Shown here: positions 1 to 64,000 of the stretch, in pieces
Numbering within the stretch: position 1 is the stretch's first letter
Layout: each line of letters starts with the position of its first letter
Assembly (NCBI GenBank): GCA_017306865.1
Contig: JAFKHH010000016.1
Location: forward strand, 1-64,000
DNA length: 64,000 nt
Source of the DNA: Filimonas sp.
GTDB taxonomy: Bacteria > Bacteroidota > Bacteroidia > Chitinophagales > Chitinophagaceae
Reading direction: 5' to 3'
The notes under the pieces: generated by a model
The model's input: the letters and a program-made list of their open reading frames with translations, nothing else
Told to the model about the DNA's origin: nothing
The model's database searches: none
Program-made: the position numbers and the translations under genes

Positions 1-22
1 GATGTACCATCATACTTCGCTA

Positions 23-143
23 GCGCAGGCCTCCTGGCCTGTGCTATATTGCTACTACACTTTCCTGGAAAAAGTATTGCAGCAACATGCGCAATTATAC
101 GCAAACATTAGTAATAAGTAGGCACAGGCCGGGAGGCCTGCGC
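23..143. repeat. inverted pair of a 22-nt palindromic repeat
   Basis: Bases 23-44 (core CAGGCCTCCTGGCCTG) and 122-143 (core CAGGCCGGGAGGCCTG) are reverse complements of each other with one difference, and each is itself close to palindromic. A third copy lies at 40293-40314. This looks like a dispersed REP-type intergenic element. Confidence 0.7.
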
Positions 144-170
144 CAGTAATCTTTATCCAAACTCACTCAT

Positions 171-535
171 CCTAGTCTCCGACCTACTGTGCACCCACAT
201 CTTCTATCAATAGGTTGCATACCTACGGCATGCAAAAGAACTTGATAAAATATATACTACCGATATTCGATCCCTACGGGATCATAACCTGATTCTATAA
301 AAGTCTTTCTATCTGAAACGCAAATCCCGTAGGGATCAAACATTGGTAGTTTCCCAAATACACAGGCTTCGGCATGCCGTAGGTATGCGACCTATGCTGT
401 CGCTCCTCTGAAGTGCTGTTGAATTAAATGGCAAAAGCCCCGGCGCGTGTCCTCACGCGCCGGTTGGTAACTGGTTCGTGAGGACACGAACCAGGGCGAA
501 AAAAAATGTGGGTAGACAGTAGGTCGGAGACCAGG
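171..535. repeat. nested composite inverted-repeat element
   Basis: Three inverted pairs are nested. The outer pair is 171-200 with 506-535 (27 of 30 bases complementary, core TCTCCGACCTACTGT). The middle pair is 210-233 with 372-395 (core ACCTACGGCATGC). The inner pair is 257-282 with 324-349 (core GATCCCTACGGGAT, itself palindromic). A further hairpin pair at 440-494 sits between the middle and outer right arms. No gene is inside. It resembles stacked REPIN or BIME-like elements inserted into one another. Confidence 0.75.
440..494. repeat. twin hairpins with inverted cores
   Basis: Two perfect hairpins follow each other. Bases 440-463 have a 10-bp stem CCGGCGCGTG with loop TCCT; bases 471-494 have a 10-bp stem CTGGTTCGTG with loop AGGA. 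The cores CGTGTCCTCACG and CGTGAGGACACG are inverted copies of each other, as in a REP doublet. Confidence 0.75.
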
Positions 536-563
536 AAGATAAAGCACCTGTAACCACTACACT

Positions 564-596
564 AACGCTGACAGGGCTTCATGCCCTGTCAGCGTT
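564..596. repeat. 14-bp perfect hairpin
   Basis: AACGCTGACAGGGC pairs perfectly with GCCCTGTCAGCGTT around a TTCAT loop. It is followed by TTAAGACG rather than a long T tract and no gene ends just upstream, so a REP-type element is as likely as a terminator. Confidence 0.6.
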
Positions 597-712
597 TTAA
601 GACGTTTTACTATTGATGTGTGTATTTTGTTGAATAGAGAGATGCAGCCGAAGTGAGTGACACAAGGGACGATGATAGTAGTACCGTAGCCGATCAAATA
701 AGCTCAAATAAA

Positions 713-741
713 AAGCGCCTCAATCTTCGATTGAGGCGCTT
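713..741 (-). terminator. rho-independent terminator of the response regulator gene
   Basis: A 13-bp perfect stem (AAGCGCCTCAATC paired with its complement, 3-nt loop) lies 22 bases beyond the stop codon at 764. On the minus strand the hairpin is followed by TTTTATTTG. Confidence 0.85.
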
Positions 742-763
742 ACATTCATACAGTATACTATGC

Positions 764-1459
764 TTATGGCGCAACAAGTCTGAAACCGTTGCCATGTATG
801 TTTACTATTTCAATATTTGAGTCGTCTTTGAGGTACTTACGCAGCTTGGCAATATACACGTCCATGCTTCGTCCGTTGAAGTATGTATCACTACCCCAGA
901 TTTTCTTCAGCGCACGTTCGCGTGGCAGTAAGTCATTTTTATGCTCTGCCAGCATTTTCAGCAATTCGTTTTCTTTTGGAGAAAGCGTTTGCGTTTTACC
1001 GTCGTGCGACAGTTCGCGCAGTTTCGGGTTGAAGTGGTATTTGCCAAGATCGAACTCTATGTTTTCGTTTTCTTTGGCTGTCTCTTCGTTGCGTTTCAGG
1101 ATTGCTTTTATTTTCAGCAGCAATACTTCGCTGTCAAATGGTTTGGTGATATAATCGTCCGCGCCCAGCTTGTATCCCTGGATAATGTCTTCTTTCATTG
1201 TTTTTGCACTCAAAAAGAACAATGGCACTTCGGGGTCAATATCGCGGATTTCTTCAGCCAGCGTAAAGCCATCCATGTTTGGCATCATTACGTCGAGCAG
1301 GCATATATCGAACTTTTCACGTTGGAAGGCAGCAAGGCCCAGTCTTCCATCCCTTTCCAGTATTACGTCATAATCGTTTAGTTCCAGGTAATTCTTCAAT
1401 ACCATTCCCAGGTTCTGATCGTCCTCACATAACAAGATTTTGTATTTCTTTCCTTCCAT
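764..1459 (-). CDS. OmpR/PhoB-family response regulator
   Basis: Cytoplasmic two-component regulator of 231 residues. The receiver domain (about 1-120) has the acidic pair E12/D13, the phosphoacceptor D56 in LLDVMMPNMDG, and K106 in the ITKPFD motif. The C-terminal third is a winged-helix DNA-binding domain (NGRSMDVYIAKLRKYL). It resembles Bacteroidota RprY-type regulators. Length is normal for the family. No histidine kinase gene is adjacent: the gene before it on the same strand encodes a secreted beta-helix protein 44 bases away, so the partner kinase must be elsewhere or just outside the window. Its target genes cannot be read from the sequence. Confidence 0.92.
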   Translation of the reverse strand: MEGKKYKILLCEDDQNLGMVLKNYLELNDYDVILERDGRLGLAAFQREKFDICLLDVMMPNMDGFTLAEEIRDIDPEVPLFFLSAKTMKEDIIQGYKLGADDYITKPFDSEVLLLKIKAILKRNEETAKENENIEFDLGKYHFNPKLRELSHDGKTQTLSPKENELLKMLAEHKNDLLPRERALKKIWGSDTYFNGRSMDVYIAKLRKYLKDDSNIEIVNIHGNGFRLVAP

Positions 1460-1503
1460 AAGTTTAAGATTTTGTGGCTAAAATATGTGATAAATTACAA
1501 AAG

Positions 1504-3810
1504 TTATCTTAATTCCTGTAATGTCATTTTCTTGAACAGCGCTCTTTTTCCCATATACTCCCATTCTACTTCGTTATCCGGGATGGCTTTGTCGCCTGCT
1601 TTTGGCGCCAGTTTCCCTGACGATCCCGCTTTTATACAGCGAAAGACATCACTATCTACATAAACAGTTTCTCCGGCCTGATAGTTCTGTAGGGGCTGCC
1701 ATTTTTTAGCCGCGGCAAAGCCTGAGGTAACAGCCACCCAGCCATATACGCCACTTGCCGGATATATGTTCCTGATAATGGAACCGGCGGAGTAGTTGCC
1801 ATAATCGGGCACCTTATCGTCATAACTTTCAGAGATAATACGTGGTTTTTTAGCCTGGTTATAGCCGGGTATGATCACATGTGGGTTATCGTCTGTACTA
1901 CCGGCATAGTTGTTATTGAAAGATACCAGGGGAAAGTATTTATCTTTTACCACGCTATACTCCGATATGGCATCGGAGAAGCCGATCTCATCTACCATGT
2001 GGCCATGTAACTGATTATTGGCAACTATAAGATTATTGAATTTTCCAAACCCATCTGCAGTAAAATATATACCGTGCGTGGTAAATACGGTATCGTATCG
2101 TGTCTGATAATTGCTTCGTTTGTTATTACGCATCTGGTTATCAGTAATACTAAAGTTGGTGATCCATGCATTTTGTGCGTCTATGTAAATATCAGCGGCG
2201 ACCTTATTCCTAAAAATATTTTTGCCATCTATAATCGTATTGCCGGATAGCTGGCTGTAAAGGTTGGTACCAATGGCGCGCATGAAAATGCCGTTTGTAC
2301 CAAACGTACTGATGTAATTGTTCTTCACTTTTATTTCACGGGATTGCCCGTTGATGTAGATCGCATTTGTTTTGACTTCAGTTAATGTATTGCCTTCTAC
2401 GAGAATATCACTACTCTGTCCCTTTGCGGTGTTGATGATCATGATACCATTACCATCCTCCAAAGACAGGGAATGGTTAGAGGTATATTCGGGCACGCCA
2501 ATCTGCTGAATGCTGTTGTTGACAACTTTGATATGACTAGCGTCTATCAGGTAGATGCCGCAGTTCTGATACGCTTTCGCCATATCTTTTTGTGGGCTAT
2601 AAACGAATGTGCCTTTGATAAAATTATTACTGATAACAGTGTTATCAGCTTTACCATATCCATAATCATCTCCAAAGAAAATGGCCGCAGCGGAGCCTGC
2701 ACCACCGGCATGCTTGTCCCCTGCATTTTCAAAAAAATTGTGACTGATCACTACCTGGCTACAGCGCTGCAGGTCTATACCGTTGTCCCCCGTGTTTTGC
2801 AATGTGTTTGCAGTAATCTCCACATGCCCGCACTCCTGGTTGGCAATACCAATGCCACTGATGTTCTTAAGCACATTGTTTTTTATTTGTAAAAATTCTA
2901 CTTTATAGGAGGAGAAACAATGTGTGCCAATGTTTTCAAAACGATTATTCTCAATAATTACATTGCTGCATTTATCTCTTGCAAAATTACTGATAGCGCC
3001 ATCTAATGCTGCGAAGTCAACGTTGTAGCGTCCGATCCTTCTAAACTCGCAATCGCTGATAGTGATGTTAGATGCGCGATACAGAACAGCACGGCCAAAG
3101 GCATCCTGGAAAGCACACCGTTTGATTACAATATCATTTGCTTTTTCTATATCAAAGCTGATGTTTAATATGGAATATCTTCCTTTCTGTGACACAGAAC
3201 GTTGATCGGGCGCAATGGGCCTTCCACCTGAAAAACCAATATCCTCCAGGTGTATGTTGTCTCCAGAAGATTTTATAAGTGCAGGTGCGGCATCGCTATA
3301 TACAGAATCTGTTGTGATCTGTGTAGCGCTCATGTTTACACCTTTCAAAAAAGAATTTGCAGGTAAGTGCAGTGACGCATTTGCAGGAATAAAATAAACA
3401 CCTGCGGAGAACAATACTTGCGACTTCAACTTTACCGCCTCATCTATGGCGGCTTGTATGGCTGGTGCGGCGTTGTCCTTGCCATTAGCAATTGCGCCAA
3501 ACCAACTGACTCTTATGCCTCCAATGGGATCAAATATGCGCATCCAGCTTCCTTTACCAAGTGCCTTTGCGCGAAAGGTAGTGCCTTGGTTTACAAGCGT
3601 ATCTTCTGAATATCTGAAAAGGCCACCGCGTACACTGTCTGTGACTACTGCTACAGCAGTTATGTCTGTTAATTGCTCCAATGTTTCTACAGTAGGCAGT
3701 ACAACCATTTTTGCGGAGAAGGGTTGTTCTGGTCTTTTCGTTTTTTGTGCTATCGCATTTCCTCCAATTAACAAAATGGTAATCCACACTACACTACGCA
3801 TATATCCCAT
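1504..3810 (-). CDS. secreted right-handed parallel beta-helix protein
   Basis: A 768-residue exported protein. I place the start at 3810 (MGYMRS), because this puts a clean signal peptide (VVWITILLIGGNAIAQ) at the N-terminus; the frame stays open upstream to 3942, but those 44 residues look non-coding. A pectate-lyase-like N-terminal segment is followed by many short repeats of the type NNxhxxhxxxGIxhxxCxxhxIxxN (about residues 150-620), typical of parallel beta-helix carbohydrate-active enzymes such as polysaccharide lyases and C5-epimerases. The C-terminal 100 residues look like a separate carbohydrate-binding or CBM-like module (W and Y rich). It is divergent from the polysaccharide locus, so action on that polymer is plausible but inferred. 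Substrate and catalytic residues are not assigned. Confidence 0.8.
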   Translation of the reverse strand: MGYMRSVVWITILLIGGNAIAQKTKRPEQPFSAKMVVLPTVETLEQLTDITAVAVVTDSVRGGLFRYSEDTLVNQGTTFRAKALGKGSWMRIFDPIGGIRVSWFGAIANGKDNAAPAIQAAIDEAVKLKSQVLFSAGVYFIPANASLHLPANSFLKGVNMSATQITTDSVYSDAAPALIKSSGDNIHLEDIGFSGGRPIAPDQRSVSQKGRYSILNISFDIEKANDIVIKRCAFQDAFGRAVLYRASNITISDCEFRRIGRYNVDFAALDGAISNFARDKCSNVIIENNRFENIGTHCFSSYKVEFLQIKNNVLKNISGIGIANQECGHVEITANTLQNTGDNGIDLQRCSQVVISHNFFENAGDKHAGGAGSAAAIFFGDDYGYGKADNTVISNNFIKGTFVYSPQKDMAKAYQNCGIYLIDASHIKVVNNSIQQIGVPEYTSNHSLSLEDGNGIMIINTAKGQSSDILVEGNTLTEVKTNAIYINGQSREIKVKNNYISTFGTNGIFMRAIGTNLYSQLSGNTIIDGKNIFRNKVAADIYIDAQNAWITNFSITDNQMRNNKRSNYQTRYDTVFTTHGIYFTADGFGKFNNLIVANNQLHGHMVDEIGFSDAISEYSVVKDKYFPLVSFNNNYAGSTDDNPHVIIPGYNQAKKPRIISESYDDKVPDYGNYSAGSIIRNIYPASGVYGWVAVTSGFAAAKKWQPLQNYQAGETVYVDSDVFRCIKAGSSGKLAPKAGDKAIPDNEVEWEYMGKRALFKKMTLQELR

Positions 3811-3946
3811 GCTAAAAAAATTGTTTCGGTAGAATGCTATCCACAACCGTACCAATTGAAGGTTAAACAATTTCAGGCACAGTTGTTGCTTTTTGCTAAT
3901 ATATTGCCCTGCGTGCCCATTATCCAAAGAATAAAAGCCCAATTGT

Positions 3947-5362
3947 ATGAGTTCAAGATTTGATTACATCGTGCGCATCTCTCTACTACTGCTTGACTTT
4001 GCATTACTAAATGGCGCGCTCTTTACAGCGTTCGAAATATTTGATTCTTACAATCTTATGCAACCAGACACACGGGTGAACCTGGTATATATTGTAAACC
4101 TGATCTGGCTTTCTTTTTCTGCTCTTCTAAAAATGTATAACTACCGGGTATCGGGCAGATACTCTCATATAAAGAATACAACTATTAACGGTTTATTGGT
4201 TTTTGTGCTGATGTTCGGTGTGTACCAGGTGATTGTAAAAAAAGATGATCTGACACTGGGATTTTCTTTTTACTTCATGTTGCAGTTTGTGGCTACCATT
4301 TGCGCCAGTCGCCTGCTGCTGAAAAAAATTATCCGCAACTACGTACGCAATACCCGTACAAGGAAAAAAATTGCCATTATAGGTTTTAATGAAACGGGGC
4401 GAAAGCTAGCAGAATATTTTACAGGCCAGAAAACCGCTTTTGAATTTAGCGGTTTTTTTGACGATGATATTGTCAAAACGAAATCCTTAACACTGAATCC
4501 ATTAAAGAGCAATCTCAGTCAACAGATCAAGGGCTCTGTAAAGGATATTATGAATTATGCGCTGAAGCATGATGTGCGTGAGATCTATTCCACGTTGTTG
4601 CCTGATGATAATACTTCCGTAAAGGAGCTGGTACAGGTAGCAGACGAACATTGCCTGCGCATTAAGTTCGTTCCGGATTTTACACACAGCCTGAATGCAG
4701 CCTACCATATCAACTATTTAAACCAGTTCCCCGTTATATCCTTACGCGATGAACCACTGGAAGATATTCGCAATCAGCTATTCAAGCGGGCGTTTGATAT
4801 CGTGTTTAGTGTGTTGGTCATTGTATTTGTACTTAGCTGGCTATTCCCTTTGCTGGCAATAGCTATAAAACTAACATCCCGCGGCCCGGTTATTTTTCGC
4901 CAGTTAAGGTCTGGACAGGATAACAAACCGTTCTGGTGTTATAAGTTCCGGACAATGACAGTTAATTCCAATGCCGATAATCAACAAGCGACAAAGAATG
5001 ATGCAAGGGTAACATGGCTGGGTAGCATTTTGCGTAAAACAAGCCTGGATGAATTTCCACAATTCTTCAATGTACTGAAGGGAGATATGAGCATTATAGG
5101 CCCACGCCCACACATGCTGAAGCATACGGAAGAGTATCGTGCTATCATTAGCAAATTTATGGTGCGTCACTTTGTTAAGCCTGGCATTAGCGGCTGGGCG
5201 CAAGTGAATGGATTTAGAGGTGGTACAGATGACAATGCTTTGATGGAAAAAAGAGTGGAATATGATATATGGTACATGGAACACTGGTCTATGTGGCTGG
5301 ATCTAAAGATCTGCTTTAAGACGGTGATGAATATATTTAAGGGCGAGGAAATGGCTTATTAA
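3947..5362 (+). CDS. undecaprenyl-phosphate sugar-1-phosphate transferase (WcaJ/EpsE type)
   Basis: Initiates polysaccharide assembly by moving a hexose-1-phosphate, often glucose, from a UDP-sugar to undecaprenyl phosphate at the inner membrane. The 471-residue protein has four N-terminal membrane helices (about 1-130), a Rossmann-like central region (IAIIGFNETGRKLAEYF near 142), a fifth hydrophobic helix near 285-305, and the C-terminal bacterial sugar transferase domain with KRAFDIVFS, GPVIFRQLRSG, YKFRTM, SLDEFPQFFNVLKGDMSIIGPRP and KPGISGWAQVNG. This is the polyisoprenyl-phosphate hexose-1-phosphotransferase family. It is the only plus-strand gene in the left half of the locus and is convergent with the polymerase and flippase genes. 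The donor sugar cannot be fixed from sequence. Confidence 0.93.
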   Translation: MSSRFDYIVRISLLLLDFALLNGALFTAFEIFDSYNLMQPDTRVNLVYIVNLIWLSFSALLKMYNYRVSGRYSHIKNTTINGLLVFVLMFGVYQVIVKKDDLTLGFSFYFMLQFVATICASRLLLKKIIRNYVRNTRTRKKIAIIGFNETGRKLAEYFTGQKTAFEFSGFFDDDIVKTKSLTLNPLKSNLSQQIKGSVKDIMNYALKHDVREIYSTLLPDDNTSVKELVQVADEHCLRIKFVPDFTHSLNAAYHINYLNQFPVISLRDEPLEDIRNQLFKRAFDIVFSVLVIVFVLSWLFPLLAIAIKLTSRGPVIFRQLRSGQDNKPFWCYKFRTMTVNSNADNQQATKNDARVTWLGSILRKTSLDEFPQFFNVLKGDMSIIGPRPHMLKHTEEYRAIISKFMVRHFVKPGISGWAQVNGFRGGTDDNALMEKRVEYDIWYMEHWSMWLDLKICFKTVMNIFKGEEMAY

Positions 5363-5502
5363 ATTGTTGGATTGTTACATTGCTAAATTGTTTTTACTTA
5401 TTTGAATATATCTTTTACGCTTAACTTTTTATTGCCACGGAGACGCAAAGGCTCCAGGAAACACAAAGGAAAATAACCAAAGAACTTGGTGTCTTGGTGG
5501 CC

Positions 5503-6756
5503 TCACATGTTTCTTCTCAGCAACTGATTTCTCTTTACTACATACGGTAGTGCCAGCAAGATCCAGGTAGACAGATAAGCAAACTCTGGAACAGACACCA
5601 TCATGATCAGATATGTTGCAACGAGTGCCGTTACGTAATAATATTTCAGGTCTTTATCAATAAACTTTACATAGGCGTGTTTAAAGAAGAATATGGTAAA
5701 CACCAATATCCCAATAATGCCATTATTGACCAGTAAGGTGGAAAAGAAGTCTGTAGAACGGATATAGCCAAAGCCAATACCAAATAGTTTACCGGGAAAG
5801 TTTAAATTTTTCCAGTATGTAATATGATTGTGAAAAAAGGAAGATCGATCACTGCCGGACTGGTTGGCTCCTGTTATTTTATACCAGATCATTTCATTGA
5901 AGATGTTGTGCAATGATGGTATGAATAAGATGATTGCCAACACAACAATGGCGGCCGGAAAAACCAACAACCATTTTTTATCCTTCATGGCTTTACGTGC
6001 AAACCATGCACATAGGAAAATAAAGATGCCGAGAAATGCAGAGGTAGAAAATGTAAGTATAAGCGCTATCAAAAACAGGATAACGTCTATCTTTCGTTTT
6101 AGTCCTGTGGCTAATATCCAGAATGGCACAATAGTAAGAGCAAACATGGATGGCTCGCCAGTCAAGCTTTTAAGCCGCTGTATTGCATGCCCTCCAATAA
6201 GCATCGTTTGAAACAAACTACCTGTTCCCGGTACGTGGTTAAACTCGCGGTTGCTTAGGAAATCTCCATTATGCCCGGTTATTTGAAAAATGATCACTTC
6301 CAGGAAGCCATAAGCAACGAGTACGCGCAATGCCCAATAATAAATATTTAAATGATTCTTGGTTCCGTAATACTTCAGGTAGAGATACAATAAGATGCCC
6401 GCAAAGAGATACACGGATTGAGAAAATAGTGTGGGCCGCAATATTACTTTTCCTGTATTGCCAGGCTCTGTAAGGGTGATCACATCATTTAGCTGCAAAT
6501 GAGAAAGCACGTTATTTAATTGCGCCAATCCATTTAATACCACATAGATGAGCAGAATAAAAAAGAACTCTTTTACAAACTGCTTATGCGTGTGCATACT
6601 ATGCCAAAAGATGAGCGGAAAACCGAGGTAGACCAGCACGTATGCAGGTACTGTGATGGAATAAGCAGGCCACAGGACAATAGAAACAAATGCAGCCAAA
6701 AACACAACTATGTTCAGGTATATGGATACATACTTTGCTTCTCTCAGATTGTACAT
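5503..6756 (-). CDS. O-antigen polymerase/ligase-like membrane protein (Wzy type)
   Basis: A 417-residue polytopic membrane protein with about 10-12 hydrophobic segments and a large hydrophilic loop (around residues 285-330, with SGSDRSSFFHNHITYW) before the last helices. This layout matches Wzy polymerases and WaaL ligases, which join lipid-linked repeat units in the periplasm. Wzy proteins diverge too much to name a symbol. The start codon overlaps the end of the upstream glycosyltransferase gene by 13 bases, so the two are translationally coupled. In this locus, with a flippase gene present, a polymerase role is more likely than ligase. Confidence 0.8.
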   Translation of the reverse strand: MYNLREAKYVSIYLNIVVFLAAFVSIVLWPAYSITVPAYVLVYLGFPLIFWHSMHTHKQFVKEFFFILLIYVVLNGLAQLNNVLSHLQLNDVITLTEPGNTGKVILRPTLFSQSVYLFAGILLYLYLKYYGTKNHLNIYYWALRVLVAYGFLEVIIFQITGHNGDFLSNREFNHVPGTGSLFQTMLIGGHAIQRLKSLTGEPSMFALTIVPFWILATGLKRKIDVILFLIALILTFSTSAFLGIFIFLCAWFARKAMKDKKWLLVFPAAIVVLAIILFIPSLHNIFNEMIWYKITGANQSGSDRSSFFHNHITYWKNLNFPGKLFGIGFGYIRSTDFFSTLLVNNGIIGILVFTIFFFKHAYVKFIDKDLKYYYVTALVATYLIMMVSVPEFAYLSTWILLALPYVVKRNQLLRRNM

Positions 6757-7886
6757 AATGCCTTGGCTTTTTGTGTCTGGGTAACTTTTGCGACAAATGT
6801 TTTTAATTGTTCTATAAAATGAACTTCACCAAACGATTCTGCATGTTGCTTTATAAAGTAAGGATCAAAGCTTAATTGTTCAAATTGTATAACTGCATTT
6901 ACGATGGCATGTGGAGTCTGTGTATCAAAAAACAAAGCGGTAGAGCGTAATGCGTTTCCCTTGTAAGGAATCATGGTATCGTTTACGCCACCTTCTTTAT
7001 ATGCTATTACCGGTCTGCCTGAAGCTGCCGCTTCTAATGGCGTAATGCCATAGTCTTCATGCTGTGGAAAGATGAGCGCCTGGGCGTCTGCAAAGATCTT
7101 GGCTAACTGCCGGGCATCTAAGGAATGGAGGAACTGTATATTAGCACCAGCTTTTTTATACAACTCTTTTTCCATTGATCCTTTGCCTACTACGATCAAT
7201 TGCCTTTCGGGCATTTGGTTGAATGCATCTATTACCACATCTACTTTCTTGTATGGCTCGAGGCGGCAAACAACCAGGTAGTATTCCTTTACATCTTCTG
7301 ACACATAAAAGTTTTCCGTCTTTACAGATGGGTTAATCACTGTTACTTTATTGCGCGGATGGTAGGTTGTCTCAATTCTTTCTTTTACTTCCTTTGCGTT
7401 GGTAATATACCAATCTGTGCGTTTTGATGCTGCCAGGTCCGTTTTACGGAATAATTTACTGGCGAGTAGCAACGCCCATTTCGTAAAAATATTTTTATTA
7501 ATTACATTTTCGTAAGACTCAGGGCGCCATGCAAGACGAAAGGGTGTATGGCAATAGGTAATTAATTTGGTATTCTCCTTTACCCGAATGTATTTTCCGC
7601 AATGTGTGGTGGATACCAGCACTACGTCATACGCGCTTAAATCAAGCGCACGCATTGCCCACATGGCAAATGGAAAGAAAAGCATTTTCACAAGCTTATC
7701 GCTTTTGCCAATCTTTTGAAACCAGGAAGTAATTATACGTGCTTGTTTAAATTCAGGGTAAGTTTTGTCCGGATTGTAACACAATGTATAAATAGGCGCC
7801 TGCGGGTATGCTTTATGCATACTCAGCACCACCTGCTCAGCACCGCCGCGCCTGACCAGTTCATCCTGAACGATTGCAATCTTCAT
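6744..7886 (-). CDS. glycosyltransferase family 4 (GT-B fold)
   Basis: A 380-residue cytoplasmic GT-B glycosyltransferase. The N-terminal domain begins KIAIVQDELVRRGGAEQVV, the usual acceptor-side glycine-rich loop. The C-terminal domain has CRLEPYKKVDVVIDAF, the FPQHEDYGITPLEAAASGRPVIAY nucleotide-sugar site with the E-x7-E arrangement, and GGVNDT. It adds a sugar to the lipid-linked repeat unit; donor and acceptor are not known. Best matches by eye are WbaZ- or PimB-like mannosyl/hexosyl transferases. It is followed by the polymerase gene with an overlap and preceded by a 180-base gap that carries a copy of the 26-nt repeat. Confidence 0.88.
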   Translation of the reverse strand: MKIAIVQDELVRRGGAEQVVLSMHKAYPQAPIYTLCYNPDKTYPEFKQARIITSWFQKIGKSDKLVKMLFFPFAMWAMRALDLSAYDVVLVSTTHCGKYIRVKENTKLITYCHTPFRLAWRPESYENVINKNIFTKWALLLASKLFRKTDLAASKRTDWYITNAKEVKERIETTYHPRNKVTVINPSVKTENFYVSEDVKEYYLVVCRLEPYKKVDVVIDAFNQMPERQLIVVGKGSMEKELYKKAGANIQFLHSLDARQLAKIFADAQALIFPQHEDYGITPLEAAASGRPVIAYKEGGVNDTMIPYKGNALRSTALFFDTQTPHAIVNAVIQFEQLSFDPYFIKQHAESFGEVHFIEQLKTFVAKVTQTQKAKALCTI

Positions 7887-7934
7887 TTACCTGGTTTAAT
7901 TCCGGGACTTAAGACAAATAATATACCAACATCA

Positions 7935-7960
7935 TGTACGATATTAGATGTACGATGTAA
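7935..7960 (+). repeat. 26-nt dispersed intergenic repeat, copy 1
   Basis: Two TGTACGATRT words separated by TAGA and followed by AA, with one mismatch to the consensus (GATATTAG). The other copies are at 52784-52809, 52891-52916 (inverted) and 59590-59615. Confidence 0.8.
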
Positions 7961-8066
7961 ATAATTAAGCACTAAGTACAAAAAACGAAGTCTCTGCACT
8001 AAATAGTTGCATTGCAGAATTGTTTTATTGTTGAATTATTTAAATAACAATTTATCCATATAACAA

Positions 8067-9125
8067 TTAAACAATCCCGACTGCCAGTTCCGCTATCGTC
8101 TCTGCTGATCTTTTCCAGCTATATCGCGTTGCCATATCAGTAGCGGGTGGCTGCAATGCTCCGCCCGCGGCCTTTTTCAAAGCTTCTTTAATTGAATTGA
8201 TATTCAACGGATCAAAGTAGGTTGCATGCTTTCCTGCTATTTCTCTGAATACGGGAATATCAGCAGCTAATACCGGGATGCCTGCTGCAAAAGCCTCTAC
8301 AATAGGCAGTCCGAACCCTTCATATACTGAAGGCATTACTAGTGCTTCTGCAAAAGCATAGCACTTGGCCAGTTCTGCATCAGTAACCGGTCCTGCAAAA
8401 TGAATATTGGGATGGGTTTTATACTTCTCGATCTCACCTTGAGTCGCAGCATTGAAACTTTTGTTGACTGCACCAACTACCACAAGATGCATATCATGCA
8501 GTTGTACTTGCGCAAAAGCTTTCATGAGTGAAGAGAGGTTCTTTCTCGGGTCCATTGATCCTACAAACAAAAAATAGCGGAAAGGAAATGGATTAAATGT
8601 TGCTTGCTTATCAATGACAATAGACGATGACGACGCGTTGGGCGCTACTGTTATTTTGGATTCCGGCACTTTATAATAGTCCATTAATTCATGCTTAGAA
8701 AATTCGCTAACAGTTAATAAGTGTCTGCTGCTATTAATAATCTTTGGGATAATGAATTTGTAGTAGAGTCTGAATTGCCTGGAGAAGAATTGCGGATACC
8801 TGATAAAAGCCAGATCGTGTATGCAGGTAATTTTGTTTTTGTAAAACAAAGGTGCTGCGTTACACAAATTGAGCAGCAACGGTTGATGATGTTGTTTTAA
8901 ATATTTTGGCAAGGTAACCTGTTCCCATTTCACGCCTCCATCTCCTCCATACAGTTCTACCTTTTTACCGTTTAGTCCATCGTTAACAGCCGTAACATTA
9001 TTGGGTGCAATTATTTCACAGCCTGGAAGAACCTGTAATAGCTGGCGGCTAATTTCTCTTGCATATCGTTGTACCCCAGTCAGCCGTTGTGTCAAAAATT
9101 TTCCATTAATGTACAATTGTTCCAT
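8067..9125 (-). CDS. glycosyltransferase family 4 (GT-B fold)
   Basis: A 352-residue GT-B enzyme. It begins MEQLYINGKFLTQRLTGVQR, the N-terminal signature common in mannosyltransferase-like GT4 proteins. The C-terminal domain shows FLFVGSMDPRKNLSSLMKAF, the acceptor/donor-site segment PSVYEGFGLPIVEAFAAGIPVLA with both conserved glutamates, and FDPLNINSIKEAL. It probably adds a hexose to the growing repeat unit on the cytoplasmic face. It sits 17 bases after the GT2 gene at 9143, in a minus-strand run that starts with the flippase. Confidence 0.9.
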   Translation of the reverse strand: MEQLYINGKFLTQRLTGVQRYAREISRQLLQVLPGCEIIAPNNVTAVNDGLNGKKVELYGGDGGVKWEQVTLPKYLKQHHQPLLLNLCNAAPLFYKNKITCIHDLAFIRYPQFFSRQFRLYYKFIIPKIINSSRHLLTVSEFSKHELMDYYKVPESKITVAPNASSSSIVIDKQATFNPFPFRYFLFVGSMDPRKNLSSLMKAFAQVQLHDMHLVVVGAVNKSFNAATQGEIEKYKTHPNIHFAGPVTDAELAKCYAFAEALVMPSVYEGFGLPIVEAFAAGIPVLAADIPVFREIAGKHATYFDPLNINSIKEALKKAAGGALQPPATDMATRYSWKRSAETIAELAVGIV

Positions 9126-9142
9126 TCACGCGTTGTTGTTTT

Positions 9143-10036
9143 TTATAATCGCTGGTTAGGGTAAATAATAGCCGGGTTAAAGAATAGCCCCGCTACTATG
9201 CCACGAATGCAGATCCTTGACTTGTATAGGCCCCTGAAAGACAGGAGGCTTACTAAGGACAGGCGTATGTAATGAAAAATATCACTTACTACATCTATCG
9301 CTTTTTTATGTTTACGGCTTATATAAATATTGTTGCGGATATTATAAAAATGCAACTCCATCACGTGTTTATCTTTCTCTGCAACAATGCTGTGCTCGCC
9401 CGTGACTTCGCCAGCAAACATTACCGTGCTGTTTGCTGCTATAAAGCCCGGCGCTGTTTTAGCAAGCCGGCTGGTGAAGTCTATATCATCACCATAATTA
9501 AAAAAGTCTTTTATCGGCAATCCAGCCGTATAAATGCTTTTCGAATTGATCAGTATAGATACCAGGGGAGCGCTATTCACAGGCATCAGGCGTTGGTCTG
9601 CGAAAAAAGAAAGCCCGGCAGCTTTGCGCCTGATGCCACTTGGTTCATTGATAAATGCGCCTTTACTATCTTCTATTTTACTACTGATAAAGGAAAAATT
9701 GTGCGCTGATTTTGCAGCAGCTATTAATTGCTGCAAAGTGTCCATTTCTATTACAGTCTCATCATTTACCACCCACATATAATCATACCCTTTCTCCACA
9801 CAATATTTAATGCCTGAATAAAAACCACCTGCACCGCCACGGTAGGACTGGTGTAAAGCTTCTATATCCTGCTGTTTGTCCAGCCAGGATCGGGTACTAT
9901 CTGTACTTCCATTATTCACTACTACAAGCGCATTATAATTATACGTTTGTCCGCGTAGCTTTTGAATGCACTGCTGTAATAATTCACAGTGATTATAGGT
10001 TACAACTATTATGGCGGTTCTTCTTTCCATACGCAC
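9143..10036 (-). CDS. glycosyltransferase family 2 (GT-A fold)
   Basis: A 297-residue GT-A enzyme. The N-terminus has IIVVTYNHCELLQQCIQKL and VVNNGSTDSTRSWL, the nucleotide-binding region. The metal-site position reads WVVNDETV, so the usual DxD is an NDE form. FFNYGDDIDFTSRL is the acceptor/catalytic-base region. These traits, with the presence of a UDP-galactopyranose mutase gene in the locus, are compatible with a galactofuranosyltransferase of the GlfT2/rhamnosyl type, but this is inference. It lies 5 bases after the flippase gene and 17 before the next glycosyltransferase. Confidence 0.87.
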   Translation of the reverse strand: MRMERRTAIIVVTYNHCELLQQCIQKLRGQTYNYNALVVVNNGSTDSTRSWLDKQQDIEALHQSYRGGAGGFYSGIKYCVEKGYDYMWVVNDETVIEMDTLQQLIAAAKSAHNFSFISSKIEDSKGAFINEPSGIRRKAAGLSFFADQRLMPVNSAPLVSILINSKSIYTAGLPIKDFFNYGDDIDFTSRLAKTAPGFIAANSTVMFAGEVTGEHSIVAEKDKHVMELHFYNIRNNIYISRKHKKAIDVVSDIFHYIRLSLVSLLSFRGLYKSRICIRGIVAGLFFNPAIIYPNQRL

Positions 10037-10041
10037 ATTGC

Positions 10042-11385
10042 CTAGCTTTTGGGCCTGGCTATTTTTAAAAGGTGTTTTCCTGTGCCGATAATATATCCGG
10101 CATTGAAATATCGTTTATCAAACAGTGACACCCGCAGCTTCTTCAACATCAGGCTCATGCAGATAACAATGATAATTTCTGTGCATACCCAAGCAATAGC
10201 TGTACCATAAGCAGCATAAACAGGCGTCAATACAAGATTTAACACTATGCAGCATACTGACCCAATAACAGATGCTATGAAAAAGGAACGATCCTGCTTC
10301 ATATTCAACATTGCCTGTGTACCTAACAGGTTGCTGATACTGACAATAAACACATTACAGCTCAGTAAGCGCAAGATCCAGATCGCGCTTTCAAACTTGT
10401 TACCGAAAAGCACACGAATAGCAACCGGTGCTGTGATAAACAAGCACACTGAAACGAATAAAGAGATCAGTAAAACAATAGGAAAAACTTTGCGTAGCGC
10501 AGCTAATCCTTCTTCCTTGTTTTCGGAAAATCGCTCGCCGATATGCGGGAAGAGCGTTTGACTCAATGGCATAAGGGTCAGCATTTGTACAACGGCAATA
10601 ATGCGTGCGGCTGCCGTGTAGATGCCCACTTCTGATTCAGGCTGCATAAAGCCTAATATAACGATGTTGCTTGTTGTATATAAATTGATCATTAGCGTAG
10701 AGAAAAACAGCATTTTATCTGTCTTTAATACGCTGCGAATATTCTTTATGCGTTGAAAACTGACCTGTACGTTAAATCGCTTTATGCCATAGGCAAACAA
10801 TGCAACACTTACTAAGATCTGGGAGAGGCTAGAGAGTAACGCATATAACCAATAATCTTCTTGTTGCCTGATAAAGAAAAGCATAGAACCGAAAAAAACG
10901 ATTTTAGCCACCAGGTTGAATAATGCAAAACGTCGCAAATCGCCCATGCCCTGAAATAGCCAGTTGGGTAAGAGTACGTTTGCAAAACAGCCAGCGAATA
11001 TCAATATGCTTACAAACCCGTTTTTATGAAGCTGTGGTATGCAGAAAAATAATATGCTGAATAGCAGGATAGAAACAACAAATAAAGCAATCTTGGTAAA
11101 TAACACTTCTGAAAAAACCGTATCAACTATTTCTTTATTTTGCTTGTTGCCCGCAATGGTGCGCGTAGCACTATAATCAAACCCGTAGTTAATAAAGAGA
11201 ATAAAATAGGTGACAAATGCGGTTAAAAAATTAAGCAACCCAAACTTATCCGGCCCTATTATACGCACGATCAGGGGGAGTACGATAAACGGAATGAAGT
11301 AATTGGCGGCCTGTATTACAGATAACGCTCCAAAATTTTTAGTAAGGTCTTTCGCTTTGGACATAGTTATATTCAGCGCATTCAA
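10042..11385 (-). CDS. polysaccharide flippase, Wzx type (MATE/MOP superfamily)
   Basis: A 447-residue integral membrane protein with about 12-14 helices. The N-terminus carries the Wzx/PST pattern (NFGALSVIQAANYFIPFIVLPLIVRIIGPDKFGLLNF). PLSQTLFPHIGERF and a later helical block match the polysaccharide biosynthesis/export family. It moves lipid-linked repeat units across the inner membrane. It is the first gene of a minus-strand run that continues into two glycosyltransferase genes with gaps of 5 and 17 bases. The start may be M1 or M8. Confidence 0.9.
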   Translation of the reverse strand: MNALNITMSKAKDLTKNFGALSVIQAANYFIPFIVLPLIVRIIGPDKFGLLNFLTAFVTYFILFINYGFDYSATRTIAGNKQNKEIVDTVFSEVLFTKIALFVVSILLFSILFFCIPQLHKNGFVSILIFAGCFANVLLPNWLFQGMGDLRRFALFNLVAKIVFFGSMLFFIRQQEDYWLYALLSSLSQILVSVALFAYGIKRFNVQVSFQRIKNIRSVLKTDKMLFFSTLMINLYTTSNIVILGFMQPESEVGIYTAAARIIAVVQMLTLMPLSQTLFPHIGERFSENKEEGLAALRKVFPIVLLISLFVSVCLFITAPVAIRVLFGNKFESAIWILRLLSCNVFIVSISNLLGTQAMLNMKQDRSFFIASVIGSVCCIVLNLVLTPVYAAYGTAIAWVCTEIIIVICMSLMLKKLRVSLFDKRYFNAGYIIGTGKHLLKIARPKS

Positions 11386-11472
11386 TGCAAAAAAACTGCC
11401 AGAATCGCAATTTAACCAATGATATACGAGTAAGAAACATTGTTTTCACCGAATAACCACATGATTTTGCGG

Positions 11473-11480
11473 TACTTTTG
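11473..11480 (+). promoter_or_regulatory. Bacteroidota -7 promoter element TAnnTTTG
   Basis: TACTTTTG lies 20 bases before the ATG of the GroES-like gene and fits the -7 consensus exactly. A convincing -33 TTTG at normal spacing is not seen. Confidence 0.5.
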
Positions 11481-11500
11481 CGGCATTAATTGGTTTTATT

Positions 11501-11872
11501 ATGCTTTTAACGCCAGATAACAAACTAAAGAAACTTATTATTATAGGCGACCGTGTTTTAGTCAGACCTTCCAAATCTACAGATAGAACAGACAGTGGTT
11601 TGTACTTACCTCCGGGCGTGCAGGAGAAGGAAAAGGTGCAGCAAGGATATATTATTAAAACGGGCCCAGGCTATGCCGTACCTGTACCTGCGGAGTCTGA
11701 ATCCTGGAAGGGAGAAGAGGAACAGGTAAAATACATTCCACTACAAGCGCGTGAGGGCGACCTTGCCATTTTCTTGTTAAATGGCGCTACTGAAGTGATG
11801 TATGAAAATGAAAAATATTTTATTGTTCCTCAAAGTTCTATCCTGATGTTGGAACGCGAGGAAGAACTTTAA
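11501..11872 (+). CDS. GroES-like co-chaperonin (chaperonin-10 family)
   Basis: A 123-residue chaperonin-10 fold protein: IIGDRVLVRPSKSTDRTDSGLYLPPGVQEKEKVQQGYIIKTGPG contains the GDRVLV strand, the mobile-loop region and the dome strand of GroES. Compared with GroES (about 95 residues) it has an inserted acidic stretch (around residues 66-85, rich in E) before EGDLAIFLLNGATEVMYENEKYFIVP. No groL is adjacent. Long GroES-like proteins of this kind occur beside the classical groES in Bacteroidota; whether this one caps GroEL is unknown. It has its own -7 element, diverges from the flippase gene and is surrounded by polysaccharide genes, which looks incidental. Confidence 0.85.
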   Translation: MLLTPDNKLKKLIIIGDRVLVRPSKSTDRTDSGLYLPPGVQEKEKVQQGYIIKTGPGYAVPVPAESESWKGEEEQVKYIPLQAREGDLAIFLLNGATEVMYENEKYFIVPQSSILMLEREEEL

Positions 11873-11880
11873 AGAGGCGT

Positions 11881-11945
11881 GAGGGGTAAGGTATAAGGTG
11901 TAAGACAAAACGTTTGTTTTCCTGTTACCTCATACCTTATGCCTC
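11881..11945. repeat. imperfect inverted repeat after the GroES-like gene
   Basis: Left arm 11881-11903 (GAGGGGTAAGGTATAAGG) and right arm 11921-11945 (ACCTCATACCTTATGCCTC) are imperfect reverse complements. The right arm supplies a spurious upstream ATG in the frame of glf. Confidence 0.55.
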
Positions 11946-11995
11946 TCTCGTCAAACTTGGCATTATTTTTTCTTCACCTAAGTCTATTTTTTGAT

Positions 11996-13108
11996 ATGCC
12001 GCAATATGATTTTTTGATCGTCGGAGCAGGGCTTTATGGTTCTGTATTCGCGCATGAAGCAACTAAACGAAATAAAAAATGCCTGGTCATTGACAGGCGT
12101 TCACATACAGGAGGCAATATTTATTGCGATTCTATTGACGGCATTAATGTACATACGTATGGCGCACATATTTTCCATACAAATGATAAAGATATATGGG
12201 ACTATGTAAACAGTTTTGTTCCTTTTAACAGGTACACTAATTCTCCGCTCGCGCTTTATAAAGGAGAATTGTACAACCTGCCTTTTAACATGAATACTTT
12301 CTATCAACTATGGAAAGTAAAAACACCGCAGGAAGCACAGACCATTATTCAACAACAGATAGAGGACTTGAATATCGGTGAGCCACAAAACCTGGAAGAG
12401 CAGGCATTGTCTCTTGTTGGTAAAGATGTATATGAAAAGCTGATTAAAGGATATACAGAGAAGCAATGGGGCCGTAGTGCAAAAGACCTTCCGGCTTTCA
12501 TCATTAAACGCTTACCAGTCCGGTTTACATATGATAATAATTATTTCAACGACAAATATCAAGGTATCCCTGTCGGTGGTTACAATAAATTAACAGAGGG
12601 CTTGCTAAAAGATATTGAGGTACGGCTGAATGTTGATTATATTAAGGAAAGAGCAACATTAAACAATCTTGCAGATACGATTGTATTCACAGGGCAGCTA
12701 GATGAATTTTATGATTTCCAATTTGGGCAGCTTGCTTACAGGAGCCTGCGGTTTGAACATGAGCATCTGAAAGACACGGCAAACTTCCAGGGAAATGCGG
12801 TTGTTAATTATACGGAAAGAGAAATTCCTTTTACAAGGATCATAGAGCATAAGCATTTCGAGTTTGGTCAACAACCTACGACTGTTATAACAAAAGAATA
12901 TCCGAAAGAATGGGAGAAAGGTGACGAACCATATTACCCGGTAAATGATGATACAAATATGCAATTACTCAAACAATATCAACAATTGGCAGCGGCTGAA
13001 ACAAAGGTAATTTTTGGAGGCAGGCTGGCTGAATACAGGTATTATGATATGCACCAGGTTATTGGCTCGGCACTTGCAAAGACAAGAAAGCTATTTGAGG
13101 AAAGTTAA
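11996..13108 (+). CDS. glf: UDP-galactopyranose mutase
   Basis: Flavoenzyme of 370 residues that converts UDP-galactopyranose to UDP-galactofuranose in the cytoplasm. The FAD-binding N-terminus YDFLIVGAGLYGSVFAHEA begins directly at the ATG at 11996, so the 19 extra residues that the frame allows upstream (from 11939) are rejected; they derive from an inverted repeat. Other signatures are YGAHIFHTNDKDIW, GYTEKQWG, the FNDKYQGIPVGGYNKL substrate-loop region and the C-terminal GGRLAEYRYYDMHQVIG. Length is normal. It implies that the polysaccharide made here contains galactofuranose, and pairs with two glycosyltransferase genes downstream on the same strand. Confidence 0.95.
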   Translation: MPQYDFLIVGAGLYGSVFAHEATKRNKKCLVIDRRSHTGGNIYCDSIDGINVHTYGAHIFHTNDKDIWDYVNSFVPFNRYTNSPLALYKGELYNLPFNMNTFYQLWKVKTPQEAQTIIQQQIEDLNIGEPQNLEEQALSLVGKDVYEKLIKGYTEKQWGRSAKDLPAFIIKRLPVRFTYDNNYFNDKYQGIPVGGYNKLTEGLLKDIEVRLNVDYIKERATLNNLADTIVFTGQLDEFYDFQFGQLAYRSLRFEHEHLKDTANFQGNAVVNYTEREIPFTRIIEHKHFEFGQQPTTVITKEYPKEWEKGDEPYYPVNDDTNMQLLKQYQQLAAAETKVIFGGRLAEYRYYDMHQVIGSALAKTRKLFEES

Positions 13109-13156
13109 ATGCAGTGACGCCTTTGGCGCTGTTGCATCATATATAAATCTGAATAA

Positions 13157-14146
13157 ATGAAGCTGGCTATTTACGATAACACCAAAGTATATGTTCCATG
13201 TCCTGCTAATCATGCTACCGGCGGAACGGAGGTAGCGCACCAGTTAGTGTACGAGTTAAATCAAATGGGCATTGAAGCCTATATTTATTATTACCGTGCG
13301 CAAAAGGACATAAATCCAATTCACCCCCAATTTCAAAAATATGTCTCTACACATGCTCCAGTAATTGAGGATGCACCTGAAAATATACTGATCGTACCCG
13401 AAACAAGAACAGAGTATCTTTTCCGGTATCAATCTATTCGTAAGGTGATCTGGTGGCTGAGCGTGGACTTTTTTTATGATTCAGCAGACATTGACAGGAT
13501 ATCTACACTAAAGAAAATGTTAGGTATCACCAAGCGGTTTAATCTTGCAAAACCAGAAAAATTACAGGTAGATCTGCATCTTGTGCAATCTGCTTATGCA
13601 GAAGATCATCTTCGTAAGCATGGTATTACGAACATCGCACACTTATCTGATTATTTGAATGCAGCTTTCCTATATGATGACGCCGCCCCTACTGAACGAA
13701 AGAATATGGTATTGTATAATCCGAAAAAGGGGATGCAATTCACACAACAGATTATAGACCGTAGTAAGGAATTATATTGGTTTCCACTAATCAACCTGAC
13801 TCCGATGCAGGTAGCAGAAGCTTGCAGAACAGCAAAGGTGTATATTGACTTTGGACATCACCCTGGCAAAGACCGTTTCCCCCGTGAAGCAGCCATATCA
13901 GGTTGTTGTATTATTACAGGCAAAAAAGGCGCTGCCTCTTTTGAAAAAGACATACCTATCGCGGATAAATATAAATTCGAAGACAAGCCTGAAAGTATCT
14001 TATTGATCATAGACAGGATTAAATACTGCCTTGATAAATACGACCAGGCAACAGAGGATTTTGAAAATTACAGGGATATTATCCGTAAGCAGCAAAGCGA
14101 ATTTCAGCAAAACTTAAGAGAAATTTTCGTTCCGGCTAATGCATAA
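13157..14146 (+). CDS. glycosyltransferase-like protein (GT-B type)
   Basis: A 329-residue cytoplasmic protein. YVPCPANHATGGTEVAHQLVYELNQMG resembles the N-terminal acceptor-binding loop of GT-B enzymes. The second half has VLYNPKKGMQFTQQII and VYIDFGHHPGKDRFPREAAISGCCIITGKKGAA, which aligns with the donor-site region in place of the usual E-x7-E. It is a member of a less studied glycosyltransferase group often found in surface polysaccharide loci. Its stop codon touches the start codon of the next GT2 gene, so the two are co-translated. Donor and acceptor are unknown. Confidence 0.72.
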   Translation: MKLAIYDNTKVYVPCPANHATGGTEVAHQLVYELNQMGIEAYIYYYRAQKDINPIHPQFQKYVSTHAPVIEDAPENILIVPETRTEYLFRYQSIRKVIWWLSVDFFYDSADIDRISTLKKMLGITKRFNLAKPEKLQVDLHLVQSAYAEDHLRKHGITNIAHLSDYLNAAFLYDDAAPTERKNMVLYNPKKGMQFTQQIIDRSKELYWFPLINLTPMQVAEACRTAKVYIDFGHHPGKDRFPREAAISGCCIITGKKGAASFEKDIPIADKYKFEDKPESILLIIDRIKYCLDKYDQATEDFENYRDIIRKQQSEFQQNLREIFVPANA

Positions 14147-15124
14147 ATGGAGAAGCAGAAAGCATATATCATACTCGTAAATTATAATGGCTGGCAAGAC
14201 ACCATTGAATGTATCAACTCTTTGCTGGCACAAGAATATGCGCTTTATGAAATAATAGTAGTGGACAACTGCTCTACAAACGACTCCAGAGCAGCGCTCT
14301 TGCATTGGGCAGACACAACGAAACAGGCATATAAGCATTTGCACTATAGAAATAGTAAATTCGAATACATTCAACAGGCAGATCGCGCCTGCATAACTTT
14401 TATATGGTCAGATAAAAATGGAGGCTTTTCCTACGGGAACAATATTGGCGTTCATTATAGCTTTTTACAATCTGATCAGCATTTTGTCTGGTTTTTAAAC
14501 AATGACACCGTTGTTTTTAAAGACACCCTTTCCATTCTGGCTGATTTTTTTATTCAGCGCAACGCTACACAAAAAGTAGGCCTTGTTGGATGCCTGCAAC
14601 TGTTTTACCACAACCCTGCACTGATACAGTGCACGTACGGACATTATAAAAAAATACTTGGTCTGCCGGAACAATTGGGAGAAGGTGTACCGGTGAATGA
14701 CATTAAAACTATACCACAAAAAAGAATAGACTATTTATCTGGTGCAAGTATGTTCACACACAGCAGTGCACTGAGTGATGCGGGCCTTCTAAACGACGAC
14801 TATTTCTTGTTTTACGAAGAACTGGATTTTGCCTACCGGCTAAAACGAAAACACTATACATTATTATTTTGCGCAGATGCCAGCATACTGCATAAACATG
14901 GTAGTAGTATAGATGGCAAAACAAGTAAGGGATCGGAGGCTTCTCCTTTTAGCAACTATCATCATTTCAGAAGCAAGTTTTTGTTTGCAAAAAAATATTA
15001 CAAACCTTATGTTCCGCTATACCTTTTGATCACCGGTCTACAGGTCTTAAATCGTTTATTGAAAGGAAATAAGCAAAGTGCTATGGCTGTTTTGAAAGGA
15101 ACGCGTGATGGGTTGCTTAAATAG
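14147..15124 (+). CDS. glycosyltransferase family 2
   Basis: A 325-residue GT-A enzyme. ILVNYNGWQDTIECINSLLAQ and IIVVDNCSTNDSRAAL form the nucleotide-binding part; WFLNNDTVVF carries the NDT version of the DxD motif; YLSGASMFTHSSALSDAGLLNDDYFLFYEELDFAYRLK is the catalytic-base region of rhamnosyl/galactofuranosyl-type GT2 enzymes. The C-terminal 60 residues hold a hydrophobic segment that may anchor it to the membrane. Its ATG follows the stop of the upstream gene with no gap. It is the last gene of the plus-strand part of the locus. Confidence 0.9.
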   Translation: MEKQKAYIILVNYNGWQDTIECINSLLAQEYALYEIIVVDNCSTNDSRAALLHWADTTKQAYKHLHYRNSKFEYIQQADRACITFIWSDKNGGFSYGNNIGVHYSFLQSDQHFVWFLNNDTVVFKDTLSILADFFIQRNATQKVGLVGCLQLFYHNPALIQCTYGHYKKILGLPEQLGEGVPVNDIKTIPQKRIDYLSGASMFTHSSALSDAGLLNDDYFLFYEELDFAYRLKRKHYTLLFCADASILHKHGSSIDGKTSKGSEASPFSNYHHFRSKFLFAKKYYKPYVPLYLLITGLQVLNRLLKGNKQSAMAVLKGTRDGLLK

Positions 15125-15461
15125 CTAAGAAGATCGAAGCGATATTTTTTTACCACACAACTTGTCCCGGTAACATACCGGGAGAAGCATAAGGTACATA
15201 GGAGAGGTTGAGATCTATTGAATAATAGCTACGATCGAAGCCTATCCGTGCTTCCGTGGAAATTCTTTACACTCTCGCGTAGGTCTGCTGTCTTTGCGAT
15301 ATGTAACGAAAAGAACACGGAGAGGATGTTGAATAGAAGATGGAACGATGAAGTGAGTGACACAACTACTGCTCAATAGACATTCTACCGTTTGCCCCAT
15401 AAAAAAAGTTTCAGCATTTCAAATTGAAACGCTGAAACTTGTAAGCTTTTGAAAGTATATT
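15125..15461. other. intergenic region with hairpin and repeated words
   Basis: No gene is seen in 337 bases. A 7-bp hairpin at 15165-15183 (TCCCGGT paired with ACCGGGA) follows the glycosyltransferase gene. Bases 15328-15365 repeat the word seen at 629-665 (TGTTGAATAGA ... GAAGTGAGTGACACAA). The terminator of the M16 operon is at 15406-15440. Confidence 0.7.
15406..15440 (-). terminator. terminator of the M16 peptidase operon
   Basis: AAGTTTCAGC pairs with GCTGAAACTT and the pairing continues with TTTCA/TGAAA inside after one mismatch. On the minus strand it is followed by TTTTTATGG, 21 bases after the stop at 15462. Confidence 0.8.
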
Positions 15462-17561
15462 TTATTTAAAGTCTTCTTCTGTAACGCCTGTATTGAATTT
15501 TATTTCAGATACAGTCAGTTCCATTGTCTGCGCTTGTCCACCAGCTTCCATAGTCAATGTACGCTTGTGAGGCATCAACACTTTACCTACAGATTTATAA
15601 TCTGCGAACTCAATAGTCGTATTTAACGTTCCGCCCTGCATTGCTTTAGCGCTTTCCTCTTTCACCAGCAGTTTAGTATTCATATCATAATACTGAGTTG
15701 TTACTTTTCCGCCCGGATCAGTAACTACAACCTTATACGCATCAGCACCATTTACTTTTTCAATGCCTTTTGATTCCAGTTTGTAACCGCTGTTAGCTGC
15801 TACATAATCAACCTGCTCAATGATATTCGTCTTCTTTTGCTTAGCGACTAATTCATCAGCAGGAGAAGGTATTTTCTGTCCGCGCTGTAAAGAATAACCT
15901 TCTTTACCGTCAAACACTTCTTTATTCAATACATTCGGCCCCATTGACATAGTCATAGACTCTTTGTTAGGCGAAAGATATTTTTCTACCACAGAGAGGC
16001 TCATGCCTTGTACAGTCATTGAAGATGTTTCTACAGCACTTGTGATCTTTTTCAGCTCACTTTCTCCACCAATTGCTGCAATGTAGTTTGTGATTACAGT
16101 AAATGCGCTAAAGCTTACTGTAGAGCCAGCACTTTTAGGTGCAGGAGCAACTTCCAAAGATTTTGCAAATTTGTCAAACTCTTTTACCGGGTAGCCCAGC
16201 TTCTTCAGACTTTCGCCCACCTGAGCAGCTTTACCAGTAACAACTATGCGCGTGTTTCCTGCATTAAAATATTTCTGTGCAGCTTTCTGAATATCATCAA
16301 TAGTTACTGCATTTATTTTTTGCAGGTATGTACGATAGAAGTCTTTCGGCAAATTATTCAGGATAACGTTGCTTGCGTACGTTGCAATACGTGCCGGATT
16401 TTCCATACCTAATGCAAAAGAACCGTTGTACAATGCTTTTGCAGAAGCCAACTCTTCAGGAGTTACTTTTTCTGTACGGATACGTTTGATCTGGTCTACA
16501 AACTCAACGATTGCGCTATCTGTTTTTTCATTTCTTACAGATGCAGAAGCAGTGAAAGTTGTCTGAAATCTTCCTGCGCTTATAGAAGAGTATGCGCCAT
16601 ACGTAAAGCCACGTTTTTCGCGAAGTGTCATAAACAGGTAGCTTTCAGAGCCGCCACCCAAAATCTGGTTTGCAAGCATTACTGCAAAGTAGTCAGGACT
16701 GCTTAACGGTAATGTAACAAGGTTAGTTACCCTGATCTCTGATTGCACCGCATTTGGAACATCTACCAGGTCAACCTCAGTTGTTGCAGGATTTTTCACC
16801 GGTTGCAATACTGGTAAAGTCAGCGCTAAGCCTTTCCATGTACCGAATGCTTTTTCAGCCAATGCCTTTGCCTGCTCAGGTGTGATATCGCCTACAAAAG
16901 TCAGGAAAGCCCTTGAAGTAGTGATGTATTTAGCATACGCATTTTTTACATCGTCCAGTTTTAATGCTGACACTGATTCTTCAGTAGAAAATTCACCATT
17001 AGGGTGATTTTTACCGAACACTAATGCTGCTGTAACGCGGCCAGCTATAGCTTTTGTATTACGTTCAGTTGATTTCAACCCCGTAATCATCTGAGACTTT
17101 AGTTTATCAAATGATTCTTGCTGGAAAGAAGGGCTTTTCAAAGCTTCTGCCATTAGCATAAACGACTTGTCAAAGTAACGTGTCAATGCAGAGGCAGTAC
17201 CGCCTAAAGAGTTCAGATCAACGCTTGCACCCATTTTATCTACCTCTTCATCAAACTGTGCTTTTGTTTTCGAAGTCGTTCCTTCATTCAGCATTTGCCC
17301 CATCAACGTCATTACACCAGCTTTGCTTCCCTCTGTAATAGGACCAGCATCTATGCTGTATGTTGCGGATACTTTCGGCAGTTTATGATTTTCTACCACC
17401 AATACGGTAATGCCATTGTTCATCTTATATATTACCGGATCGGCAATGGTAATAGAAGGGGCCGGGCCTGCTTTAGGCGGCTTGCTTCTATCTATTTGTG
17501 TTTGCGCTCCTACATGGTATATAGAGAGTGCGCTTGCTATTATCAGGAATGTTTTTTTCAT
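15462..17561 (-). CDS. M16-family peptidase-like protein without zinc site, with C-terminal extension
   Basis: A 699-residue exported protein (signal peptide MKKTFLIIASALSIYHVGAQ). Two M16-type halves occupy about residues 35-460 (VVENHKLPKVSATYSIDAG; LGGGSESYLFMTLREKRGFTYGAYSS, the C-domain R/Y motif). The expected HxxEH is absent: the equivalent region reads GVMTLMGQMLNEG. It is therefore the likely non-catalytic partner of the M16 peptidase encoded 41 bases upstream, as in two-subunit M16B enzymes. Residues 490-699 form an extra lipoprotein-like domain (LNTTIEFADYKSVGKVLMPHKRTL) of unknown role. Periplasmic or outer-membrane location is inferred. Confidence 0.85.
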   Translation of the reverse strand: MKKTFLIIASALSIYHVGAQTQIDRSKPPKAGPAPSITIADPVIYKMNNGITVLVVENHKLPKVSATYSIDAGPITEGSKAGVMTLMGQMLNEGTTSKTKAQFDEEVDKMGASVDLNSLGGTASALTRYFDKSFMLMAEALKSPSFQQESFDKLKSQMITGLKSTERNTKAIAGRVTAALVFGKNHPNGEFSTEESVSALKLDDVKNAYAKYITTSRAFLTFVGDITPEQAKALAEKAFGTWKGLALTLPVLQPVKNPATTEVDLVDVPNAVQSEIRVTNLVTLPLSSPDYFAVMLANQILGGGSESYLFMTLREKRGFTYGAYSSISAGRFQTTFTASASVRNEKTDSAIVEFVDQIKRIRTEKVTPEELASAKALYNGSFALGMENPARIATYASNVILNNLPKDFYRTYLQKINAVTIDDIQKAAQKYFNAGNTRIVVTGKAAQVGESLKKLGYPVKEFDKFAKSLEVAPAPKSAGSTVSFSAFTVITNYIAAIGGESELKKITSAVETSSMTVQGMSLSVVEKYLSPNKESMTMSMGPNVLNKEVFDGKEGYSLQRGQKIPSPADELVAKQKKTNIIEQVDYVAANSGYKLESKGIEKVNGADAYKVVVTDPGGKVTTQYYDMNTKLLVKEESAKAMQGGTLNTTIEFADYKSVGKVLMPHKRTLTMEAGGQAQTMELTVSEIKFNTGVTEEDFK

Positions 17562-17602
17562 CTCAGTAAAATTTTCAAGATTAAATATTAACGGTATCTC
17601 TC

Positions 17603-18931
17603 TTATTTAGTAGCCGGCAGGTAATACAAAACAACACGCTGATTTTTATTCAGGTATTTTTTTGCCACCTCACGTATTTCTTCCCGTGTAATTGATTTAA
17701 TCTCGTTCAGTTCTTCGTTTATGTGGTTAGTATTCTTGTTATAGAAGGTATAACCGTTAGACAGATTCTCTGCAACACCCAACATACGCGTGTTAGCGCT
17801 TACATAATTATTTTCTGCCTGGTTCTGGATCTTTTGATAGTCAGACTCACTGATCAGATCAGTTTGCAATTTTGCTACTTCCTCATCGATATCATTCAGT
17901 AGTGTTGTAAGTGGTGTATTATTATTTGGCAGGGAGTAAACAATATATGCACCATAGTCTTCCAGTGCATAGTTAAATGCAGCTACTTCCAATGCTTCTT
18001 TCTTATCATCTACCATTTTCTTGTACAGTTTAGAACTTGCACCACCAGATAAGATAGAAGAGATCATTTGCAACACTTTGCTGTCACGTGTGCTACGTCC
18101 CGGTGTACGGTATGTAGTTGTGATCATCGGTATTTGTATGTTGGAATCATACGCAGTATCCACTATTTCTTTGGTGATCGGCTCTTCTTTTACAACAGGC
18201 TGTATTACATCCGGGCCACGCTGTGCAGCACCAAAATAAGAAGTGATCAGTGTTTTTGTTTTTTCAATATTAATATCACCTGCTATTGTCAGTACAGCAT
18301 TGTTAGGTATATAATATTTTTTAAAGAAGGCTTTAAACTCATCCAGCTTTGCAGCGTTCAGATGTTCCATAGAACCAATCAGTGAACGGTGATAAGCATG
18401 ATTCGTAAACAGATCTTTGAAAATAGATTCAACCAATTTTCCATAAGGCCTGTTTTCGAAACTTTGTCTTTTTTCTTCTTTTACTACTTCATTTTGCGTT
18501 CTTACACCTATTTCATTAATAACAGGGTGCAGCATTCTTTCGCTTTCCAGCCACAAGCCCAACTCTAGCTGGTTGGAAGGAAATACTTCATAATAGAAAG
18601 TTCTATCCTGTGTAGTATTCGCGTTATTCTGCCCACCATTTGCAGAAACAATTTTCATAAACTCACCACGCTTGATGTTGTCGCTACCTTCAAACAACAG
18701 ATGCTCGAAGAAGTGTGCAAAACCTGTGCGGGCCGTGTCTTCATTTTTTGAACCGACATGATACATTACAGATACTGCTACAACCGGCGCAGATTTATCC
18801 TGGTGTAAAATAACATGGAGGCCGTTAGGCATATCGTACTCCGTAAACTGAACTTTCTGAGCTTTTACAATGGGCGCGGATAATAAAAACATCGCGGAGG
18901 CCATCATCAAACTCCTTTGCCGTTTTCTCAT
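17603..18931 (-). CDS. M16-family zinc peptidase (pitrilysin/processing-peptidase type)
   Basis: A 442-residue exported peptidase. A signal peptide covers the first 24 residues (SLMMASAMFLLSAPIVKAQ). The inverted zinc motif H73-F-F-E76-H77 is intact, with a downstream glutamate in NEVVKEEKRQ as third ligand. Members of M16B act in two-subunit complexes that degrade or process peptides inside a closed chamber; the downstream gene, which lacks the zinc site but keeps the R/Y motif, is the natural partner. The two genes are 41 bases apart on the minus strand and share the terminator at 15406. Confidence 0.93.
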   Translation of the reverse strand: MRKRQRSLMMASAMFLLSAPIVKAQKVQFTEYDMPNGLHVILHQDKSAPVVAVSVMYHVGSKNEDTARTGFAHFFEHLLFEGSDNIKRGEFMKIVSANGGQNNANTTQDRTFYYEVFPSNQLELGLWLESERMLHPVINEIGVRTQNEVVKEEKRQSFENRPYGKLVESIFKDLFTNHAYHRSLIGSMEHLNAAKLDEFKAFFKKYYIPNNAVLTIAGDINIEKTKTLITSYFGAAQRGPDVIQPVVKEEPITKEIVDTAYDSNIQIPMITTTYRTPGRSTRDSKVLQMISSILSGGASSKLYKKMVDDKKEALEVAAFNYALEDYGAYIVYSLPNNNTPLTTLLNDIDEEVAKLQTDLISESDYQKIQNQAENNYVSANTRMLGVAENLSNGYTFYNKNTNHINEELNEIKSITREEIREVAKKYLNKNQRVVLYYLPATK

Positions 18932-19031
18932 AAATGTGGTTTATTATTAAAATAAGTAGTTTCAAATATAGTTTTTTCACTCTGTCAGCAATGTCTCAAA
19001 AGGCAATTTGGGATAAGCGGTAATACTCCTA

Positions 19032-19484
19032 TTACTTTTTTCCATATATTTCTTTCGTATGGATGCGGTTATTTACAGCTTTCGCAATATTTGACATTTC
19101 TTCCTCCAGTGACTGGGTTGCATGATGCGCTTCCTGGTTCTTTATATACGCTACTACTGCAGGCACAAACGACTCACTTACAGAAACTGCATAATAATCG
19201 TCCTGCCAGGCAAATTGTTCTGGAATGAGACGAGTGTTATTTATCCAAAAGGAAGACGCGCCTTTAATCAACTTTGCAACGTCTGCAATTGTCTGTGTCC
19301 CTTTTAATGAAAGCAAGCAATGCAAATGATCTGTATATCCATTAATAGCTTGCAGGAAAATCTGCTTTTCCCTGCAATGGGCCATGATAAAACGCTGTAC
19401 TTGTAACCGGGCTTCTTTAGGTAAGAGCGGTTCTCTTCTTTTGGTGCTGAATACCAGGTGTACCCAAATTCTTACGTAGGACAT
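19032..19484 (-). CDS. REP-associated tyrosine transposase (RAYT, IS200/IS605-like Y1 family)
   Basis: A 150-residue single-strand DNA nuclease of the Y1 transposase superfamily. It has the HUH-type motif H53-L-H55 in YTDHLHCLL and the catalytic helix Y113-I-K-N-Q117-E-A-H-H. FAWQDDYYAVSVSES is the family's conserved strand. I start it at 19484 (MSYVRIW), preceded by a GAGGGTA ribosome site. The frame stays open to 19661, where it runs into the first REP-type hairpin, so that extension is not coding. Four REP-type units lie directly upstream (19612-20319), the expected substrate. It is a domesticated single-copy type, not a complete insertion sequence. Confidence 0.9.
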   Translation of the reverse strand: MSYVRIWVHLVFSTKRREPLLPKEARLQVQRFIMAHCREKQIFLQAINGYTDHLHCLLSLKGTQTIADVAKLIKGASSFWINNTRLIPEQFAWQDDYYAVSVSESFVPAVVAYIKNQEAHHATQSLEEEMSNIAKAVNNRIHTKEIYGKK

Positions 19485-20388
19485 TACCCTCAATTTTAGG
19501 TTAGGGGTTTGTGGATGAGAAGCAATGTAGGAGAAAATAACAAGATATGGGGCTACTAATATTTTGACAAAAGCCAAGCGAATATCTATTTTGAGAGATG
19601 CTTTATTTTTTCGTTCGTTGAAACGAACGGCAATGAAAGGCTTATTCAAGGTTGTCTTCACTTACTACATTTCAGCGTTCTCTATTACTCAATAGCCTTT
19701 CTTTACCGGCTGCTTTAGCAGACGAAGGCAAATAAAGAGATTTTTAAAAGCATGTGCTTGTCCAATTGCTATTTCTAAAACACATTATTCTTACATTAAT
19801 TCCTTTTATCGTTCGCTAAAGCGAACGGCAATGAAAGGCTTATTCAAGGTTGTCTTCACTTACCACATTTCAGCCTTCTCTATTACTCAACAGCCTTTCA
19901 TTGCCGTCAGCTGAAGCTGACGAGAGCAAATAAAGAGAGTTCTAAAAGCATGTATTTGTCCAATTGCTAATTCTGAAACACATTATTCTTACATTAATTC
20001 CTTTTATCGTTCGCTGAAGCGAACGGCAATGAAAGGCTTATTTAAAGCTACCTTCAATTACTACATTTCAGCCTTCTCTATTACTCAACAGCCTTTCATC
20101 GCCGTCAGCTTTAGCTGACGAGAGCAAATAAAGAGAGTTTTAAAAGCATGTATTTGTCCAATTGCTAATTCTGAAACACATTATTCTTACATTAATTCCT
20201 TTTATCGTTCGCTAAAGTGAACGGCAATGAAAGGAAGTTTCAAAGCTGCCTTCACTTATTACATGTCAGCACTGTCCATCCCCTCAATAGGCTTTCTTTG
20301 CCGTCAGCTTCGGCTGACAAGAGCAAAAAGAATAATCACACCTCCCATATTTCCCACAGAAACTTTACTTTAGCTACAAATATTATTT
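19485..20388. other. gene-free region upstream of the RAYT gene
   Basis: About 900 bases without a gene, filled from about 19612 to 20320 by four tandem units of 198 bases. The remainder (19485-19611 and 20320-20388) is plain leader sequence for the two flanking genes, which point away from each other. Confidence 0.8.
19612..20319. repeat. four tandem 198-bp REPIN-like units
   Basis: Hairpin 1 (type CGTTCGCT-AA-AGCGAACG) occurs at 19612, 19810, 20008 and 20206, exactly 198 bases apart. Hairpin 2 (type CGTCAGCT-GA-AGCTGACG) occurs at 19707, 19905, 20103 and 20302. In each unit hairpin 1 is followed by GCAATGAAAGGCT and hairpin 2 is preceded by its reverse complement AGCCTTTCATTGC (less well kept in units 1 and 4), so the two REPs face each other over about 50 bases. 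About 85 bases of conserved linker separate units. Stem changes are partly compensatory: the T-A pair of hairpin 1 in unit 1 is C-G in units 2 and 3. Confidence 0.9.
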
Positions 20389-21918
20389 ATGAGCGACACC
20401 TTTTTAGCTGCCATACAGCAGGGCTACACCTTCAAGGGAGAATCTGTAAAAATCGGGAATGCCATTCTCAATGGCGAAGTAGTGGAAGGCGCCGACATAA
20501 AACTACCATTCAGAACACTTAACAGGCATGGACTGATTGCCGGTGCAACGGGTACAGGCAAGACCAAAACACTCCAGATGATCAGTGAATTTTTGAGTGA
20601 TGCCAGTATTCCTGTTATATTAATGGATATAAAAGGAGATTTGAGCGGATTGGCTGCCGCGGGCGCTTCTAATGACAAGCTAACCGAACGTTACCAGAAA
20701 TTAAACCTCACCTATACGCCAGAGGCTTTTCCAACGGAGCTACTGACATTAAGCAATGAGAAAGGCGTGCGACTGCGTGCAACAGTCAGCGAGTTCGGGC
20801 CGATACTCTTAAGCAAGATCTTAGGTTTAAATGATACACAAGCAGGCGTTGTTGCCATGATGTTTAAATATTGTGATGACAGCAAGCTGCCACTTCTCGA
20901 CCTGAAAGATTTCATTAAAGTTTTGCAATATGTAAGTGACGAAGGGAAAGCAGAACTCGAAAAAACATACGGTAAAATATCTACTACATCTACCGGCACC
21001 ATCCTACGTAAGGTGGTAGAATTGCAGCAACAAGGCGCAGACATTTTCTTTGGCGAACCAAGCTTTGAAGTAGATGACCTGATGCGGATCAGTAACGACG
21101 GTAGAGGCATTATCAGCATATTGCGTGTAACGGATATGCAGAACAGGCCGAAACTCTTTTCTACATTCATGCTGCAGATGCTGGATGAATTATATGCAAC
21201 CTGCCCGGAAGAAGGTGACCTGGACAAACCAAAGCTGGTAATGTTTATAGATGAAGCGCATTTGCTGTTCCAAGAGGCGAGCGATGCCTTGTTACAAAAG
21301 ATAGAGACAATTATTAAACTCATCCGTTCAAAAGGGATTGGCATTTACTTTTGTACACAAAACCCACAGGATGTACCTGCTCCTATTCTAAGCCAGCTAG
21401 GTTTGAAGATACAGCACGCTTTACGTGCGTTTACCGCTGCGGACAGGAAAACAATAAAACAGGCAGCAGAAAACTTTCCTGTAACAGACTATTATAAAAC
21501 AGACGAACTGCTTACGCAAATGGGCATTGGTGAAGCACTGGTAACGCTGCTGAATGAAAAAGGCATCCCTACTCCTTTAGCGCATACTATGCTTTGCTCA
21601 CCACGCAGCCGCATGGACATATTAAGTGAATCTGAAATAGACACGATCGTAGATAAAAGCAAGCTCGCTACCAAATACAATAAAACGGTAGACAGCCAAA
21701 GCGCGTATGAAATACTAACAGATAAATTAGCGGAGGCTGAAAAGAAAACCGCAGAAGAACAAGACACCAAAAAGAAGCCGGCGGCAAAAGAAGAAGGTTT
21801 CTTCGACAATCCTATGGTGAAACAAGCCGGCAGGACCGCTGCCAGCATCATTACGAGAAGTTTGCTCGGGGTACTGGGGCTTGGAGGCAGAAGCAGCAAG
21901 AAAAACAGCCTTTGGTAA
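20389..21918 (+). CDS. HerA-like P-loop ATPase, DUF853 family (YjgR-like)
   Basis: A 509-residue cytoplasmic ATPase. Walker A is GATGTGKT at about 52-59, Walker B is LVMFIDEAHLLF near 283-294, and the segment FCTQNPQDVPAPILSQLGLKIQHALRAF holds the sensor and arginine-finger region of the HerA/FtsK group. The C-terminal 60 residues are a K/E-rich linker followed by a hydrophobic RTAASIITRSLLGVLG tail typical of YjgR. The biological role of this family is unsettled; DNA translocase activity is inferred from the fold. It stands alone between the RAYT repeat array and an SNF2 gene on the same strand. Confidence 0.9.
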   Translation: MSDTFLAAIQQGYTFKGESVKIGNAILNGEVVEGADIKLPFRTLNRHGLIAGATGTGKTKTLQMISEFLSDASIPVILMDIKGDLSGLAAAGASNDKLTERYQKLNLTYTPEAFPTELLTLSNEKGVRLRATVSEFGPILLSKILGLNDTQAGVVAMMFKYCDDSKLPLLDLKDFIKVLQYVSDEGKAELEKTYGKISTTSTGTILRKVVELQQQGADIFFGEPSFEVDDLMRISNDGRGIISILRVTDMQNRPKLFSTFMLQMLDELYATCPEEGDLDKPKLVMFIDEAHLLFQEASDALLQKIETIIKLIRSKGIGIYFCTQNPQDVPAPILSQLGLKIQHALRAFTAADRKTIKQAAENFPVTDYYKTDELLTQMGIGEALVTLLNEKGIPTPLAHTMLCSPRSRMDILSESEIDTIVDKSKLATKYNKTVDSQSAYEILTDKLAEAEKKTAEEQDTKKKPAAKEEGFFDNPMVKQAGRTAASIITRSLLGVLGLGGRSSKKNSLW

Positions 21919-21974
21919 TACAAGTCAGAAAGTCAATAGACAATAAGTCATTGTTTTAACCAAAAAATAAACAA

Positions 21975-22006
21975 GACCTATAAGGTTTTTCGAAACCTTA
22001 TAGGTT
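21975..22006. repeat. CCTATAAGG-type hairpin, possible terminator
   Basis: GACCTATAAGGTTT pairs with AAACCTTATAGGTT, 57 bases after the DUF853 gene. It has no strong T tract. Relatives lie at 50590-50616 and 54179-54211. Confidence 0.65.
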
Positions 22007-22102
22007 TAATTCAGATTAAACTCACCGGTATCGTATTGTGATCTTTGTGGTTATTTTTATTCCCAAATCATTTTTTTACACATCCCTCCTTTATTTATCC
22101 AT

Positions 22103-22129
22103 AAGACAGTTTGACAATACAACTGTCTT
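22103..22129. repeat. hairpin upstream of the SNF2 gene
   Basis: AAGACAGTT pairs with AACTGTCTT over a 9-base loop, followed by TTATTT, 40 bases before the SNF2 ATG. It could be a terminator for read-through from the DUF853 gene or an operator; the sequence does not decide. Confidence 0.45.
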
Positions 22130-22168
22130 TTATTTCCGCTTATCTTAGCCGCTTTAGAAAAGCGCAAG

Positions 22169-25093
22169 ATGAAAGAGGGAACACCGAAGCAGAAAACCAT
22201 CATTTTACCGGCACAATCAAAAGGGAAAAACAAACAGACAACAGTTACCTCTCTATTGATTGATGTATCCGGAAAAGATGGTAACGCATTTAAAATATCC
22301 GGCTTACTCGTTATAGAAATAAATGGGAATCGCAACTATAAAGTATTTCCGTTGCAGGATGAATTATCTGCATTCGAATTCAAATCCGTTCCACTGGACG
22401 TGGTTCGTATTATTTTAAAACTTACGCGTGACAGGATCGCTTCTGAAAAACAGTGGCTTACAGAAAATTACCTGACGAAAGAAACAACGCTCTCACAAGA
22501 AGCCTATGTAACACAAGGCTTGCGAAATTACCTGCATGATGTATTGCAACAGTTACGCCCCTTTAATGCCTTATTAAAATGGCATTACCAGGCAGTGGAT
22601 GAGATGCTACTCACCACCACTTTTATCAAACCTGCATCTATAAGCAACTATACACCTAAGCTTTCATTCGAGTTGGTCAGAACAGATAGCGGCGTTTTAC
22701 GCCTGCTCGCACTCGTAAGTATTAATAATCAGTTGTACCCAATCACTGATTTTCTTCGTTATGATTTTTTATTGCGCAGCAAAAATGAATTTTTCTTGCT
22801 GCAACCCAAAGATGTACCTGCGTTAGAGCAATTCTCTACTGGTTTTATAAATGTACCTAAGCAGGAAGAGGCCGCTTTTATAGAAAAAGTAGTAAAACCA
22901 CTGGCGGATCTTTATGAAGTAAACCAGGAAATTTTACTTGACATAGAAACTATCGATATTGAACCACAGTGTCGCATACACCTGAGCGAACTAAATGGTA
23001 GTTTTCTTATGATCAGCAGTAAATGGCAATATGGTGATTTTGAACTGGAAGATAACCATGAAGAGACAACAAGCATTATTGCTGATGGTGTGCGATACAA
23101 TATTATCCGCCGTAAGGAAAAGGAAAAAGAGATCACCGAATTCATTCGCGGACAACATGCCCGCTTCAAGCAACAGAACAACGGCTACTTTTACCTGTCT
23201 TTTACTGAAGCTGAAAAAAGCCAATGGTTCGTAAAGTTTTACCGAAAGCTTAGTGACAATAATATGCCGGTATATGGCATGGGTGAATTAAAACATTTCA
23301 GATACAACACCAATATTCCTGTTATTACCATTACCAATAATAGCAACGGCATAGACTGGTTTGACCTGAAGGTAGAAATCAGTTTTGGGGATCAGAAAGT
23401 AACACTGGCAGATATACAAAAAGCCATCATCAACAAACAACCTTACTTGTTATTGAAAGATGGTACACTTGGCGTAATTCCTGATGACTGGAATAACAAA
23501 TATGGATTGCTCCTGAAGATGGGGCATTTGCAAAAAGACACGCTTCGTCTATCTAAGCTGCATTGGACACTTACGCAAGAGCTGGACAACAAAGAGGAGC
23601 TTGCACAATCAATCATTACAGAGGATTATCGAGGCAAGTGGCAGCGTATGCAGGAAAAAGGAACATCGCTCTATAATATACCGGCAGGTGTAAACGCTAC
23701 GTTACGTGACTATCAGAAGGCTGGCTTTGACTGGATGTGCTTGCTGGACGAAATGCAATGGGGTGGTTGTCTCGCAGATGATATGGGTTTGGGGAAAACA
23801 TTGCAGACGATCTGCTTCCTGCAGCACCTTACGGATAAATATAAAAAAGAAACGCACCTGGTTGTTGCGCCAACTTCACTGATCTATAACTGGGAGAGTG
23901 AATTGAAAAAATTTGCGCCCGGCCTTACGTATCTCATTCACCACGGACAGCAGCGTAAGTTTGACGAGAAAGAATGGAAGAAATATAATTTGATCATTAC
24001 AAGTTATGGTTCTGTCCGAAGCGATATAGAGCAATTAGCAACTTTCCGGTTCGGATATATTATCTGCGACGAAAGTCATGTGATCAAAAACCCGGCAGCG
24101 CAACTAGCCAAAGCAGTATTGCAATTACAATCGCGCAACAAACTGATCTTAAGCGGTACGCCTATTCAGAATAACACATTTGATCTGTACACGCAAATGC
24201 ATTTTGTGAACCAGGGGTTATTAGGTAACCGTGAATTTTTCAAATCTGAGTTTGCGGTACCGATCGATAAATATGGCAGTAAAGAACAGGCGACTAAGCT
24301 GCAAAAACTTATTTATCCATTCCTGCTAAGGAGGACGAAAGAGCAGGTAGCAAAAGACTTACCAGCTAAAACAGAAATTACACTCTGGTGTGAAATGGGT
24401 GAAGAGCAACGGCGCATGTACGAGGAAGTGAAGAATTACTATCGTCATAACCTATTGGAAAAAATAGGAACGGAAGGCATGGGTAGCAACACAATTTATA
24501 TCCTGGAAGGCTTGACCAAGCTGCGCCAATTATGTAATGCACCGCAATTAATCAAAGACTATGCAGGTACGCCAGCCAATGAATCTGTAAAGCTGGATGA
24601 ACTGATGAATGAAATAACGGAGAATACAGGTTCCCACAAGGTGCTGGTCTTCTCTCAATTCACAGGCATGTTAGGCCTTATTAGCGAACGGATGAACAAC
24701 CAGGGCATTCCGTTCCTTTATCTTGATGGCAGCACTAAAGCTACAGACAGACAAGCGCTCGTGAATCAGTTTCAGCAGGACGAAAATGTAAAAGTATTTC
24801 TCATCAGTTTAAAAGCGGGCGGTGTGGGCCTTACATTAACAGCAGCCGATTATGTTTACTTAGTTGACCCTTGGTGGAACCCTGCCGCAGAGCAGCAGGC
24901 CATAGACCGAACGCATCGTATTGGTCAGCAACAGAAAGTGTTTGCATACAGGATGATCTGTAAAGACACGGTGGAAGAAAAAATTATGGCACTGCAACAG
25001 CGTAAAAAAGCGTTAGCGGATGATTTGATCAGTGAAGACAGCGGATTTATAAAATCATTGACAACGGAAGATGTGGACTTCCTGTTTAGCTAA
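22169..25093 (+). CDS. SNF2-family DEAD/DEAH ATPase (Swi2/Snf2, RapA-like)
   Basis: A 974-residue cytoplasmic helicase-like ATPase. The N-terminal half (about 1-500) has no motif I can name and holds a bacterial SNF2 accessory region. The motor follows: motif I ADDMGLGKTLQT near 537, motif Ia VVAPTSLIYNWESEL, motif II CDESHVIKN (DESH) near 630, motif III LSGTPIQNN, then helicase C with VFSQFTGML, LYLDGSTKATDRQALVNQF, SLKAGGVGLTLTAADYVYLVDPWWNPAAEQQAIDRTHRIGQ. These are the complete Snf2 motifs. It moves on double-stranded DNA and remodels bound proteins; the target is not known. Similar long proteins without SWIM-type zinc domains occur widely in Bacteroidota. Confidence 0.93.
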   Translation: MKEGTPKQKTIILPAQSKGKNKQTTVTSLLIDVSGKDGNAFKISGLLVIEINGNRNYKVFPLQDELSAFEFKSVPLDVVRIILKLTRDRIASEKQWLTENYLTKETTLSQEAYVTQGLRNYLHDVLQQLRPFNALLKWHYQAVDEMLLTTTFIKPASISNYTPKLSFELVRTDSGVLRLLALVSINNQLYPITDFLRYDFLLRSKNEFFLLQPKDVPALEQFSTGFINVPKQEEAAFIEKVVKPLADLYEVNQEILLDIETIDIEPQCRIHLSELNGSFLMISSKWQYGDFELEDNHEETTSIIADGVRYNIIRRKEKEKEITEFIRGQHARFKQQNNGYFYLSFTEAEKSQWFVKFYRKLSDNNMPVYGMGELKHFRYNTNIPVITITNNSNGIDWFDLKVEISFGDQKVTLADIQKAIINKQPYLLLKDGTLGVIPDDWNNKYGLLLKMGHLQKDTLRLSKLHWTLTQELDNKEELAQSIITEDYRGKWQRMQEKGTSLYNIPAGVNATLRDYQKAGFDWMCLLDEMQWGGCLADDMGLGKTLQTICFLQHLTDKYKKETHLVVAPTSLIYNWESELKKFAPGLTYLIHHGQQRKFDEKEWKKYNLIITSYGSVRSDIEQLATFRFGYIICDESHVIKNPAAQLAKAVLQLQSRNKLILSGTPIQNNTFDLYTQMHFVNQGLLGNREFFKSEFAVPIDKYGSKEQATKLQKLIYPFLLRRTKEQVAKDLPAKTEITLWCEMGEEQRRMYEEVKNYYRHNLLEKIGTEGMGSNTIYILEGLTKLRQLCNAPQLIKDYAGTPANESVKLDELMNEITENTGSHKVLVFSQFTGMLGLISERMNNQGIPFLYLDGSTKATDRQALVNQFQQDENVKVFLISLKAGGVGLTLTAADYVYLVDPWWNPAAEQQAIDRTHRIGQQQKVFAYRMICKDTVEEKIMALQQRKKALADDLISEDSGFIKSLTTEDVDFLFS

Positions 25094-25112
25094 GGAATAT
25101 CGAACGAAGAAT

Positions 25113-25171
25113 AATGTTCAATGTTCAATGCTCAATAATCAATTTTCATTGAGCATTGAACGTTGAACATT
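25113..25171. terminator. long hairpin between convergent genes
   Basis: Bases 25113-25136 and 25148-25171 are reverse complements at 23 of 24 positions and are built from the words GTTCAATGTTCAATGCTCAA. The hairpin sits between the convergent SNF2 and recQ genes and probably ends both transcripts. Confidence 0.7.
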
Positions 25172-25183
25172 GTTCGTTGAAAA

Positions 25184-27085
25184 TTATCTCCTGAATATTT
25201 TACCAGCATCATCTATTTCTATTTTTCTTTCGCTTTGCAGATAGCGAAGCACTTCCCATACCTGCTCTTTTCGTACAGCTTTCATTTGCTCAAGTAGCGC
25301 AGTAGTTGTCAGCTCATTTTGCTGTAACAACTCATACAGTTGCTTTTCTATTGCCTGCATATCTTTTCCGGATAATGGCTTAGATTTTCTTTCAAGACAA
25401 TTATCACAAATACCACAATCACGTACACCGTCATCACCAAAATAAGCAGAGATAAATTTGCTTCTGCATTCCGTAGATAAATGCACATAAGCAATCATTT
25501 TTTCAATACGCTCAGTGTACAGCTTTTTACGTGCTGCGTAACGCTCTACATTAATCACCAGGTACTCTGCCTGCGCCCTGTTTTCTATATACTGAAGTTG
25601 TGGTGTTTCCTTTTGAGGAAAATATTCAATAATGCCGTAGGCCGCCAGTTGCAACAAAGCATTCCGCGCATCTTCAGGCGTCATGCGGCACATCCGTGCT
25701 ATTTGTTTTTCATACACGGATACACGGTTGTCATAAATACCCTCATACGTTCTCAGCAGGCACTTCATCACCTCGGCCAGGGCAGGCTGCACTTGTTCAA
25801 AACTTTCCATCATTTCGCGCGAAGTAGAAAAGCAAACCTGCGACTGCAGAAATACACTTTCATTAAATGCCAGGTAGCCTTCCTGTTCCAGCATCTTAAT
25901 GCCATTCAGCACAAACATTGTATCAAGCCCAAACTTTTTAATAAAATCGCTTGCATCAAAATCATAATACACGCCTTCGCCCGCACCAATGGGAATATGC
26001 AGGTAATCTGCTAACGCCTGGTATAACAATCGTATATCAGCAATGCTTGGATATTTGATGTCCGGCTGCTTTCGCAACGTCTCTACATCATTGGCATTGC
26101 ACAGTAATACGGCGTAAGCCCGTTTACCATCACGCCCGGCACGTCCTGCCTCCTGGTAATAATTTTCCAGGTTATCCGGCGTATCATAATGCACCACCAC
26201 ACGTACATCCGGCTTGTCTATCCCCATGCCAAATGCATTTGTACAAACAATCACACGTGTTTCATTATTGATCCATGCATCTTGTTTTGTACTTCTTTCT
26301 TCCTGTGATAGCCCGGCGTGGTAAAAATCCGTAGAAACCCCTTGCATTGCCAATAGGTTGGCCACTTCTTTGGTTTGTTTCCGTGTACCGCAGTACACGA
26401 TAGCAGTGCCCGGCACCCTGTTCAATATTTCTGTAACCTTATTGATCTTACTATCCGCAGCAAAAACACTATAGGAAAGATTTGGTTTTTCGAATGACTG
26501 TTTAAATAATTTCTTCCCGGAAAAATCCAGCTTCTCCATTATATCCTGTTGCACACGAGGCGTTGCAGATGCCGTTAATGCAAGCACTGGCACACGCGGC
26601 AACTCCTCTCTTATGGCAGCAATGTTCAGGTATGGCGGCCGGAAATCATACCCCCATTGTGAAATACAATGCGCCTCATCTACGGCCAAAAGGCTTACTT
26701 CTATTGCAGGCAGGTATTCTTTAAACAGGCGCGTTTCCAAACGCTCAGGGGACAGGTATAAAAATTTATATTCACCATAGCTAGCCTTTTGCAATACGCG
26801 TTTCACCTCGAAAGGCGTCAGGCCGCTATGCAATGCTACAGCAGGAATGTTTTTCTTCTGCAGGTTCAGCACCTGGTCTTTCATCAGTGCGATCAGCGGG
26901 CTAATGACTAAGCATACCCCATCCATCATCATTGCCGGCACCTGGAAACAGATGGATTTTCCACCGCCTGTTGGCAATAGCGCCAGCACATCTTCGCCCT
27001 TTAAAACAGACTCAATAATATCCTTCTGCATTGGACGAAAAGAAGCATATCCCCAATATTGTTGTAGTATATTTTCAGGCGTCAT
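25184..27085 (-). CDS. recQ: ATP-dependent DNA helicase RecQ
   Basis: A 633-residue 3'-5' DNA helicase used in recombination and fork repair. I start it at 27085 (MTPENILQQYWGY), which gives the standard RecQ N-terminus QYWGYASFRPMQKDII; 34 upstream in-frame residues are rejected. Motif I LLPTGGGKS, motif II AVDEAHCISQWGYDFRP with the aromatic-rich loop, ALTASATPRVQQDI, and motif VI YYQEAGRAGRDG are intact. The RQC zinc site (C in TECRSKF plus RDCGICDNC, about residues 540-565) and the winged helix follow. A complete HRDC domain is not obvious; the C-terminal 60 residues are a short helical region. Confidence 0.95.
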   Translation of the reverse strand: MTPENILQQYWGYASFRPMQKDIIESVLKGEDVLALLPTGGGKSICFQVPAMMMDGVCLVISPLIALMKDQVLNLQKKNIPAVALHSGLTPFEVKRVLQKASYGEYKFLYLSPERLETRLFKEYLPAIEVSLLAVDEAHCISQWGYDFRPPYLNIAAIREELPRVPVLALTASATPRVQQDIMEKLDFSGKKLFKQSFEKPNLSYSVFAADSKINKVTEILNRVPGTAIVYCGTRKQTKEVANLLAMQGVSTDFYHAGLSQEERSTKQDAWINNETRVIVCTNAFGMGIDKPDVRVVVHYDTPDNLENYYQEAGRAGRDGKRAYAVLLCNANDVETLRKQPDIKYPSIADIRLLYQALADYLHIPIGAGEGVYYDFDASDFIKKFGLDTMFVLNGIKMLEQEGYLAFNESVFLQSQVCFSTSREMMESFEQVQPALAEVMKCLLRTYEGIYDNRVSVYEKQIARMCRMTPEDARNALLQLAAYGIIEYFPQKETPQLQYIENRAQAEYLVINVERYAARKKLYTERIEKMIAYVHLSTECRSKFISAYFGDDGVRDCGICDNCLERKSKPLSGKDMQAIEKQLYELLQQNELTTTALLEQMKAVRKEQVWEVLRYLQSERKIEIDDAGKIFRR

Positions 27086-27239
27086 CAATACAAATAAAAG
27101 AAATTTCGGGCAAAGGAGGGAAAGCCACCAAGACAGGAAGGCATGGATGGCACAATGTGAGCAGTGAGTGGTGAGTTGTGAGTACACCCATTCACGATTG
27201 CCGTCTCACGATTCACGTTTAATCCCTGCGGTGAAAATC

Positions 27240-29369
27240 CTACGCTACTTTTTTGAAGTTCAGCCGTACAGAGTTTATCGCCAGCACTACATCACTAAAG
27301 CCCATTATCAACGCGCCGAATGTCGGGCTTAAGAAACCGAGAGCAGCCACAGGTATAGCTACTATGTTATAGATAAAAGCCCAGAATAAATTTTGTTGAA
27401 TAGTCCGGTAAGTATGTTTCCCCAACCCAAGCGATAGTGGCAAATGTTTAAGCCCATTGTTCATCAATACCACCTGCGCACTTTGCACAGCAATGTGAGA
27501 CGCATCACTAAGAGATATCCCAACCGTTGCTTTAGCCAAAGCCGGTGCATCATTAATGCCATCACCCACCATAGCAGTAGGCGCTATTTTATTAAGCGCA
27601 TCTATTTGTTGCAGCTTTTCCTCTGGTGTTTGCTCTGCTATTACTGTATCTATTCCGAGTTTATTCGCCACCTGCTCACACTTCTCTTTACGGTCGCCGC
27701 TCAATAAGATTGTTTTAATGCCTTTTGTTTTCAGCGCAGCCACTACTGTTGCTGCTTCCGGACGTATCTCATCAGCTACATCTATCCAGCCAAGCAGTAC
27801 CCCATCGCGCAGCACATATACGTTGTGATTATCTTCCGTAGTTGTCCCCAACGCCGCTTTGAAAGAACCGGCAATGTATTCGTTACCTTCCTTGTCAGTA
27901 GCACGCATACCCAGCCCTTTTACCTCTTCTATTTTCGCCCATCGTATTTCATCTTTCACCTTCCATTCCTTTGCAATACATTTTGCAATTGGGTGATTAG
28001 AATATTTTTCCAATGAATATGCAATGCGTTTGAATGAATCTGCCGCTTCGTTATTTAGTACAGAAAAATCCTGCAACGAAAATTGTCCTGTAGTCAGCGT
28101 TCCTGTTTTATCAAACACCACCTGCTGAATATCTTTAAATACCTCCAGGCTACGTGCATTTTTAAACAACACGCCATTTCGCGCAGCACGACCGAGGCCA
28201 ACAGCTACAGCGGCAGGCGTTGCCAGTCCCATCGCGCACGGGCAGGCGATCACAAGTACAGCTATGCTGCGCAACAGGCTTTCACCAAACCCAACATGCG
28301 TAAAAAAATAGTTAGCCAGCCACGTTATTACAGCTATACTCACAACCACTGGTACAAACACTGCACTTATTTTATCCGCCAGTTGCTGCACAGGAGGTTT
28401 TTCTGCCTGTGCATCCTTTACCATTTGCAATATGTGGCTCATTACAGTATCCTCCCCCACAGCCGTTACATAAGCCTTTGCGCTGCCGTTTTCCAGTATA
28501 CTGCCCCCAATCAGTTTATCATTCATTCTCTTCTCCACAGGTACACTCTCACCAGTTACAACAGCCTCGTTTACGCTCACCTCTCCCGATAGTATTTTAC
28601 AATCCATCGGCACATATTCACCGCTTTTGATCAGGATCAGATCACCCACTTTTAAATGCTCGCTATCTACAGGAAAAACATGCTCTACATACTTATCATC
28701 ATAGGCAATCATATTTGCCATGATCTTTTGTGATACAGCCAGCTTACGTATAGCAGCCTGCGTTGTCTCCACAGACTTATCTTCCAGGTAATTGCCAAAG
28801 AAAACCAGTGTGATAACCGTAGCAGCGGTTTCGTAAAACATATATTGTTCCGCCTGGCCTATCAGTGTTCCGTACAAGCTATACCCAAACGCTGCTGTTG
28901 CACCTAGCGCAATCAGCACATTCATATTAGGTACCCCCTTCAGCAAACTTCTGATGGCACTTTTTCCAAAGAAATCCATTCCCACCAGGTAGACCGGAAT
29001 GGTTAGCGCCAGTTGCACATACGGATTCATCAATGCATGAATGTGCAGCCCGGGTATAAGATGAGAGATAAATAAAGGAATGGTAAATACAAGGCAGAAC
29101 CAGAAACGTTGCAAATGGTTTTTAAACCATTTTTTCTTTTGCCCGGCCCCTTGCAGCACTTCGTCCATGCCTTGCACATGATAGCCCAGGTTATTAATCC
29201 CTTTTGCTATATCTGTTTTAGTAGTGTTGCCGTTAATGTCGAAACTTACATCGCCCCCCATGAAGTTTACCTTCACGTTTTCTACGCCCTTTTCTTCAAG
29301 ATATTTATGAACGGTGAGCGCGCAGTTAGTACAACTCATCCCGTCAACTTTCCATTTCACTTTTTCCAT
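27240..29369 (-). CDS. copA: copper-translocating P-type ATPase (P1B)
   Basis: A 709-residue inner-membrane pump that exports Cu(I) using ATP. One N-terminal heavy-metal domain has the ligands C13 and C16 (GMSCTNC). Eight membrane helices include the CPC ion site IACPCAMGLATP near residue 376. Other signatures are the TGES actuator loop (VVTGESVPVEK), the phosphorylation site DKTGTLT near 419, the HP motif (YSNHPIAK) and GDGINDAPAL. Length is normal for CopA. The CPC motif plus HMA domain points to copper or silver rather than zinc. It is a single transcription unit; no CsoR/CueR regulator is adjacent. Confidence 0.93.
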   Translation of the reverse strand: MEKVKWKVDGMSCTNCALTVHKYLEEKGVENVKVNFMGGDVSFDINGNTTKTDIAKGINNLGYHVQGMDEVLQGAGQKKKWFKNHLQRFWFCLVFTIPLFISHLIPGLHIHALMNPYVQLALTIPVYLVGMDFFGKSAIRSLLKGVPNMNVLIALGATAAFGYSLYGTLIGQAEQYMFYETAATVITLVFFGNYLEDKSVETTQAAIRKLAVSQKIMANMIAYDDKYVEHVFPVDSEHLKVGDLILIKSGEYVPMDCKILSGEVSVNEAVVTGESVPVEKRMNDKLIGGSILENGSAKAYVTAVGEDTVMSHILQMVKDAQAEKPPVQQLADKISAVFVPVVVSIAVITWLANYFFTHVGFGESLLRSIAVLVIACPCAMGLATPAAVAVGLGRAARNGVLFKNARSLEVFKDIQQVVFDKTGTLTTGQFSLQDFSVLNNEAADSFKRIAYSLEKYSNHPIAKCIAKEWKVKDEIRWAKIEEVKGLGMRATDKEGNEYIAGSFKAALGTTTEDNHNVYVLRDGVLLGWIDVADEIRPEAATVVAALKTKGIKTILLSGDRKEKCEQVANKLGIDTVIAEQTPEEKLQQIDALNKIAPTAMVGDGINDAPALAKATVGISLSDASHIAVQSAQVVLMNNGLKHLPLSLGLGKHTYRTIQQNLFWAFIYNIVAIPVAALGFLSPTFGALIMGFSDVVLAINSVRLNFKKVA

Positions 29370-29581
29370 CAGGTAATTTTAAATGTCATCAATATGACTT
29401 AAAAGACATGGCAAAGTTACTTTTACAGGCGTTGCGGCACTTTGCGATAGCCGGAATATCTTTTTTACGTAGTTGCAATTTTCACCCAAAGGAGCAAAGA
29501 TTTGAAATGAGCCAACCATTTAACAATTAAGCCATTTAACCATATAGCCTATTCATTTTTAAATTCAAGTATCTTGCACCT

Positions 29582-29995
29582 ATGAATATCACCTTCCGCT
29601 TAGCAGACTTGCCGCAGGTAGTGCAGCAGGCATGGAACGAATACAAAGACTACACTACATGGGCCTTTCATGCGCCTATGGGTGCTGGCAAGACCACGTT
29701 CATTCATGCGCTTTGCGAGCATTTACAAATAACAGACCCAGTAAGCAGTCCCACTTTTGCACTGGTAAATGAATATAAAAGCCCGGTAACCGGCCCTGTT
29801 TATCACATGGACTGGTACAGGATCAAAGACGAAGAGGAAGCCATACAAGCTGGTATAGAGGATTATCTCTACAGCGGCAACCTTTCCCTGGTAGAATGGC
29901 CTGAAAAAGCAGCAGGCATACTTCCATCAGGTACGCTACATATTCAGTTACAGGTGGTTGATTCTGAAACACGTACTCTTTTAATAACCACCTGA
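29582..29995 (+). CDS. tsaE: tRNA threonylcarbamoyladenosine biosynthesis ATPase TsaE
   Basis: A 137-residue cytoplasmic ATPase that works with TsaB, TsaC and TsaD to make t6A37 in tRNAs reading ANN codons. The P-loop is APMGAGKTTF (G34-T39). SSPTFALVNEY is the switch-like T-loop, and MDWYRIKD and LVEWPEKA are the conserved D-x-Y/R and WPE segments of the family. Length is at the lower end of normal. The alanine dehydrogenase gene follows after 50 bases on the same strand and is probably co-transcribed. Confidence 0.95.
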   Translation: MNITFRLADLPQVVQQAWNEYKDYTTWAFHAPMGAGKTTFIHALCEHLQITDPVSSPTFALVNEYKSPVTGPVYHMDWYRIKDEEEAIQAGIEDYLYSGNLSLVEWPEKAAGILPSGTLHIQLQVVDSETRTLLITT

Positions 29996-30045
29996 GTTTG
30001 CTCAAAAAAATGTAGTTTTAACCCTCAATATCAATTGAACGAAAC

Positions 30046-31260
30046 ATGCCAGCAGCAAAGCCTATTGTGAGTACGTCTTTCAGGTACGAGACGTTGGAAG
30101 AGAAACTTGACATTAAAAAAGGCGGCAGCCATCTTACTATTGGAATACCCAAAGAAACTGCGTTCCAGGAAAACCGTATTGCCTTAATACCTGAAGCAGT
30201 TGGTGTGCTGGTAAACAATGGCCATAAAGTTATCATAGAAACAAAAGCAGGCGAAGGCAGCAAATATGCTGACAAAGACTATAGCGAAGCCGGAGCCATT
30301 ATTGCTTACGATAAAGCAGATGTGTTTAAAGCGCCTATACTTATTAAAAGCGCGCCACTGCTGGAAGAAGATGTTCCCCATTTGCAATTAAACCAGACTG
30401 TGATCTCTCCTATCCATCTTTCCCTGCTGAAAAAGGGACTAATGGAAAAGTTAATGGAGAAACGCATTACTGCACTCGGTTTTGAGAACCTGAAAGATGA
30501 TAGCGGTACTTACCCTATCGTACGCAGTATGAGCGAGATTGCAGGTAGTGCTGTTATGCTCATTGCTGGCCAGTACCTCGGTAGCGCCAATAATGGCAAA
30601 GGCGTATTGCTCGGCGGCATCAGCGGCATTCCTCCTACCAAAGTTATCATTATCGGAGCTGGTGTAGTAGGTGAGTTTGCTACGCGCACGGCACTTGCAC
30701 TAGGTGCTTCGGTAAAAGTATTTGACAATAACGTATATCGCTTAAAGCGTCTGCAAAACAACCTCGGTGTGCGCGTGTGGACGAGTGTAATAGAGCCCAA
30801 AATTTTAGCCAAACAATTAAAGACCTGTGAGGTAGCTGTGGGTGCATTGAGCAATGAGAATGGCAGAAGCCCGATAGTGGTTACGGAAGATATGGTTGCA
30901 AATATGCGGGCAGGCAGCATTATCATAGACGTAAGCATAGACCGCGGTGGCTGTTTTGAAACAAGCCACATGACCTCCCACGAGAAACCGACTTTCATTA
31001 CGCACGATGTTATACACTACTGCGTACCTAATATACCAAGCGGCTTTGCACGTACAGCCAGTCATGCCATTAGCAATGTATTAATGCCTTTGTTGCTAAA
31101 TGCAGGTGATGCGGGAGGCTTTGACGAGATGGTTTGGCATAATATCAATCTACGTCACGGCATTTATTTATACAAAGGCGCATTGACCAACTTCTATATC
31201 AGCCAGCGGTTCGATCTGAAATATACTGACCTGAATTTATTAATCGCCAGCAGAAGATAG
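30046..31260 (+). CDS. ald: alanine dehydrogenase (AlaDH/PNT family)
   Basis: A 404-residue enzyme that interconverts L-alanine and pyruvate plus ammonia with NAD. After about 33 extra N-terminal residues comes IGIPKETAFQENRIALIPEAV, the family start. A catalytic lysine is likely in ILIKSAPL and the histidine in ISPIHLSLL. The NAD site is IIIGAGVVGEFATRTALALGA with FDNN at the acidic end. The N-terminal extension and length near 405 are usual in Bacteroidota homologues, which are often annotated simply as alanine dehydrogenase. A transhydrogenase alpha subunit is less likely because no pntB follows. Confidence 0.88.
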   Translation: MPAAKPIVSTSFRYETLEEKLDIKKGGSHLTIGIPKETAFQENRIALIPEAVGVLVNNGHKVIIETKAGEGSKYADKDYSEAGAIIAYDKADVFKAPILIKSAPLLEEDVPHLQLNQTVISPIHLSLLKKGLMEKLMEKRITALGFENLKDDSGTYPIVRSMSEIAGSAVMLIAGQYLGSANNGKGVLLGGISGIPPTKVIIIGAGVVGEFATRTALALGASVKVFDNNVYRLKRLQNNLGVRVWTSVIEPKILAKQLKTCEVAVGALSNENGRSPIVVTEDMVANMRAGSIIIDVSIDRGGCFETSHMTSHEKPTFITHDVIHYCVPNIPSGFARTASHAISNVLMPLLLNAGDAGGFDEMVWHNINLRHGIYLYKGALTNFYISQRFDLKYTDLNLLIASRR

Positions 31261-31289
31261 TCTGCCGCGGAGATACAAAGGAGTGCCTT

Positions 31290-31997
31290 ATGAAAAAGAT
31301 CTTCTTGCTATTGTTCTTTCTCTGCTTGGTTAGCATAGGTTTTAGCCAAAAGGCAGTTGTACAACAAATGTCTAAAGGCGATATTGATAACATATTTACA
31401 ACCGGAATCAATAATCAATTCAGCATTGATTTTCCAATATGGAAAGCCTTTCGTGTTTCTGACAATACGGGTTTATATTTTATTGCACTTACGGAGAAAA
31501 GTAGTTCTATTACTTCAAATGGCGACACACTGCATGATGCTATAAAGGCGTTCTGCCTTCAGCAACAAAAAGATTCACTCATAAAAAAATGGGTAATCAC
31601 TGATTTCGTTCAAAAAGATCCGATGCAGGGATTTGTTGAAAGCTCTATCTGGTTTTGGACAAAATATACTTCGTTTGATGATATTGATGGAGATGGTGTC
31701 GCCGATCCTATTGTTATATACGGAACAAATGGTCAAAACGGTTATGATGATGGCCGCATTAAATTCATTATCTATTTTAAAAATAAAAAGATTGCGATCC
31801 GCCATCAAAACGGTGTTTTAGATGATGAGCGACAAACACAAGTAGATGCAACTTTCTATACCCTTCCTCTTTCTATCCAACAGGCCGTACAAAAAAAGAT
31901 GAAGTTAATGGTAGCAAACGGCCACGCAATTTTCCCTTATGGCTGGGAGAAAGCCATGACCAAGAAAAAGACTTTTTTTAGCGAACGGAATGAATAA
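31290..31997 (+). CDS. secreted hypothetical protein with DxDxDG loop
   Basis: A 235-residue protein of unknown function. The signal peptide is clear (MKKIFLLLFFLCLVSIGFSQ, cleavage near 20). The segment FDDIDGDGVADPIVIYGTNG has the spacing of an EF-hand-like or FG-GAP calcium loop, followed by FIIYFKNKKIAIRHQNG. No enzyme motif is recognised. It begins 29 bases after alanine dehydrogenase on the same strand and could be read from that transcript. Periplasmic or surface location is inferred from the signal peptide. Confidence 0.75.
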   Translation: MKKIFLLLFFLCLVSIGFSQKAVVQQMSKGDIDNIFTTGINNQFSIDFPIWKAFRVSDNTGLYFIALTEKSSSITSNGDTLHDAIKAFCLQQQKDSLIKKWVITDFVQKDPMQGFVESSIWFWTKYTSFDDIDGDGVADPIVIYGTNGQNGYDDGRIKFIIYFKNKKIAIRHQNGVLDDERQTQVDATFYTLPLSIQQAVQKKMKLMVANGHAIFPYGWEKAMTKKKTFFSERNE

Positions 31998-32118
31998 TAA
32001 ATAAAAGTCTTCCTGTAGGCGTTGGCCTTCTGCCCTATTCACTGTTTATCATACCGTTTCTATCCCAGGAAATTCAATAGTTATCATGCGGGCTTTTGCA
32101 CATATACACTGTTTTATT

Positions 32119-32138
32119 ATTTAAGCAAATACTTAAAT
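32119..32138. promoter_or_regulatory. putative ArsR-type operator
   Basis: Perfect inverted repeat ATTTAAG-N6-CTTAAAT, ending 6 bases before the -7 element at 32145, so a bound repressor would cover the promoter. It is in front of the ArsR gene and probably gives autoregulation that is relieved by metal. Confidence 0.65.
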
Positions 32139-32144
32139 ACTCAT

Positions 32145-32152
32145 TACCTTTG
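32145..32152 (+). promoter_or_regulatory. -7 promoter element of the ArsR/MerTP operon
   Basis: TACCTTTG fits TAnnTTTG exactly and lies 17 bases before the ATG at 32170. Confidence 0.6.
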
Positions 32153-32169
32153 TCACAAGAAGCAGTTAT

Positions 32170-32550
32170 ATGCAAGTAAAAAATGTATGCATACGTGAAG
32201 AGGCAGATCCCACACAGATTAATAGTTGCAGGAATAAAGTTGCAGCAAATGAAACTTCATTCGCCCAACTATCCGGCATTTTATCGCTGGCAGGTAATGA
32301 TGTAAGATTAAAGATCCTCTATCTGCTGGAAGAAGAAAAGGAACTTTGCCCTTGCGATTTAAGTGACATACTGGATATGAGCATTCCTGCCATATCTCAG
32401 CACCTTCGTAAATTGAAAGATGGCAACATTGTCACATCCCGTAAAACCGGGCAAACCATTTTCTATTCCATAAGAGTGGAACACCTGAAATTATTACGCC
32501 CATTCTTTAAGATCATCAACCAGTTGAATTTAAAAAGCACCGCAGTATGA
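32170..32550 (+). CDS. ArsR/SmtB-family metal-responsive repressor
   Basis: A 126-residue winged-helix repressor. The recognition region is LSDILDMSIPAISQHLRKLKDGNIVTSRKTGQTIFYSI, and ELCPCDL just before it is the classical alpha-3 metal-binding CxC site of ArsR/CadC. Further cysteines lie at the N-terminus (VCIREEA, NSCRNK), as in CadC-type sensors. Binding of a thiophilic metal would release it from the operator at 32119. Its stop overlaps the ATG of the MerTP-like gene by four bases, so the two are coupled. The gene order points to mercury as the signal, which is inference. Confidence 0.9.
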   Translation: MQVKNVCIREEADPTQINSCRNKVAANETSFAQLSGILSLAGNDVRLKILYLLEEEKELCPCDLSDILDMSIPAISQHLRKLKDGNIVTSRKTGQTIFYSIRVEHLKLLRPFFKIINQLNLKSTAV

Positions 32551-33158
32551 TCAGTGAAAAGAATAATAAAGCGCTGCTTGGCTCTGGTCTCCTACTATCG
32601 CTAACATCTTCCCTTTGCTGCATTACACCTTTGTTAGCGCTCATAAGTGGTACAGGAAGTACAGTAGCTGCTTTTAGCTGGGCAGAACCGCTACGCCCTT
32701 ATTTACTTGTGGCTACCATACTGGTTTTAGGCATTGCCTTTTACCAGGCATATAAACCAAAGCAAAAGGATGAATGTGGATGTGCCGGAGAAGAAAGAAA
32801 AAAAGGACTGCAGTCTAAAAGCTTTCTTTGGATAGTTGCAATCCTCTCGCTTTCACTCTCTACGTTTCCTTACTACGCAAAGTATCTACAGCCAAAACCG
32901 GTTATTAAATCCATAGCGGCGACCGATTCTACACACATACAACAGGCTATAATCAGCCTGTCTGGTATGAACTGCGAGGCATGTGAAGGCCATGTAAATA
33001 ATGCGCTACTACATAAAAAAGGAGTACAACAAGTAAACACATCTTATTCAAATGGCACTTCTACGGTAAAGTTTGACAGCACTATAATATCGTTGTCTCA
33101 ATTAGCTGCTACAATAGAAAACGAAACCGGTTATAAAGTAACCTACATTAAAAATTAA
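32547..33158 (+). CDS. MerTP-type mercuric ion transport protein (MerT fused to an HMA domain)
   Basis: A 203-residue inner-membrane protein. Residues 1-70 form two helices with the vicinal cysteines of MerT in SSLCCITPL; a second cysteine pair is in DECGCAGEE, a third helix follows near 90-108. The C-terminal part (about 130-203) is a heavy-metal domain with GMNCEACEGH. In MerT and MerP these cysteines pass Hg(II) inward to mercuric reductase. Fusion of the two is common in Bacteroidota. No merA lies in the window, so either reductase is encoded elsewhere or the system handles the metal differently. Confidence 0.85.
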   Translation: MISEKNNKALLGSGLLLSLTSSLCCITPLLALISGTGSTVAAFSWAEPLRPYLLVATILVLGIAFYQAYKPKQKDECGCAGEERKKGLQSKSFLWIVAILSLSLSTFPYYAKYLQPKPVIKSIAATDSTHIQQAIISLSGMNCEACEGHVNNALLHKKGVQQVNTSYSNGTSTVKFDSTIISLSQLAATIENETGYKVTYIKN

Positions 33159-33166
33159 GCTGAACT

Positions 33167-33382
33167 ATGGATAAAAAAACGATAGAACTTACATCAATCC
33201 TTACCTGTCCACATTGCGGATACAAGAAAGAAGAAATAATGCCTACTGATGCATGCCAATACTTTTATGAGTGTGAAAATTGCCATCAACGACTTAAACC
33301 ACAGGCAGGCGACTGTTGCGTGTACTGTAGCTACGGTACAGCAAAATGCCCTCCCGTTCAGAACAATAATTGTTGCTATTAG
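33167..33382 (+). CDS. GDCCVxC-domain small protein
   Basis: A 71-residue cysteine-rich protein. It has a zinc-ribbon-like pair (CPHCGYK and CENCHQR) and then the family signature GDCCVYCSYG followed by KCPPVQ. Some family members carry selenocysteine in the signature; here it is cysteine. The family travels with MerT/MerP genes, as here, 8 bases after the MerTP-like gene. A role as thiol metal carrier is inferred; no experimental function is known to me. Confidence 0.85.
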   Translation: MDKKTIELTSILTCPHCGYKKEEIMPTDACQYFYECENCHQRLKPQAGDCCVYCSYGTAKCPPVQNNNCCY

Positions 33383-33537
33383 CTATGCGGCATAACTAGC
33401 TTAGTTAGGAACACATACATTTAAATAAGACGCTATTTTTTTCGAAGGATGCCTTATACCACATAGAAAGATAACCGCCCTTACCGCCTATACACAGCAC
33501 CCTCGTTTTACGAAAGTAAAAATATTACACCCTTACA

Positions 33538-33570
33538 AAACCTGACAGGTCTTTAAGACCTGTCAGGTTT
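33538..33570. terminator. hairpin between convergent operons
   Basis: A 15-bp perfect stem (AAACCTGACAGGTCT with its complement, TTA loop) lies between the GDCCVxC gene and the convergent MFS gene. It probably stops both transcripts and resembles the CCTATAAGG-type hairpins. Confidence 0.7.
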
Positions 33571-33593
33571 ATTTGGAAGATTATCTACCGGCA

Positions 33594-34985
33594 TTACTTT
33601 TTCCCTTTCTTCCAAATAATTAAGGCTAACAACGGCGCAGCGGCAAAGCATCCGTACAGTACAATAGCAGCATGTCTTACGCCTTCAGCTCCATTAGCAA
33701 TACCGGCAATATGCGTTACCAATCCAGCCAATGCAGCGCCAAATGCAGTTGCGATCAATTGAATGGTTGTGACAGAAGAGGAGGTAATTTCTTCTTCTCC
33801 CTGCTCTGCCTGTAGGAACACAGCCGTGATTAAATGAGGCCAGCAAATACCAATTCCTCCACCTGTCATTACAAGTGCCAGCCCTATCAACGTTACCGTT
33901 ATCGGGGTGTACGCAACAGAAGACATGAAGACAAGTAAAATCAATCCTGCTAACATCATTACCGTACCACACGTTACTACAAGGCTCAATTTAGAGCGTC
34001 CAGCACCAGAGAAAAGTACGGAACAGGCTGTCCAGCCAACAGCGATCAACACGGTGAAATAACCTGCCCTCAATGGTGAAAAATTAAACAGCATTTGCGA
34101 AAAGTAAGGCACATATATTTCAACAGTAGTGGCAATCGTTAATAAGCCCATCACCAGGAAATATATTTTCAGCATACTTGCTTTCCTATATGTGCCTGAT
34201 GGCAATAACTTATTTGTACTTTTCTTGTCCAGCAACAGCGTTAATACAAAAAGCAATATTGCAAGCACTAACGTGCTTATACTATATTCTATACGACTGA
34301 GCAGACTGCCTGTTGATACGGCTATTGCAGCCAATGCCAATAAAAACAACCTGGTGTAAGGCACTTGCATTACAGGAGCATTCACAGACTTTTCTTTTCC
34401 CGGCAGCGTCCGTTCTGTCATCCAAAGTAGCGGCAAACATAATAGCCCGATCGTAGCAAATGCTAACCGCCATTGATTGAACTCAGCAAAGATGCCGCCT
34501 ATAAATGGCCCGGAAAATGCAGCTACGCCCCACATACTAGACACAAGCGCCATTGCCCTCGCCCATAAATTTTCTGTAAAGATGATGCGCACCATTGCAT
34601 AAGAGAGTGCGAAGAGTAACCCACCACCAAAGCCCTGTATAGCACGGCCTATGAGCATTACGGTCATAGATGGTGCCTGCATACAAATAAGTGCGCCTAT
34701 TACAAATACTATAATGGCAGAACGGTATGTAACCTTAGGGCCACTATGTGCAAGAAAGAAAGCTGAGATGACCGCACCTATAATAGAAGTGATTACAAAT
34801 ACCGTGGTATTCCATGCATACCATTCCAGGCCTCCTATTTCTTTAACCACCGATGGCAAAATGGTTGTAGATAAGTATATATTCGTTGCGTGCAGGGCTA
34901 CGCCAAGTGCCAGTGCTATTGCCTTCACTGCATTCTCGCCTTCAAAAAGCATTTTCCATTCGCCCCGTTTCACTGTTGTTCCCAT
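33594..34985 (-). CDS. MFS transporter (drug:H+ antiporter DHA2-like)
   Basis: A 463-residue inner-membrane transporter with about 13-14 hydrophobic helices. LGVALHATNIYLSTTILPSVVKEIGGLEWYAW is the first-helix region and GRAIQGFGGGLLFALSYAMVRIIF matches motif B/C of drug antiporters. AFSGPFIGGIFAEFNQWRLAF fits the DHA2 motif after helix 5. Substrate is not known. The AraC-type regulator gene lies 76 bases upstream on the same strand and probably controls it. Confidence 0.85.
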   Translation of the reverse strand: MGTTVKRGEWKMLFEGENAVKAIALALGVALHATNIYLSTTILPSVVKEIGGLEWYAWNTTVFVITSIIGAVISAFFLAHSGPKVTYRSAIIVFVIGALICMQAPSMTVMLIGRAIQGFGGGLLFALSYAMVRIIFTENLWARAMALVSSMWGVAAFSGPFIGGIFAEFNQWRLAFATIGLLCLPLLWMTERTLPGKEKSVNAPVMQVPYTRLFLLALAAIAVSTGSLLSRIEYSISTLVLAILLFVLTLLLDKKSTNKLLPSGTYRKASMLKIYFLVMGLLTIATTVEIYVPYFSQMLFNFSPLRAGYFTVLIAVGWTACSVLFSGAGRSKLSLVVTCGTVMMLAGLILLVFMSSVAYTPITVTLIGLALVMTGGGIGICWPHLITAVFLQAEQGEEEITSSSVTTIQLIATAFGAALAGLVTHIAGIANGAEGVRHAAIVLYGCFAAAPLLALIIWKKGKK

Positions 34986-35061
34986 AGTTCATTTTTGAGT
35001 GCAAAGTTCATTTTAAACAAACCTGCAGTCAATAACCAAAAGACGGCAACAATATCCAATT

Positions 35062-35904
35062 TTACGGGTTGCTACGGTAGTCAGCAGGTGTAGTTTCAGT
35101 TTTGCTTTTGAAAAAACGACTGAAATGAGAAGTATTATCAAAGCCTGCCTGGTAGGCTATTTCCTTAATGGAGTGTTCCGTATTTTTTAAGAGATATTGT
35201 ATTTCCAGCAGCAGCCTGTCATGTATGATCTCCAATGCAGTTTTACCTGTTTCTTCTTTTACGCTTTCGCTTAAATGTTTTGCAGACATATTCATGGCGG
35301 TTGCATAATCGCTCACGTTCCGCCAATCATTAAAATGTTTTTCTACCAGTTGTCTGAACGTATATGCAATTTGAAATTGCCTGTTCATTCGCTTATTAAA
35401 CTTCAACAGGCAATATTCACAAGCGCGGTTATATTCATACAATAGCTCTATTAACTTGAGACGAATTATATTCAGGTGAAAAGCAGATTGGCGGTCAAGC
35501 TCGCTTTTTATTGCTTCAAATTTTTGTCGCACGTTTTTAAATACCGGCAAGTCCAGCGGATATACAGGCGGATACTCCGGGTGAATATCCAGCAGATCAT
35601 CGATTACATGCTCCCTGACATGGGATTTGTACAAAAAATCAGTAGAGAAACAAATACACAATATTTCAGAAGGCATTGTCTCTTCCAGCGTTACCAACAC
35701 ATTTGCGTTGAGCAGGCTATAATCGCCTGTAGTCAATTCAAATTCATGAATACCTACAGTCGCTTTATAGCGGCCTTTTTTCACCAACAGTAATACATGG
35801 TAACCCAGTTTTACAGGGCTGCCTAATGGAAATATTACGCGAGATGAAAAACAAATATTCTCAGATGCGTTGGAAAAATGATGCACTATTGCTTGTTGCT
35901 TCAT
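35062..35904 (-). CDS. AraC-family transcriptional regulator
   Basis: A 280-residue regulator. The N-terminal part (about 1-160) is a cupin-like effector domain (VKLGYHVLLLVKKGRYKATVGIHEFEL). The C-terminal domain has two helix-turn-helix units ending in the family signature SIKEIAYQAGFDNTSHFSRFFKSKTETTPADYR. It is the upstream neighbour of the MFS transporter in the same direction, so control of that gene is likely; the ligand is unknown. Its 5' end overlaps only non-coding frame of the plus-strand gene at 36046. Confidence 0.9.
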   Translation of the reverse strand: MKQQAIVHHFSNASENICFSSRVIFPLGSPVKLGYHVLLLVKKGRYKATVGIHEFELTTGDYSLLNANVLVTLEETMPSEILCICFSTDFLYKSHVREHVIDDLLDIHPEYPPVYPLDLPVFKNVRQKFEAIKSELDRQSAFHLNIIRLKLIELLYEYNRACEYCLLKFNKRMNRQFQIAYTFRQLVEKHFNDWRNVSDYATAMNMSAKHLSESVKEETGKTALEIIHDRLLLEIQYLLKNTEHSIKEIAYQAGFDNTSHFSRFFKSKTETTPADYRSNP

Positions 35905-36045
35905 TATACAAAATTACGGATTCGAAGAAGTGCCTACCAGGTATCGGCTTTCGCAACACGGAAAAGAAATAGCTATAACCTAATAAACCAATCGCTTCGT
36001 TCGTTGTTGTATATCGCAATAAGCAGAATTACTAAAACATCCATC

Positions 36046-36405
36046 ATGAGTTACGACGTACAGTTATACCGTATCGAAACAAAGGAACGCGAAGAACATA
36101 AACAGGATAAGGAGTTTTTCGATCACGAAGAAAACCTGGAGCCATTTACTGCGGAGCAATTACAAGATTTGAAAGAAAGATTAGTGCAATATGCGTATGT
36201 AGAAAACAGGCAAGACCAATATGGAACACATTACAAGCATGCAGAGTTAGGCATTACAGTTTTATTAACGAAGCACGGATTGTATTTTCAAACGAGTGGC
36301 GATCAGGAAGCTATTTTTGAAATAGGCATGACGGCTTCTGAGTTCACAGATAGTGGAGAGTTTGCCAAGTACGATCCGCAAGCCGGCGGATGGGAAAAGG
36401 TATAA
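36046..36405 (+). CDS. conserved hypothetical protein
   Basis: A 119-residue acidic soluble protein that begins MSYDVQLYRIETKEREEH. I start it at 36046; a further 56 in-frame residues upstream overlap the AraC gene on the other strand and look non-coding. The C-terminal half alternates beta-strand-like segments (GITVLLTKHGLYFQTSG, AIFEIGMTASEF) and ends GGWEKV. No motif, signal peptide or membrane helix is seen. I do not recognise a function. Confidence 0.7.
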   Translation: MSYDVQLYRIETKEREEHKQDKEFFDHEENLEPFTAEQLQDLKERLVQYAYVENRQDQYGTHYKHAELGITVLLTKHGLYFQTSGDQEAIFEIGMTASEFTDSGEFAKYDPQAGGWEKV

Positions 36406-36458
36406 ATTCGAATGATCCGCTTAAGGTTGAATTTTCTCTCTATTCAATGTTATTTATT

Positions 36459-36476
36459 TTTCAGAATATTTTGAAA
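36459..36476. promoter_or_regulatory. TTTCAR-N6-TTGAAA operator-like site, site 1
   Basis: TTTCAG-AATATT-TTGAAA lies 58 bases before the ATG at 36534. It overlaps a 9-2-9 perfect inverted repeat at 36467-36486 (TATTTTGAA-AA-TTCAAAATA), and a TAATTTTA sequence near 36492 could be the -7 element. The same pattern is found at 44439 and 45058. Confidence 0.5.
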
Positions 36477-36533
36477 ATTCAAAATAAATAGTAATTTTAC
36501 AGCAGAAAGTATTTATCAGTAAAGCTTATTGCT

Positions 36534-36893
36534 ATGAATACAACTGCTTACATCATTTACCTTCTTGTCACTTATGTGATTACTGTAAGGGTAGGCTTCC
36601 TCTTCTACCGCAATGGGCGCGTTTTTATCCTGAACCTGCTGCACCATGATGAAAGGCTGACTGATTTTATTAACCGCATTTTGCTAACCGGTTATTACCT
36701 GTTAAACCTGGGTTACGCAGCATTGATGCTTGCAGGCTGGCAAGCCATTACATCCTGGCTGGACCTGTTTACTTCTATTATCTCCATGACTGCACGCATT
36801 ATGCTAACACTGGCTGTTATGCATTTCTGCAACATGATAGTCATATACTTTCTAAGTAAACGAAATGTGCATTTTACTCAAACCAAAATATAA
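36534..36893 (+). CDS. small integral membrane protein, paralogue A
   Basis: A 119-residue protein with three hydrophobic helices (about 4-22, 48-70 and 85-110). It shares a layout and three motifs with the next gene product: FYRNGRVFILNLL (here) with FKNSRVFMLDIF, LTGYYLLNLGYA with ETGFYLLNLGFA, and a terminal FCNMIVIYFLSKR with FFNLYLFFRGRK. The pair therefore arose by duplication. No family name is recognised. The upstream operator-like site resembles those of the GbsR/MarR gene and the desaturase operon, which suggests a membrane-related role. Confidence 0.75.
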   Translation: MNTTAYIIYLLVTYVITVRVGFLFYRNGRVFILNLLHHDERLTDFINRILLTGYYLLNLGYAALMLAGWQAITSWLDLFTSIISMTARIMLTLAVMHFCNMIVIYFLSKRNVHFTQTKI

Positions 36894-36898
36894 TTTAT

Positions 36899-37285
36899 AT
36901 GAAACCGTCTTATCATTTTATTACCTACCTCATCTATTTGCCTATTGTCATTATACTTACCTGGTATGTAGCACATACCTTATTTAAAAACAGCAGGGTT
37001 TTTATGCTGGATATTTTCAGTGGCAAATCAGAGATCGCCATTGCAACAAATAAGCTGTTTGAAACAGGCTTTTATTTACTCAATCTTGGGTTTGCCTTTT
37101 GGGTAATGAAAGTTGTTGACGACATCTACACCGGCCAGGGCATGCTGGAGATATTAAGCACAAAGATTGGCGGCTTCTGCATTTATCTCGGCATTATGCT
37201 CTTCTTCAACCTCTATTTATTTTTCAGGGGAAGAAAAATTTCAAGAGAGAAGGCACGTCTGGCAATAGCTCATCCCCAATCTTAA
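36899..37285 (+). CDS. small integral membrane protein, paralogue B
   Basis: A 128-residue membrane protein with three hydrophobic helices (about 5-25, 60-75, 92-115). It starts 5 bases after paralogue A and is clearly co-transcribed with it. Sequence similarity to paralogue A is spread over the whole length, strongest at the YLLNLG motif. The short C-terminal tail is basic (RGRKISREKARLA), so it probably faces the cytoplasm. Function unknown; the two proteins may form a heteromeric complex, which is speculation. Confidence 0.75.
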   Translation: MKPSYHFITYLIYLPIVIILTWYVAHTLFKNSRVFMLDIFSGKSEIAIATNKLFETGFYLLNLGFAFWVMKVVDDIYTGQGMLEILSTKIGGFCIYLGIMLFFNLYLFFRGRKISREKARLAIAHPQS

Positions 37286-37329
37286 ACTAAGAGAGGTCCA
37301 CTTTTTTAAAAGTGGACCTCTCTTAGTTT
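37284..37329 (+). terminator. 22-bp perfect hairpin terminator
   Basis: AAACTAAGAGAGG and onward pairs without mismatch over 22 bases with a TT loop. It begins at the stop codon of paralogue B. The very long stem could act in both directions, also for the minus-strand gene at 37358. Confidence 0.85.
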
Positions 37330-37357
37330 ACAAATACCTTTTAAAAACTGAAGGTTA

Positions 37358-37876
37358 TTACAAAGTCCGCGCTGTTACTTTAGGTTCCTCTCCGGCCGGA
37401 ACAATAAAAATAGCATTATCCTCTACACTCTGCCCCGGATCAAGATAGTACCCAGCTACTATCAGCATAGTGGAATTTACAAGTTTCCCATCCTTATCTC
37501 GCGCCAGGTACGTTACATTCACTTTATGTTGCAGCATGCCTATTGTCATTCGCTTAGATGTTAATCTTGCGCCTGTAGCATTCAGGCAATTTACTTCTAC
37601 CAGTTTTCCACCTGATATACTTGCCGCATCAGGATATTTGTCCAATCGCACATTCAGCGATTTTCCGGAATTATTTTTTACGCTGGCCACTACTTTATAA
37701 CGGTCATAGTTTGTACCACCGCTTGAAATCGTTTCTTTATTTACGATCCTGAAAGTTACCTCCAGTCCATTCAGATCTACAGGTACGCCATCTTTAAGCT
37801 GTTGTGCTTGTAGCTGCTGACAGCTGGCAGCAGTAACCAATACAAAGAGAAGGAACGCTAATTTTTTAATGGGCAT
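37358..37876 (-). CDS. secreted or lipoprotein hypothetical protein
   Basis: A 172-residue exported protein. The N-terminus LAFLLFVLVTAASCQQLQAQ has both a lipobox-like TAASC (cysteine at 19) and a later AQ, so it is either a lipoprotein or a cleaved secreted protein. The rest looks like a beta-sandwich (VTFRIVNKETISSGGTNYDRYKVVASVKNNSGKSLNVRL) with a final PGQSVEDNAIFIVPAGEEP. No catalytic motif is seen and no name is recognised. It is convergent with the small membrane-protein pair. Confidence 0.7.
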   Translation of the reverse strand: MPIKKLAFLLFVLVTAASCQQLQAQQLKDGVPVDLNGLEVTFRIVNKETISSGGTNYDRYKVVASVKNNSGKSLNVRLDKYPDAASISGGKLVEVNCLNATGARLTSKRMTIGMLQHKVNVTYLARDKDGKLVNSTMLIVAGYYLDPGQSVEDNAIFIVPAGEEPKVTARTL

Positions 37877-38142
37877 ATATCATTTTTTGGATTAGAAATA
37901 GATGCGAACATAAATGGTAAGCCTGAGATTAGATTAGCATAGAAAGTATTATAATTTTACTTTCCTCTCAGCTTCGCATTTAATCAAATATAACGCAAAA
38001 GATTATTGAAATGTTCCGGAGATAAATGGCGTTAGTTTAACCACAAAGTACACCAGGGATAACACAAGGTGTACAAGCGCAGAACAAAAAAGCGTAAAGC
38101 ATTTTCACGCCTTACGCCTAATATCTTTAGTCCTACCCTGGT

Positions 38143-39969
38143 TTAGTAATCCAGTTCCATTCTCAGTCTGTCTTTCAGTTCTTTCACCCAAGGGAATTGC
38201 TCTGCAATTTTTTCGAACCGCTGGCGGCTGTTAAGCTGCATGTGCAGTGGTACTGTTTTATCTTCCACCTCACCTTGCTCTACAACAATCTGTATAGTGA
38301 TAGAGCGGTTATTAAATGCCTGTTGTATAGCATCCGTCAGATTCATTTTTTCTGCCTCTACAAAACGCTGTTGTGTTAATGCAAACACTCCAACAGTCAG
38401 CCGGCAATCCGATTCAATATTAAGGCGTGCTATTCTAAAGGTATTCGAAGCCGAGTGTTTTTGCTGGCCTTCCAGTTTGGCAACATATTCATCCCAGCAC
38501 ACGCGTAGTTTATCCATGGTTAAAGGCTCTGCTTCTTTTACCTCTTCTACGCGATATTCTTCGCCATACTTATCACGCAATGCTTCCAGCAAAGACTTCT
38601 TTGTTTTTACTGCCGGAATAGTGGTAGAGCTCATAGCCGGCTTTACCGGGCGCTGTGGCTGTGGCGCCTGTTGCGGCTGTTGTTGAGATGCAGGTTGCTG
38701 CTGAGGCTGAGTCGTAGGCGTTTTCCCTTGTATATATAATTTGGCTTCTTCAGCAGGTTGCGAAGATGCCGGCATTTTAGGCTGAATAGATGGTATCGCT
38801 TTTACCTTAATCGCTACCGGGCCGTCAAGTCGTTTTTTTTTAACAACAGCGCCATTGTCTACGGTCAGTTCCAGCGCTTGTTGCAGAAAGTTTAACTTAA
38901 TGAGTGCCATTTCCACATGCAGGCGTTTGTTACGCGCCATTTTGAAATTGATCTCGGCCTCATTCAATATATTCAATGAACTTATTAAATAAGAAGCGCC
39001 TGCTTTTCCTGCAAACGAAGTGTATTTTCCCTGCATACCTTCCACTACATCCAGCAACGCCGCAGCACGCTGATCTTTACACACGAGCAGGTTACGGATA
39101 AATTCTGCAAAACCATTCAGCACAAGGTCGCCTTCAAAACCTTTACGGTTAATCTCATCATACAACAGCATTGCACCTGCAAGGTCTTGCTGCTGCAACA
39201 TATCCAATAAGCGGAAGTAATAATCGTGGTCAAGAATGTTCAGGTGTTCCAGTGTATTCTGGTAAGTAACCGTACCATTCGTAAAACTTACAATCTTATC
39301 CAGGATACTCAATGCATCGCGCATACAACCTTCGCTCTTTTGGGCGATCACTTGCAATGCGGCTTTTTCTGCATTAATATGTTCTTTCGTTATAATATCT
39401 TCTAAGTGGCCTACGGTATCGTTGGAGGTGATGCGCTTAAAGTCAAATATCTGGCACCGGGAAAGAATGGTTGGCAGGATTTTGTGTTTCTCCGTAGTAG
39501 CCAGGATAAAGATGGCATAAGACGGCGGCTCTTCCAGTGTTTTCAGGAAGGCATTGAAGGCACTGGCACTTAGCATGTGCACCTCATCCACAATATATAC
39601 TTTGTATTTACCAGCCTGCGGCGCAAAGCGTACCTGCTCTACCAGTGAGCGGATATCATCTACGGAGTTGTTGCTCGCAGCATCCAGCTCATGAATGTTC
39701 AGCGAAGTACCTTCATTAAACGTGCGGCAGGAGTTACACTCATTACAAGCCTCCCCATCTGGCTGCAGGTTCTCACAGTTGATGGTTTTGGCCAGAATAC
39801 GGGCGCAAGTCGTTTTACCCACACCACGAGGACCACAAAACAGGAAAGCATGTGCTAACTGGCTGTTTTTGATGGCATTCTTAAGTGTAGTGGTAATGTG
39901 TGCTTGTCCTACAACCGTATCAAAGGTTTGTGGACGGTATTTCCTGGCTGAAACGATGAACTTATCCAT
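38143..39969 (-). CDS. dnaX: DNA polymerase III subunit gamma/tau
   Basis: A 608-residue clamp-loader ATPase. I start it at 39969 (MDKFIVSARKYRPQTF), the standard DnaX N-terminus. Walker A is FCGPRGVGKTT, the zinc module is CENLQPDGEACNECNSC, Walker B is YIVDEVHML, and ILSRCQIFDFKR carries the SRC arginine finger. Domain III ends near residue 365; a P/Q-rich linker (about 400-455) leads to the tau-specific C-terminal domain. At codons 377-379 there is an A9 run, and both shifted frames stop within 3-6 codons, so a gamma-like product of about 381-384 residues could be made by slippage. Confidence 0.95.
   Translation of the reverse strand: MDKFIVSARKYRPQTFDTVVGQAHITTTLKNAIKNSQLAHAFLFCGPRGVGKTTCARILAKTINCENLQPDGEACNECNSCRTFNEGTSLNIHELDAASNNSVDDIRSLVEQVRFAPQAGKYKVYIVDEVHMLSASAFNAFLKTLEEPPSYAIFILATTEKHKILPTILSRCQIFDFKRITSNDTVGHLEDIITKEHINAEKAALQVIAQKSEGCMRDALSILDKIVSFTNGTVTYQNTLEHLNILDHDYYFRLLDMLQQQDLAGAMLLYDEINRKGFEGDLVLNGFAEFIRNLLVCKDQRAAALLDVVEGMQGKYTSFAGKAGASYLISSLNILNEAEINFKMARNKRLHVEMALIKLNFLQQALELTVDNGAVVKKKRLDGPVAIKVKAIPSIQPKMPASSQPAEEAKLYIQGKTPTTQPQQQPASQQQPQQAPQPQRPVKPAMSSTTIPAVKTKKSLLEALRDKYGEEYRVEEVKEAEPLTMDKLRVCWDEYVAKLEGQQKHSASNTFRIARLNIESDCRLTVGVFALTQQRFVEAEKMNLTDAIQQAFNNRSITIQIVVEQGEVEDKTVPLHMQLNSRQRFEKIAEQFPWVKELKDRLRMELDY
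38833..38841 (-). promoter_or_regulatory. A9 slippery run in dnaX
   Basis: Nine consecutive A on the coding strand encode K377-K379. One added A gives K-K-K-T-T-stop (TGA); one lost A gives K-K-N-D-L-T-A-R-stop (TAG). It sits just after domain III, where gamma ends in bacteria that make two dnaX products. Slippage itself is not shown by the sequence. Confidence 0.55.
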
Positions 39970-40056
39970 AAACAGGTGCAAGATACACAGAAGCCGACAA
40001 GGTACAAGGAGGTAGTTTTTCACATTTTCACCGCAGAGCCGGGGAGAGCGTGAGGG

Positions 40057-40213
40057 AGATAATTATTGAGCATTGAGTATGTTCCTCTTCTGCCCAAAGA
40101 TATTCTGTAGATGAACGGAGCGTCGCAAGCAAGGCTTAATCAAGGTTCATTAGCTGGCTCCAAAAATCCTCCGCGAAACTCCCCGTCCCCTCCATCTCTG
40201 CGGTGAATATATT
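40057..40213 (+). repeat. 157-bp direct repeat, copy A
   Basis: Matches 40321-40477 without net gaps, with about 10 or so substitutions. It carries AAGGCTTAATCAAGGT at 40131-40146, one base different from AAGGCTTATTCAAGGT that follows hairpin 1 in the RAYT repeat units at 19.6-19.9 kb. Confidence 0.85.
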
Positions 40214-40292
40214 TATGTATTACTTTGATTTATCTACCAAAAACTATACTATTTCATTTGTTGCTTAAAAAGGCAAACTAAGTAACAGGTAG

Positions 40293-40314
40293 ACACAGGC
40301 CGGGAGGCCTGCGC
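40293..40314. repeat. third copy of the CAGGCCGGGAGGCCTG palindrome
   Basis: Same core and flanks as 122-143, located between the two copies of the 157-bp direct repeat. Confidence 0.75.
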
Positions 40315-40320
40315 CAGGTA

Positions 40321-40477
40321 AGATAATTATTGAGCATTGAACATGTTCCTCTTCTGCCCAAAGATATTCTGTAGATGAACGGAGCGTCGCAAGCAAGGCT
40401 TAATCAAGGTCCAGTAGCTGGTTTCAAAAAAACTCCGCGAAACTCCCCGTCCCCTCCGTCTCTGCGGTGAATATATT
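40321..40477 (+). repeat. 157-bp direct repeat, copy B
   Basis: Second copy, offset by 264 bases from copy A. AAGGCTTAATCAAGGT is again present at 40395-40410. Confidence 0.85.
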
Positions 40478-40530
40478 CTCTCTTTTTTCACTGAAACAAT
40501 AGAACTTTGAAACTACTGAAACTTATATCT

Positions 40531-41127
40531 ATGGTTCCTGAAAAGCTAAGTGGCTTCCGGCATTTTATGCACCAGTTGGTCCCCATCTCCGATGCTGTAT
40601 GGGCAGACATCAGCCAGCACATAACCATCAGGGAAATGAAGAAAAAGGAACTATTCATTACAGAGGGAAAAACCTGCCGTGAAATCGCTTTTATCAACAA
40701 GGGTAGCTTTCGTTATTACCAGACCGTCGACGGCAGGGAAATGAGCACCTTTTTTTCGTTTGAAAACAATTGTGTGAGTGCGTATAACAGTTTTGTATCG
40801 CAAAAGCCATCTGTCGTTTCTATAGAAGCAATGGAAGATGCTGAAATTGCCGTTATTAGCTTTGATGCGCTGCAACAATTATATCAGCAACATACTTGTA
40901 TAGAGCGTTTTGGCAGGCTGGTAGCGGAGTATATTATTTCCTGCCTGGAGGAGCGATTGTATGCAATGCTGCTTTCCACACCGGAGGAGCGGTATGCCCG
41001 TGTGGCAAGCGATCGCAACATTCATATTAACCGTATTCCCCAGCACTATGTAGCCTCTTACCTGGGCATTACACCAGAATCTTTAAGCCGGATCCGGAAA
41101 AGAAGGATGCATAAAAATGTTTCTTAA
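40531..41127 (+). CDS. Crp/Fnr-family transcriptional regulator
   Basis: A 198-residue regulator with a cyclic-nucleotide-binding-like beta-roll (about 25-125: LFITEGKTCREIAFINKGSFRYYQTVDG) and a C-terminal winged helix ending IPQHYVASYLGITPESLSRIRKRRM. The canonical cAMP phosphate cassette is not conserved, as usual in Bacteroidota Crp-like proteins. I start it at 40531 (ATG); an in-frame TTG at 40507 lies inside a repeated TGAAAC word and is rejected. The epimerase gene follows after 60 bases in the same direction and may be its target. Confidence 0.88.
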   Translation: MVPEKLSGFRHFMHQLVPISDAVWADISQHITIREMKKKELFITEGKTCREIAFINKGSFRYYQTVDGREMSTFFSFENNCVSAYNSFVSQKPSVVSIEAMEDAEIAVISFDALQQLYQQHTCIERFGRLVAEYIISCLEERLYAMLLSTPEERYARVASDRNIHINRIPQHYVASYLGITPESLSRIRKRRMHKNVS

Positions 41128-41187
41128 CTATAGTCAACGTTTTCTGCTGCTGGCGGGTTATAGTTTTGTCTTATAAAACAAAACAAA

Positions 41188-42120
41188 ATGGCACTTCATA
41201 CAATATTAGGCGCAAACGGAACTATTGCTACAGAGTTATTACCTGTACTACTGGCCAACAAGGAACAAGTAAGGCTTGTGTCCCGGTCAGCAAAGCCGGT
41301 GGAAGGCACAGAAACAGTTGCCGCAGATGTACTGAACGCACAACAGGTACGTGATGCCATTAAAGGTTCGGCTGTTGTGTACCTGCTGGTAGGATTGCAA
41401 TATGACATTAAGGTTTGGCGGGCTTCATGGCCTGTGATCATGCATAATGTAATAGACGCATGTAAGGCAGAAAATGCAAAACTGATCTTCTTCGACAATG
41501 TATATATGTATGGTAAGGTGAACGGAAAAATGACAGAAGAGTCTCCATATCATCCTGTAAGTAAGAAAGGCGAAGTGCGTGCCGCTATTGCCAATATGTT
41601 ACTGGCAGAAATGAAAGCGGGCGCTCTACAGGCCGCTATTGCCAGGGCAGCAGACTTCTATGGACCACGCTGTACAGACAAGAGCGCAACAGGTATTCTA
41701 TTTTTTGAGAGGTTAAAGAAAAAACAGAAAGCCCAAACTTTCTCTAACGCACAGCTACCCCACTCCTATACCTATACACCAGATGCAGGGCGCGCTTTAT
41801 ACACACTAGCCAAGAGCGATCTTACATGGGGCCAGGTATGGCACTTGCCTACTGCAGCACCAGCCCTTACCAGCCAGCAGTTTGTAGACGTTGCTGCAAA
41901 GTATATGCAGGGAGGCAACAAGGTACAGGTATTACCTACATGGATGATTGGTGTTATTGGCTGGTTTAGCCCAATGATGCGTGAGATGCACGAGATGTTG
42001 TATCAAAATGAATACGCGTATGTGTTCGACTCGTCCAAATTTGAGCGCACATTCAACGAGCTTCCTACCTCTTATGAGCAGGGCATTAAGGAAACTGCGG
42101 AGTGGTTTTTAAGCCGCTGA
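41188..42120 (+). CDS. NAD(P)-dependent epimerase/dehydratase (extended SDR)
   Basis: A 310-residue Rossmann-fold protein. The nucleotide site is the degenerate LGANGTIATELLPVL (GxxGxxG form GANGTIA). FFDNVYMYGKVNG contains the region of the YxxxK catalytic pair, though the pair itself is atypical here. PHSYTYTPDAGRALYTLA is the C-terminal substrate-domain motif of the atypical SDR group. It probably acts on a nucleotide sugar or other small carbonyl compound; the substrate is not assigned. It follows the Crp-type regulator gene and ends at the shared terminator at 42143. Confidence 0.8.
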   Translation: MALHTILGANGTIATELLPVLLANKEQVRLVSRSAKPVEGTETVAADVLNAQQVRDAIKGSAVVYLLVGLQYDIKVWRASWPVIMHNVIDACKAENAKLIFFDNVYMYGKVNGKMTEESPYHPVSKKGEVRAAIANMLLAEMKAGALQAAIARAADFYGPRCTDKSATGILFFERLKKKQKAQTFSNAQLPHSYTYTPDAGRALYTLAKSDLTWGQVWHLPTAAPALTSQQFVDVAAKYMQGGNKVQVLPTWMIGVIGWFSPMMREMHEMLYQNEYAYVFDSSKFERTFNELPTSYEQGIKETAEWFLSR

Positions 42121-42142
42121 TCTATATTATTACGGTCAATAA

Positions 42143-42171
42143 AAAAACTCCGCTTCAGAGCGGAGCTTTTT
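42143..42171. terminator. bidirectional terminator
   Basis: AAAAACTCCGCT pairs with AGCGGAGCTTTTT around a TCAG loop between two convergent genes; both strands have a T tract after the stem. Confidence 0.85.
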
Positions 42172-42191
42172 ATTATAATAAGTCTGACAAA

Positions 42192-42779
42192 TTAGTTGTT
42201 GTCATCATCAGAATCGTCATTGCCCGTTTCAGGAGCTTCTGGCAATTCTTCGATTGCAGTTGTAGGCTCGTCGTCAAACAATGTACCCGGAGTACCCACT
42301 GATGTTTCCGGCTCAGGCGTTACCACCGGTGCAGGAGCTGGAGCTGGCTTCTTCTTAGGAGCAACTTTTTTCTTTGCTACTTTTTTAGGAGCTGCTTTTG
42401 GCGCGGCTTTCGGTGCTACTTTAGGGGCTGCTTTTTTTACTGCTTTTTTTGGAGCAGCTTTAGGAGCGGCTTTCTTAGCTGTTTTTTTAGCGACTGCTTT
42501 CTTTACCACTTTTTTCACTGCTTTCTTAGGAGCAGCTTTTTTCACTACTTTTTTAGCAGCCTTTTTAGGAGCTACTTTCTTAGCGGCTTTCTTCGCAGCT
42601 TTTTTAGGAGCTACCTTTTTTGCAGCTTTCTTAGGAGCAGCTTTCTTTACTACTTTTTTAGCAGCCTTCTTAGGAGCAGCTTTTTTAGCGGCTTTTTTAG
42701 GAGCAGCCTTCTTCACTGCTTTCTTAGGAGCGGCCTTTTTTACAGCCTTCTTCGCAGCTTTTTTATTTGCTTTTGCCAT
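42192..42779 (-). CDS. histone H1-like Lys/Ala-rich protein with acidic tail
   Basis: A 195-residue low-complexity protein. Residues 1-145 are tandem AKKAAPKKA/AKKVVKKA-type repeats, similar to the C-terminal tail of histone H1 and to bacterial Hc2/AlgP-like DNA-binding proteins. Residues 150-195 are proline-, glutamate- and aspartate-rich and end DDSDDDNN. The basic part probably binds DNA or RNA non-specifically; the acidic tail is unusual and might tune binding. The repeat number is likely variable between strains. It is a single gene with its own terminator. Confidence 0.85.
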   Translation of the reverse strand: MAKANKKAAKKAVKKAAPKKAVKKAAPKKAAKKAAPKKAAKKVVKKAAPKKAAKKVAPKKAAKKAAKKVAPKKAAKKVVKKAAPKKAVKKVVKKAVAKKTAKKAAPKAAPKKAVKKAAPKVAPKAAPKAAPKKVAKKKVAPKKKPAPAPAPVVTPEPETSVGTPGTLFDDEPTTAIEELPEAPETGNDDSDDDNN

Positions 42780-43009
42780 GGGATGAGTTATTTAGTAAGA
42801 TATGATTAATGAAAGTTAAAAACAGATTTGCATATTCAACAATAAAAGGCACACTTTTTTCTATAAAACAAACCATCCTTCTATTCACCAAAACCGTATA
42901 AAGAAAAATTTATGCCAACCGGCGTCAAAGATAAGTATAATGGTATCTTCAGTGAATATGATTTTTTTGTTTTAATTCAATTTTTCTACCCTGCTTACGT
43001 TAAAATCTT

Positions 43010-44437
43010 ATGCGTCTACCAATAATTGCAATACTATCCTTCAGTACCATTACCGGGTTTGCTCAAAACTTCCAGGCATTGCATGGCTCCCCCTATGCAG
43101 GTAGCATGGGTACAGACTACAATCCTGCTGCGGCTCTGAACATGCCTTATAAGTGGGACCTGACTATTCTCGGCCTGCAGCAAAAGTCAATCACCAATGC
43201 TTTCTACATAGAGAACGCCGGGTTGTTTACTACAGATACGGCTTATGTAAAAGGGAAGAATGGTTACTTCCGCAGGTATGCACACGCGTCCAATGCCATT
43301 AATCTTTTTCACTTTAGCTACCGTATAAAAGAGGACAAGGCGGTATCCTTTGGCATCAATTTGCGTAATTATGTCCATGGCAGCACTACCCCCTTTTACT
43401 GGAATGATACACTGACCAACGATGCGCTAACATTCATGCAGAATAATGCACAAACGCCCATGCTGAAGGGGCAGGCACAAACGAGCAGTTGGGTAGAGTA
43501 CAACCTTGGTTACAGCCAGGTGCTGAAGAGTAACGAGTTAGGCAGATGGCAGGCTGGGGTGCAGTTACACATTATGCAAGGCATTGCAGGTGGGTTTGGC
43601 AGGCTGGACAATATCAGCTTCCAGCAACAAAAGGTTGGTAATACGACTGACTTTTTATTGACAGATACATACGGCAGGTATGGCTATTCAAAGAATGCAG
43701 ATGCCCTGGACAGCAACCTTTCTACCGGACAGAATATCCGGAATTTTCTCAAGGGAAATAAGTTAAGCCTGGGCCTGGACCTGGGCATAGAATACGTGCG
43801 GTACTATGAAGATCCGGTAGGCAATAGTACCTCATCACCTGCAGACTATGATTGGAAGATAGGCGTTTCTTTACTGGACATAGGTAAGAACAGGTTTGAA
43901 TATGGCAAGGAAAGCGCCATTGTTAGCGGTGCCCAGCCTAACATATACGTAAGTCAACTGGAAAATAAGTTCACTAACGTTAAAAGCGCAAGTGCTTTTA
44001 ACGACAGCGTGCGCACTGTTGTAGGACACTTCGATACACTTAGAGGCACCTTTAGTATTAATAACCCGGCCCGCATGCTCATCAATATAGATAAGAGCCT
44101 GCCCAATAATTTTTATGTAAATGCAGAGTTGCAGATACAATTTGCATCAACCCGTACACCACTCCGGCTAAACACGAGAGAGCTAAGTGTGCTGACTGTT
44201 ACGCCACGCTGGGAGACCAAAAACCTGGGTGTTTACTTACCGGTGCAATACACAACTGAAGCCAACCTGTGGGTTGGACTTGGCCTGAAGGCGGGCCCGC
44301 TTGTAGTAGGGCTGCACAATCTTGGCTGGCTGTTTGGCCGTAATAGTTTGCCAAACGGTGGTGGCTATATTGGCATACAGATCCGCGCAAAACAACCGAA
44401 GGAAAGAGATAAATGGCTTTGCCCTACCACAAAATAA
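43010..44437 (+). CDS. DUF5723-type outer-membrane-like protein
   Basis: A 475-residue exported protein with signal peptide MRLPIIAILSFSTITGFAQ. HGSPYAGSMGTDYNPAAALNMPYKWDL is the N-terminal signature typical of Bacteroidota DUF5723 proteins. Alternating amphipathic strands (FSYRIKEDKAVSFGINLRNYV; WAGVQLHIMQG-like; LWVGLGLKAGPLVVGLHNLGWLF) suggest a beta-barrel in the outer membrane. Function unknown. It ends 47 bases before the GbsR/MarR gene, which has its own promoter. Confidence 0.78.
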   Translation: MRLPIIAILSFSTITGFAQNFQALHGSPYAGSMGTDYNPAAALNMPYKWDLTILGLQQKSITNAFYIENAGLFTTDTAYVKGKNGYFRRYAHASNAINLFHFSYRIKEDKAVSFGINLRNYVHGSTTPFYWNDTLTNDALTFMQNNAQTPMLKGQAQTSSWVEYNLGYSQVLKSNELGRWQAGVQLHIMQGIAGGFGRLDNISFQQQKVGNTTDFLLTDTYGRYGYSKNADALDSNLSTGQNIRNFLKGNKLSLGLDLGIEYVRYYEDPVGNSTSSPADYDWKIGVSLLDIGKNRFEYGKESAIVSGAQPNIYVSQLENKFTNVKSASAFNDSVRTVVGHFDTLRGTFSINNPARMLINIDKSLPNNFYVNAELQIQFASTRTPLRLNTRELSVLTVTPRWETKNLGVYLPVQYTTEANLWVGLGLKAGPLVVGLHNLGWLFGRNSLPNGGGYIGIQIRAKQPKERDKWLCPTTK

Positions 44438-44438
44438 T

Positions 44439-44456
44439 TTTCAATAAATTTTGAAA
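44439..44456. promoter_or_regulatory. TTTCAR-N6-TTGAAA operator-like site, site 2
   Basis: TTTCAA-TAAATT-TTGAAA ends 16 bases before the -7 element TAGTTTTG (44473-44480) of the GbsR/MarR gene, a position that fits autoregulation. Confidence 0.55.
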
Positions 44457-44472
44457 TTTCAGAAACACGACA

Positions 44473-44480
44473 TAGTTTTG
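44473..44480 (+). promoter_or_regulatory. -7 promoter element of the GbsR/MarR gene
   Basis: TAGTTTTG fits TAnnTTTG. It ends 4 bases before the ATG at 44485, so the transcript would be leaderless or nearly so. Confidence 0.5.
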
Positions 44481-44484
44481 GTAT

Positions 44485-44991
44485 ATGAGATTGCAAGAAG
44501 CCAGACAGCAGTTTATACAAAGTTGGGGTGTTTTAGGCAGCCAATGGGGTATTAACCGTACTATGGCACAAGTACATGCCTTGCTATTGGTAGCAAGCAA
44601 ACCGTTAAGCACGGATGATATTATGGAGCAACTAAATATCAGCCGTGGTAATGCGAACATGAACATAAGGGAACTGATGGACTGGAGCCTGATAGATAAA
44701 GTAATTGTACCAGGCGACAGGAAAGAGTATTTTTCAGCAGATAAGGATATCTGGAACGTGGCTACACGCATTATTGCACAACGCAAGAAACGCGAACTGG
44801 ATCCGATGTTGAAAGTATTGAATCAATTGTCTGAAGTAGAGGGCGACAAAAAAGACCCGGAAACAAAAGCTTTCATCGAAACGATTGGCAGCATTAAAAA
44901 ATTTGCCGGTCATGCGGAGAAAACATTTGATACAGTGATCAAGGCAGAAGAGAATTGGTTTCTGAATAGCTTTCTGAAATTATTGAAGTAA
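44485..44991 (+). CDS. GbsR/MarR-family transcriptional regulator
   Basis: A 168-residue winged-helix regulator. The N-terminal helix QEARQQFIQSWGVLGSQWGINRTMAQVHALLLVASKPLSTDDIMEQLNISRGNANMNIRELMDW matches the GbsR subgroup (FIxxWGxxGxxWGIxRxxAxIHALL). The C-terminal part (about 110-168) is a helical dimerisation region. GbsR itself senses choline in Bacillus, but the subgroup in Bacteroidota has other roles. The shared operator pattern places it as likely regulator of its own gene, of the 45101-47272 operon and of 36534-37285. Inferred, not shown. Confidence 0.9.
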   Translation: MRLQEARQQFIQSWGVLGSQWGINRTMAQVHALLLVASKPLSTDDIMEQLNISRGNANMNIRELMDWSLIDKVIVPGDRKEYFSADKDIWNVATRIIAQRKKRELDPMLKVLNQLSEVEGDKKDPETKAFIETIGSIKKFAGHAEKTFDTVIKAEENWFLNSFLKLLK

Positions 44992-45021
44992 ACAGCATCA
45001 TTCAAAACATATTTCTAATAG

Positions 45022-45046
45022 AGCCGAAATACATTCGGCTTTATTT
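45022..45046 (+). terminator. terminator of the GbsR/MarR gene
   Basis: AGCCGAA pairs with TTCGGCT, loop ATACA, followed by TTATTT, 30 bases after the stop codon. It separates the regulator from the next operon. Confidence 0.75.
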
Positions 45047-45057
45047 AAGGACTAACA

Positions 45058-45075
45058 TTTCAATATTTATTGAAA
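45058..45075. promoter_or_regulatory. TTTCAR-N6-TTGAAA operator-like site, site 3
   Basis: TTTCAA-TATTTA-TTGAAA (perfect 8-2-8 inverted repeat) lies 25 bases before the ATG at 45101, in front of the membrane protein/TIGR01777/desaturase operon. Confidence 0.55.
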
Positions 45076-45100
45076 ATTCCATAGTTACAAAATAATTGTT

Positions 45101-45466
45101 ATGAAAAAGTTTAAGTTCACAGATCTCGCCATACAGTGCATACTTATAGTAGCCATCATTCTTATGATCATTTTCAGGTATGAGCAGGTGCTTCTCTATT
45201 ACATCCTGCTCGTAGGCTGGCAGTTGATGAGTATTGCCGTACATGAGGCCAAATTTTGGTTCTTACGTAACAAAAGCAGGCGATATTATCACATCACTAT
45301 TTTGTTCATGCTTTTTGCCGGATCATTATCCTTATCCATCCCCGTATTATCATACGCCATATTGATCATCTTGTTTTGGTCTTCGGTAATGGTCGTGTAT
45401 TATTTTATTCTTTGCCTATGGGAATGGCACCAGTTGCACGTACGCCCTTTATCTATTTTAAAATAA
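45101..45466 (+). CDS. small membrane protein of unknown function
   Basis: A 121-residue protein with four hydrophobic segments (about 8-25, 28-47, 65-80, 83-107). The loop after helix 2 reads HEAKFWFLRNKSRRYYHI and is basic. I know no family for it. It is the first gene of a tight operon: the next start is 5 bases after its stop. The operator-like site upstream suggests control by the GbsR/MarR protein. Confidence 0.72.
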   Translation: MKKFKFTDLAIQCILIVAIILMIIFRYEQVLLYYILLVGWQLMSIAVHEAKFWFLRNKSRRYYHITILFMLFAGSLSLSIPVLSYAILIILFWSSVMVVYYFILCLWEWHQLHVRPLSILK

Positions 45467-45471
45467 CTGTT

Positions 45472-46455
45472 ATGAAAAATAAAAAGATTGTTCTCGCAGG
45501 GGGAACAGGTTTCATCGGACAACAACTCATGTCTCACTTTGGCCCAGACAATGAGATCGTTATTTTAACCAGGAATACACCACGTGAGAAGACCAATGCC
45601 TTTAATGACTTTGCTATTCCTGATGCACTAAAGGAGCATGTAAAAATTGCGTATTGGGATGGCAAAACAGTGGGCTTGTGGGCACATGAGCTGGAAGATG
45701 CAGCCCTACTGATCAACCTTGCAGGCAAGACCGTTAATTGCAGGTATAGTGAGGCAAACAAACAGGCCATCTTTGATAGCCGCACATTACCAACTAAAGT
45801 GCTGGGACAGGCTGTTGCGCAATGCGTGCATCCGCCTGCTTTATGGATCAACGCATCTTCTGCTACTATCTACCGGCATGCCATAGACAGGCCGCAGGAT
45901 GAGTTTACGGGCGAAATAGAAAACGATTTTAGTGTGCAGGTATGTAAGCTATGGGAGAAGACATTCTTTGAGCAGCAAACACCACGTACAAGAAAGATTG
46001 CCCTGCGTACTGCTGTAACCTTAGCCAATGGAGGCGTTATGAAGCCTTACCTCACTTTATGTAAGTATGGCCTCGGCGGCAAACAAGGTAGCGGCAAGCA
46101 AATGTATAGCTGGGTACATATAGAAGACATCTGTCGCATTGTCGATTTCCTGTACGAAAGACAAGATCTGGAAGGTGTGTTCAATGTAAGCAGCCCTTAC
46201 CCTGTAACCAACAGCCAGTTCATGCAACTGCTTCGTAAAAGAGCCGGCCACCTTTTTGGCCTGCCTGCTTTTGCATGGATGTTATATGCTGCAAGATTCT
46301 TTACCGGCACAGAGCCGGAGTTGTTACTCAAGAGCCGTTGGGTACTACCAACCAGGCTGCTGAATGAAGGCTTTGTATTCAAGTATGCAAAACTGGAAGA
46401 TGCGTTTAACAACATCATCAGCCAGATGCCAAGAAAAGAATATCATTTGCTCTAA
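45472..46455 (+). CDS. TIGR01777-family NAD(P)-binding protein (SDR, YfcH-like)
   Basis: A 327-residue Rossmann-fold protein. The nucleotide site IVLAGGTGFIGQQL begins 4 residues after the start I choose (45472, MKNKK); 32 more residues are open upstream but overlap the preceding gene and are rejected. NLAGKTVNCRYSEANKQAIFDSR is diagnostic for the TIGR01777/YfcH family, as are WINASSATIYRH and FSWVH-like YSWVHIEDICRIVDF. The DUF1731 C-terminal part is present. Substrate unknown. Its place between a membrane protein and a desaturase is conserved-looking and suggests a lipid-related job. Confidence 0.9.
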   Translation: MKNKKIVLAGGTGFIGQQLMSHFGPDNEIVILTRNTPREKTNAFNDFAIPDALKEHVKIAYWDGKTVGLWAHELEDAALLINLAGKTVNCRYSEANKQAIFDSRTLPTKVLGQAVAQCVHPPALWINASSATIYRHAIDRPQDEFTGEIENDFSVQVCKLWEKTFFEQQTPRTRKIALRTAVTLANGGVMKPYLTLCKYGLGGKQGSGKQMYSWVHIEDICRIVDFLYERQDLEGVFNVSSPYPVTNSQFMQLLRKRAGHLFGLPAFAWMLYAARFFTGTEPELLLKSRWVLPTRLLNEGFVFKYAKLEDAFNNIISQMPRKEYHLL

Positions 46456-46486
46456 AGCAATATTCTCCTAACCTAAAACCATTTGT

Positions 46487-47272
46487 ATGAACATCTTACA
46501 TGACAAAAGACTGAAACTGGTACAATGGAAAGACCTCACTAAACTGAGCCCTTTTGAAACATTTGTAGAGAACTCACTGAGCATACCCTGGTTACTTGCT
46601 TCATGGATGCTGGCTTACTATCATTACTACCTGCTTGCGTTGCCCTTTTCCTTTGTCTTCTTTCTTACCGGTCTCAGGCAGGTGCATAATGGCTTTCACT
46701 ATACGTTGGGTGTTTCCCGTAAGCTGACTGCGCTTACATTATTCTTCAATAGCCTGTTAATGCTGGCAGCTATGGATGCGATTAAATACAACCACTTACG
46801 TCACCATAAACATTGCCTTAGCGATGATGATGTAGAGGGCAAATGTGCCAGGATGAGTGCAGGCAAGAGCTTGCTTTATGGTCCGCAATTTATTTATGAG
46901 CAGCATGTATCTGCTTTACTATCCGGAAAGCGAAAGGTTGTTATACCTGTTATCCTGGAAATGGCAGGCATTGTTATCACCGTTACATGTGTACTCATTA
47001 CTAAAGTTGATTTCCTGGTGTATCACATAATAGCCATGGCTATAGGAGAATTATTTACCGCCTTTTTTGCTATATGGACAGTGCATCATGATTGTGATGA
47101 AGAAGAAGTAGCCAGGACTTTGAGCAATAAATGGAAGAATAGATTTACATATAATATGTTCTATCACCTGGAACATCACTTGTTCCCCGGCGTGCCTACT
47201 ATTAAACTACCGGTACTATCTAAAAGGATCAGGCAACAGTTACCTGATGCAAGGCCGAAAGAAGTGTTTTAG
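46487..47272 (+). CDS. membrane fatty acid desaturase
   Basis: A 261-residue di-iron membrane enzyme of the fatty acid desaturase family. The three histidine boxes are present: HNGFH near residue 67, HLRHHKH near 104, and HLEHHLFPG near 229. Four hydrophobic helices surround them. It introduces a double bond into an acyl chain or oxidises a related lipid; the regiochemistry cannot be told. It is the last gene of the operon that begins at 45101, 31 bases after the TIGR01777 gene. Confidence 0.88.
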   Translation: MNILHDKRLKLVQWKDLTKLSPFETFVENSLSIPWLLASWMLAYYHYYLLALPFSFVFFLTGLRQVHNGFHYTLGVSRKLTALTLFFNSLLMLAAMDAIKYNHLRHHKHCLSDDDVEGKCARMSAGKSLLYGPQFIYEQHVSALLSGKRKVVIPVILEMAGIVITVTCVLITKVDFLVYHIIAMAIGELFTAFFAIWTVHHDCDEEEVARTLSNKWKNRFTYNMFYHLEHHLFPGVPTIKLPVLSKRIRQQLPDARPKEVF

Positions 47273-47385
47273 CTACTGCACCACTCAGACACAAAGGGCT
47301 CAAAGATTCATTTGAACACTTCGTGTATCTTTTTGCCTTGATGTCTTGGTGGCCTCCTTTCCGTGAAATGCGTTAGTTTTATTAC

Positions 47386-48480
47386 ATGAAAACCTTTCTC
47401 GCAGCTTTTGCAATAGTTATAGGTATGCAAGTGTCAGCACAAACAAAACAATTCTTTACTGTAAACGCAGATAGCTCAAAGTTCCACTTAACGGTAGAGG
47501 GTGCATCGCACCTGGCAGCATTGCCCCTGAAATGTTTACAACAGGAGTACCCTAATAAGACAAGCCATACATCCGAAGGCAATGAAGACCATTTACGTAC
47601 GCCTAAGCAAATGCATCCGGCGTTTTATGGTTGCTTTGACTGGCATAGTTGCGTACATGGCCACTGGATGCTGGTAAAACTATTGAAACAGTTTCCTGAT
47701 CTGCCTGAGGCGGCAAAAGTGCGGGCAGCTATATCGCTGAACATCACACCAGAAAACATACGTGGCGAAGTAGCTTATTTCAAGTCGCTTTCTAAAAACT
47801 ACGAACGCACTTACGGATGGGCATGGCTGTTAAAACTACAGTCAGAACTGACCAACTGGAATGATGCAGATGGCAAACGATGGAAGGCAGCATTGCAACC
47901 TTTGTGCGATACGATTGTTAATTTATGGATGGATTATTTGCCTAAGCAAACTTATCCGAACAGAACGGGGGTGCATCCAAACACTGCTTTTGGTTTGGTG
48001 TTTGCACTGGACTATGCAAGAACAGTGAACAATAAAAAGTTTGAGGATGCAGTAACAAAGGCAGCTATCCGTTTATATGGCAAAGACAAAAATGCGCCTG
48101 CAAGCTGGGAACCGGATGGTACAGATTTTCTATCACCTTCATTAGAAGAAGCGGACTTGATGCGCCGGGTGCTAGGTAAAGCTGAATTTGTAAAGTGGTT
48201 TACTGCATTTATACCACAGGCATCTTTGGAACACTTAACACAACTACCAGTAGTTTCAGACAGAAGCGATTACCAGATCGTGCATTTGGATGGTTTGTGC
48301 TTTAGCCGTAGCTGGTGCATGAAAGGTATTGCTTCAGAATTACCAGCAACTGATAACCGCAAACAACTATTGCTGAAAGCGGCAGTACATCATTTAAATG
48401 CAAGCCTGCCTAATGTAACAAATGGAGGCTACGGTGGCGAGCATTGGCTGGCAAGTTTTGCGGTATATGCGCTGGATTAA
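47386..48480 (+). CDS. DUF2891 secreted protein
   Basis: A 364-residue exported protein (signal peptide MKTFLAAFAIVIGMQVSAQ). RTPKQMHPAFYGCFDWHSCVHGHWMLVKLL is the DUF2891 signature; the alternating helices and conserved W/H residues suggest an (alpha/alpha) barrel like those of glycoside hydrolases, with HPAFYG and NGGYGGEHWLASFAVYAL as further conserved parts. Activity unknown. It stands alone on the plus strand, 113 bases after the desaturase gene, with CTTGGTGGCC-type repeat words in the gap. Confidence 0.85.
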   Translation: MKTFLAAFAIVIGMQVSAQTKQFFTVNADSSKFHLTVEGASHLAALPLKCLQQEYPNKTSHTSEGNEDHLRTPKQMHPAFYGCFDWHSCVHGHWMLVKLLKQFPDLPEAAKVRAAISLNITPENIRGEVAYFKSLSKNYERTYGWAWLLKLQSELTNWNDADGKRWKAALQPLCDTIVNLWMDYLPKQTYPNRTGVHPNTAFGLVFALDYARTVNNKKFEDAVTKAAIRLYGKDKNAPASWEPDGTDFLSPSLEEADLMRRVLGKAEFVKWFTAFIPQASLEHLTQLPVVSDRSDYQIVHLDGLCFSRSWCMKGIASELPATDNRKQLLLKAAVHHLNASLPNVTNGGYGGEHWLASFAVYALD

Positions 48481-48596
48481 CATTGTGAGTGGTGAGATGC
48501 TAGTTGTGAGTTTGTAACTGGCCATTAAGTCAGAAGGTCACAGGGGGTCAAAGAGAATGAAACTATTGGAACACTGAAACGTTGAAACTATTATCT

Positions 48597-48959
48597 ATGG
48601 AAAAGAAAACCGTTGTTTTAGGAGCGTCAGAAAACCCGGAACGTTACAGCAACATGGCTGTGCAAAAATTGACAGCACATGGGCACCCTGTAGTGGCAAT
48701 AGGAAAGAAGGCGGGTAAGATAGGCAATGTTGATATCACTACCGAACATGCAGAGCTGACCGATATAGATACTGTAACCGTGTACCTGAATGCGCAAAAT
48801 CAAAAAGCGTATTATGATTATATTCTTTCTTTAAAGCCGAAGCGCATTGTTTTTAACCCAGGTGCAGAGAATGAAGAGCTGGAAGATATAGCTACAAAAA
48901 ACGGTATTCAACCCGTAGAGGCATGTACGTTGGTGCTACTGAGTACAGGGCAATATTAA
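48597..48959 (+). CDS. CoA-binding domain protein (YccU-like)
   Basis: A 120-residue Rossmann-like single-domain protein. VVLGASENPERYSNMAVQKL is the CoA-binding glycine-rich start and NPGAENEELEDIATKNGIQPVEACTLVLL is the conserved end of the YccU/CoA_binding_2 family. It probably binds CoA or an acyl-CoA; the physiological role is unknown. I start it at the ATG at 48597; the in-frame TTG at 48582 belongs to a repeated TGAAAC word that also stands in front of the Crp-type gene at 40531. Confidence 0.88.
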   Translation: MEKKTVVLGASENPERYSNMAVQKLTAHGHPVVAIGKKAGKIGNVDITTEHAELTDIDTVTVYLNAQNQKAYYDYILSLKPKRIVFNPGAENEELEDIATKNGIQPVEACTLVLLSTGQY

Positions 48960-49219
48960 GTCCATAGCTAAGGGTTATGCTAACCCCAACGTTTTTATCT
49001 AAAAGACGGAAAGATTAACCTTTCCTGCTTTTCTATATCACTATGTATTGTTGACTCAATACTACCAGATAAGTAATTGATCTATAGTTGTAACCTTCAA
49101 ATACACCCTATCTGTCTGTATAGTTCAGCGCTCCTTTTCCCCATCTGTTAATAATGAAATTAAGCGCCAGTCAAGGTTTTGAGCTGTTATTTTACGTAAC
49201 TTCAAAAAACCTCATACAT

Positions 49220-49693
49220 ATGCGTTGGAGAAAATCCAATGGCGAAAACATCCATCTTCCTATCAAAGATGCAGTAGAAGAGGCGATAAAGAAAGAAGCT
49301 GAAAAAGGCGTTCGCCTCAAAGTTTGCATCGGTACAGACAGCCAGGTAAAAGGAGCGGAAACAGAATTTGCAACAGTAATTGTATTCTTACGTGAACACT
49401 GCGGTGGTTTCATGTACATCCACAACGAAAAGACAACTCACAAGTACAACATCAAAGAAAGAATGCTGGTAGAAGTAGCTAAAAGCATTGAAATAGCTTA
49501 CGAGTTGTGCAACCTGTTTATTGCTTATGATGTGGATATGGAAGTGCATGCAGACATTAACACTAATCCGCAGTTTAAAAGCAATGATGCATTGCGGGAG
49601 GCTATGGGCTACATACTGGGTATGGGCTTTGCCTTCAAAGCTAAACCGGAAGCGTTTGCCAGCAGTTGCTGTGCTGATAAGGTAGTAAACTAG
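49220..49693 (+). CDS. RNase H-like YkuK/DUF458 family protein
   Basis: A 157-residue protein with the RNase H-like DUF458 fold: VCIGTDSQVKGAETEFATVIVF holds the first conserved aspartate, IAYDVDMEVHADINTNPQFKSNDALREAMGYILGMGF holds further acidic and asparagine residues. Bacillus YkuK is the reference and its function is unknown. I start it at 49220 (MRWRKS); 22 in-frame residues upstream are not family-like. The end CCADKVVN is short for the family. Confidence 0.85.
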   Translation: MRWRKSNGENIHLPIKDAVEEAIKKEAEKGVRLKVCIGTDSQVKGAETEFATVIVFLREHCGGFMYIHNEKTTHKYNIKERMLVEVAKSIEIAYELCNLFIAYDVDMEVHADINTNPQFKSNDALREAMGYILGMGFAFKAKPEAFASSCCADKVVN

Positions 49694-49894
49694 CATTTAC
49701 ACTACCCGATCTTTCCTTGCCGGTGGTTAGTTACAATCACCGGGCGAAATTGTCTCCTCTATTCTTTCCTGTTTTATTTGCACTGACGTTTTTAACACTT
49801 GCTCTATCAGTATCAGCAAGAGTTACATGACAAGGCCTTGCATGCTTTTACCAATAGGCGAAATTGCCTTTTCCTGTAAGATGAACAGTAATAG

Positions 49895-50530
49895 TTATTT
49901 CTGTGCAGCTACCTGTTTATTGTAGTCCTGTATAAGATCCAGGATTTCATCTTTGCCTCTTTTGTCAATAGCGCTTGTGATAAAACTTGGTGGAAGGAAC
50001 TGCCATGTCTCACGCATGGCATCAAGAAATGCTTTGGTATTTTTTTCTGTTGCTTTAGGCTTATTCTTATCTGCTTTTGTAAAGACAATGCAGAATGGGA
50101 TTTCCCATTCACCTAAAGCATTTACAAATTCCAGGTCGATCTTTTGTGGCTCATGCCTGCTATCAATAAGCACAAACACATTCACCAGGTTCTCTCTTTT
50201 ACGGAGGTAGTTTTCGATCATTTGCTCCCATGTGCGGCGTGTTTTCTGCGCTGTAACAGCATAGCCATAACCCGGTAAATCCACCAGGTACCACGGTGTT
50301 AGCGCTCCTTTTTCCTTGGCAGCACTTTCTATTGTAAAATGGTTGATCGCCTGGGTTTTACCTGGCGAAGCAGAGGTTTTCGCCAGTTTTTGATTATTGC
50401 AAAGCATATTTATCAGGGAGGATTTGCCCACGTTACTTCTGCCTATAAAAGCATATTCCGGCCTGTCCCCTTTTGGGCACAGATCTACTGATGGGCTTGA
50501 TATTAAATAGCTCGCTTTTTTGATAATCAT
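49895..50530 (-). CDS. engB: ribosome biogenesis GTPase YihA/YsxC (EngB)
   Basis: A 211-residue TRAFAC GTPase needed for 50S subunit assembly. G1 is GRSNVGKSS (30-38), G2 is in SASPGKTQAIN, G3 is VDLPGYGYA, G4 is FTKADK, and G5 is TSA. I start it at 50530 (MIIKKASYLISS), since this gives the standard N-terminus and leaves the seven extra residues upstream unused. It is a single-gene unit, convergent with the YkuK gene. Confidence 0.95.
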   Translation of the reverse strand: MIIKKASYLISSPSVDLCPKGDRPEYAFIGRSNVGKSSLINMLCNNQKLAKTSASPGKTQAINHFTIESAAKEKGALTPWYLVDLPGYGYAVTAQKTRRTWEQMIENYLRKRENLVNVFVLIDSRHEPQKIDLEFVNALGEWEIPFCIVFTKADKNKPKATEKNTKAFLDAMRETWQFLPPSFITSAIDKRGKDEILDLIQDYNKQVAAQK

Positions 50531-50589
50531 ACTGCAAAGGTACAGTTTCAATAAGTTTTAAGAGTTTCAAAGTTTCATTTATAGTAAAC

Positions 50590-50616
50590 CCTATAAGGTT
50601 TTAAAAACCTTATAGG
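50590..50616. repeat. CCTATAAGG-type hairpin
   Basis: CCTATAAGGTTTT pairs with AAAACCTTATAGG. It lies between engB and gpmI on the 5' side of engB. Relatives at 21975 and 54179. Confidence 0.65.
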
Positions 50617-50650
50617 TCTGTATTCTGGTACATTTCATTGCAGTAAATAC

Positions 50651-50673
50651 AAAGCCCGGCATTGCCGGGCTTT
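50651..50673 (-). terminator. terminator of gpmI
   Basis: AAAGCCCGGC pairs with GCCGGGCTTT around ATT, 32 bases after the gpmI stop on the minus strand. Confidence 0.75.
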
Positions 50674-50704
50674 GTTCATGAAACACTAAAACAATTGAAA
50701 CTAT

Positions 50705-52228
50705 TTAAACAATAATGTCTCCCGTCATTTCCTTTGGAATGGGGAGCCCCATTATTGTGAGTATGCTTGGCGCAAGATCACCCAATTTACCCGGCTTTAA
50801 TGTGCCTTTGTAATCATTGCTGATCACAAAGAAAGGAACCAGGTTCAGCGAGTGCTGTGTATTTGGCGAGCCATCTTCATTGATCATGTTATCTGCATTG
50901 CCGTGGTCAGCAGTCAGGAATATGGTATAGCCATGCTGCAACGCTGCCGTTACTACACGCTCTACGCATTTATCTACTGTTTCTACTGCTTTTATTACGG
51001 CGCTAAATACGCCTGTATGCCCCACCATGTCAGCATTTGCATAGTTCAGGCAAATGAAATCTGATGACTCTTTTTCTATCTCAGGAATCAGTTTATCGGT
51101 GATTTCTATAGCGCTCATTTCCGGCTTTAGATCGTACGTAGCTACTTTAGGAGAAGGCACCATAATACGGGATTCACCATTAAACTCTTTCTCACGACCA
51201 CCACTGAAGAAGAAGGTTACGTGTGGATATTTCTCTGTTTCTGCAATGCGGATCTGTTTCTTTCCGTCACGTTCCAATACTTCACCCAGCGTATTATTCA
51301 GGTTATCATTTTCAAAGATCACATGTACATTTTTAAACGTCTGGTCATACTCCGTCATGGTAGTATAATGCAGGTTCAGTGTAGTCATGTCCTGGTCAGG
51401 ATGGTTCTCCTGTGTAAGTACATTTGTAATCTCACGGCAACGGTCTGTTCTAAAGTTAAAACAGATAGCTACATCTCCGTCTTTGATTGTAGCCACCGGT
51501 TGCTGTGCCTGGTTAACGATAACTGTTGGTTTAATAAACTCATCTGTAACCTCTGCCGCGTATGATTGCTCTATAGCTGTAATAGCGTCGGTAGCTTTTG
51601 CACCTTCACCTTTTACCATTGCATCATAAGCCAGCTTTACACGCTCCCAGCGTTTGTCGCGATCCATTGCATAGTAGCGACCGCTTACAGTTGCTATCTG
51701 GCCCACACTTCCATAGAGGTGTGTTTGCAGCTCTTTCATAAAGCCAAGTCCACTCTTAGGATCACAATCGCGGCCGTCTGTAAAGGCATGTATATAAACT
51801 TCTGTTAATCCTTCCGCTTTTGCTACATCACAAATAGCTTTCAGGTGATTAATATGGCTATGTACACCTCCATTGCTCACTAAGCCCAGTAAATGCAGCG
51901 GCTTGCTGTTCTGTTTTGCATAGCGGATAGATGCCAGCAGGTGCTCGTTCTTTGCGAACTCACCCGTGCGTATAGCAACGTTAATGCGCTGAAGCTCCTG
52001 GTACACAATGCGGCCTGCTCCCAGGTTCAGGTGCCCAACCTCACTATTTCCCATTTGCCCGTCTGGCAAACCCACCGCTTCGCCACAAGTAACCAGCGTT
52101 GTATGAGGGTATTTGCTATATAAAGAATTTACGAAAGGAACATTCGCATTTTGGATAGCGTCAGCATTTTTATGCTTGCCAAGACCCCATCCGTCCATAA
52201 TGATCAGTATTACTTTTTTATTTTCCAT
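50705..52228 (-). CDS. gpmI: 2,3-bisphosphoglycerate-independent phosphoglycerate mutase
   Basis: A 507-residue Mn-dependent glycolytic enzyme that interconverts 3- and 2-phosphoglycerate. The metal site starts with D12 in MDGWGLG and the phosphoenzyme serine is S62 in GQMGNSEVGHLNLGAG. NGGVHSHINHL, RYYAMDRDKRW, FNFRTDRCREI and LTADHGNAD are the other conserved parts. Length is normal. Single transcription unit with the terminator at 50651. Confidence 0.97.
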   Translation of the reverse strand: MENKKVILIIMDGWGLGKHKNADAIQNANVPFVNSLYSKYPHTTLVTCGEAVGLPDGQMGNSEVGHLNLGAGRIVYQELQRINVAIRTGEFAKNEHLLASIRYAKQNSKPLHLLGLVSNGGVHSHINHLKAICDVAKAEGLTEVYIHAFTDGRDCDPKSGLGFMKELQTHLYGSVGQIATVSGRYYAMDRDKRWERVKLAYDAMVKGEGAKATDAITAIEQSYAAEVTDEFIKPTVIVNQAQQPVATIKDGDVAICFNFRTDRCREITNVLTQENHPDQDMTTLNLHYTTMTEYDQTFKNVHVIFENDNLNNTLGEVLERDGKKQIRIAETEKYPHVTFFFSGGREKEFNGESRIMVPSPKVATYDLKPEMSAIEITDKLIPEIEKESSDFICLNYANADMVGHTGVFSAVIKAVETVDKCVERVVTAALQHGYTIFLTADHGNADNMINEDGSPNTQHSLNLVPFFVISNDYKGTLKPGKLGDLAPSILTIMGLPIPKEMTGDIIV

Positions 52229-52352
52229 GCTTAAAACTACTTTAATTTGAGGTTTTTCGAGAGCGTTAACCAGAAGTTTGCAATATTATTTTAGTTTGGC
52301 ATATTTTTCGCGAGTTTTGGGCAAAATAAACAACATAATAATCTCATTTTCT

Positions 52353-52733
52353 ATGAAAAAGATATTGCTATTGGCAGGTTTGGGTTTGATGCTCGCATCA
52401 TTTACGCTCAGCAGTGATACTGATAGCATTGTAAATGCCCTTAAACAAGGGAATGCAGAACAGGTGAGCCAATATTTTGACAACATGCTGGATGTAAAAC
52501 TTCCGGAAAAGGATGAAATCAAAAATGTAGGCAAGAACCAGGCGAGCATTACTGTAAAAAACTTCTTTGACGAAAATAAAATCAAAGGTTTTGAGCTTTC
52601 TTCCCAAAGGGAAATGGGTGGTACTATGTACATGGCCGGTAAGCTGCAAGGTTCGGCTAAAAGCTACAACATTACCCTCATGCTGAAAGCGCGTGGAGAT
52701 AAGATGTCGATCATTACGATACGCATTAACTAA
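52353..52733 (+). CDS. DUF4783 secreted protein
   Basis: A 126-residue exported protein with signal peptide MKKILLLAGLGLMLASFTLS. SIVNALKQGNAEQVSQYFDNMLDVKLPEKDEIKNVGKNQASITVKNFF is the DUF4783 pattern, a cystatin/NTF2-like fold usual in Bacteroidota. Function unknown. I start it at 52353, the ATG of the signal peptide; the in-frame TTG at 52278 is rejected. It ends at the hairpin at 52753. Confidence 0.88.
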   Translation: MKKILLLAGLGLMLASFTLSSDTDSIVNALKQGNAEQVSQYFDNMLDVKLPEKDEIKNVGKNQASITVKNFFDENKIKGFELSSQREMGGTMYMAGKLQGSAKSYNITLMLKARGDKMSIITIRIN

Positions 52734-52752
52734 ACCACCAGGAAAGAATTGT

Positions 52753-52781
52753 AAAAGTCCCGCATGATGCGGGACTTTTTT
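52753..52781 (+). terminator. terminator of the DUF4783 gene
   Basis: AAAAGTCCCGC pairs with GCGGGACTTTT and is followed by TTTAT. A clear intrinsic terminator 20 bases after the stop. Confidence 0.88.
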
Positions 52782-52783
52782 TA

Positions 52784-52809
52784 TGTAAGATGTTAGATGT
52801 ACGATGTAA
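52784..52809 (+). repeat. 26-nt dispersed intergenic repeat, copy 2
   Basis: TGTAAGATGT-TAGA-TGTACGATGT-AA, one mismatch to consensus. Together with the inverted copy at 52891 it forms a long inverted pair. Confidence 0.8.
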
Positions 52810-52890
52810 AACAAAATAAAACTTCATAAATAGTAAAGCTCCAAAGTGCTCAATGTCGGGTCTCCGCTATTTATAATACTCCCAACATAT

Positions 52891-52916
52891 TTACATCGTA
52901 CATCTAACATCGTACA
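52891..52916 (-). repeat. 26-nt dispersed intergenic repeat, copy 3 (inverted)
   Basis: Exact reverse complement of the consensus, ending 22 bases before the nadC ATG. Confidence 0.85.
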
Positions 52917-52925
52917 TAATTTTGC

Positions 52926-52933
52926 TAGCTTTG
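52926..52933 (+). promoter_or_regulatory. -7 promoter element of nadC
   Basis: TAGCTTTG fits TAnnTTTG and ends 5 bases before the ATG at 52939, so the transcript may be leaderless. Confidence 0.45.
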
Positions 52934-52938
52934 TTCCT

Positions 52939-53796
52939 ATGGACTTTAATAACAGGTTACAACATTTGGTTGCCGAAGCACTGGCAGAAGATATTGGAGA
53001 TGGAGATCACTCTTCGCTTGGCTGTATTCCCGCAGACAAAAAGGGAAAAGCTGTTCTGAAAATAAAACAGGATGGTGTGCTGGCTGGTGTGGATGTAGCA
53101 AAAGCCATTTTTGCACAGGTAGAGCCCACTGCTGCTTTTACGTCTTTTAAATCTGATGGCGATCAAATGGTCTTTGGAGAAAAGGCATTTGAAATAACAG
53201 CTTCCATACATACTATTCTGAAATGTGAAAGGCTGGTGCTTAATTGCATGCAACGTATGAGCGGCATTGCAACGCTTACAAGGCAGTATGTAAATAAGCT
53301 GCAAGGCTATCACACAAGGGTATTAGACACGCGTAAAACAACGCCTAATTTTCGTTTACTGGAAAAAGAAGCAGTGCGTATAGGCGGCGGCGTAAACCAT
53401 CGTTTCGGTTTGTTTGATATGATCATGCTAAAGGATAATCATATTGATTATGCCGGGGGGCTGGAGCCTGCCATTGAGAAGGCATGGAATTATGTACAAA
53501 CGAAAAAGCCAGGCTTGAAAATAGAAGTAGAAACACGCAGCATTGAGGATGTGAAGAAGGTGGTAGAGATTGGTAAGGGTAAGGTATTCCGCATTATGCT
53601 AGACAATTTTGCGCCTGAAACAGTATTTGAGGCAACAAAAATTATTGCGAGCGAATTTGAAACAGAAGCAAGTGGTGGCATTAACCTGGACACGATCATT
53701 GACTATGCTAAAACAGGTGTAGATTACGTGAGTGTAGGTGGCTTAATACACCAGGCGCAAAGCCTTGACCTGAGTTTGAAAGCAAGTTTTGAATAA
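52939..53796 (+). CDS. nadC: nicotinate-nucleotide pyrophosphorylase (quinolinate phosphoribosyltransferase)
   Basis: A 285-residue enzyme of de novo NAD synthesis that makes nicotinate mononucleotide from quinolinate and PRPP. I start it at 52939 (MDFNNRL). ALAEDIGDGDHSS, CMQRMSGIATLT, LDTRKTTPNFRLLEKEAVRIGGGVNHRFGL with the substrate arginines and lysine, MLKDNHI, IEVETRSIEDV and ASGGINLDTI are all present. No nadA or nadB is in the window. The SUI1-like gene follows after 12 bases and is probably co-transcribed. Confidence 0.96.
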   Translation: MDFNNRLQHLVAEALAEDIGDGDHSSLGCIPADKKGKAVLKIKQDGVLAGVDVAKAIFAQVEPTAAFTSFKSDGDQMVFGEKAFEITASIHTILKCERLVLNCMQRMSGIATLTRQYVNKLQGYHTRVLDTRKTTPNFRLLEKEAVRIGGGVNHRFGLFDMIMLKDNHIDYAGGLEPAIEKAWNYVQTKKPGLKIEVETRSIEDVKKVVEIGKGKVFRIMLDNFAPETVFEATKIIASEFETEASGGINLDTIIDYAKTGVDYVSVGGLIHQAQSLDLSLKASFE

Positions 53797-53808
53797 ACGA
53801 AGTGTACT

Positions 53809-54153
53809 ATGAGTAAAAAGAACAAAGCCGACAATAATGGGTTTGTCTATAGCACAGATCCGAACTTTCATTTTAGTAATGAAGAGGAAGAACAGGCTGC
53901 AACATTGCCACCTGCCCAGCAGAAACTACGCATTCATTTAGATACAAAGCAACGTGCGGGTAAAGCTGTTACATTGGTAAAAGGTTTTATTGGCACAGAG
54001 GAAGACCTGGAGGCGTTAGGTAAAAAGCTAAAGAACTTCTGCGGCACTGGTGGTGCCGTAAAGGATGGAGAAATATTAATACAGGGCGACCAGCGTGATA
54101 AGATCTTACAATGGTTACTGAAGAATGAATATAAGCAGAGTAAGAAGGTTTAA
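53809..54153 (+). CDS. SUI1/eIF1-like translation initiation factor (YciH family)
   Basis: A 114-residue protein. The C-terminal 75 residues form the SUI1 fold: KAVTLVKGFIGTEEDLEALGKKLKNFCGTGGAVKDGEILIQGDQRDKILQWLL matches YciH closely, including the FCGTGGxVKDGEIxIQGD signature. The N-terminal 35 residues are acidic and probably disordered. YciH-type factors bind the 30S subunit and affect start-codon choice; the role here is inferred. Confidence 0.92.
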   Translation: MSKKNKADNNGFVYSTDPNFHFSNEEEEQAATLPPAQQKLRIHLDTKQRAGKAVTLVKGFIGTEEDLEALGKKLKNFCGTGGAVKDGEILIQGDQRDKILQWLLKNEYKQSKKV

Positions 54154-54178
54154 TTGTTATAAATGCTGCAAACGAAAA

Positions 54179-54211
54179 GACCTATAAGGTTTTTAAAAAA
54201 CTTTATAGGTC
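54179..54211. terminator. CCTATAAGG-type hairpin between convergent genes
   Basis: GACCTATAAGG pairs with CTTTATAGGTC (one wobble) around an A/T-rich loop. It sits between the SUI1-like gene and the convergent enoyl-CoA hydratase gene. Confidence 0.7.
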
Positions 54212-54242
54212 TCATTTCAAATCTTAAATATCAAATCTCAAA

Positions 54243-55022
54243 TTAACGTCCTTTAAATATCGCTTTCCTTTTTTCCAAAAATGCACTGGTTCCTTCTTTT
54301 ACATCTTCCGTACCGAAGCATTCGCCGAAGGAATCCAATTCTACAGCATAGCCATTTTTGGTTTCATCAAACACGGCATTGGCTGCAGCAATACACTTAC
54401 TTACAGCAACGGGTGCTTTTGTAGCTATTACAGCTAATATGGATTTGGCTTTATTCAGTAATTCTTCCTGTGTTGTTACATAATTCACCAGGCCATACTG
54501 TAAGGCTGCATTGGCATCTATCATAGCTGCACTCAGCAGCAACTCCATGGCCCTTCCTTTGCCTATCAGTTGCGTGAGGCGTTGTGTACCACCATAGCCG
54601 GGAATAAGCCCAAGATTGACTTCAGGCTGCCCAAATTTTGCATTGTCAGATGCCAGCCTGAAATGGCAGCTCATTGCTAATTCACATCCGCCGCCTAAAG
54701 CAAAGCCATTGATGCAACCTACAATTGGTTTGGGTGCATTTTCTATTTTGAAAAAGATGTCCTGCCCTTTCTTAGCCAGTGCTTTTCCCTGCGCTACTGT
54801 GAGGCCATGAAACTCGCTGATGTCCGCACCTGCAACGAATGCTTTAGTGCCTGCACCAGTTATAATAGCGGCTTTAATATCTGCGTTGTTATATACTTCG
54901 TCTACAGCATCGCTGATGTCCTGCATCACACCTGCATTAAGCGCATTCATCTTATCAGGACGATTGATGGTGATCGTAAAAATTCCATTTTCCAGTGAGG
55001 TTAGAATATTCTGATATGACAT
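54243..55022 (-). CDS. enoyl-CoA hydratase/isomerase family protein
   Basis: A 259-residue crotonase-fold enzyme. AFVAGADISEF and NGFALGGGCELAMSCHFRLAS form the CoA site and oxyanion hole; the two catalytic glutamates are E in GGGCELAMS and E in FGQPEVNLGLIPGYGGTQRL, both present, so hydratase activity on short enoyl-CoAs is likely. It could serve beta-oxidation or butyrate-type metabolism. It is a single gene on the minus strand. Confidence 0.92.
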   Translation of the reverse strand: MSYQNILTSLENGIFTITINRPDKMNALNAGVMQDISDAVDEVYNNADIKAAIITGAGTKAFVAGADISEFHGLTVAQGKALAKKGQDIFFKIENAPKPIVGCINGFALGGGCELAMSCHFRLASDNAKFGQPEVNLGLIPGYGGTQRLTQLIGKGRAMELLLSAAMIDANAALQYGLVNYVTTQEELLNKAKSILAVIATKAPVAVSKCIAAANAVFDETKNGYAVELDSFGECFGTEDVKEGTSAFLEKRKAIFKGR

Positions 55023-55125
55023 ACAAATGTTTTTATAAGTCTAAGATAGAAAAGTTCGTTTCAATAGTTTTCAAAGTTTCCCTGTTTCATTCTAAAACTT
55101 TGAAAGATTACTTTATCTTTCTGAT

Positions 55126-55728
55126 ATGAAACTCGTTGACTTTATTATTTACGCGGGTATTTTCGTGTTTGCTATTACGGGTGCCCTTAAGGCGAGAACG
55201 CACCGGATGGATATTTTTGGCGCTTCGGTACTGGCTTTTGTAACTGCTTATGGTGGGGGTACTATTCGTGATCTGCTGATTGGTATCAGGCCGATCAATT
55301 GGATGAATGACTACATTGCTTTTTCGCTTGTTTTCTCTGCAGTGATCTTTACTTTTTTAATTAAGTGGAATATTCCAGGCTTTAATAAGATTGTCTTTTA
55401 TACAGATGCGATCGGCTTAGGCATGTTTACTGTTGCCGGTATAGAGCGCAGCCTGTCGCATGGCATCAATGATTTGTATGCGGTAATGATGGGTGTAATA
55501 TCTGCTACGTTTGGCGGCTTTGTAGCAGACATTATCAGTAATAATGTGCCTGCGCTATTGAAGCGCGGTGAGCTGTATGCAACAGCGTGCGCTATCGGCG
55601 GCGCTATTTATATTGGTTTGGAAAAAATGGATTTCAACCAGAATGCAAAACTGATTACTTGTGTTGCTGTGATTGTAGCTATAAGAATTGTAGCGAGCAG
55701 AAAACGGCTGGAACTGCCGGAAATTTAA
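55126..55728 (+). CDS. TRIC-type cation channel, UPF0126 (YadS/YicG)
   Basis: A 200-residue membrane protein with seven hydrophobic segments and an internal duplication. The first half has VTAYGGGTIRDLLIG, with the GGGxxRD signature; the second half has ISATFGGFVADIISNNVP, where the usual GGxxRD reads GGFVAD, so the conserved arginine is replaced by alanine. Prokaryotic TRIC proteins are trimeric potassium or glycine-linked channels. The start at 55126 fits the first helix. Confidence 0.88.
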   Translation: MKLVDFIIYAGIFVFAITGALKARTHRMDIFGASVLAFVTAYGGGTIRDLLIGIRPINWMNDYIAFSLVFSAVIFTFLIKWNIPGFNKIVFYTDAIGLGMFTVAGIERSLSHGINDLYAVMMGVISATFGGFVADIISNNVPALLKRGELYATACAIGGAIYIGLEKMDFNQNAKLITCVAVIVAIRIVASRKRLELPEI

Positions 55729-55933
55729 ACGTCAATCGCGAGACGGTAATCGTGAATTGAACATTCTTATTCAGGAACATTACCTTACAAAATCATATCG
55801 CAAAGAACACAGAGAAGCGCAAAGTCCGCAAAGAAAAAATCTGTATCTCTGAACCGAGTGATAGAAAAAGTCTGTCACTGAGGAACAGAAGTACAGATTG
55901 AGATTTATTCATTCACGATTACCGTCTCACGTC

Positions 55934-57112
55934 TCACGCCCCATATTCCATCACCGGGTGTCGCTCAAACGGATTTTTTGATTCGTCGAAGTTTATACGA
56001 TAGGTAACCATGCGGCGGCTTTGGGATGCGCCGAGACTTTTATAGATGTTCAGCATCTTGGGATTCCAGTCACCCGCCCAACCCATTTCATACGTATCGT
56101 ACCAGCCTTTGTTTTGAATTAGCAGGCCTCCTTCATAGATCATGTAGGAATCTATGCCAAGCGCCTGGAACTTGGGTACAATACCAAAGGCTACGCCTGT
56201 AAATACTTTACATTGCCCGGTCTTTTTCATCCATAGCAATTTCAGTTTTTGCAGCAGTCCCAATTTGCCATTGAAGTGCTTGAAGTATTGGTTCAGATCA
56301 GGAATATTGATCCACATGGCAATTGGTTCTTCTTTATAGTAGGTGAACCAGATGAGCCTTTCGTCCATGATCGGCTTCATCTTATTGAAGAGTTTTATTA
56401 CCTGTTCTTTTGTTATTTCTTTTGCTTCACCGTGTTGCGCCCATGCAGAGTTATACACGTGTGCAAAGTCCGCTGCATGTTTTTCCAGGTCTTTTATGCT
56501 GATGTGTTTTGCGCTGTAGCCGGGCTTCGAAGCAAACTTGGCGTGGCGCTCCGGGAAGCGGGATGGTAATGGATCATCTACCTTCATTGCATAGTAATAC
56601 TGGTTGTAGTAATTCTGGAATCCATACGTTTCAAACAGTTTCTCGTAATAAGATGGATTGAAAGACATGCCGTAGATTGGCTCGCGTTCAAAACCTTCTA
56701 CCATAAGCCCCCACCATTTATCGCGGTCGCCAAAGTTGATTGGGCCATCCATTGCTTCCATCCCTTTGCTTTGCAACCATGCTTTCGCTGTGTCAAATAA
56801 CAGGTTGGCTGCTGCCTGGTCATTAACGGAGTCAAAGAAACCTACGCCGCCTGTTTTGAATTCTGTGCCTTTATTTACATATTTCTCATTGGTAAATGCG
56901 GCAATGCGCCCAATAGTTTTACCCTTATCGTCCTGTAAGATCCAACGTTTGGCTTCTCCGTATTTAAATGATTTATTTTTTGCTTTATCAAACACGTCAT
57001 TCACCTCATTGTCAAGCGACCTGATGTAGTTCACATTATCCTTATTCATTTCCGCATTCACTTTCAAAAATTCCCGAACCAATGCACCATTGTTCACTTC
57101 TAACACTTGCAT
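55934..57112 (-). CDS. GNAT-like conserved protein
   Basis: A 392-residue cytoplasmic protein. GRIAAFTNEKYVNKGTEFKTGGVGFFDSVNDQAAANLLFDTAKAWLQSKG resembles the acetyl-CoA-binding part of a GNAT N-acetyltransferase, and the same fold may be repeated in the C-terminal half (FGIVPKFQALGIDSYMIYEGGLLIQNKG). Similar Bacteroidota proteins of about 380-400 residues are annotated as hypothetical or GNAT-type. The acceptor is unknown. Single gene on the minus strand; long inverted words flank it downstream (55730 and 55905). Confidence 0.65.
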   Translation of the reverse strand: MQVLEVNNGALVREFLKVNAEMNKDNVNYIRSLDNEVNDVFDKAKNKSFKYGEAKRWILQDDKGKTIGRIAAFTNEKYVNKGTEFKTGGVGFFDSVNDQAAANLLFDTAKAWLQSKGMEAMDGPINFGDRDKWWGLMVEGFEREPIYGMSFNPSYYEKLFETYGFQNYYNQYYYAMKVDDPLPSRFPERHAKFASKPGYSAKHISIKDLEKHAADFAHVYNSAWAQHGEAKEITKEQVIKLFNKMKPIMDERLIWFTYYKEEPIAMWINIPDLNQYFKHFNGKLGLLQKLKLLWMKKTGQCKVFTGVAFGIVPKFQALGIDSYMIYEGGLLIQNKGWYDTYEMGWAGDWNPKMLNIYKSLGASQSRRMVTYRINFDESKNPFERHPVMEYGA

Positions 57113-57138
57113 ATCGTTGAGTTTATGGGTAAAAATAA

Positions 57139-57177
57139 GCCCTATAACTTACAGTTTCAAAAACTTCGTTATAGGGC
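57139..57177 (-). repeat. GCCCTATAAC-type hairpin
   Basis: GCCCTATAAC (57139-57148) pairs with GTTATAGGGC (57168-57177), with AGTTT/AAACT pairing inside. It lies between two minus-strand genes, upstream of the GNAT-like gene. Confidence 0.6.
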
Positions 57178-57254
57178 GAATATTGTTTCAGTAGTTTAAG
57201 TGTTTCAAAAGTTTCAAGATGAAACGCTGAAACTTTGAAACGATTGAAACTATA

Positions 57255-58856
57255 TTAGTTCGCTTTCACAAACAATTTGTCCAGCATTTTTTTATCATGT
57301 CCGTAAATGTCTTTGCGGAAGTTCAGTTTACCATTGTCATCCACCCATGCTGTCAGGTACAGGATGTAAACCGGAACAGTTTTGTCGAGCGTAATCCATT
57401 TTTCCTTTTTCAGATCCATGCTTTTGGCAATGCTGTCTGCTGTCCATTTAGGATCGTTGCGTAGCAGGTATTCAGCCATTTTAGCCGGCTCTGACAAACG
57501 GATACATCCGTGGCTGAAGTTTCGGCTGGAAGAGGTGAAGAGGTCATGGTTAGGCGTATCGTGCAGGTATATGTTATAGCTGTTCGGGAACAGGAACTTC
57601 ACTTTACCAAGTGAGTTACCTGGGCCTGGTTTCTGTCTTACAATTGGCACTTTACCACTATAGCCGGTTATTTCCATATTGTGGGAGGCTATGTAATTGC
57701 TGTTGCGTGCTATACCTGGCATGATCTCGTTTTTCACAATGCTTTCAGGAACGTTCCAGTAGGGTGCAAATACAATGTAGCGCAGATTGCCATTAAAGAT
57801 CACCGTGCTATTTGCGGCTGTACCTACTATTACATTCATTTCAAAAGCCTGTTCACCATTCTCGTACACGTGTAGTTTATACTCAGGAATATTTACGACT
57901 ACATAATTGGAATCCCTGCCGCCGGGTAACCAGCGTAGGCGTTCAAGATTGACCAGCATTTGCTTTACACGTGTGCTTGGCAATATGTTTAACTCTTGCA
58001 CCATTTTAGCCCCGATAACGCCATCTACTCCTAACCCCATTCTGCGCTGAAAGCTTTTAGCGCCATTCACGAGCGTGCTGTCAACTATAGCTGTTGAGTC
58101 TTCTGCGGCCATATCGCCTAATACAAACAGGCGATGTTTTATCTGCATAACAATATCGCTGGAATCTCCTTTTTTCAAAGACTTTTTGGGAAGCGGAATA
58201 GAATCCCACTTTTCATTTTTTTCCAGTTGCACATATTGCGATAGAAAGGTTTCTATCTGCTTGTATTGCGGATGCAGGTTTGCATATTTATCTGCTTCTT
58301 TTCCTTTTGCGTGTATTACAGAATCCAATACGGCAGTAATGCTTATTTTTTTCCTTGGTATGTACCAGCCAAGTGTTGCAGCGTCTATATCACTGCCTTT
58401 ATAAAATTTGGATGCATAGTCAAAGAACTGGCCGGTGAGTAACAGTTCTGTTTCCAGTATGTCATTCACTTTTTTAACCGGTGTGGAGTCTCCCGCAAAG
58501 GCGCTATACAGTTTGTGTAACTTTTGATTGTACATGCTGCTGTCCTGCATTGTAGATACTGTATTATCCAGCAGGTTTACAAAGTTGCGTGCCTGCTCTG
58601 CTATACCTGTACTGTCAAACCAGGCAAACTCATAGTTCCTTTGTTTGTAAAATTCTATGTACTGGGCTTCATACTTCTGGTAGGTGGTGTCTGCAGACAA
58701 AAAGGTATGTAGCTGCACACTGTCCAGGAAAAGATTATTGAAGGAGGTACGGAGGTTGATTGTAGTGTCTCTTACAACCGGCTTTTTTTGTGGATGGTTA
58801 TTACATGCCCACATTATTAATGTCAAACCGATAAATAACAATACCCGTGTTTTCAT
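57255..58856 (-). CDS. L,D-transpeptidase (YcbB-like), putative lipoprotein
   Basis: A 533-residue cell-wall enzyme that forms 3-3 cross-links or attaches lipoproteins to peptidoglycan. The N-terminus LTLIMWACNN holds a lipobox-like cysteine at 18. A peptidoglycan-binding domain (KKGDSSDIVMQIKHRLFVLGD ... FQRRMGLGVDGVIG) precedes the YkuD catalytic domain with HDTPNHDLFTSSSRNFSHGCIRL, where H and the catalytic cysteine (about 450) are intact. Domain order and length match YcbB/LdtD. Confidence 0.93.
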   Translation of the reverse strand: MKTRVLLFIGLTLIMWACNNHPQKKPVVRDTTINLRTSFNNLFLDSVQLHTFLSADTTYQKYEAQYIEFYKQRNYEFAWFDSTGIAEQARNFVNLLDNTVSTMQDSSMYNQKLHKLYSAFAGDSTPVKKVNDILETELLLTGQFFDYASKFYKGSDIDAATLGWYIPRKKISITAVLDSVIHAKGKEADKYANLHPQYKQIETFLSQYVQLEKNEKWDSIPLPKKSLKKGDSSDIVMQIKHRLFVLGDMAAEDSTAIVDSTLVNGAKSFQRRMGLGVDGVIGAKMVQELNILPSTRVKQMLVNLERLRWLPGGRDSNYVVVNIPEYKLHVYENGEQAFEMNVIVGTAANSTVIFNGNLRYIVFAPYWNVPESIVKNEIMPGIARNSNYIASHNMEITGYSGKVPIVRQKPGPGNSLGKVKFLFPNSYNIYLHDTPNHDLFTSSSRNFSHGCIRLSEPAKMAEYLLRNDPKWTADSIAKSMDLKKEKWITLDKTVPVYILYLTAWVDDNGKLNFRKDIYGHDKKMLDKLFVKAN

Positions 58857-58882
58857 ATAAGGTTTTATATAGGTTAAATTTA

Positions 58883-59584
58883 TTACAAATTCATAAGCAA
58901 AGTTGCTGCCACAATGCCTGCTGTTTCTGTCCGCAGACGTGTATTGCCCAGTGCTACCGGAGCGTATGAAAGTAGTAAGGCTTTTTCTATTTCTTCAGGT
59001 GAAAAATCACCTTCAGGCCCAATTAACATTAAAATGTCATTGTCTATTGTGACAGTCGCTAATTCTTTTTTTTCATGGGGCTCGCAGTGTGCGATCAGTC
59101 GCTGCTTTTGCCTGCTGTTCTCAATGAGGTCCAGCCCTTTTTCAGGTGTGCGCAAGAGCGGCAGCCAAACCTGTTGACTTTGCAACATGGCGGATACAAG
59201 TATGCCTTGCATTCTATCGAAACGGAAATGTTGTTTTTCCGTCCGCTGACAGAGCATGGGAATAATTTCACTCACGCCTATTTCAGTTGCTTTTTCCAGG
59301 AACCATTCAAAGCGGCTTGCATTTTTGAGCAATGAAATCCCCATTGCTACATGCCGTTGTTGCTTTTCTATGAATTGTATTTCTTTTACCGCAACGGAGC
59401 AACTGCGCTTATCAAGATCTGTTATGTTGGCTGTAAATAAATGTCCTTTGCCATCTGTTAGCTGTAATGCATCACCTGCTCTCATGCGCAACACCTGGAT
59501 AGCATGTTTAACGCTTTCGTCACTGAGTGTGTGGTGTTTTGCATCCGGCAATATCTCCGGTTCATAGAAATAGGGCAATGACAT
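58883..59584 (-). CDS. rsmE: 16S rRNA (uracil1498-N3)-methyltransferase
   Basis: A 233-residue SPOUT-fold methyltransferase. The N-terminal PUA-like part has HAIQVLRMRAGDALQLTDGKG. The C-terminal knot has LLKNASRFEWFLEKATEIGVSEIIPM, MLIGPEGDFSPEEIEKA and VALGNTRLRTETAGIVAATLL, all diagnostic for RsmE. It precedes the L,D-transpeptidase gene by 26 bases on the minus strand. A copy of the 26-nt repeat lies just upstream. Confidence 0.95.
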   Translation of the reverse strand: MSLPYFYEPEILPDAKHHTLSDESVKHAIQVLRMRAGDALQLTDGKGHLFTANITDLDKRSCSVAVKEIQFIEKQQRHVAMGISLLKNASRFEWFLEKATEIGVSEIIPMLCQRTEKQHFRFDRMQGILVSAMLQSQQVWLPLLRTPEKGLDLIENSRQKQRLIAHCEPHEKKELATVTIDNDILMLIGPEGDFSPEEIEKALLLSYAPVALGNTRLRTETAGIVAATLLMNL

Positions 59585-59589
59585 TTTTA

Positions 59590-59615
59590 TGTACGATGTT
59601 AGATGTACGATGTAA
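59590..59615 (+). repeat. 26-nt dispersed intergenic repeat, copy 4
   Basis: Exact consensus: TGTACGATGT, TAGA, TGTACGATGT, AA. It starts 6 bases before the rsmE start codon in the opposite orientation. Confidence 0.85.
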
Positions 59616-59707
59616 TGATAGGTGCGAGGTACGGAGTACCTGGTACGGATCTACCCACATCTGCTAATCAATACCGGCAAAAATAAGCTGAATGGTGTAC
59701 TGAATGT

Positions 59708-59729
59708 AGAAGTGTGCGACGCAACTTCT
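59708..59729. repeat. REP-like hairpin
   Basis: AGAAGT pairs with ACTTCT and TGCG with CGCA inside, one bulged G. It is followed by words like GGCTTATAAAAGCC. No gene ends near it on the plus strand. Confidence 0.5.
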
Positions 59730-59831
59730 GCTAAATAGTTATTCTTCAGCATGGCTTATAAAAGCCTTCTACTTATTTCTACGATATTGATCTGCTAATA
59801 ACTTATTGACTATTGTCTTAATTTATTTGAA

Positions 59832-61418
59832 TTAAAATGGTGCGTCATTTTCAAAACCATCGTCAAATTCTCCGCTGTTCATTTTACTTGCCTGTACAAA
59901 GAATTTGCCGCCATCGCCGGGAGCGCCACCTTCACCGCCTTGTGCCGGTCCGGCGCCAATCGGTTTCCAGTTGCTACCGCCCAGGCCTTGTATGCCTTCA
60001 TCTCCATCCCACTCTTCAAATTTCTGTATGTGAAGTAAGGCGCGCAGTTTGATGGTTTCGAGAGAACCGTTACGGTGTTTGGCTATACGTACGTGCGTTT
60101 CACCTTTGGTACTTTCTCCCATTTCATTGTTCATTACCTCGTAGTATTCCGGACGGTAAATGAACATTACCATATCGGCATCCTGTTCAATGGCTCCGGA
60201 CTCACGAAGGTCACTCAACTGTGGCATCTTGCTTTCTTTCCTTGTTTCCACCGCACGGCTTAACTGGCTTAGTGCGATGATAGGAATATGCAATTCTTTT
60301 GCCAATGTTTTCAAGTTACGTGAGATGGTACTGATCTCCTGCTCACGATTGGTGTTTTTGTTGTCTGCACTACCGCTCATCAACTGGAGGTAGTCGATAA
60401 TGATGAAACCAACTTTATGTTTGTTTACAAGCCTTCTTGCTTTCGCACGGAATTCGAAGATGTTCAATGCGGCTGTGTCATCTATATAGATGGGTGCTTG
60501 TTCTAATCGCTTAATACCTTTTGCATGCAATTGCTGGTACTCATAATCTTCCAGTTTACCTCGGCTGATCTTTTCCAGCATGATCTCACTCTCGGCACTT
60601 AAAATACGCTGCACCAACTGTGCAGCACTCATTTCCAGTGAGAAGAAGGCAACCGGTGTCGGCTTTGTCGGGTTCATAGCTGCGTTGCGGATCAGGTTAA
60701 GGGCAAACGCCGTTTTACCTACCGCGGGACGTGCGGCAAGGATAATGAGATCCGAAGGTTGCCAGCCATAAGTAACCCTGTCCAGCGTTGCAAAACCACT
60801 TGGTACACCAGAAATATCTTCCGTCTTGTTACGCAATTCATCAATACGGTTGATGGTCTTTGCCAATGCACTACCGATATCGTCGTAATTCTTTTTGAGG
60901 TAGTTGTTGGTGATGTTGAACATCTTTTGTTCTGCTTCATCCAGCAGGTCAAATACGTCGGTGCTGTCTTCATAAGCATCACCAATGATCTCACCACTGA
61001 TGCGGATCAGCTCCCGCTGAATGAACTTCTGCAATACGATACGGGCGTGCGCTTCTATGTTTGCTGTAGATACTACGGAATTTGTAAGCTTGGTAATGTA
61101 ATAGGGGCCGCCTATTACTTCCAGCTCTTCTTTCATCTTAAGCTCTTCTACCACGGTAAGTATGTCTATGGGCATACTTTTCTGGGCCAGGGATTGGAAA
61201 CATTTGAAAATGCGCTGGTGCGCATCTACATAAAAACATTCGGGGCGGATGATCTCGATCACATTGTCAAACGCACTTTTTTCCAGCATGATGGCTCCCA
61301 ACACAGCTTCCTCCAGCTCACGCGCCTGTGGCGGTACTTTCCCGTACACCATAGTGCTCATGTCAGCAGTGTTTTTCCTTCTGTTCTTTCTGTCTTTGTT
61401 TATATTAGTTAGGTCCAT
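59832..61418 (-). CDS. dnaB: replicative DNA helicase DnaB
   Basis: A 528-residue hexameric 5'-3' helicase of the replisome. I start it at 61418 (MDLTNINKDRK); an upstream ATG at 61460 adds 14 non-family residues. The N-terminal domain begins VPPQARELEEAVLGAIML. The RecA-like motor has Walker A ARPAVGKTAFALN, Walker B VGFIIIDYLQLMSG, and the H4 segments SRAVETRKESKMPQLSDLRESGAIEQDADMVMFIYRPEYY. The C-terminus carries a G-rich tail ending DGFENDAPF, similar to SSB tips. Two consensus DnaA boxes lie 220-270 bases upstream. Confidence 0.96.
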   Translation of the reverse strand: MDLTNINKDRKNRRKNTADMSTMVYGKVPPQARELEEAVLGAIMLEKSAFDNVIEIIRPECFYVDAHQRIFKCFQSLAQKSMPIDILTVVEELKMKEELEVIGGPYYITKLTNSVVSTANIEAHARIVLQKFIQRELIRISGEIIGDAYEDSTDVFDLLDEAEQKMFNITNNYLKKNYDDIGSALAKTINRIDELRNKTEDISGVPSGFATLDRVTYGWQPSDLIILAARPAVGKTAFALNLIRNAAMNPTKPTPVAFFSLEMSAAQLVQRILSAESEIMLEKISRGKLEDYEYQQLHAKGIKRLEQAPIYIDDTAALNIFEFRAKARRLVNKHKVGFIIIDYLQLMSGSADNKNTNREQEISTISRNLKTLAKELHIPIIALSQLSRAVETRKESKMPQLSDLRESGAIEQDADMVMFIYRPEYYEVMNNEMGESTKGETHVRIAKHRNGSLETIKLRALLHIQKFEEWDGDEGIQGLGGSNWKPIGAGPAQGGEGGAPGDGGKFFVQASKMNSGEFDDGFENDAPF

Positions 61419-61637
61419 CGCATAAAAAGTTCTACGGGTTAGTAAACTTTTGTTCACCAATCCTCGCCGGGTTGCTTACCAAACTTGATCAGGTAAAATT
61501 TCACACAACGTTACCAGAATGTTACCCCGTTGAGCAAAGGACGGCGAATATAAAGATGGATTAGTCGCCACAAAAAAATATTCTGACTTTATATTTATTC
61601 TATTTTCCCGCACATATCGTCCACCGCCTAAATAGGT

Positions 61638-61646
61638 TTATCCACA
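61638..61646 (+). promoter_or_regulatory. DnaA box, perfect TTATCCACA
   Basis: Exact match to the high-affinity DnaA box TTATCCACA, in A/T-rich DNA between dnaB and lpxA. Confidence 0.6.
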
Positions 61647-61679
61647 GAATATATTGGCTATTCATCATTATATCACCAG

Positions 61680-61688
61680 TTATGCACA
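61680..61688 (+). promoter_or_regulatory. DnaA box, TTATGCACA
   Basis: Fits TTATNCACA, same orientation, 42 bases (about four helical turns) from the first box. Confidence 0.6.
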
Positions 61689-61954
61689 ATTTAAAAAAGT
61701 TTTCCTACGTTTCCTCAAAGAAGTTAACAACGGTTTGTGCAGAAAGAAATCCTTTTTTTTCCAATGGGATTACGGCTTTTTGTTGTAACTGTAGAAGGCT
61801 ACCGGGCAGCAATTTTTTAAAGTTTATTGTCATGGAAACAAGCCACTTGTAATATACTGACAGAAGGAAATAGGCAGAAAAACCTATTTTTGCCTGCTCA
61901 GTAGGAAAAGCTGGTCACAGATAAACAGATTTGAAGCGAAATAATTCAATGTAA

Positions 61955-62752
61955 ATGATTCATCCTCATACTTATATCCATCCTAATGCCAAGCTGGCAC
62001 AGAATGTTAAGATTGATCCTTTTACGGTTATACACCAGGACGTAGAGGTAGGCGAAGGCACATGGATAGGCAGTAATGTGACCATTATGGAAGGCGCGCG
62101 TATAGGCCGTAATTGCCGCATTTTCCCAGGTGCAGTTATTGGCGCCATACCGCAGGACCTGAAATTTGAGGGTGAGAAAACTTACGTAGAAGTAGGTGAT
62201 AATACGACTATACGTGAATTTGTAACGATCAACAGGGGCACTAAAGCCCGTGGCAAAACGGTAGTGGGCAATGACTGCCTGATACAGGCTTATTGCCACA
62301 TTGCGCATGACTGCATTATTGGTAACAACTGCGTAATGAGTAACAATACGCAGATGGCTGGCCACGTAACAATGGATGATTGGTCTATTGTAGGTGGCGT
62401 AAGCGCTGTACACCAGTTTGTACATATAGGCCAGCACTCTTTTGTAGCAGGTGGCAGCCTTGTAAGTAAAGATGTTCCTCCCTATATTAAAGCTGTGCGT
62501 AACCCGCTAAGCTATGGTGGTGTAAACAGTGTAGGGTTGAAAAGAAGAGGTTTTAACCTGGACCGCATTAATCATATACTGGATATATACCGTGTTATAT
62601 ACAACAAGGGCCTGAACATAACACAGGCGCTGGAATACATTGAAGAAGAGATCTCTGCAAGCGACGAGCGCGATGAGATCCTTACTTTCATTCGCGAGAG
62701 CGGCCGTGGCGTTATTAAGCGTTACACAAAAGGTAATGGCGAAGAAGAATAA
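61955..62752 (+). CDS. lpxA: acyl-ACP:UDP-N-acetylglucosamine O-acyltransferase
   Basis: A 265-residue left-handed beta-helix acyltransferase that starts lipid A synthesis. MIHPHTYIHPNAKLAQNVKIDPF begins the hexapeptide repeats. GAIPQDLKF and IREFVTINRGT are LpxA signatures and the catalytic histidine is H118 in CHIAHDC. FNLDRINHILDIYRVIY starts the C-terminal helices. Length is normal. lpxD and lpxC/fabZ are not beside it, unlike in many genomes. Confidence 0.95.
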   Translation: MIHPHTYIHPNAKLAQNVKIDPFTVIHQDVEVGEGTWIGSNVTIMEGARIGRNCRIFPGAVIGAIPQDLKFEGEKTYVEVGDNTTIREFVTINRGTKARGKTVVGNDCLIQAYCHIAHDCIIGNNCVMSNNTQMAGHVTMDDWSIVGGVSAVHQFVHIGQHSFVAGGSLVSKDVPPYIKAVRNPLSYGGVNSVGLKRRGFNLDRINHILDIYRVIYNKGLNITQALEYIEEEISASDERDEILTFIRESGRGVIKRYTKGNGEEE

Positions 62753-62791
62753 CCAGGCACTTTAAATTTTACTTCAAACTTATCGTTCTCC

Positions 62792-63409
62792 ATGCTGATA
62801 CAACTATCCGATGCAGGTAAAAGATTTAACCGGGATTGGATATTCAGGCATATCAGTTACCAGTTTCAAAGTGGTGATTCTTACGCCATTATAGGCTCTA
62901 ACGGGTCTGGCAAATCCACATTATTACAGGTGATCAGCGGGTCTATGGGCACCAGTGAGGGTAAGGTTTCTTACTCCACTAACCAGCAGGACATAGCACC
63001 TGATGCTGTTTTCAGACAGATAAGTATTGTGGCCCCATACCTTGAGGTGATTGAGGAAATGACGGCAACAGAATTTCTCACTTTTCATTCCGGTTTCAAA
63101 CCATTTATTCCGGGTATTTCCATTGCGGAGATCATAGATGTGATTGGATTGTCCAGCCATGCAAACAAACAGATCCGCTTTTATAGCAGTGGCATGAAAC
63201 AACGGATAAAGATAGCGCAAGCAGTATTTTCTGATTGTGCCATATTGCTGCTGGATGAGCCTTGTACGAATTTTGACAAGACTGGTTTTGCTTTATACAA
63301 TACACTTATAGAAACATACGCAAAGAATAAGCTGGTGATCGTAAGCAGTAATGATGAACAGGAATATCATTTTTGCAAGCATCGCATTTCCATTGCGGAT
63401 TATAAATAG
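62792..63409 (+). CDS. ABC transporter ATP-binding protein
   Basis: A 205-residue ABC ATPase. Walker A is GSNGSGKST near 34-42, the signature is YSSGMKQRIKIAQA (SSGM in place of LSGGQ), Walker B is CAILLLDEPCTNFDKTG. The Q-loop region is RQISIVAP. No permease gene is adjacent, so its partner is unknown. It follows lpxA by 39 bases and is probably read with it. Confidence 0.9.
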   Translation: MLIQLSDAGKRFNRDWIFRHISYQFQSGDSYAIIGSNGSGKSTLLQVISGSMGTSEGKVSYSTNQQDIAPDAVFRQISIVAPYLEVIEEMTATEFLTFHSGFKPFIPGISIAEIIDVIGLSSHANKQIRFYSSGMKQRIKIAQAVFSDCAILLLDEPCTNFDKTGFALYNTLIETYAKNKLVIVSSNDEQEYHFCKHRISIADYK

Positions 63410-63672
63410 TTTCAGAAGTTTACAGGTTTCAATGTTTCATTTTGGAACCTATACTATTTTACTGTTATATTTTCATTTCCATGTAATAATGCTTTTAGCA
63501 ACGCTACGGTCCTGTTTTACTGCAACTTTGAAGCGCTGAAACCCTGAAACTGCCTTAGTAAAACGATGTAATTGCGTAGCGCAATCGTTTCCTATAATTC
63601 ATCCCATTAAAATCTTGAACCTATTTCATTTTGCTGTAATTTCACGGCTCATTTTAAACGAGCAACCGAATT
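63410..63672. other. intergenic region with TGAAAC words and a REP-like hairpin
   Basis: Words of the GTTTCA/TGAAAC type occur near 63405-63450 and 63530-63550. A hairpin at 63561-63590 has ATTGCG/CGCAAT inside AAACG/CGTTT. Confidence 0.6.
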
Positions 63673-64000
63673 ATGGCCGAAGTGATATTAATGCCCCGCC
63701 TGAGCGATACCATGACTGAAGGTGTTATCGCAGCATGGCACAAGAAAGTGGGTGATTCCGTTAAGAAAGGCGATTTGTTAGCTGAAATTGAAACAGATAA
63801 GGCTACCATGGAACTAGAGAGCTACCAGGAAGGTACGTTGTTACACATTGGTGCTCAGAATGGTGGTAAACTACAAGTAAACGATTTATTGGCTATTATA
63901 GGTAAGCAGGGCGAAGATGTGAGTGCTTTGGTAGCACAGCACAGTGGTGGCGCTGCTGCCCCTGCTGCTGAACCAGCGGCTAAGGAAACAAAAGCTGCTG
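63673..64000 (+). CDS. dihydrolipoamide acyltransferase E2, probably of pyruvate dehydrogenase (partial, 3' end missing)
   Basis: The first 109 residues of an E2 component of a 2-oxoacid dehydrogenase complex. The lipoyl domain is complete: MPRLSDTMTEGVIAAWHKKVGDSVKKGDLLAEIETDKATMELES with the lipoyl lysine K43. It is followed by an Ala/Pro/Glu-rich linker. The subunit-binding and catalytic domains lie beyond the window. MPRLSDTMTEG is the form usual for pyruvate dehydrogenase E2. Confidence 0.93.
   Translation, partial: MAEVILMPRLSDTMTEGVIAAWHKKVGDSVKKGDLLAEIETDKATMELESYQEGTLLHIGAQNGGKLQVNDLLAIIGKQGEDVSALVAQHSGGAAAPAAEPAAKETKAA

Follow-up and report, generated by a model that had tools for sequence, protein, structure and literature searches.

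A non-GTAG REP family and a tandem array of facing REPs beside an IS200-class tnpA gene of Filimonas sp., very probably a REPtron

Class-2 RAYTs carry a Y---NP motif (Table 1 of PMC6006769). They act on GTAG hairpins, and passages of PMC8266576 and PMC3733652 report that GTAG REPs are concentrated near the gene and reiterated in tandem. Subclass 1.2 of the TnpA-Y1 proteins was set apart in 2018 for IS200-like proteins without shared IS properties (PMC6006769); Table 1 of that paper (Quentin et al. 2018) gives its motifs as DH[IV]H, WQ and YIKNQKEHH, and its entry for REP is 'no'. Our searches of the main texts of the open-access literature turned up no REPs ascribed to subclass 1.2, and on REPs of Bacteroidota they gave only PMC6006769, PMC3733652 and PMC3116915. 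Here we describe a locus of Filimonas sp. that is very probably, as judged from sequence, a REPtron of a non-GTAG kind, composed of an IS200-class (subclass 1.2) TnpA-Y1 gene and its cognate REP family. It is a REPtron of a kind for which we found no description in the open-access literature.

The window, a stretch of 64,000 nt (contig JAFKHH010000016.1), contains a hairpin array upstream of an intact Y1/HUH gene, tnpA, which occupies 19032..19484 on the minus strand (150 codons and a stop); a 209-aa frame from 19661 merely prolongs the tnpA frame mechanically at its 5′ end. The 150-aa product scores 83.6 bits with PF01797 (cut-off 23), in agreement with the preliminary description of a Y1 HUH protein, and 61.8 bits with the IS200 model NF033573 (cut-off 55). 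The same description called the gene a RAYT, a label that has to be withdrawn: the protein reaches 28.5 bits with the NCBIfam RAYT model NF047646, below its cut-off of 80, and has YIKNQ in place of Y---NP. Its motifs, D52-H53-L-H55, W93-Q94 and Y113-I-K-N-Q117-E-A-H120-H121, are the DHuH, WQ and Y---Q--HH of subclass 1.2, to which it is assigned by motif. H55, W93, Y113, Q117, H120 and H121 are invariant in 50 aligned relatives, and H53 and Q94 are kept in at least 90% of them. The gene is also of low copy, as in subclass 1.2, with one tnpA in the genome and two paralogues at 36% and 33% identity. An AlphaFold2 model of TnpA (pLDDT 88.7) has as its nearest folds, by structure search, the TnpA proteins of ISDra2 and IS608, and the RAYT-REP structure 4er8 came at rank 30. 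On these predictions TnpA is an IS200-class protein, of subclass 1.2 by motif, and not a class-2 RAYT.

Beyond the array, on the plus strand, a gene with a HerA-type C-terminal domain (PF05872) starts at 20389; since tnpA is on the minus strand, the array sits between divergent genes. The ORF at 17603-18931 we take to be an M16-type peptidase, so that neither neighbouring ORF of tnpA is tnpB, the one by Pfam and the other by our own reading. A terminator scan of the region returned one terminator-like site, inside tnpA, and none in the array, and we rejected terminators as an identity for the hairpins.

The array (19606..20327) consists of REP doublets in tandem with a period of 198 bp, in three full units and a partial fourth (3.6 copies by TRF); the four units of the preliminary description are four hairpin pairs, the last of them without a linker. 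The units start at 19606, 19804, 20002 and 20200, and the four copies of hairpin 1 are spaced by exactly 198, as had been described, while the copies of hairpin 2, said to be in phase with them, keep to this spacing twice and then follow at 199. In every unit hairpin 1, on the plus strand, with the tail GGCAATGAAAGG or a near variant, is followed after about 50 nt by hairpin 2, on the minus strand, with a similar tail, and the two tails face each other. Hairpin 1 with its tail lies at 19611..19642 (59.4 bits), 19809..19840 (65 bits), 20007..20038 (64.2 bits) and 20205..20236 (56.4 bits). Hairpin 2 with its tail lies at 19694..19725 (50.1 bits; tail degenerate, stem unlike the other copies), 19892..19923 (56.7 bits), 20090..20121 (58.4 bits) and 20289..20320 (48.6 bits; register shifted by 1 nt). 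The 13-nt tail ascribed earlier to the hairpins is exact at four of the eight and differs by a few bases at the remaining four. In a few copies, among them hairpin 2 of unit 2 (window 19892-19923, minus strand) and a copy in locus L007 (1543-1587, minus strand), the loop runs the opposite way with respect to the tail (TTCA/TTTA, not TGAA/TAAA), as if the hairpin had been flipped.

A linker follows units 1 to 3. Its copies, at 19725..19803, 19923..20001 and 20121..20199, compared over 79 nt, are 99% identical between the second and third and 90-91% identical between the first and the others, and to this extent the linker is conserved, as had been noted. That it belongs to an element is not supported; it is locus-specific DNA duplicated with the array. 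No copy of it was found elsewhere in the genome, and as a repeat family it was rejected on that ground. Searched against the same genome, the whole 198-bp unit matches only at the array, with just the hairpin-tail part found elsewhere. The proposal that the array grew by duplication of its unit holds on the 198-bp units and the 90-99% identity of their linkers.

The preliminary description made its reading depend on further copies of the hairpins in the genome, and these are present. A covariance model built from 17 copies (8 from the array) and run on the genome gave at least 66 matches; 57 were kept (nine with E > 0.006 were dropped) and merged to 52 places, 44 of them outside the array, which is a lower bound, the scoring having covered 150 of 3177 first-look candidates. 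A mechanical ORF test, whose masks are not gene calls, puts 50 of the 52 places in intergenic DNA, the two exceptions being the 5′ over-extension of the tnpA frame and a 429-aa frame. The repeats are not a product of chance: the 13-mer tail occurs 11 times in the 6.15-Mb genome and its backwards pattern 0 times. Across the 17 copies 95.6% of stem cells are paired, where shuffles give 79.3%, and 21 cells have changed on both sides, where shuffles give 5.6. The number of pairs with a both-side change (4 against 3.0; 102 of 500 shuffles do as well) and that of further pair types (13 against 10.9; 42 of 500 do) are not striking. Among 40 of the 44 dispersed copies, those 45 nt long, the stem varies with compensation: each of its eight pairs is standard in 32-40 of the 40, and the innermost is C-G in 19 and A-T in 19, whereas loop (T..AA) and tail (AATGAA) hardly vary.

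In 49 non-array copies, chosen by a tail-and-stem pattern rather than by the model, so that a few may be chance matches, conservation extends from about -30 to +17, counted from the start of the tail, and beyond that drops to background, with a slight bump at +28. Since conservation ends at about +17, the unit that disperses is one REP, about 47 bp long and made up of a T-rich tract, a variable but largely compensated stem of 8 bp, a loop with TAAA or TGAA in most copies, and the fixed tail. The fixed flank reads GGCAATGAAAGG on one strand and CCTTTCATTGCC on the other, with no GT[AG]G foot and hence nothing of the GTAG foot of canonical REPs. Of ten close pairs (<200 bp) outside the array, judged by eye, nine are direct, one is inverted and none is facing. 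The term REPIN-like doublet therefore suits the array, where the hairpins do face each other, but not the rest of the genome, where an inverted pair is not the dispersed replicating unit. As short palindromes with dispersed intergenic copies and a one-sided tag, present in moderate rather than high number, the elements are REPs, and the Y1 gene is flanked by predicted members of its own REP family, as in a REPtron.

The genome has five PF01797 matches, four of them above the Pfam cut-off, and only tnpA has a REP match within 5 kb, for which reason we rejected another Y1 gene of this genome as the one responsible for the REPs. The nearest REP matches to the genes on contigs C38 and C42 are about 6 and 7 kb off, and the stretches fetched around these genes (L010 and L011) contain no match to the family. 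L010 (G000:C38:21625-25014; tnpA at 1492-1953, flank to 2260) holds a second gene of subclass 1.2 type. This C38 paralogue adjoins a palindrome of its own, TATCCCNNNGGGATA (TATCCC-TAC/GTA-GGGATA), whose exact pattern has three occurrences genome-wide, each of them next to the gene; gene and palindrome are perhaps a REPtron that has not spread. L213 (G000:C29:726783) and L216 (G000:C32:590513) are Y1-like genes of class-2 type with the motifs YIHENP and YIHGNP, the latter below the Pfam cut-off. By eye, L213 seems flanked by GC-rich palindromes of another kind; a scan around both genes found core-like words in L213, and hairpin plus tail in neither.

We compared 112 tnpA loci, 80 from named genome contigs, 3 from the Filimonas genome itself and 29 from the family. 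The contig scan was seeded with peptides including YIKNQEAH, and this motif is therefore over-represented among the loci. By bit-score order the loci were divided, at a chosen split at L049, into 56 close and 56 distant ones, with a few short fragments of close type among the distant. Near-identical loci were counted apart (L022/L122, L023/L024, L020/L025, L034/L035, L041/L043, L068/L070 and L073/L074), and related strains do not supply independent loci. G044, a genome of the same family, has a tnpA protein identical to the one of L022. In 83 sources (the 80 named loci, L010, L011 and the window), many of the matches to the REP model adjoin tnpA. The 9-mer GCTAAAGCC lies within 400 bp of tnpA in 43 of the 56 closest loci, where 0.5 would be expected by a control made of chunks of these loci, mostly coding. 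In intergenic DNA of the 56 loci, the 22.0 kb near tnpA hold 63 GC-N4-GC hairpins and the 19.3 kb elsewhere hold 0; the far DNA comes from the longer loci only, and the close set also holds 11 far hairpins, all in ORF-masked DNA. Hairpins of any sequence (stem of at least 7) number 5.53 per intergenic kb near and 2.31 far from tnpA in the close set, and 4.04 and 1.64 in the distant set; because this excess of hairpins of any kind near tnpA is a mild one, about 2.4-fold, it is the specific core and tail that carry the argument. In the full set of 112 loci, type A hairpins number 77 in 127.6 kb near tnpA and 6 in 521.4 kb far from it, and those of type B (CCTACGG/CCGTAGG core) 27 near and 1 far, with 13 of the 27 in one locus.

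Facing REP pairs upstream of tnpA are found in some relatives too. Loci L161, L170, L172 and L012 (at 2030-2240 and 2680-2850) have a smaller hairpin of the TGGCTAAAGCCA kind, 20-40 nt before the main one, which by eye has no obvious counterpart in the array of the window. Seven Pedobacter-type loci (L015, L016, L020, L021 and L023-L025) share the same frame downstream of tnpA, which we take to be an acetyltransferase-like start.

On a tree of 102 of the 112 proteins (those of at least 125 aa), type A and type B cores are separated by one change, counted over 34 A and 6 B rows with 2 mixed and 60 unlabelled rows dropped. Type B set against all other rows is not clustered (5 changes, with 49 of 500 shuffles as low). 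The tail GG[CT]AATGA accompanies 19 of 22 loci of the nearest clade and 2 of 28 others (Fisher 8.7e-9), and the tail GG(C/G)AATT(C/G)A 3 of 22 and 9 of 28; the clade of 22 was picked on the tree once the tails were known, and the comparison covers 28 of the 32 remaining rows of the branch (L039, L041, L043 and L140 being left out). Hairpin core and tail, as predicted from these sequences, differ by tnpA clade.

The REPs and tnpA also tend to occur in the same genomes. Among 345 Bacteroidia genomes, REP matches were present in 10 of 19 with a close tnpA (E <= 1e-38) and in 6 of 326 without one (Fisher 1.1e-10), and with the Filimonas genome left out the figures were 9 of 18 and 6 of 326 (1.3e-9). 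A stricter cut for tnpA (E <= 1e-45) gave 8 of 10 against 8 of 335, or 7 of 9 against 8 of 335 with that genome left out (2.1e-9). These genomes are not fully independent, because three of them (G257, G373 and G442) belong to one genus. In six of the nine other genomes with both (G224, G233, G257, G332, G442 and G456) a REP match lies within 300 bp of tnpA. Nine of the 19 class genomes have a close tnpA and no REP match, under stricter filters and with a model made from copies of the Filimonas genome. One genome, G055, has 20 REP matches (type A) and distant Y1 genes only, the best of which is flanked by type B palindromes; the flanks of the distant tnpA of L144, from this genome, hold thirteen palindromes with CCTACGG/CCGTAGG cores. 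The family sample shows a weak link when any homologue (E <= 1e-10) is counted (7 of 74 against 1 of 73; Fisher 0.063); for the four genomes of the nearest clade, a split set after viewing the tree, it is 3 of 4 against 5 of 143 (4.2e-4).

A regular tandem array had been presented as unusual, a view that the relatives contradict, since tandem arrays beside such genes recur in them. Counting periods of at least 10 bp and regions at least half intergenic, we found 41 tandem-repeat regions (9531 bases) within 1 kb of tnpA, in 37 of the 112 loci, where intergenic DNA amounts to 55.9 kb; the 45.7 kb farther away have 12 regions (846 bases). Some units contain REP parts, such as the nine copies of 50 bp in L026 (1-459) and the repeats of 16-20 bp, made of hairpin arm and tail, in L123 (1971-2087), L125 (1944-2022) and L133 (1281-1463), with tnpA taken on the plus strand; these four, with periods of 16-50 bp, come from other genera of the family and an Ignavibacteria MAG. 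Other tandem units beside tnpA are without evident REP. The arrays of the relatives may be driven by TnpA or may come from replication slippage provoked by the hairpins, and the sequence fits either.

Three other explanations have to be set against a REPtron of the non-GTAG kind. If the hairpins were ordinary transcription or mRNA elements, such as terminators or mRNA stabilisers, and lay beside tnpA by chance, their intergenic position and hairpin-forming capacity would be accounted for, and parts of the literature report such side roles for REPs elsewhere. Chance, however, does not explain why the GC-N4-GC hairpins fall near tnpA in all 63 cases under an intergenic control, nor why tail and core track the tnpA clade; the array, moreover, lies between divergent genes, and the sole terminator-like site is inside tnpA. 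We regard this explanation as very improbable.

A canonical RAYT with REPINs, in which a Y---NP transposase acts on inverted REP doublets as the mobile replicating unit, would match the facing doublets beside a Y1 gene and the genome-wide copies of the hairpins, yet the protein falls below the RAYT model cut-off and has Y---Q--HH, the REPs have no GTAG foot, the dispersed copies are single or in direct pairs, none of them facing, and conservation stops about 17 nt past the tail start. The tests of motif, model and orientation largely refute it, and we give it hardly any credence. The remaining candidate is a decayed IS200 insertion sequence whose former ends are the hairpins, amplified by chance. 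An IS200-class protein would suit it, as would the subterminal hairpins that a passage of PMC6006769 gives for IS200 elements. Against it, the gene is single, with paralogues as distant as 36% and 33%, its catalytic residues are intact, the hairpins stand in pairs upstream and not one at each end, 44 places have the hairpin without the gene, and seven Pedobacter-type loci keep the same frame downstream of tnpA. This is the least probable explanation of all.

The association of gene and palindromes, in sequence, thus points to the REPs as the putative own substrate of TnpA, and suggests that a TnpA-Y1 branch catalogued without repeat partners does have them. By analogy with IS608, ISDra2 and TnpA-REP, TnpA would act in dimeric form on REP DNA in the single-stranded state, to which replication probably exposes it. 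TnpA would recognise the loop and the tail, the latter read on the other strand as a 5′ foot, CCTTTCATTGCC, in the position where canonical REPs hold GTAG. Tyr113 would then cut beside the hairpin, as in the same model systems, and rejoining would follow; now and then this cutting and rejoining would put single REPs elsewhere. In the array, a stretch with facing REP pairs and the DNA between them would have been duplicated in tandem to give four pairs. Read on the bottom strand, the hairpin has the conserved block on its 5′ side, as it has the guide sequences in GTAG REPs and IS608, and the loop reads TTTA, as it does in a Marinomonas REP; because of this block and loop we would guess that the bottom strand is the likelier substrate.

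A wider reading, which we put forward tentatively and ourselves think somewhat doubtful, is that TnpA-Y1 proteins of subclass 1.2 mobilise a large, overlooked superfamily of non-GTAG REPs in Bacteroidota, with a clade-specific code of core and tail, and amplify REPs locally into arrays (periods from about 13 to about 320 bp) beside their own genes, the 198-bp array included. As part of the same tentative reading, the proposed code would comprise GC-TNNA-GC with CAATGAA or AATT(C/G)A tails in one branch and CCTACGG/CCGTAGG in another. For subclass 1.2 the cognate hairpin family would offer a candidate substrate, with biochemistry that is directly testable; REP domestication would be placed inside the IS200 class itself, beyond the GTAG/RAYT branch; and the way in which core and tail change together along the protein tree would be a natural recognition code to decipher.

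The TnpA described here resembles subclass 1.2, as characterised in Table 1 and the related passages of PMC6006769, in its DHuH, WQ and Y---Q--HH motifs, its length (about 148 aa in the subclass), its low copy number and its occurrence in Bacteroidetes. It differs in having at its gene, and at those of many close relatives, a flanking palindrome family that also disperses, where the table has 'no' for REP. With RAYT/TnpA-REP, GTAG REPs and REPtrons, as presented in passages of PMC2817692, PMC8266576 and PMC3733652, the locus shares a Y1 gene with its own intergenic, coevolving palindrome family, and with GTAG REPs also the clusters adjacent to the gene and the tandem REP clusters. The core by itself is not diagnostic, because GC-TTTA-GC also occurs within a GTAG REP of Haemophilus influenzae, in which GGCTTTAGCC lies (PMC2817692). 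What sets our family apart from RAYTs, GTAG REPs and REPINs is the lack of a GTAG foot, the CAATGAA tail on one side, the IS200-class protein and the single dispersed REP. The CGTC-tagged REPs described in part of PMC3733652 are likewise non-GTAG palindromes and reported from Bacteroidetes too, but they have a CGTC tag and, according to that paper, no transposase association, whereas the present family has a CAATGAA tag and stands beside a Y1 gene. Elements of IS200/IS605 type such as IS608 and ISDra2 would have in common with this locus, by analogy, the fold, the HUH motif with its Tyr and hairpin substrates. Here, in contrast, there are no multiple near-identical mobile copies of gene and ends, but one gene copy, many hairpins without a gene and no neighbouring tnpB.
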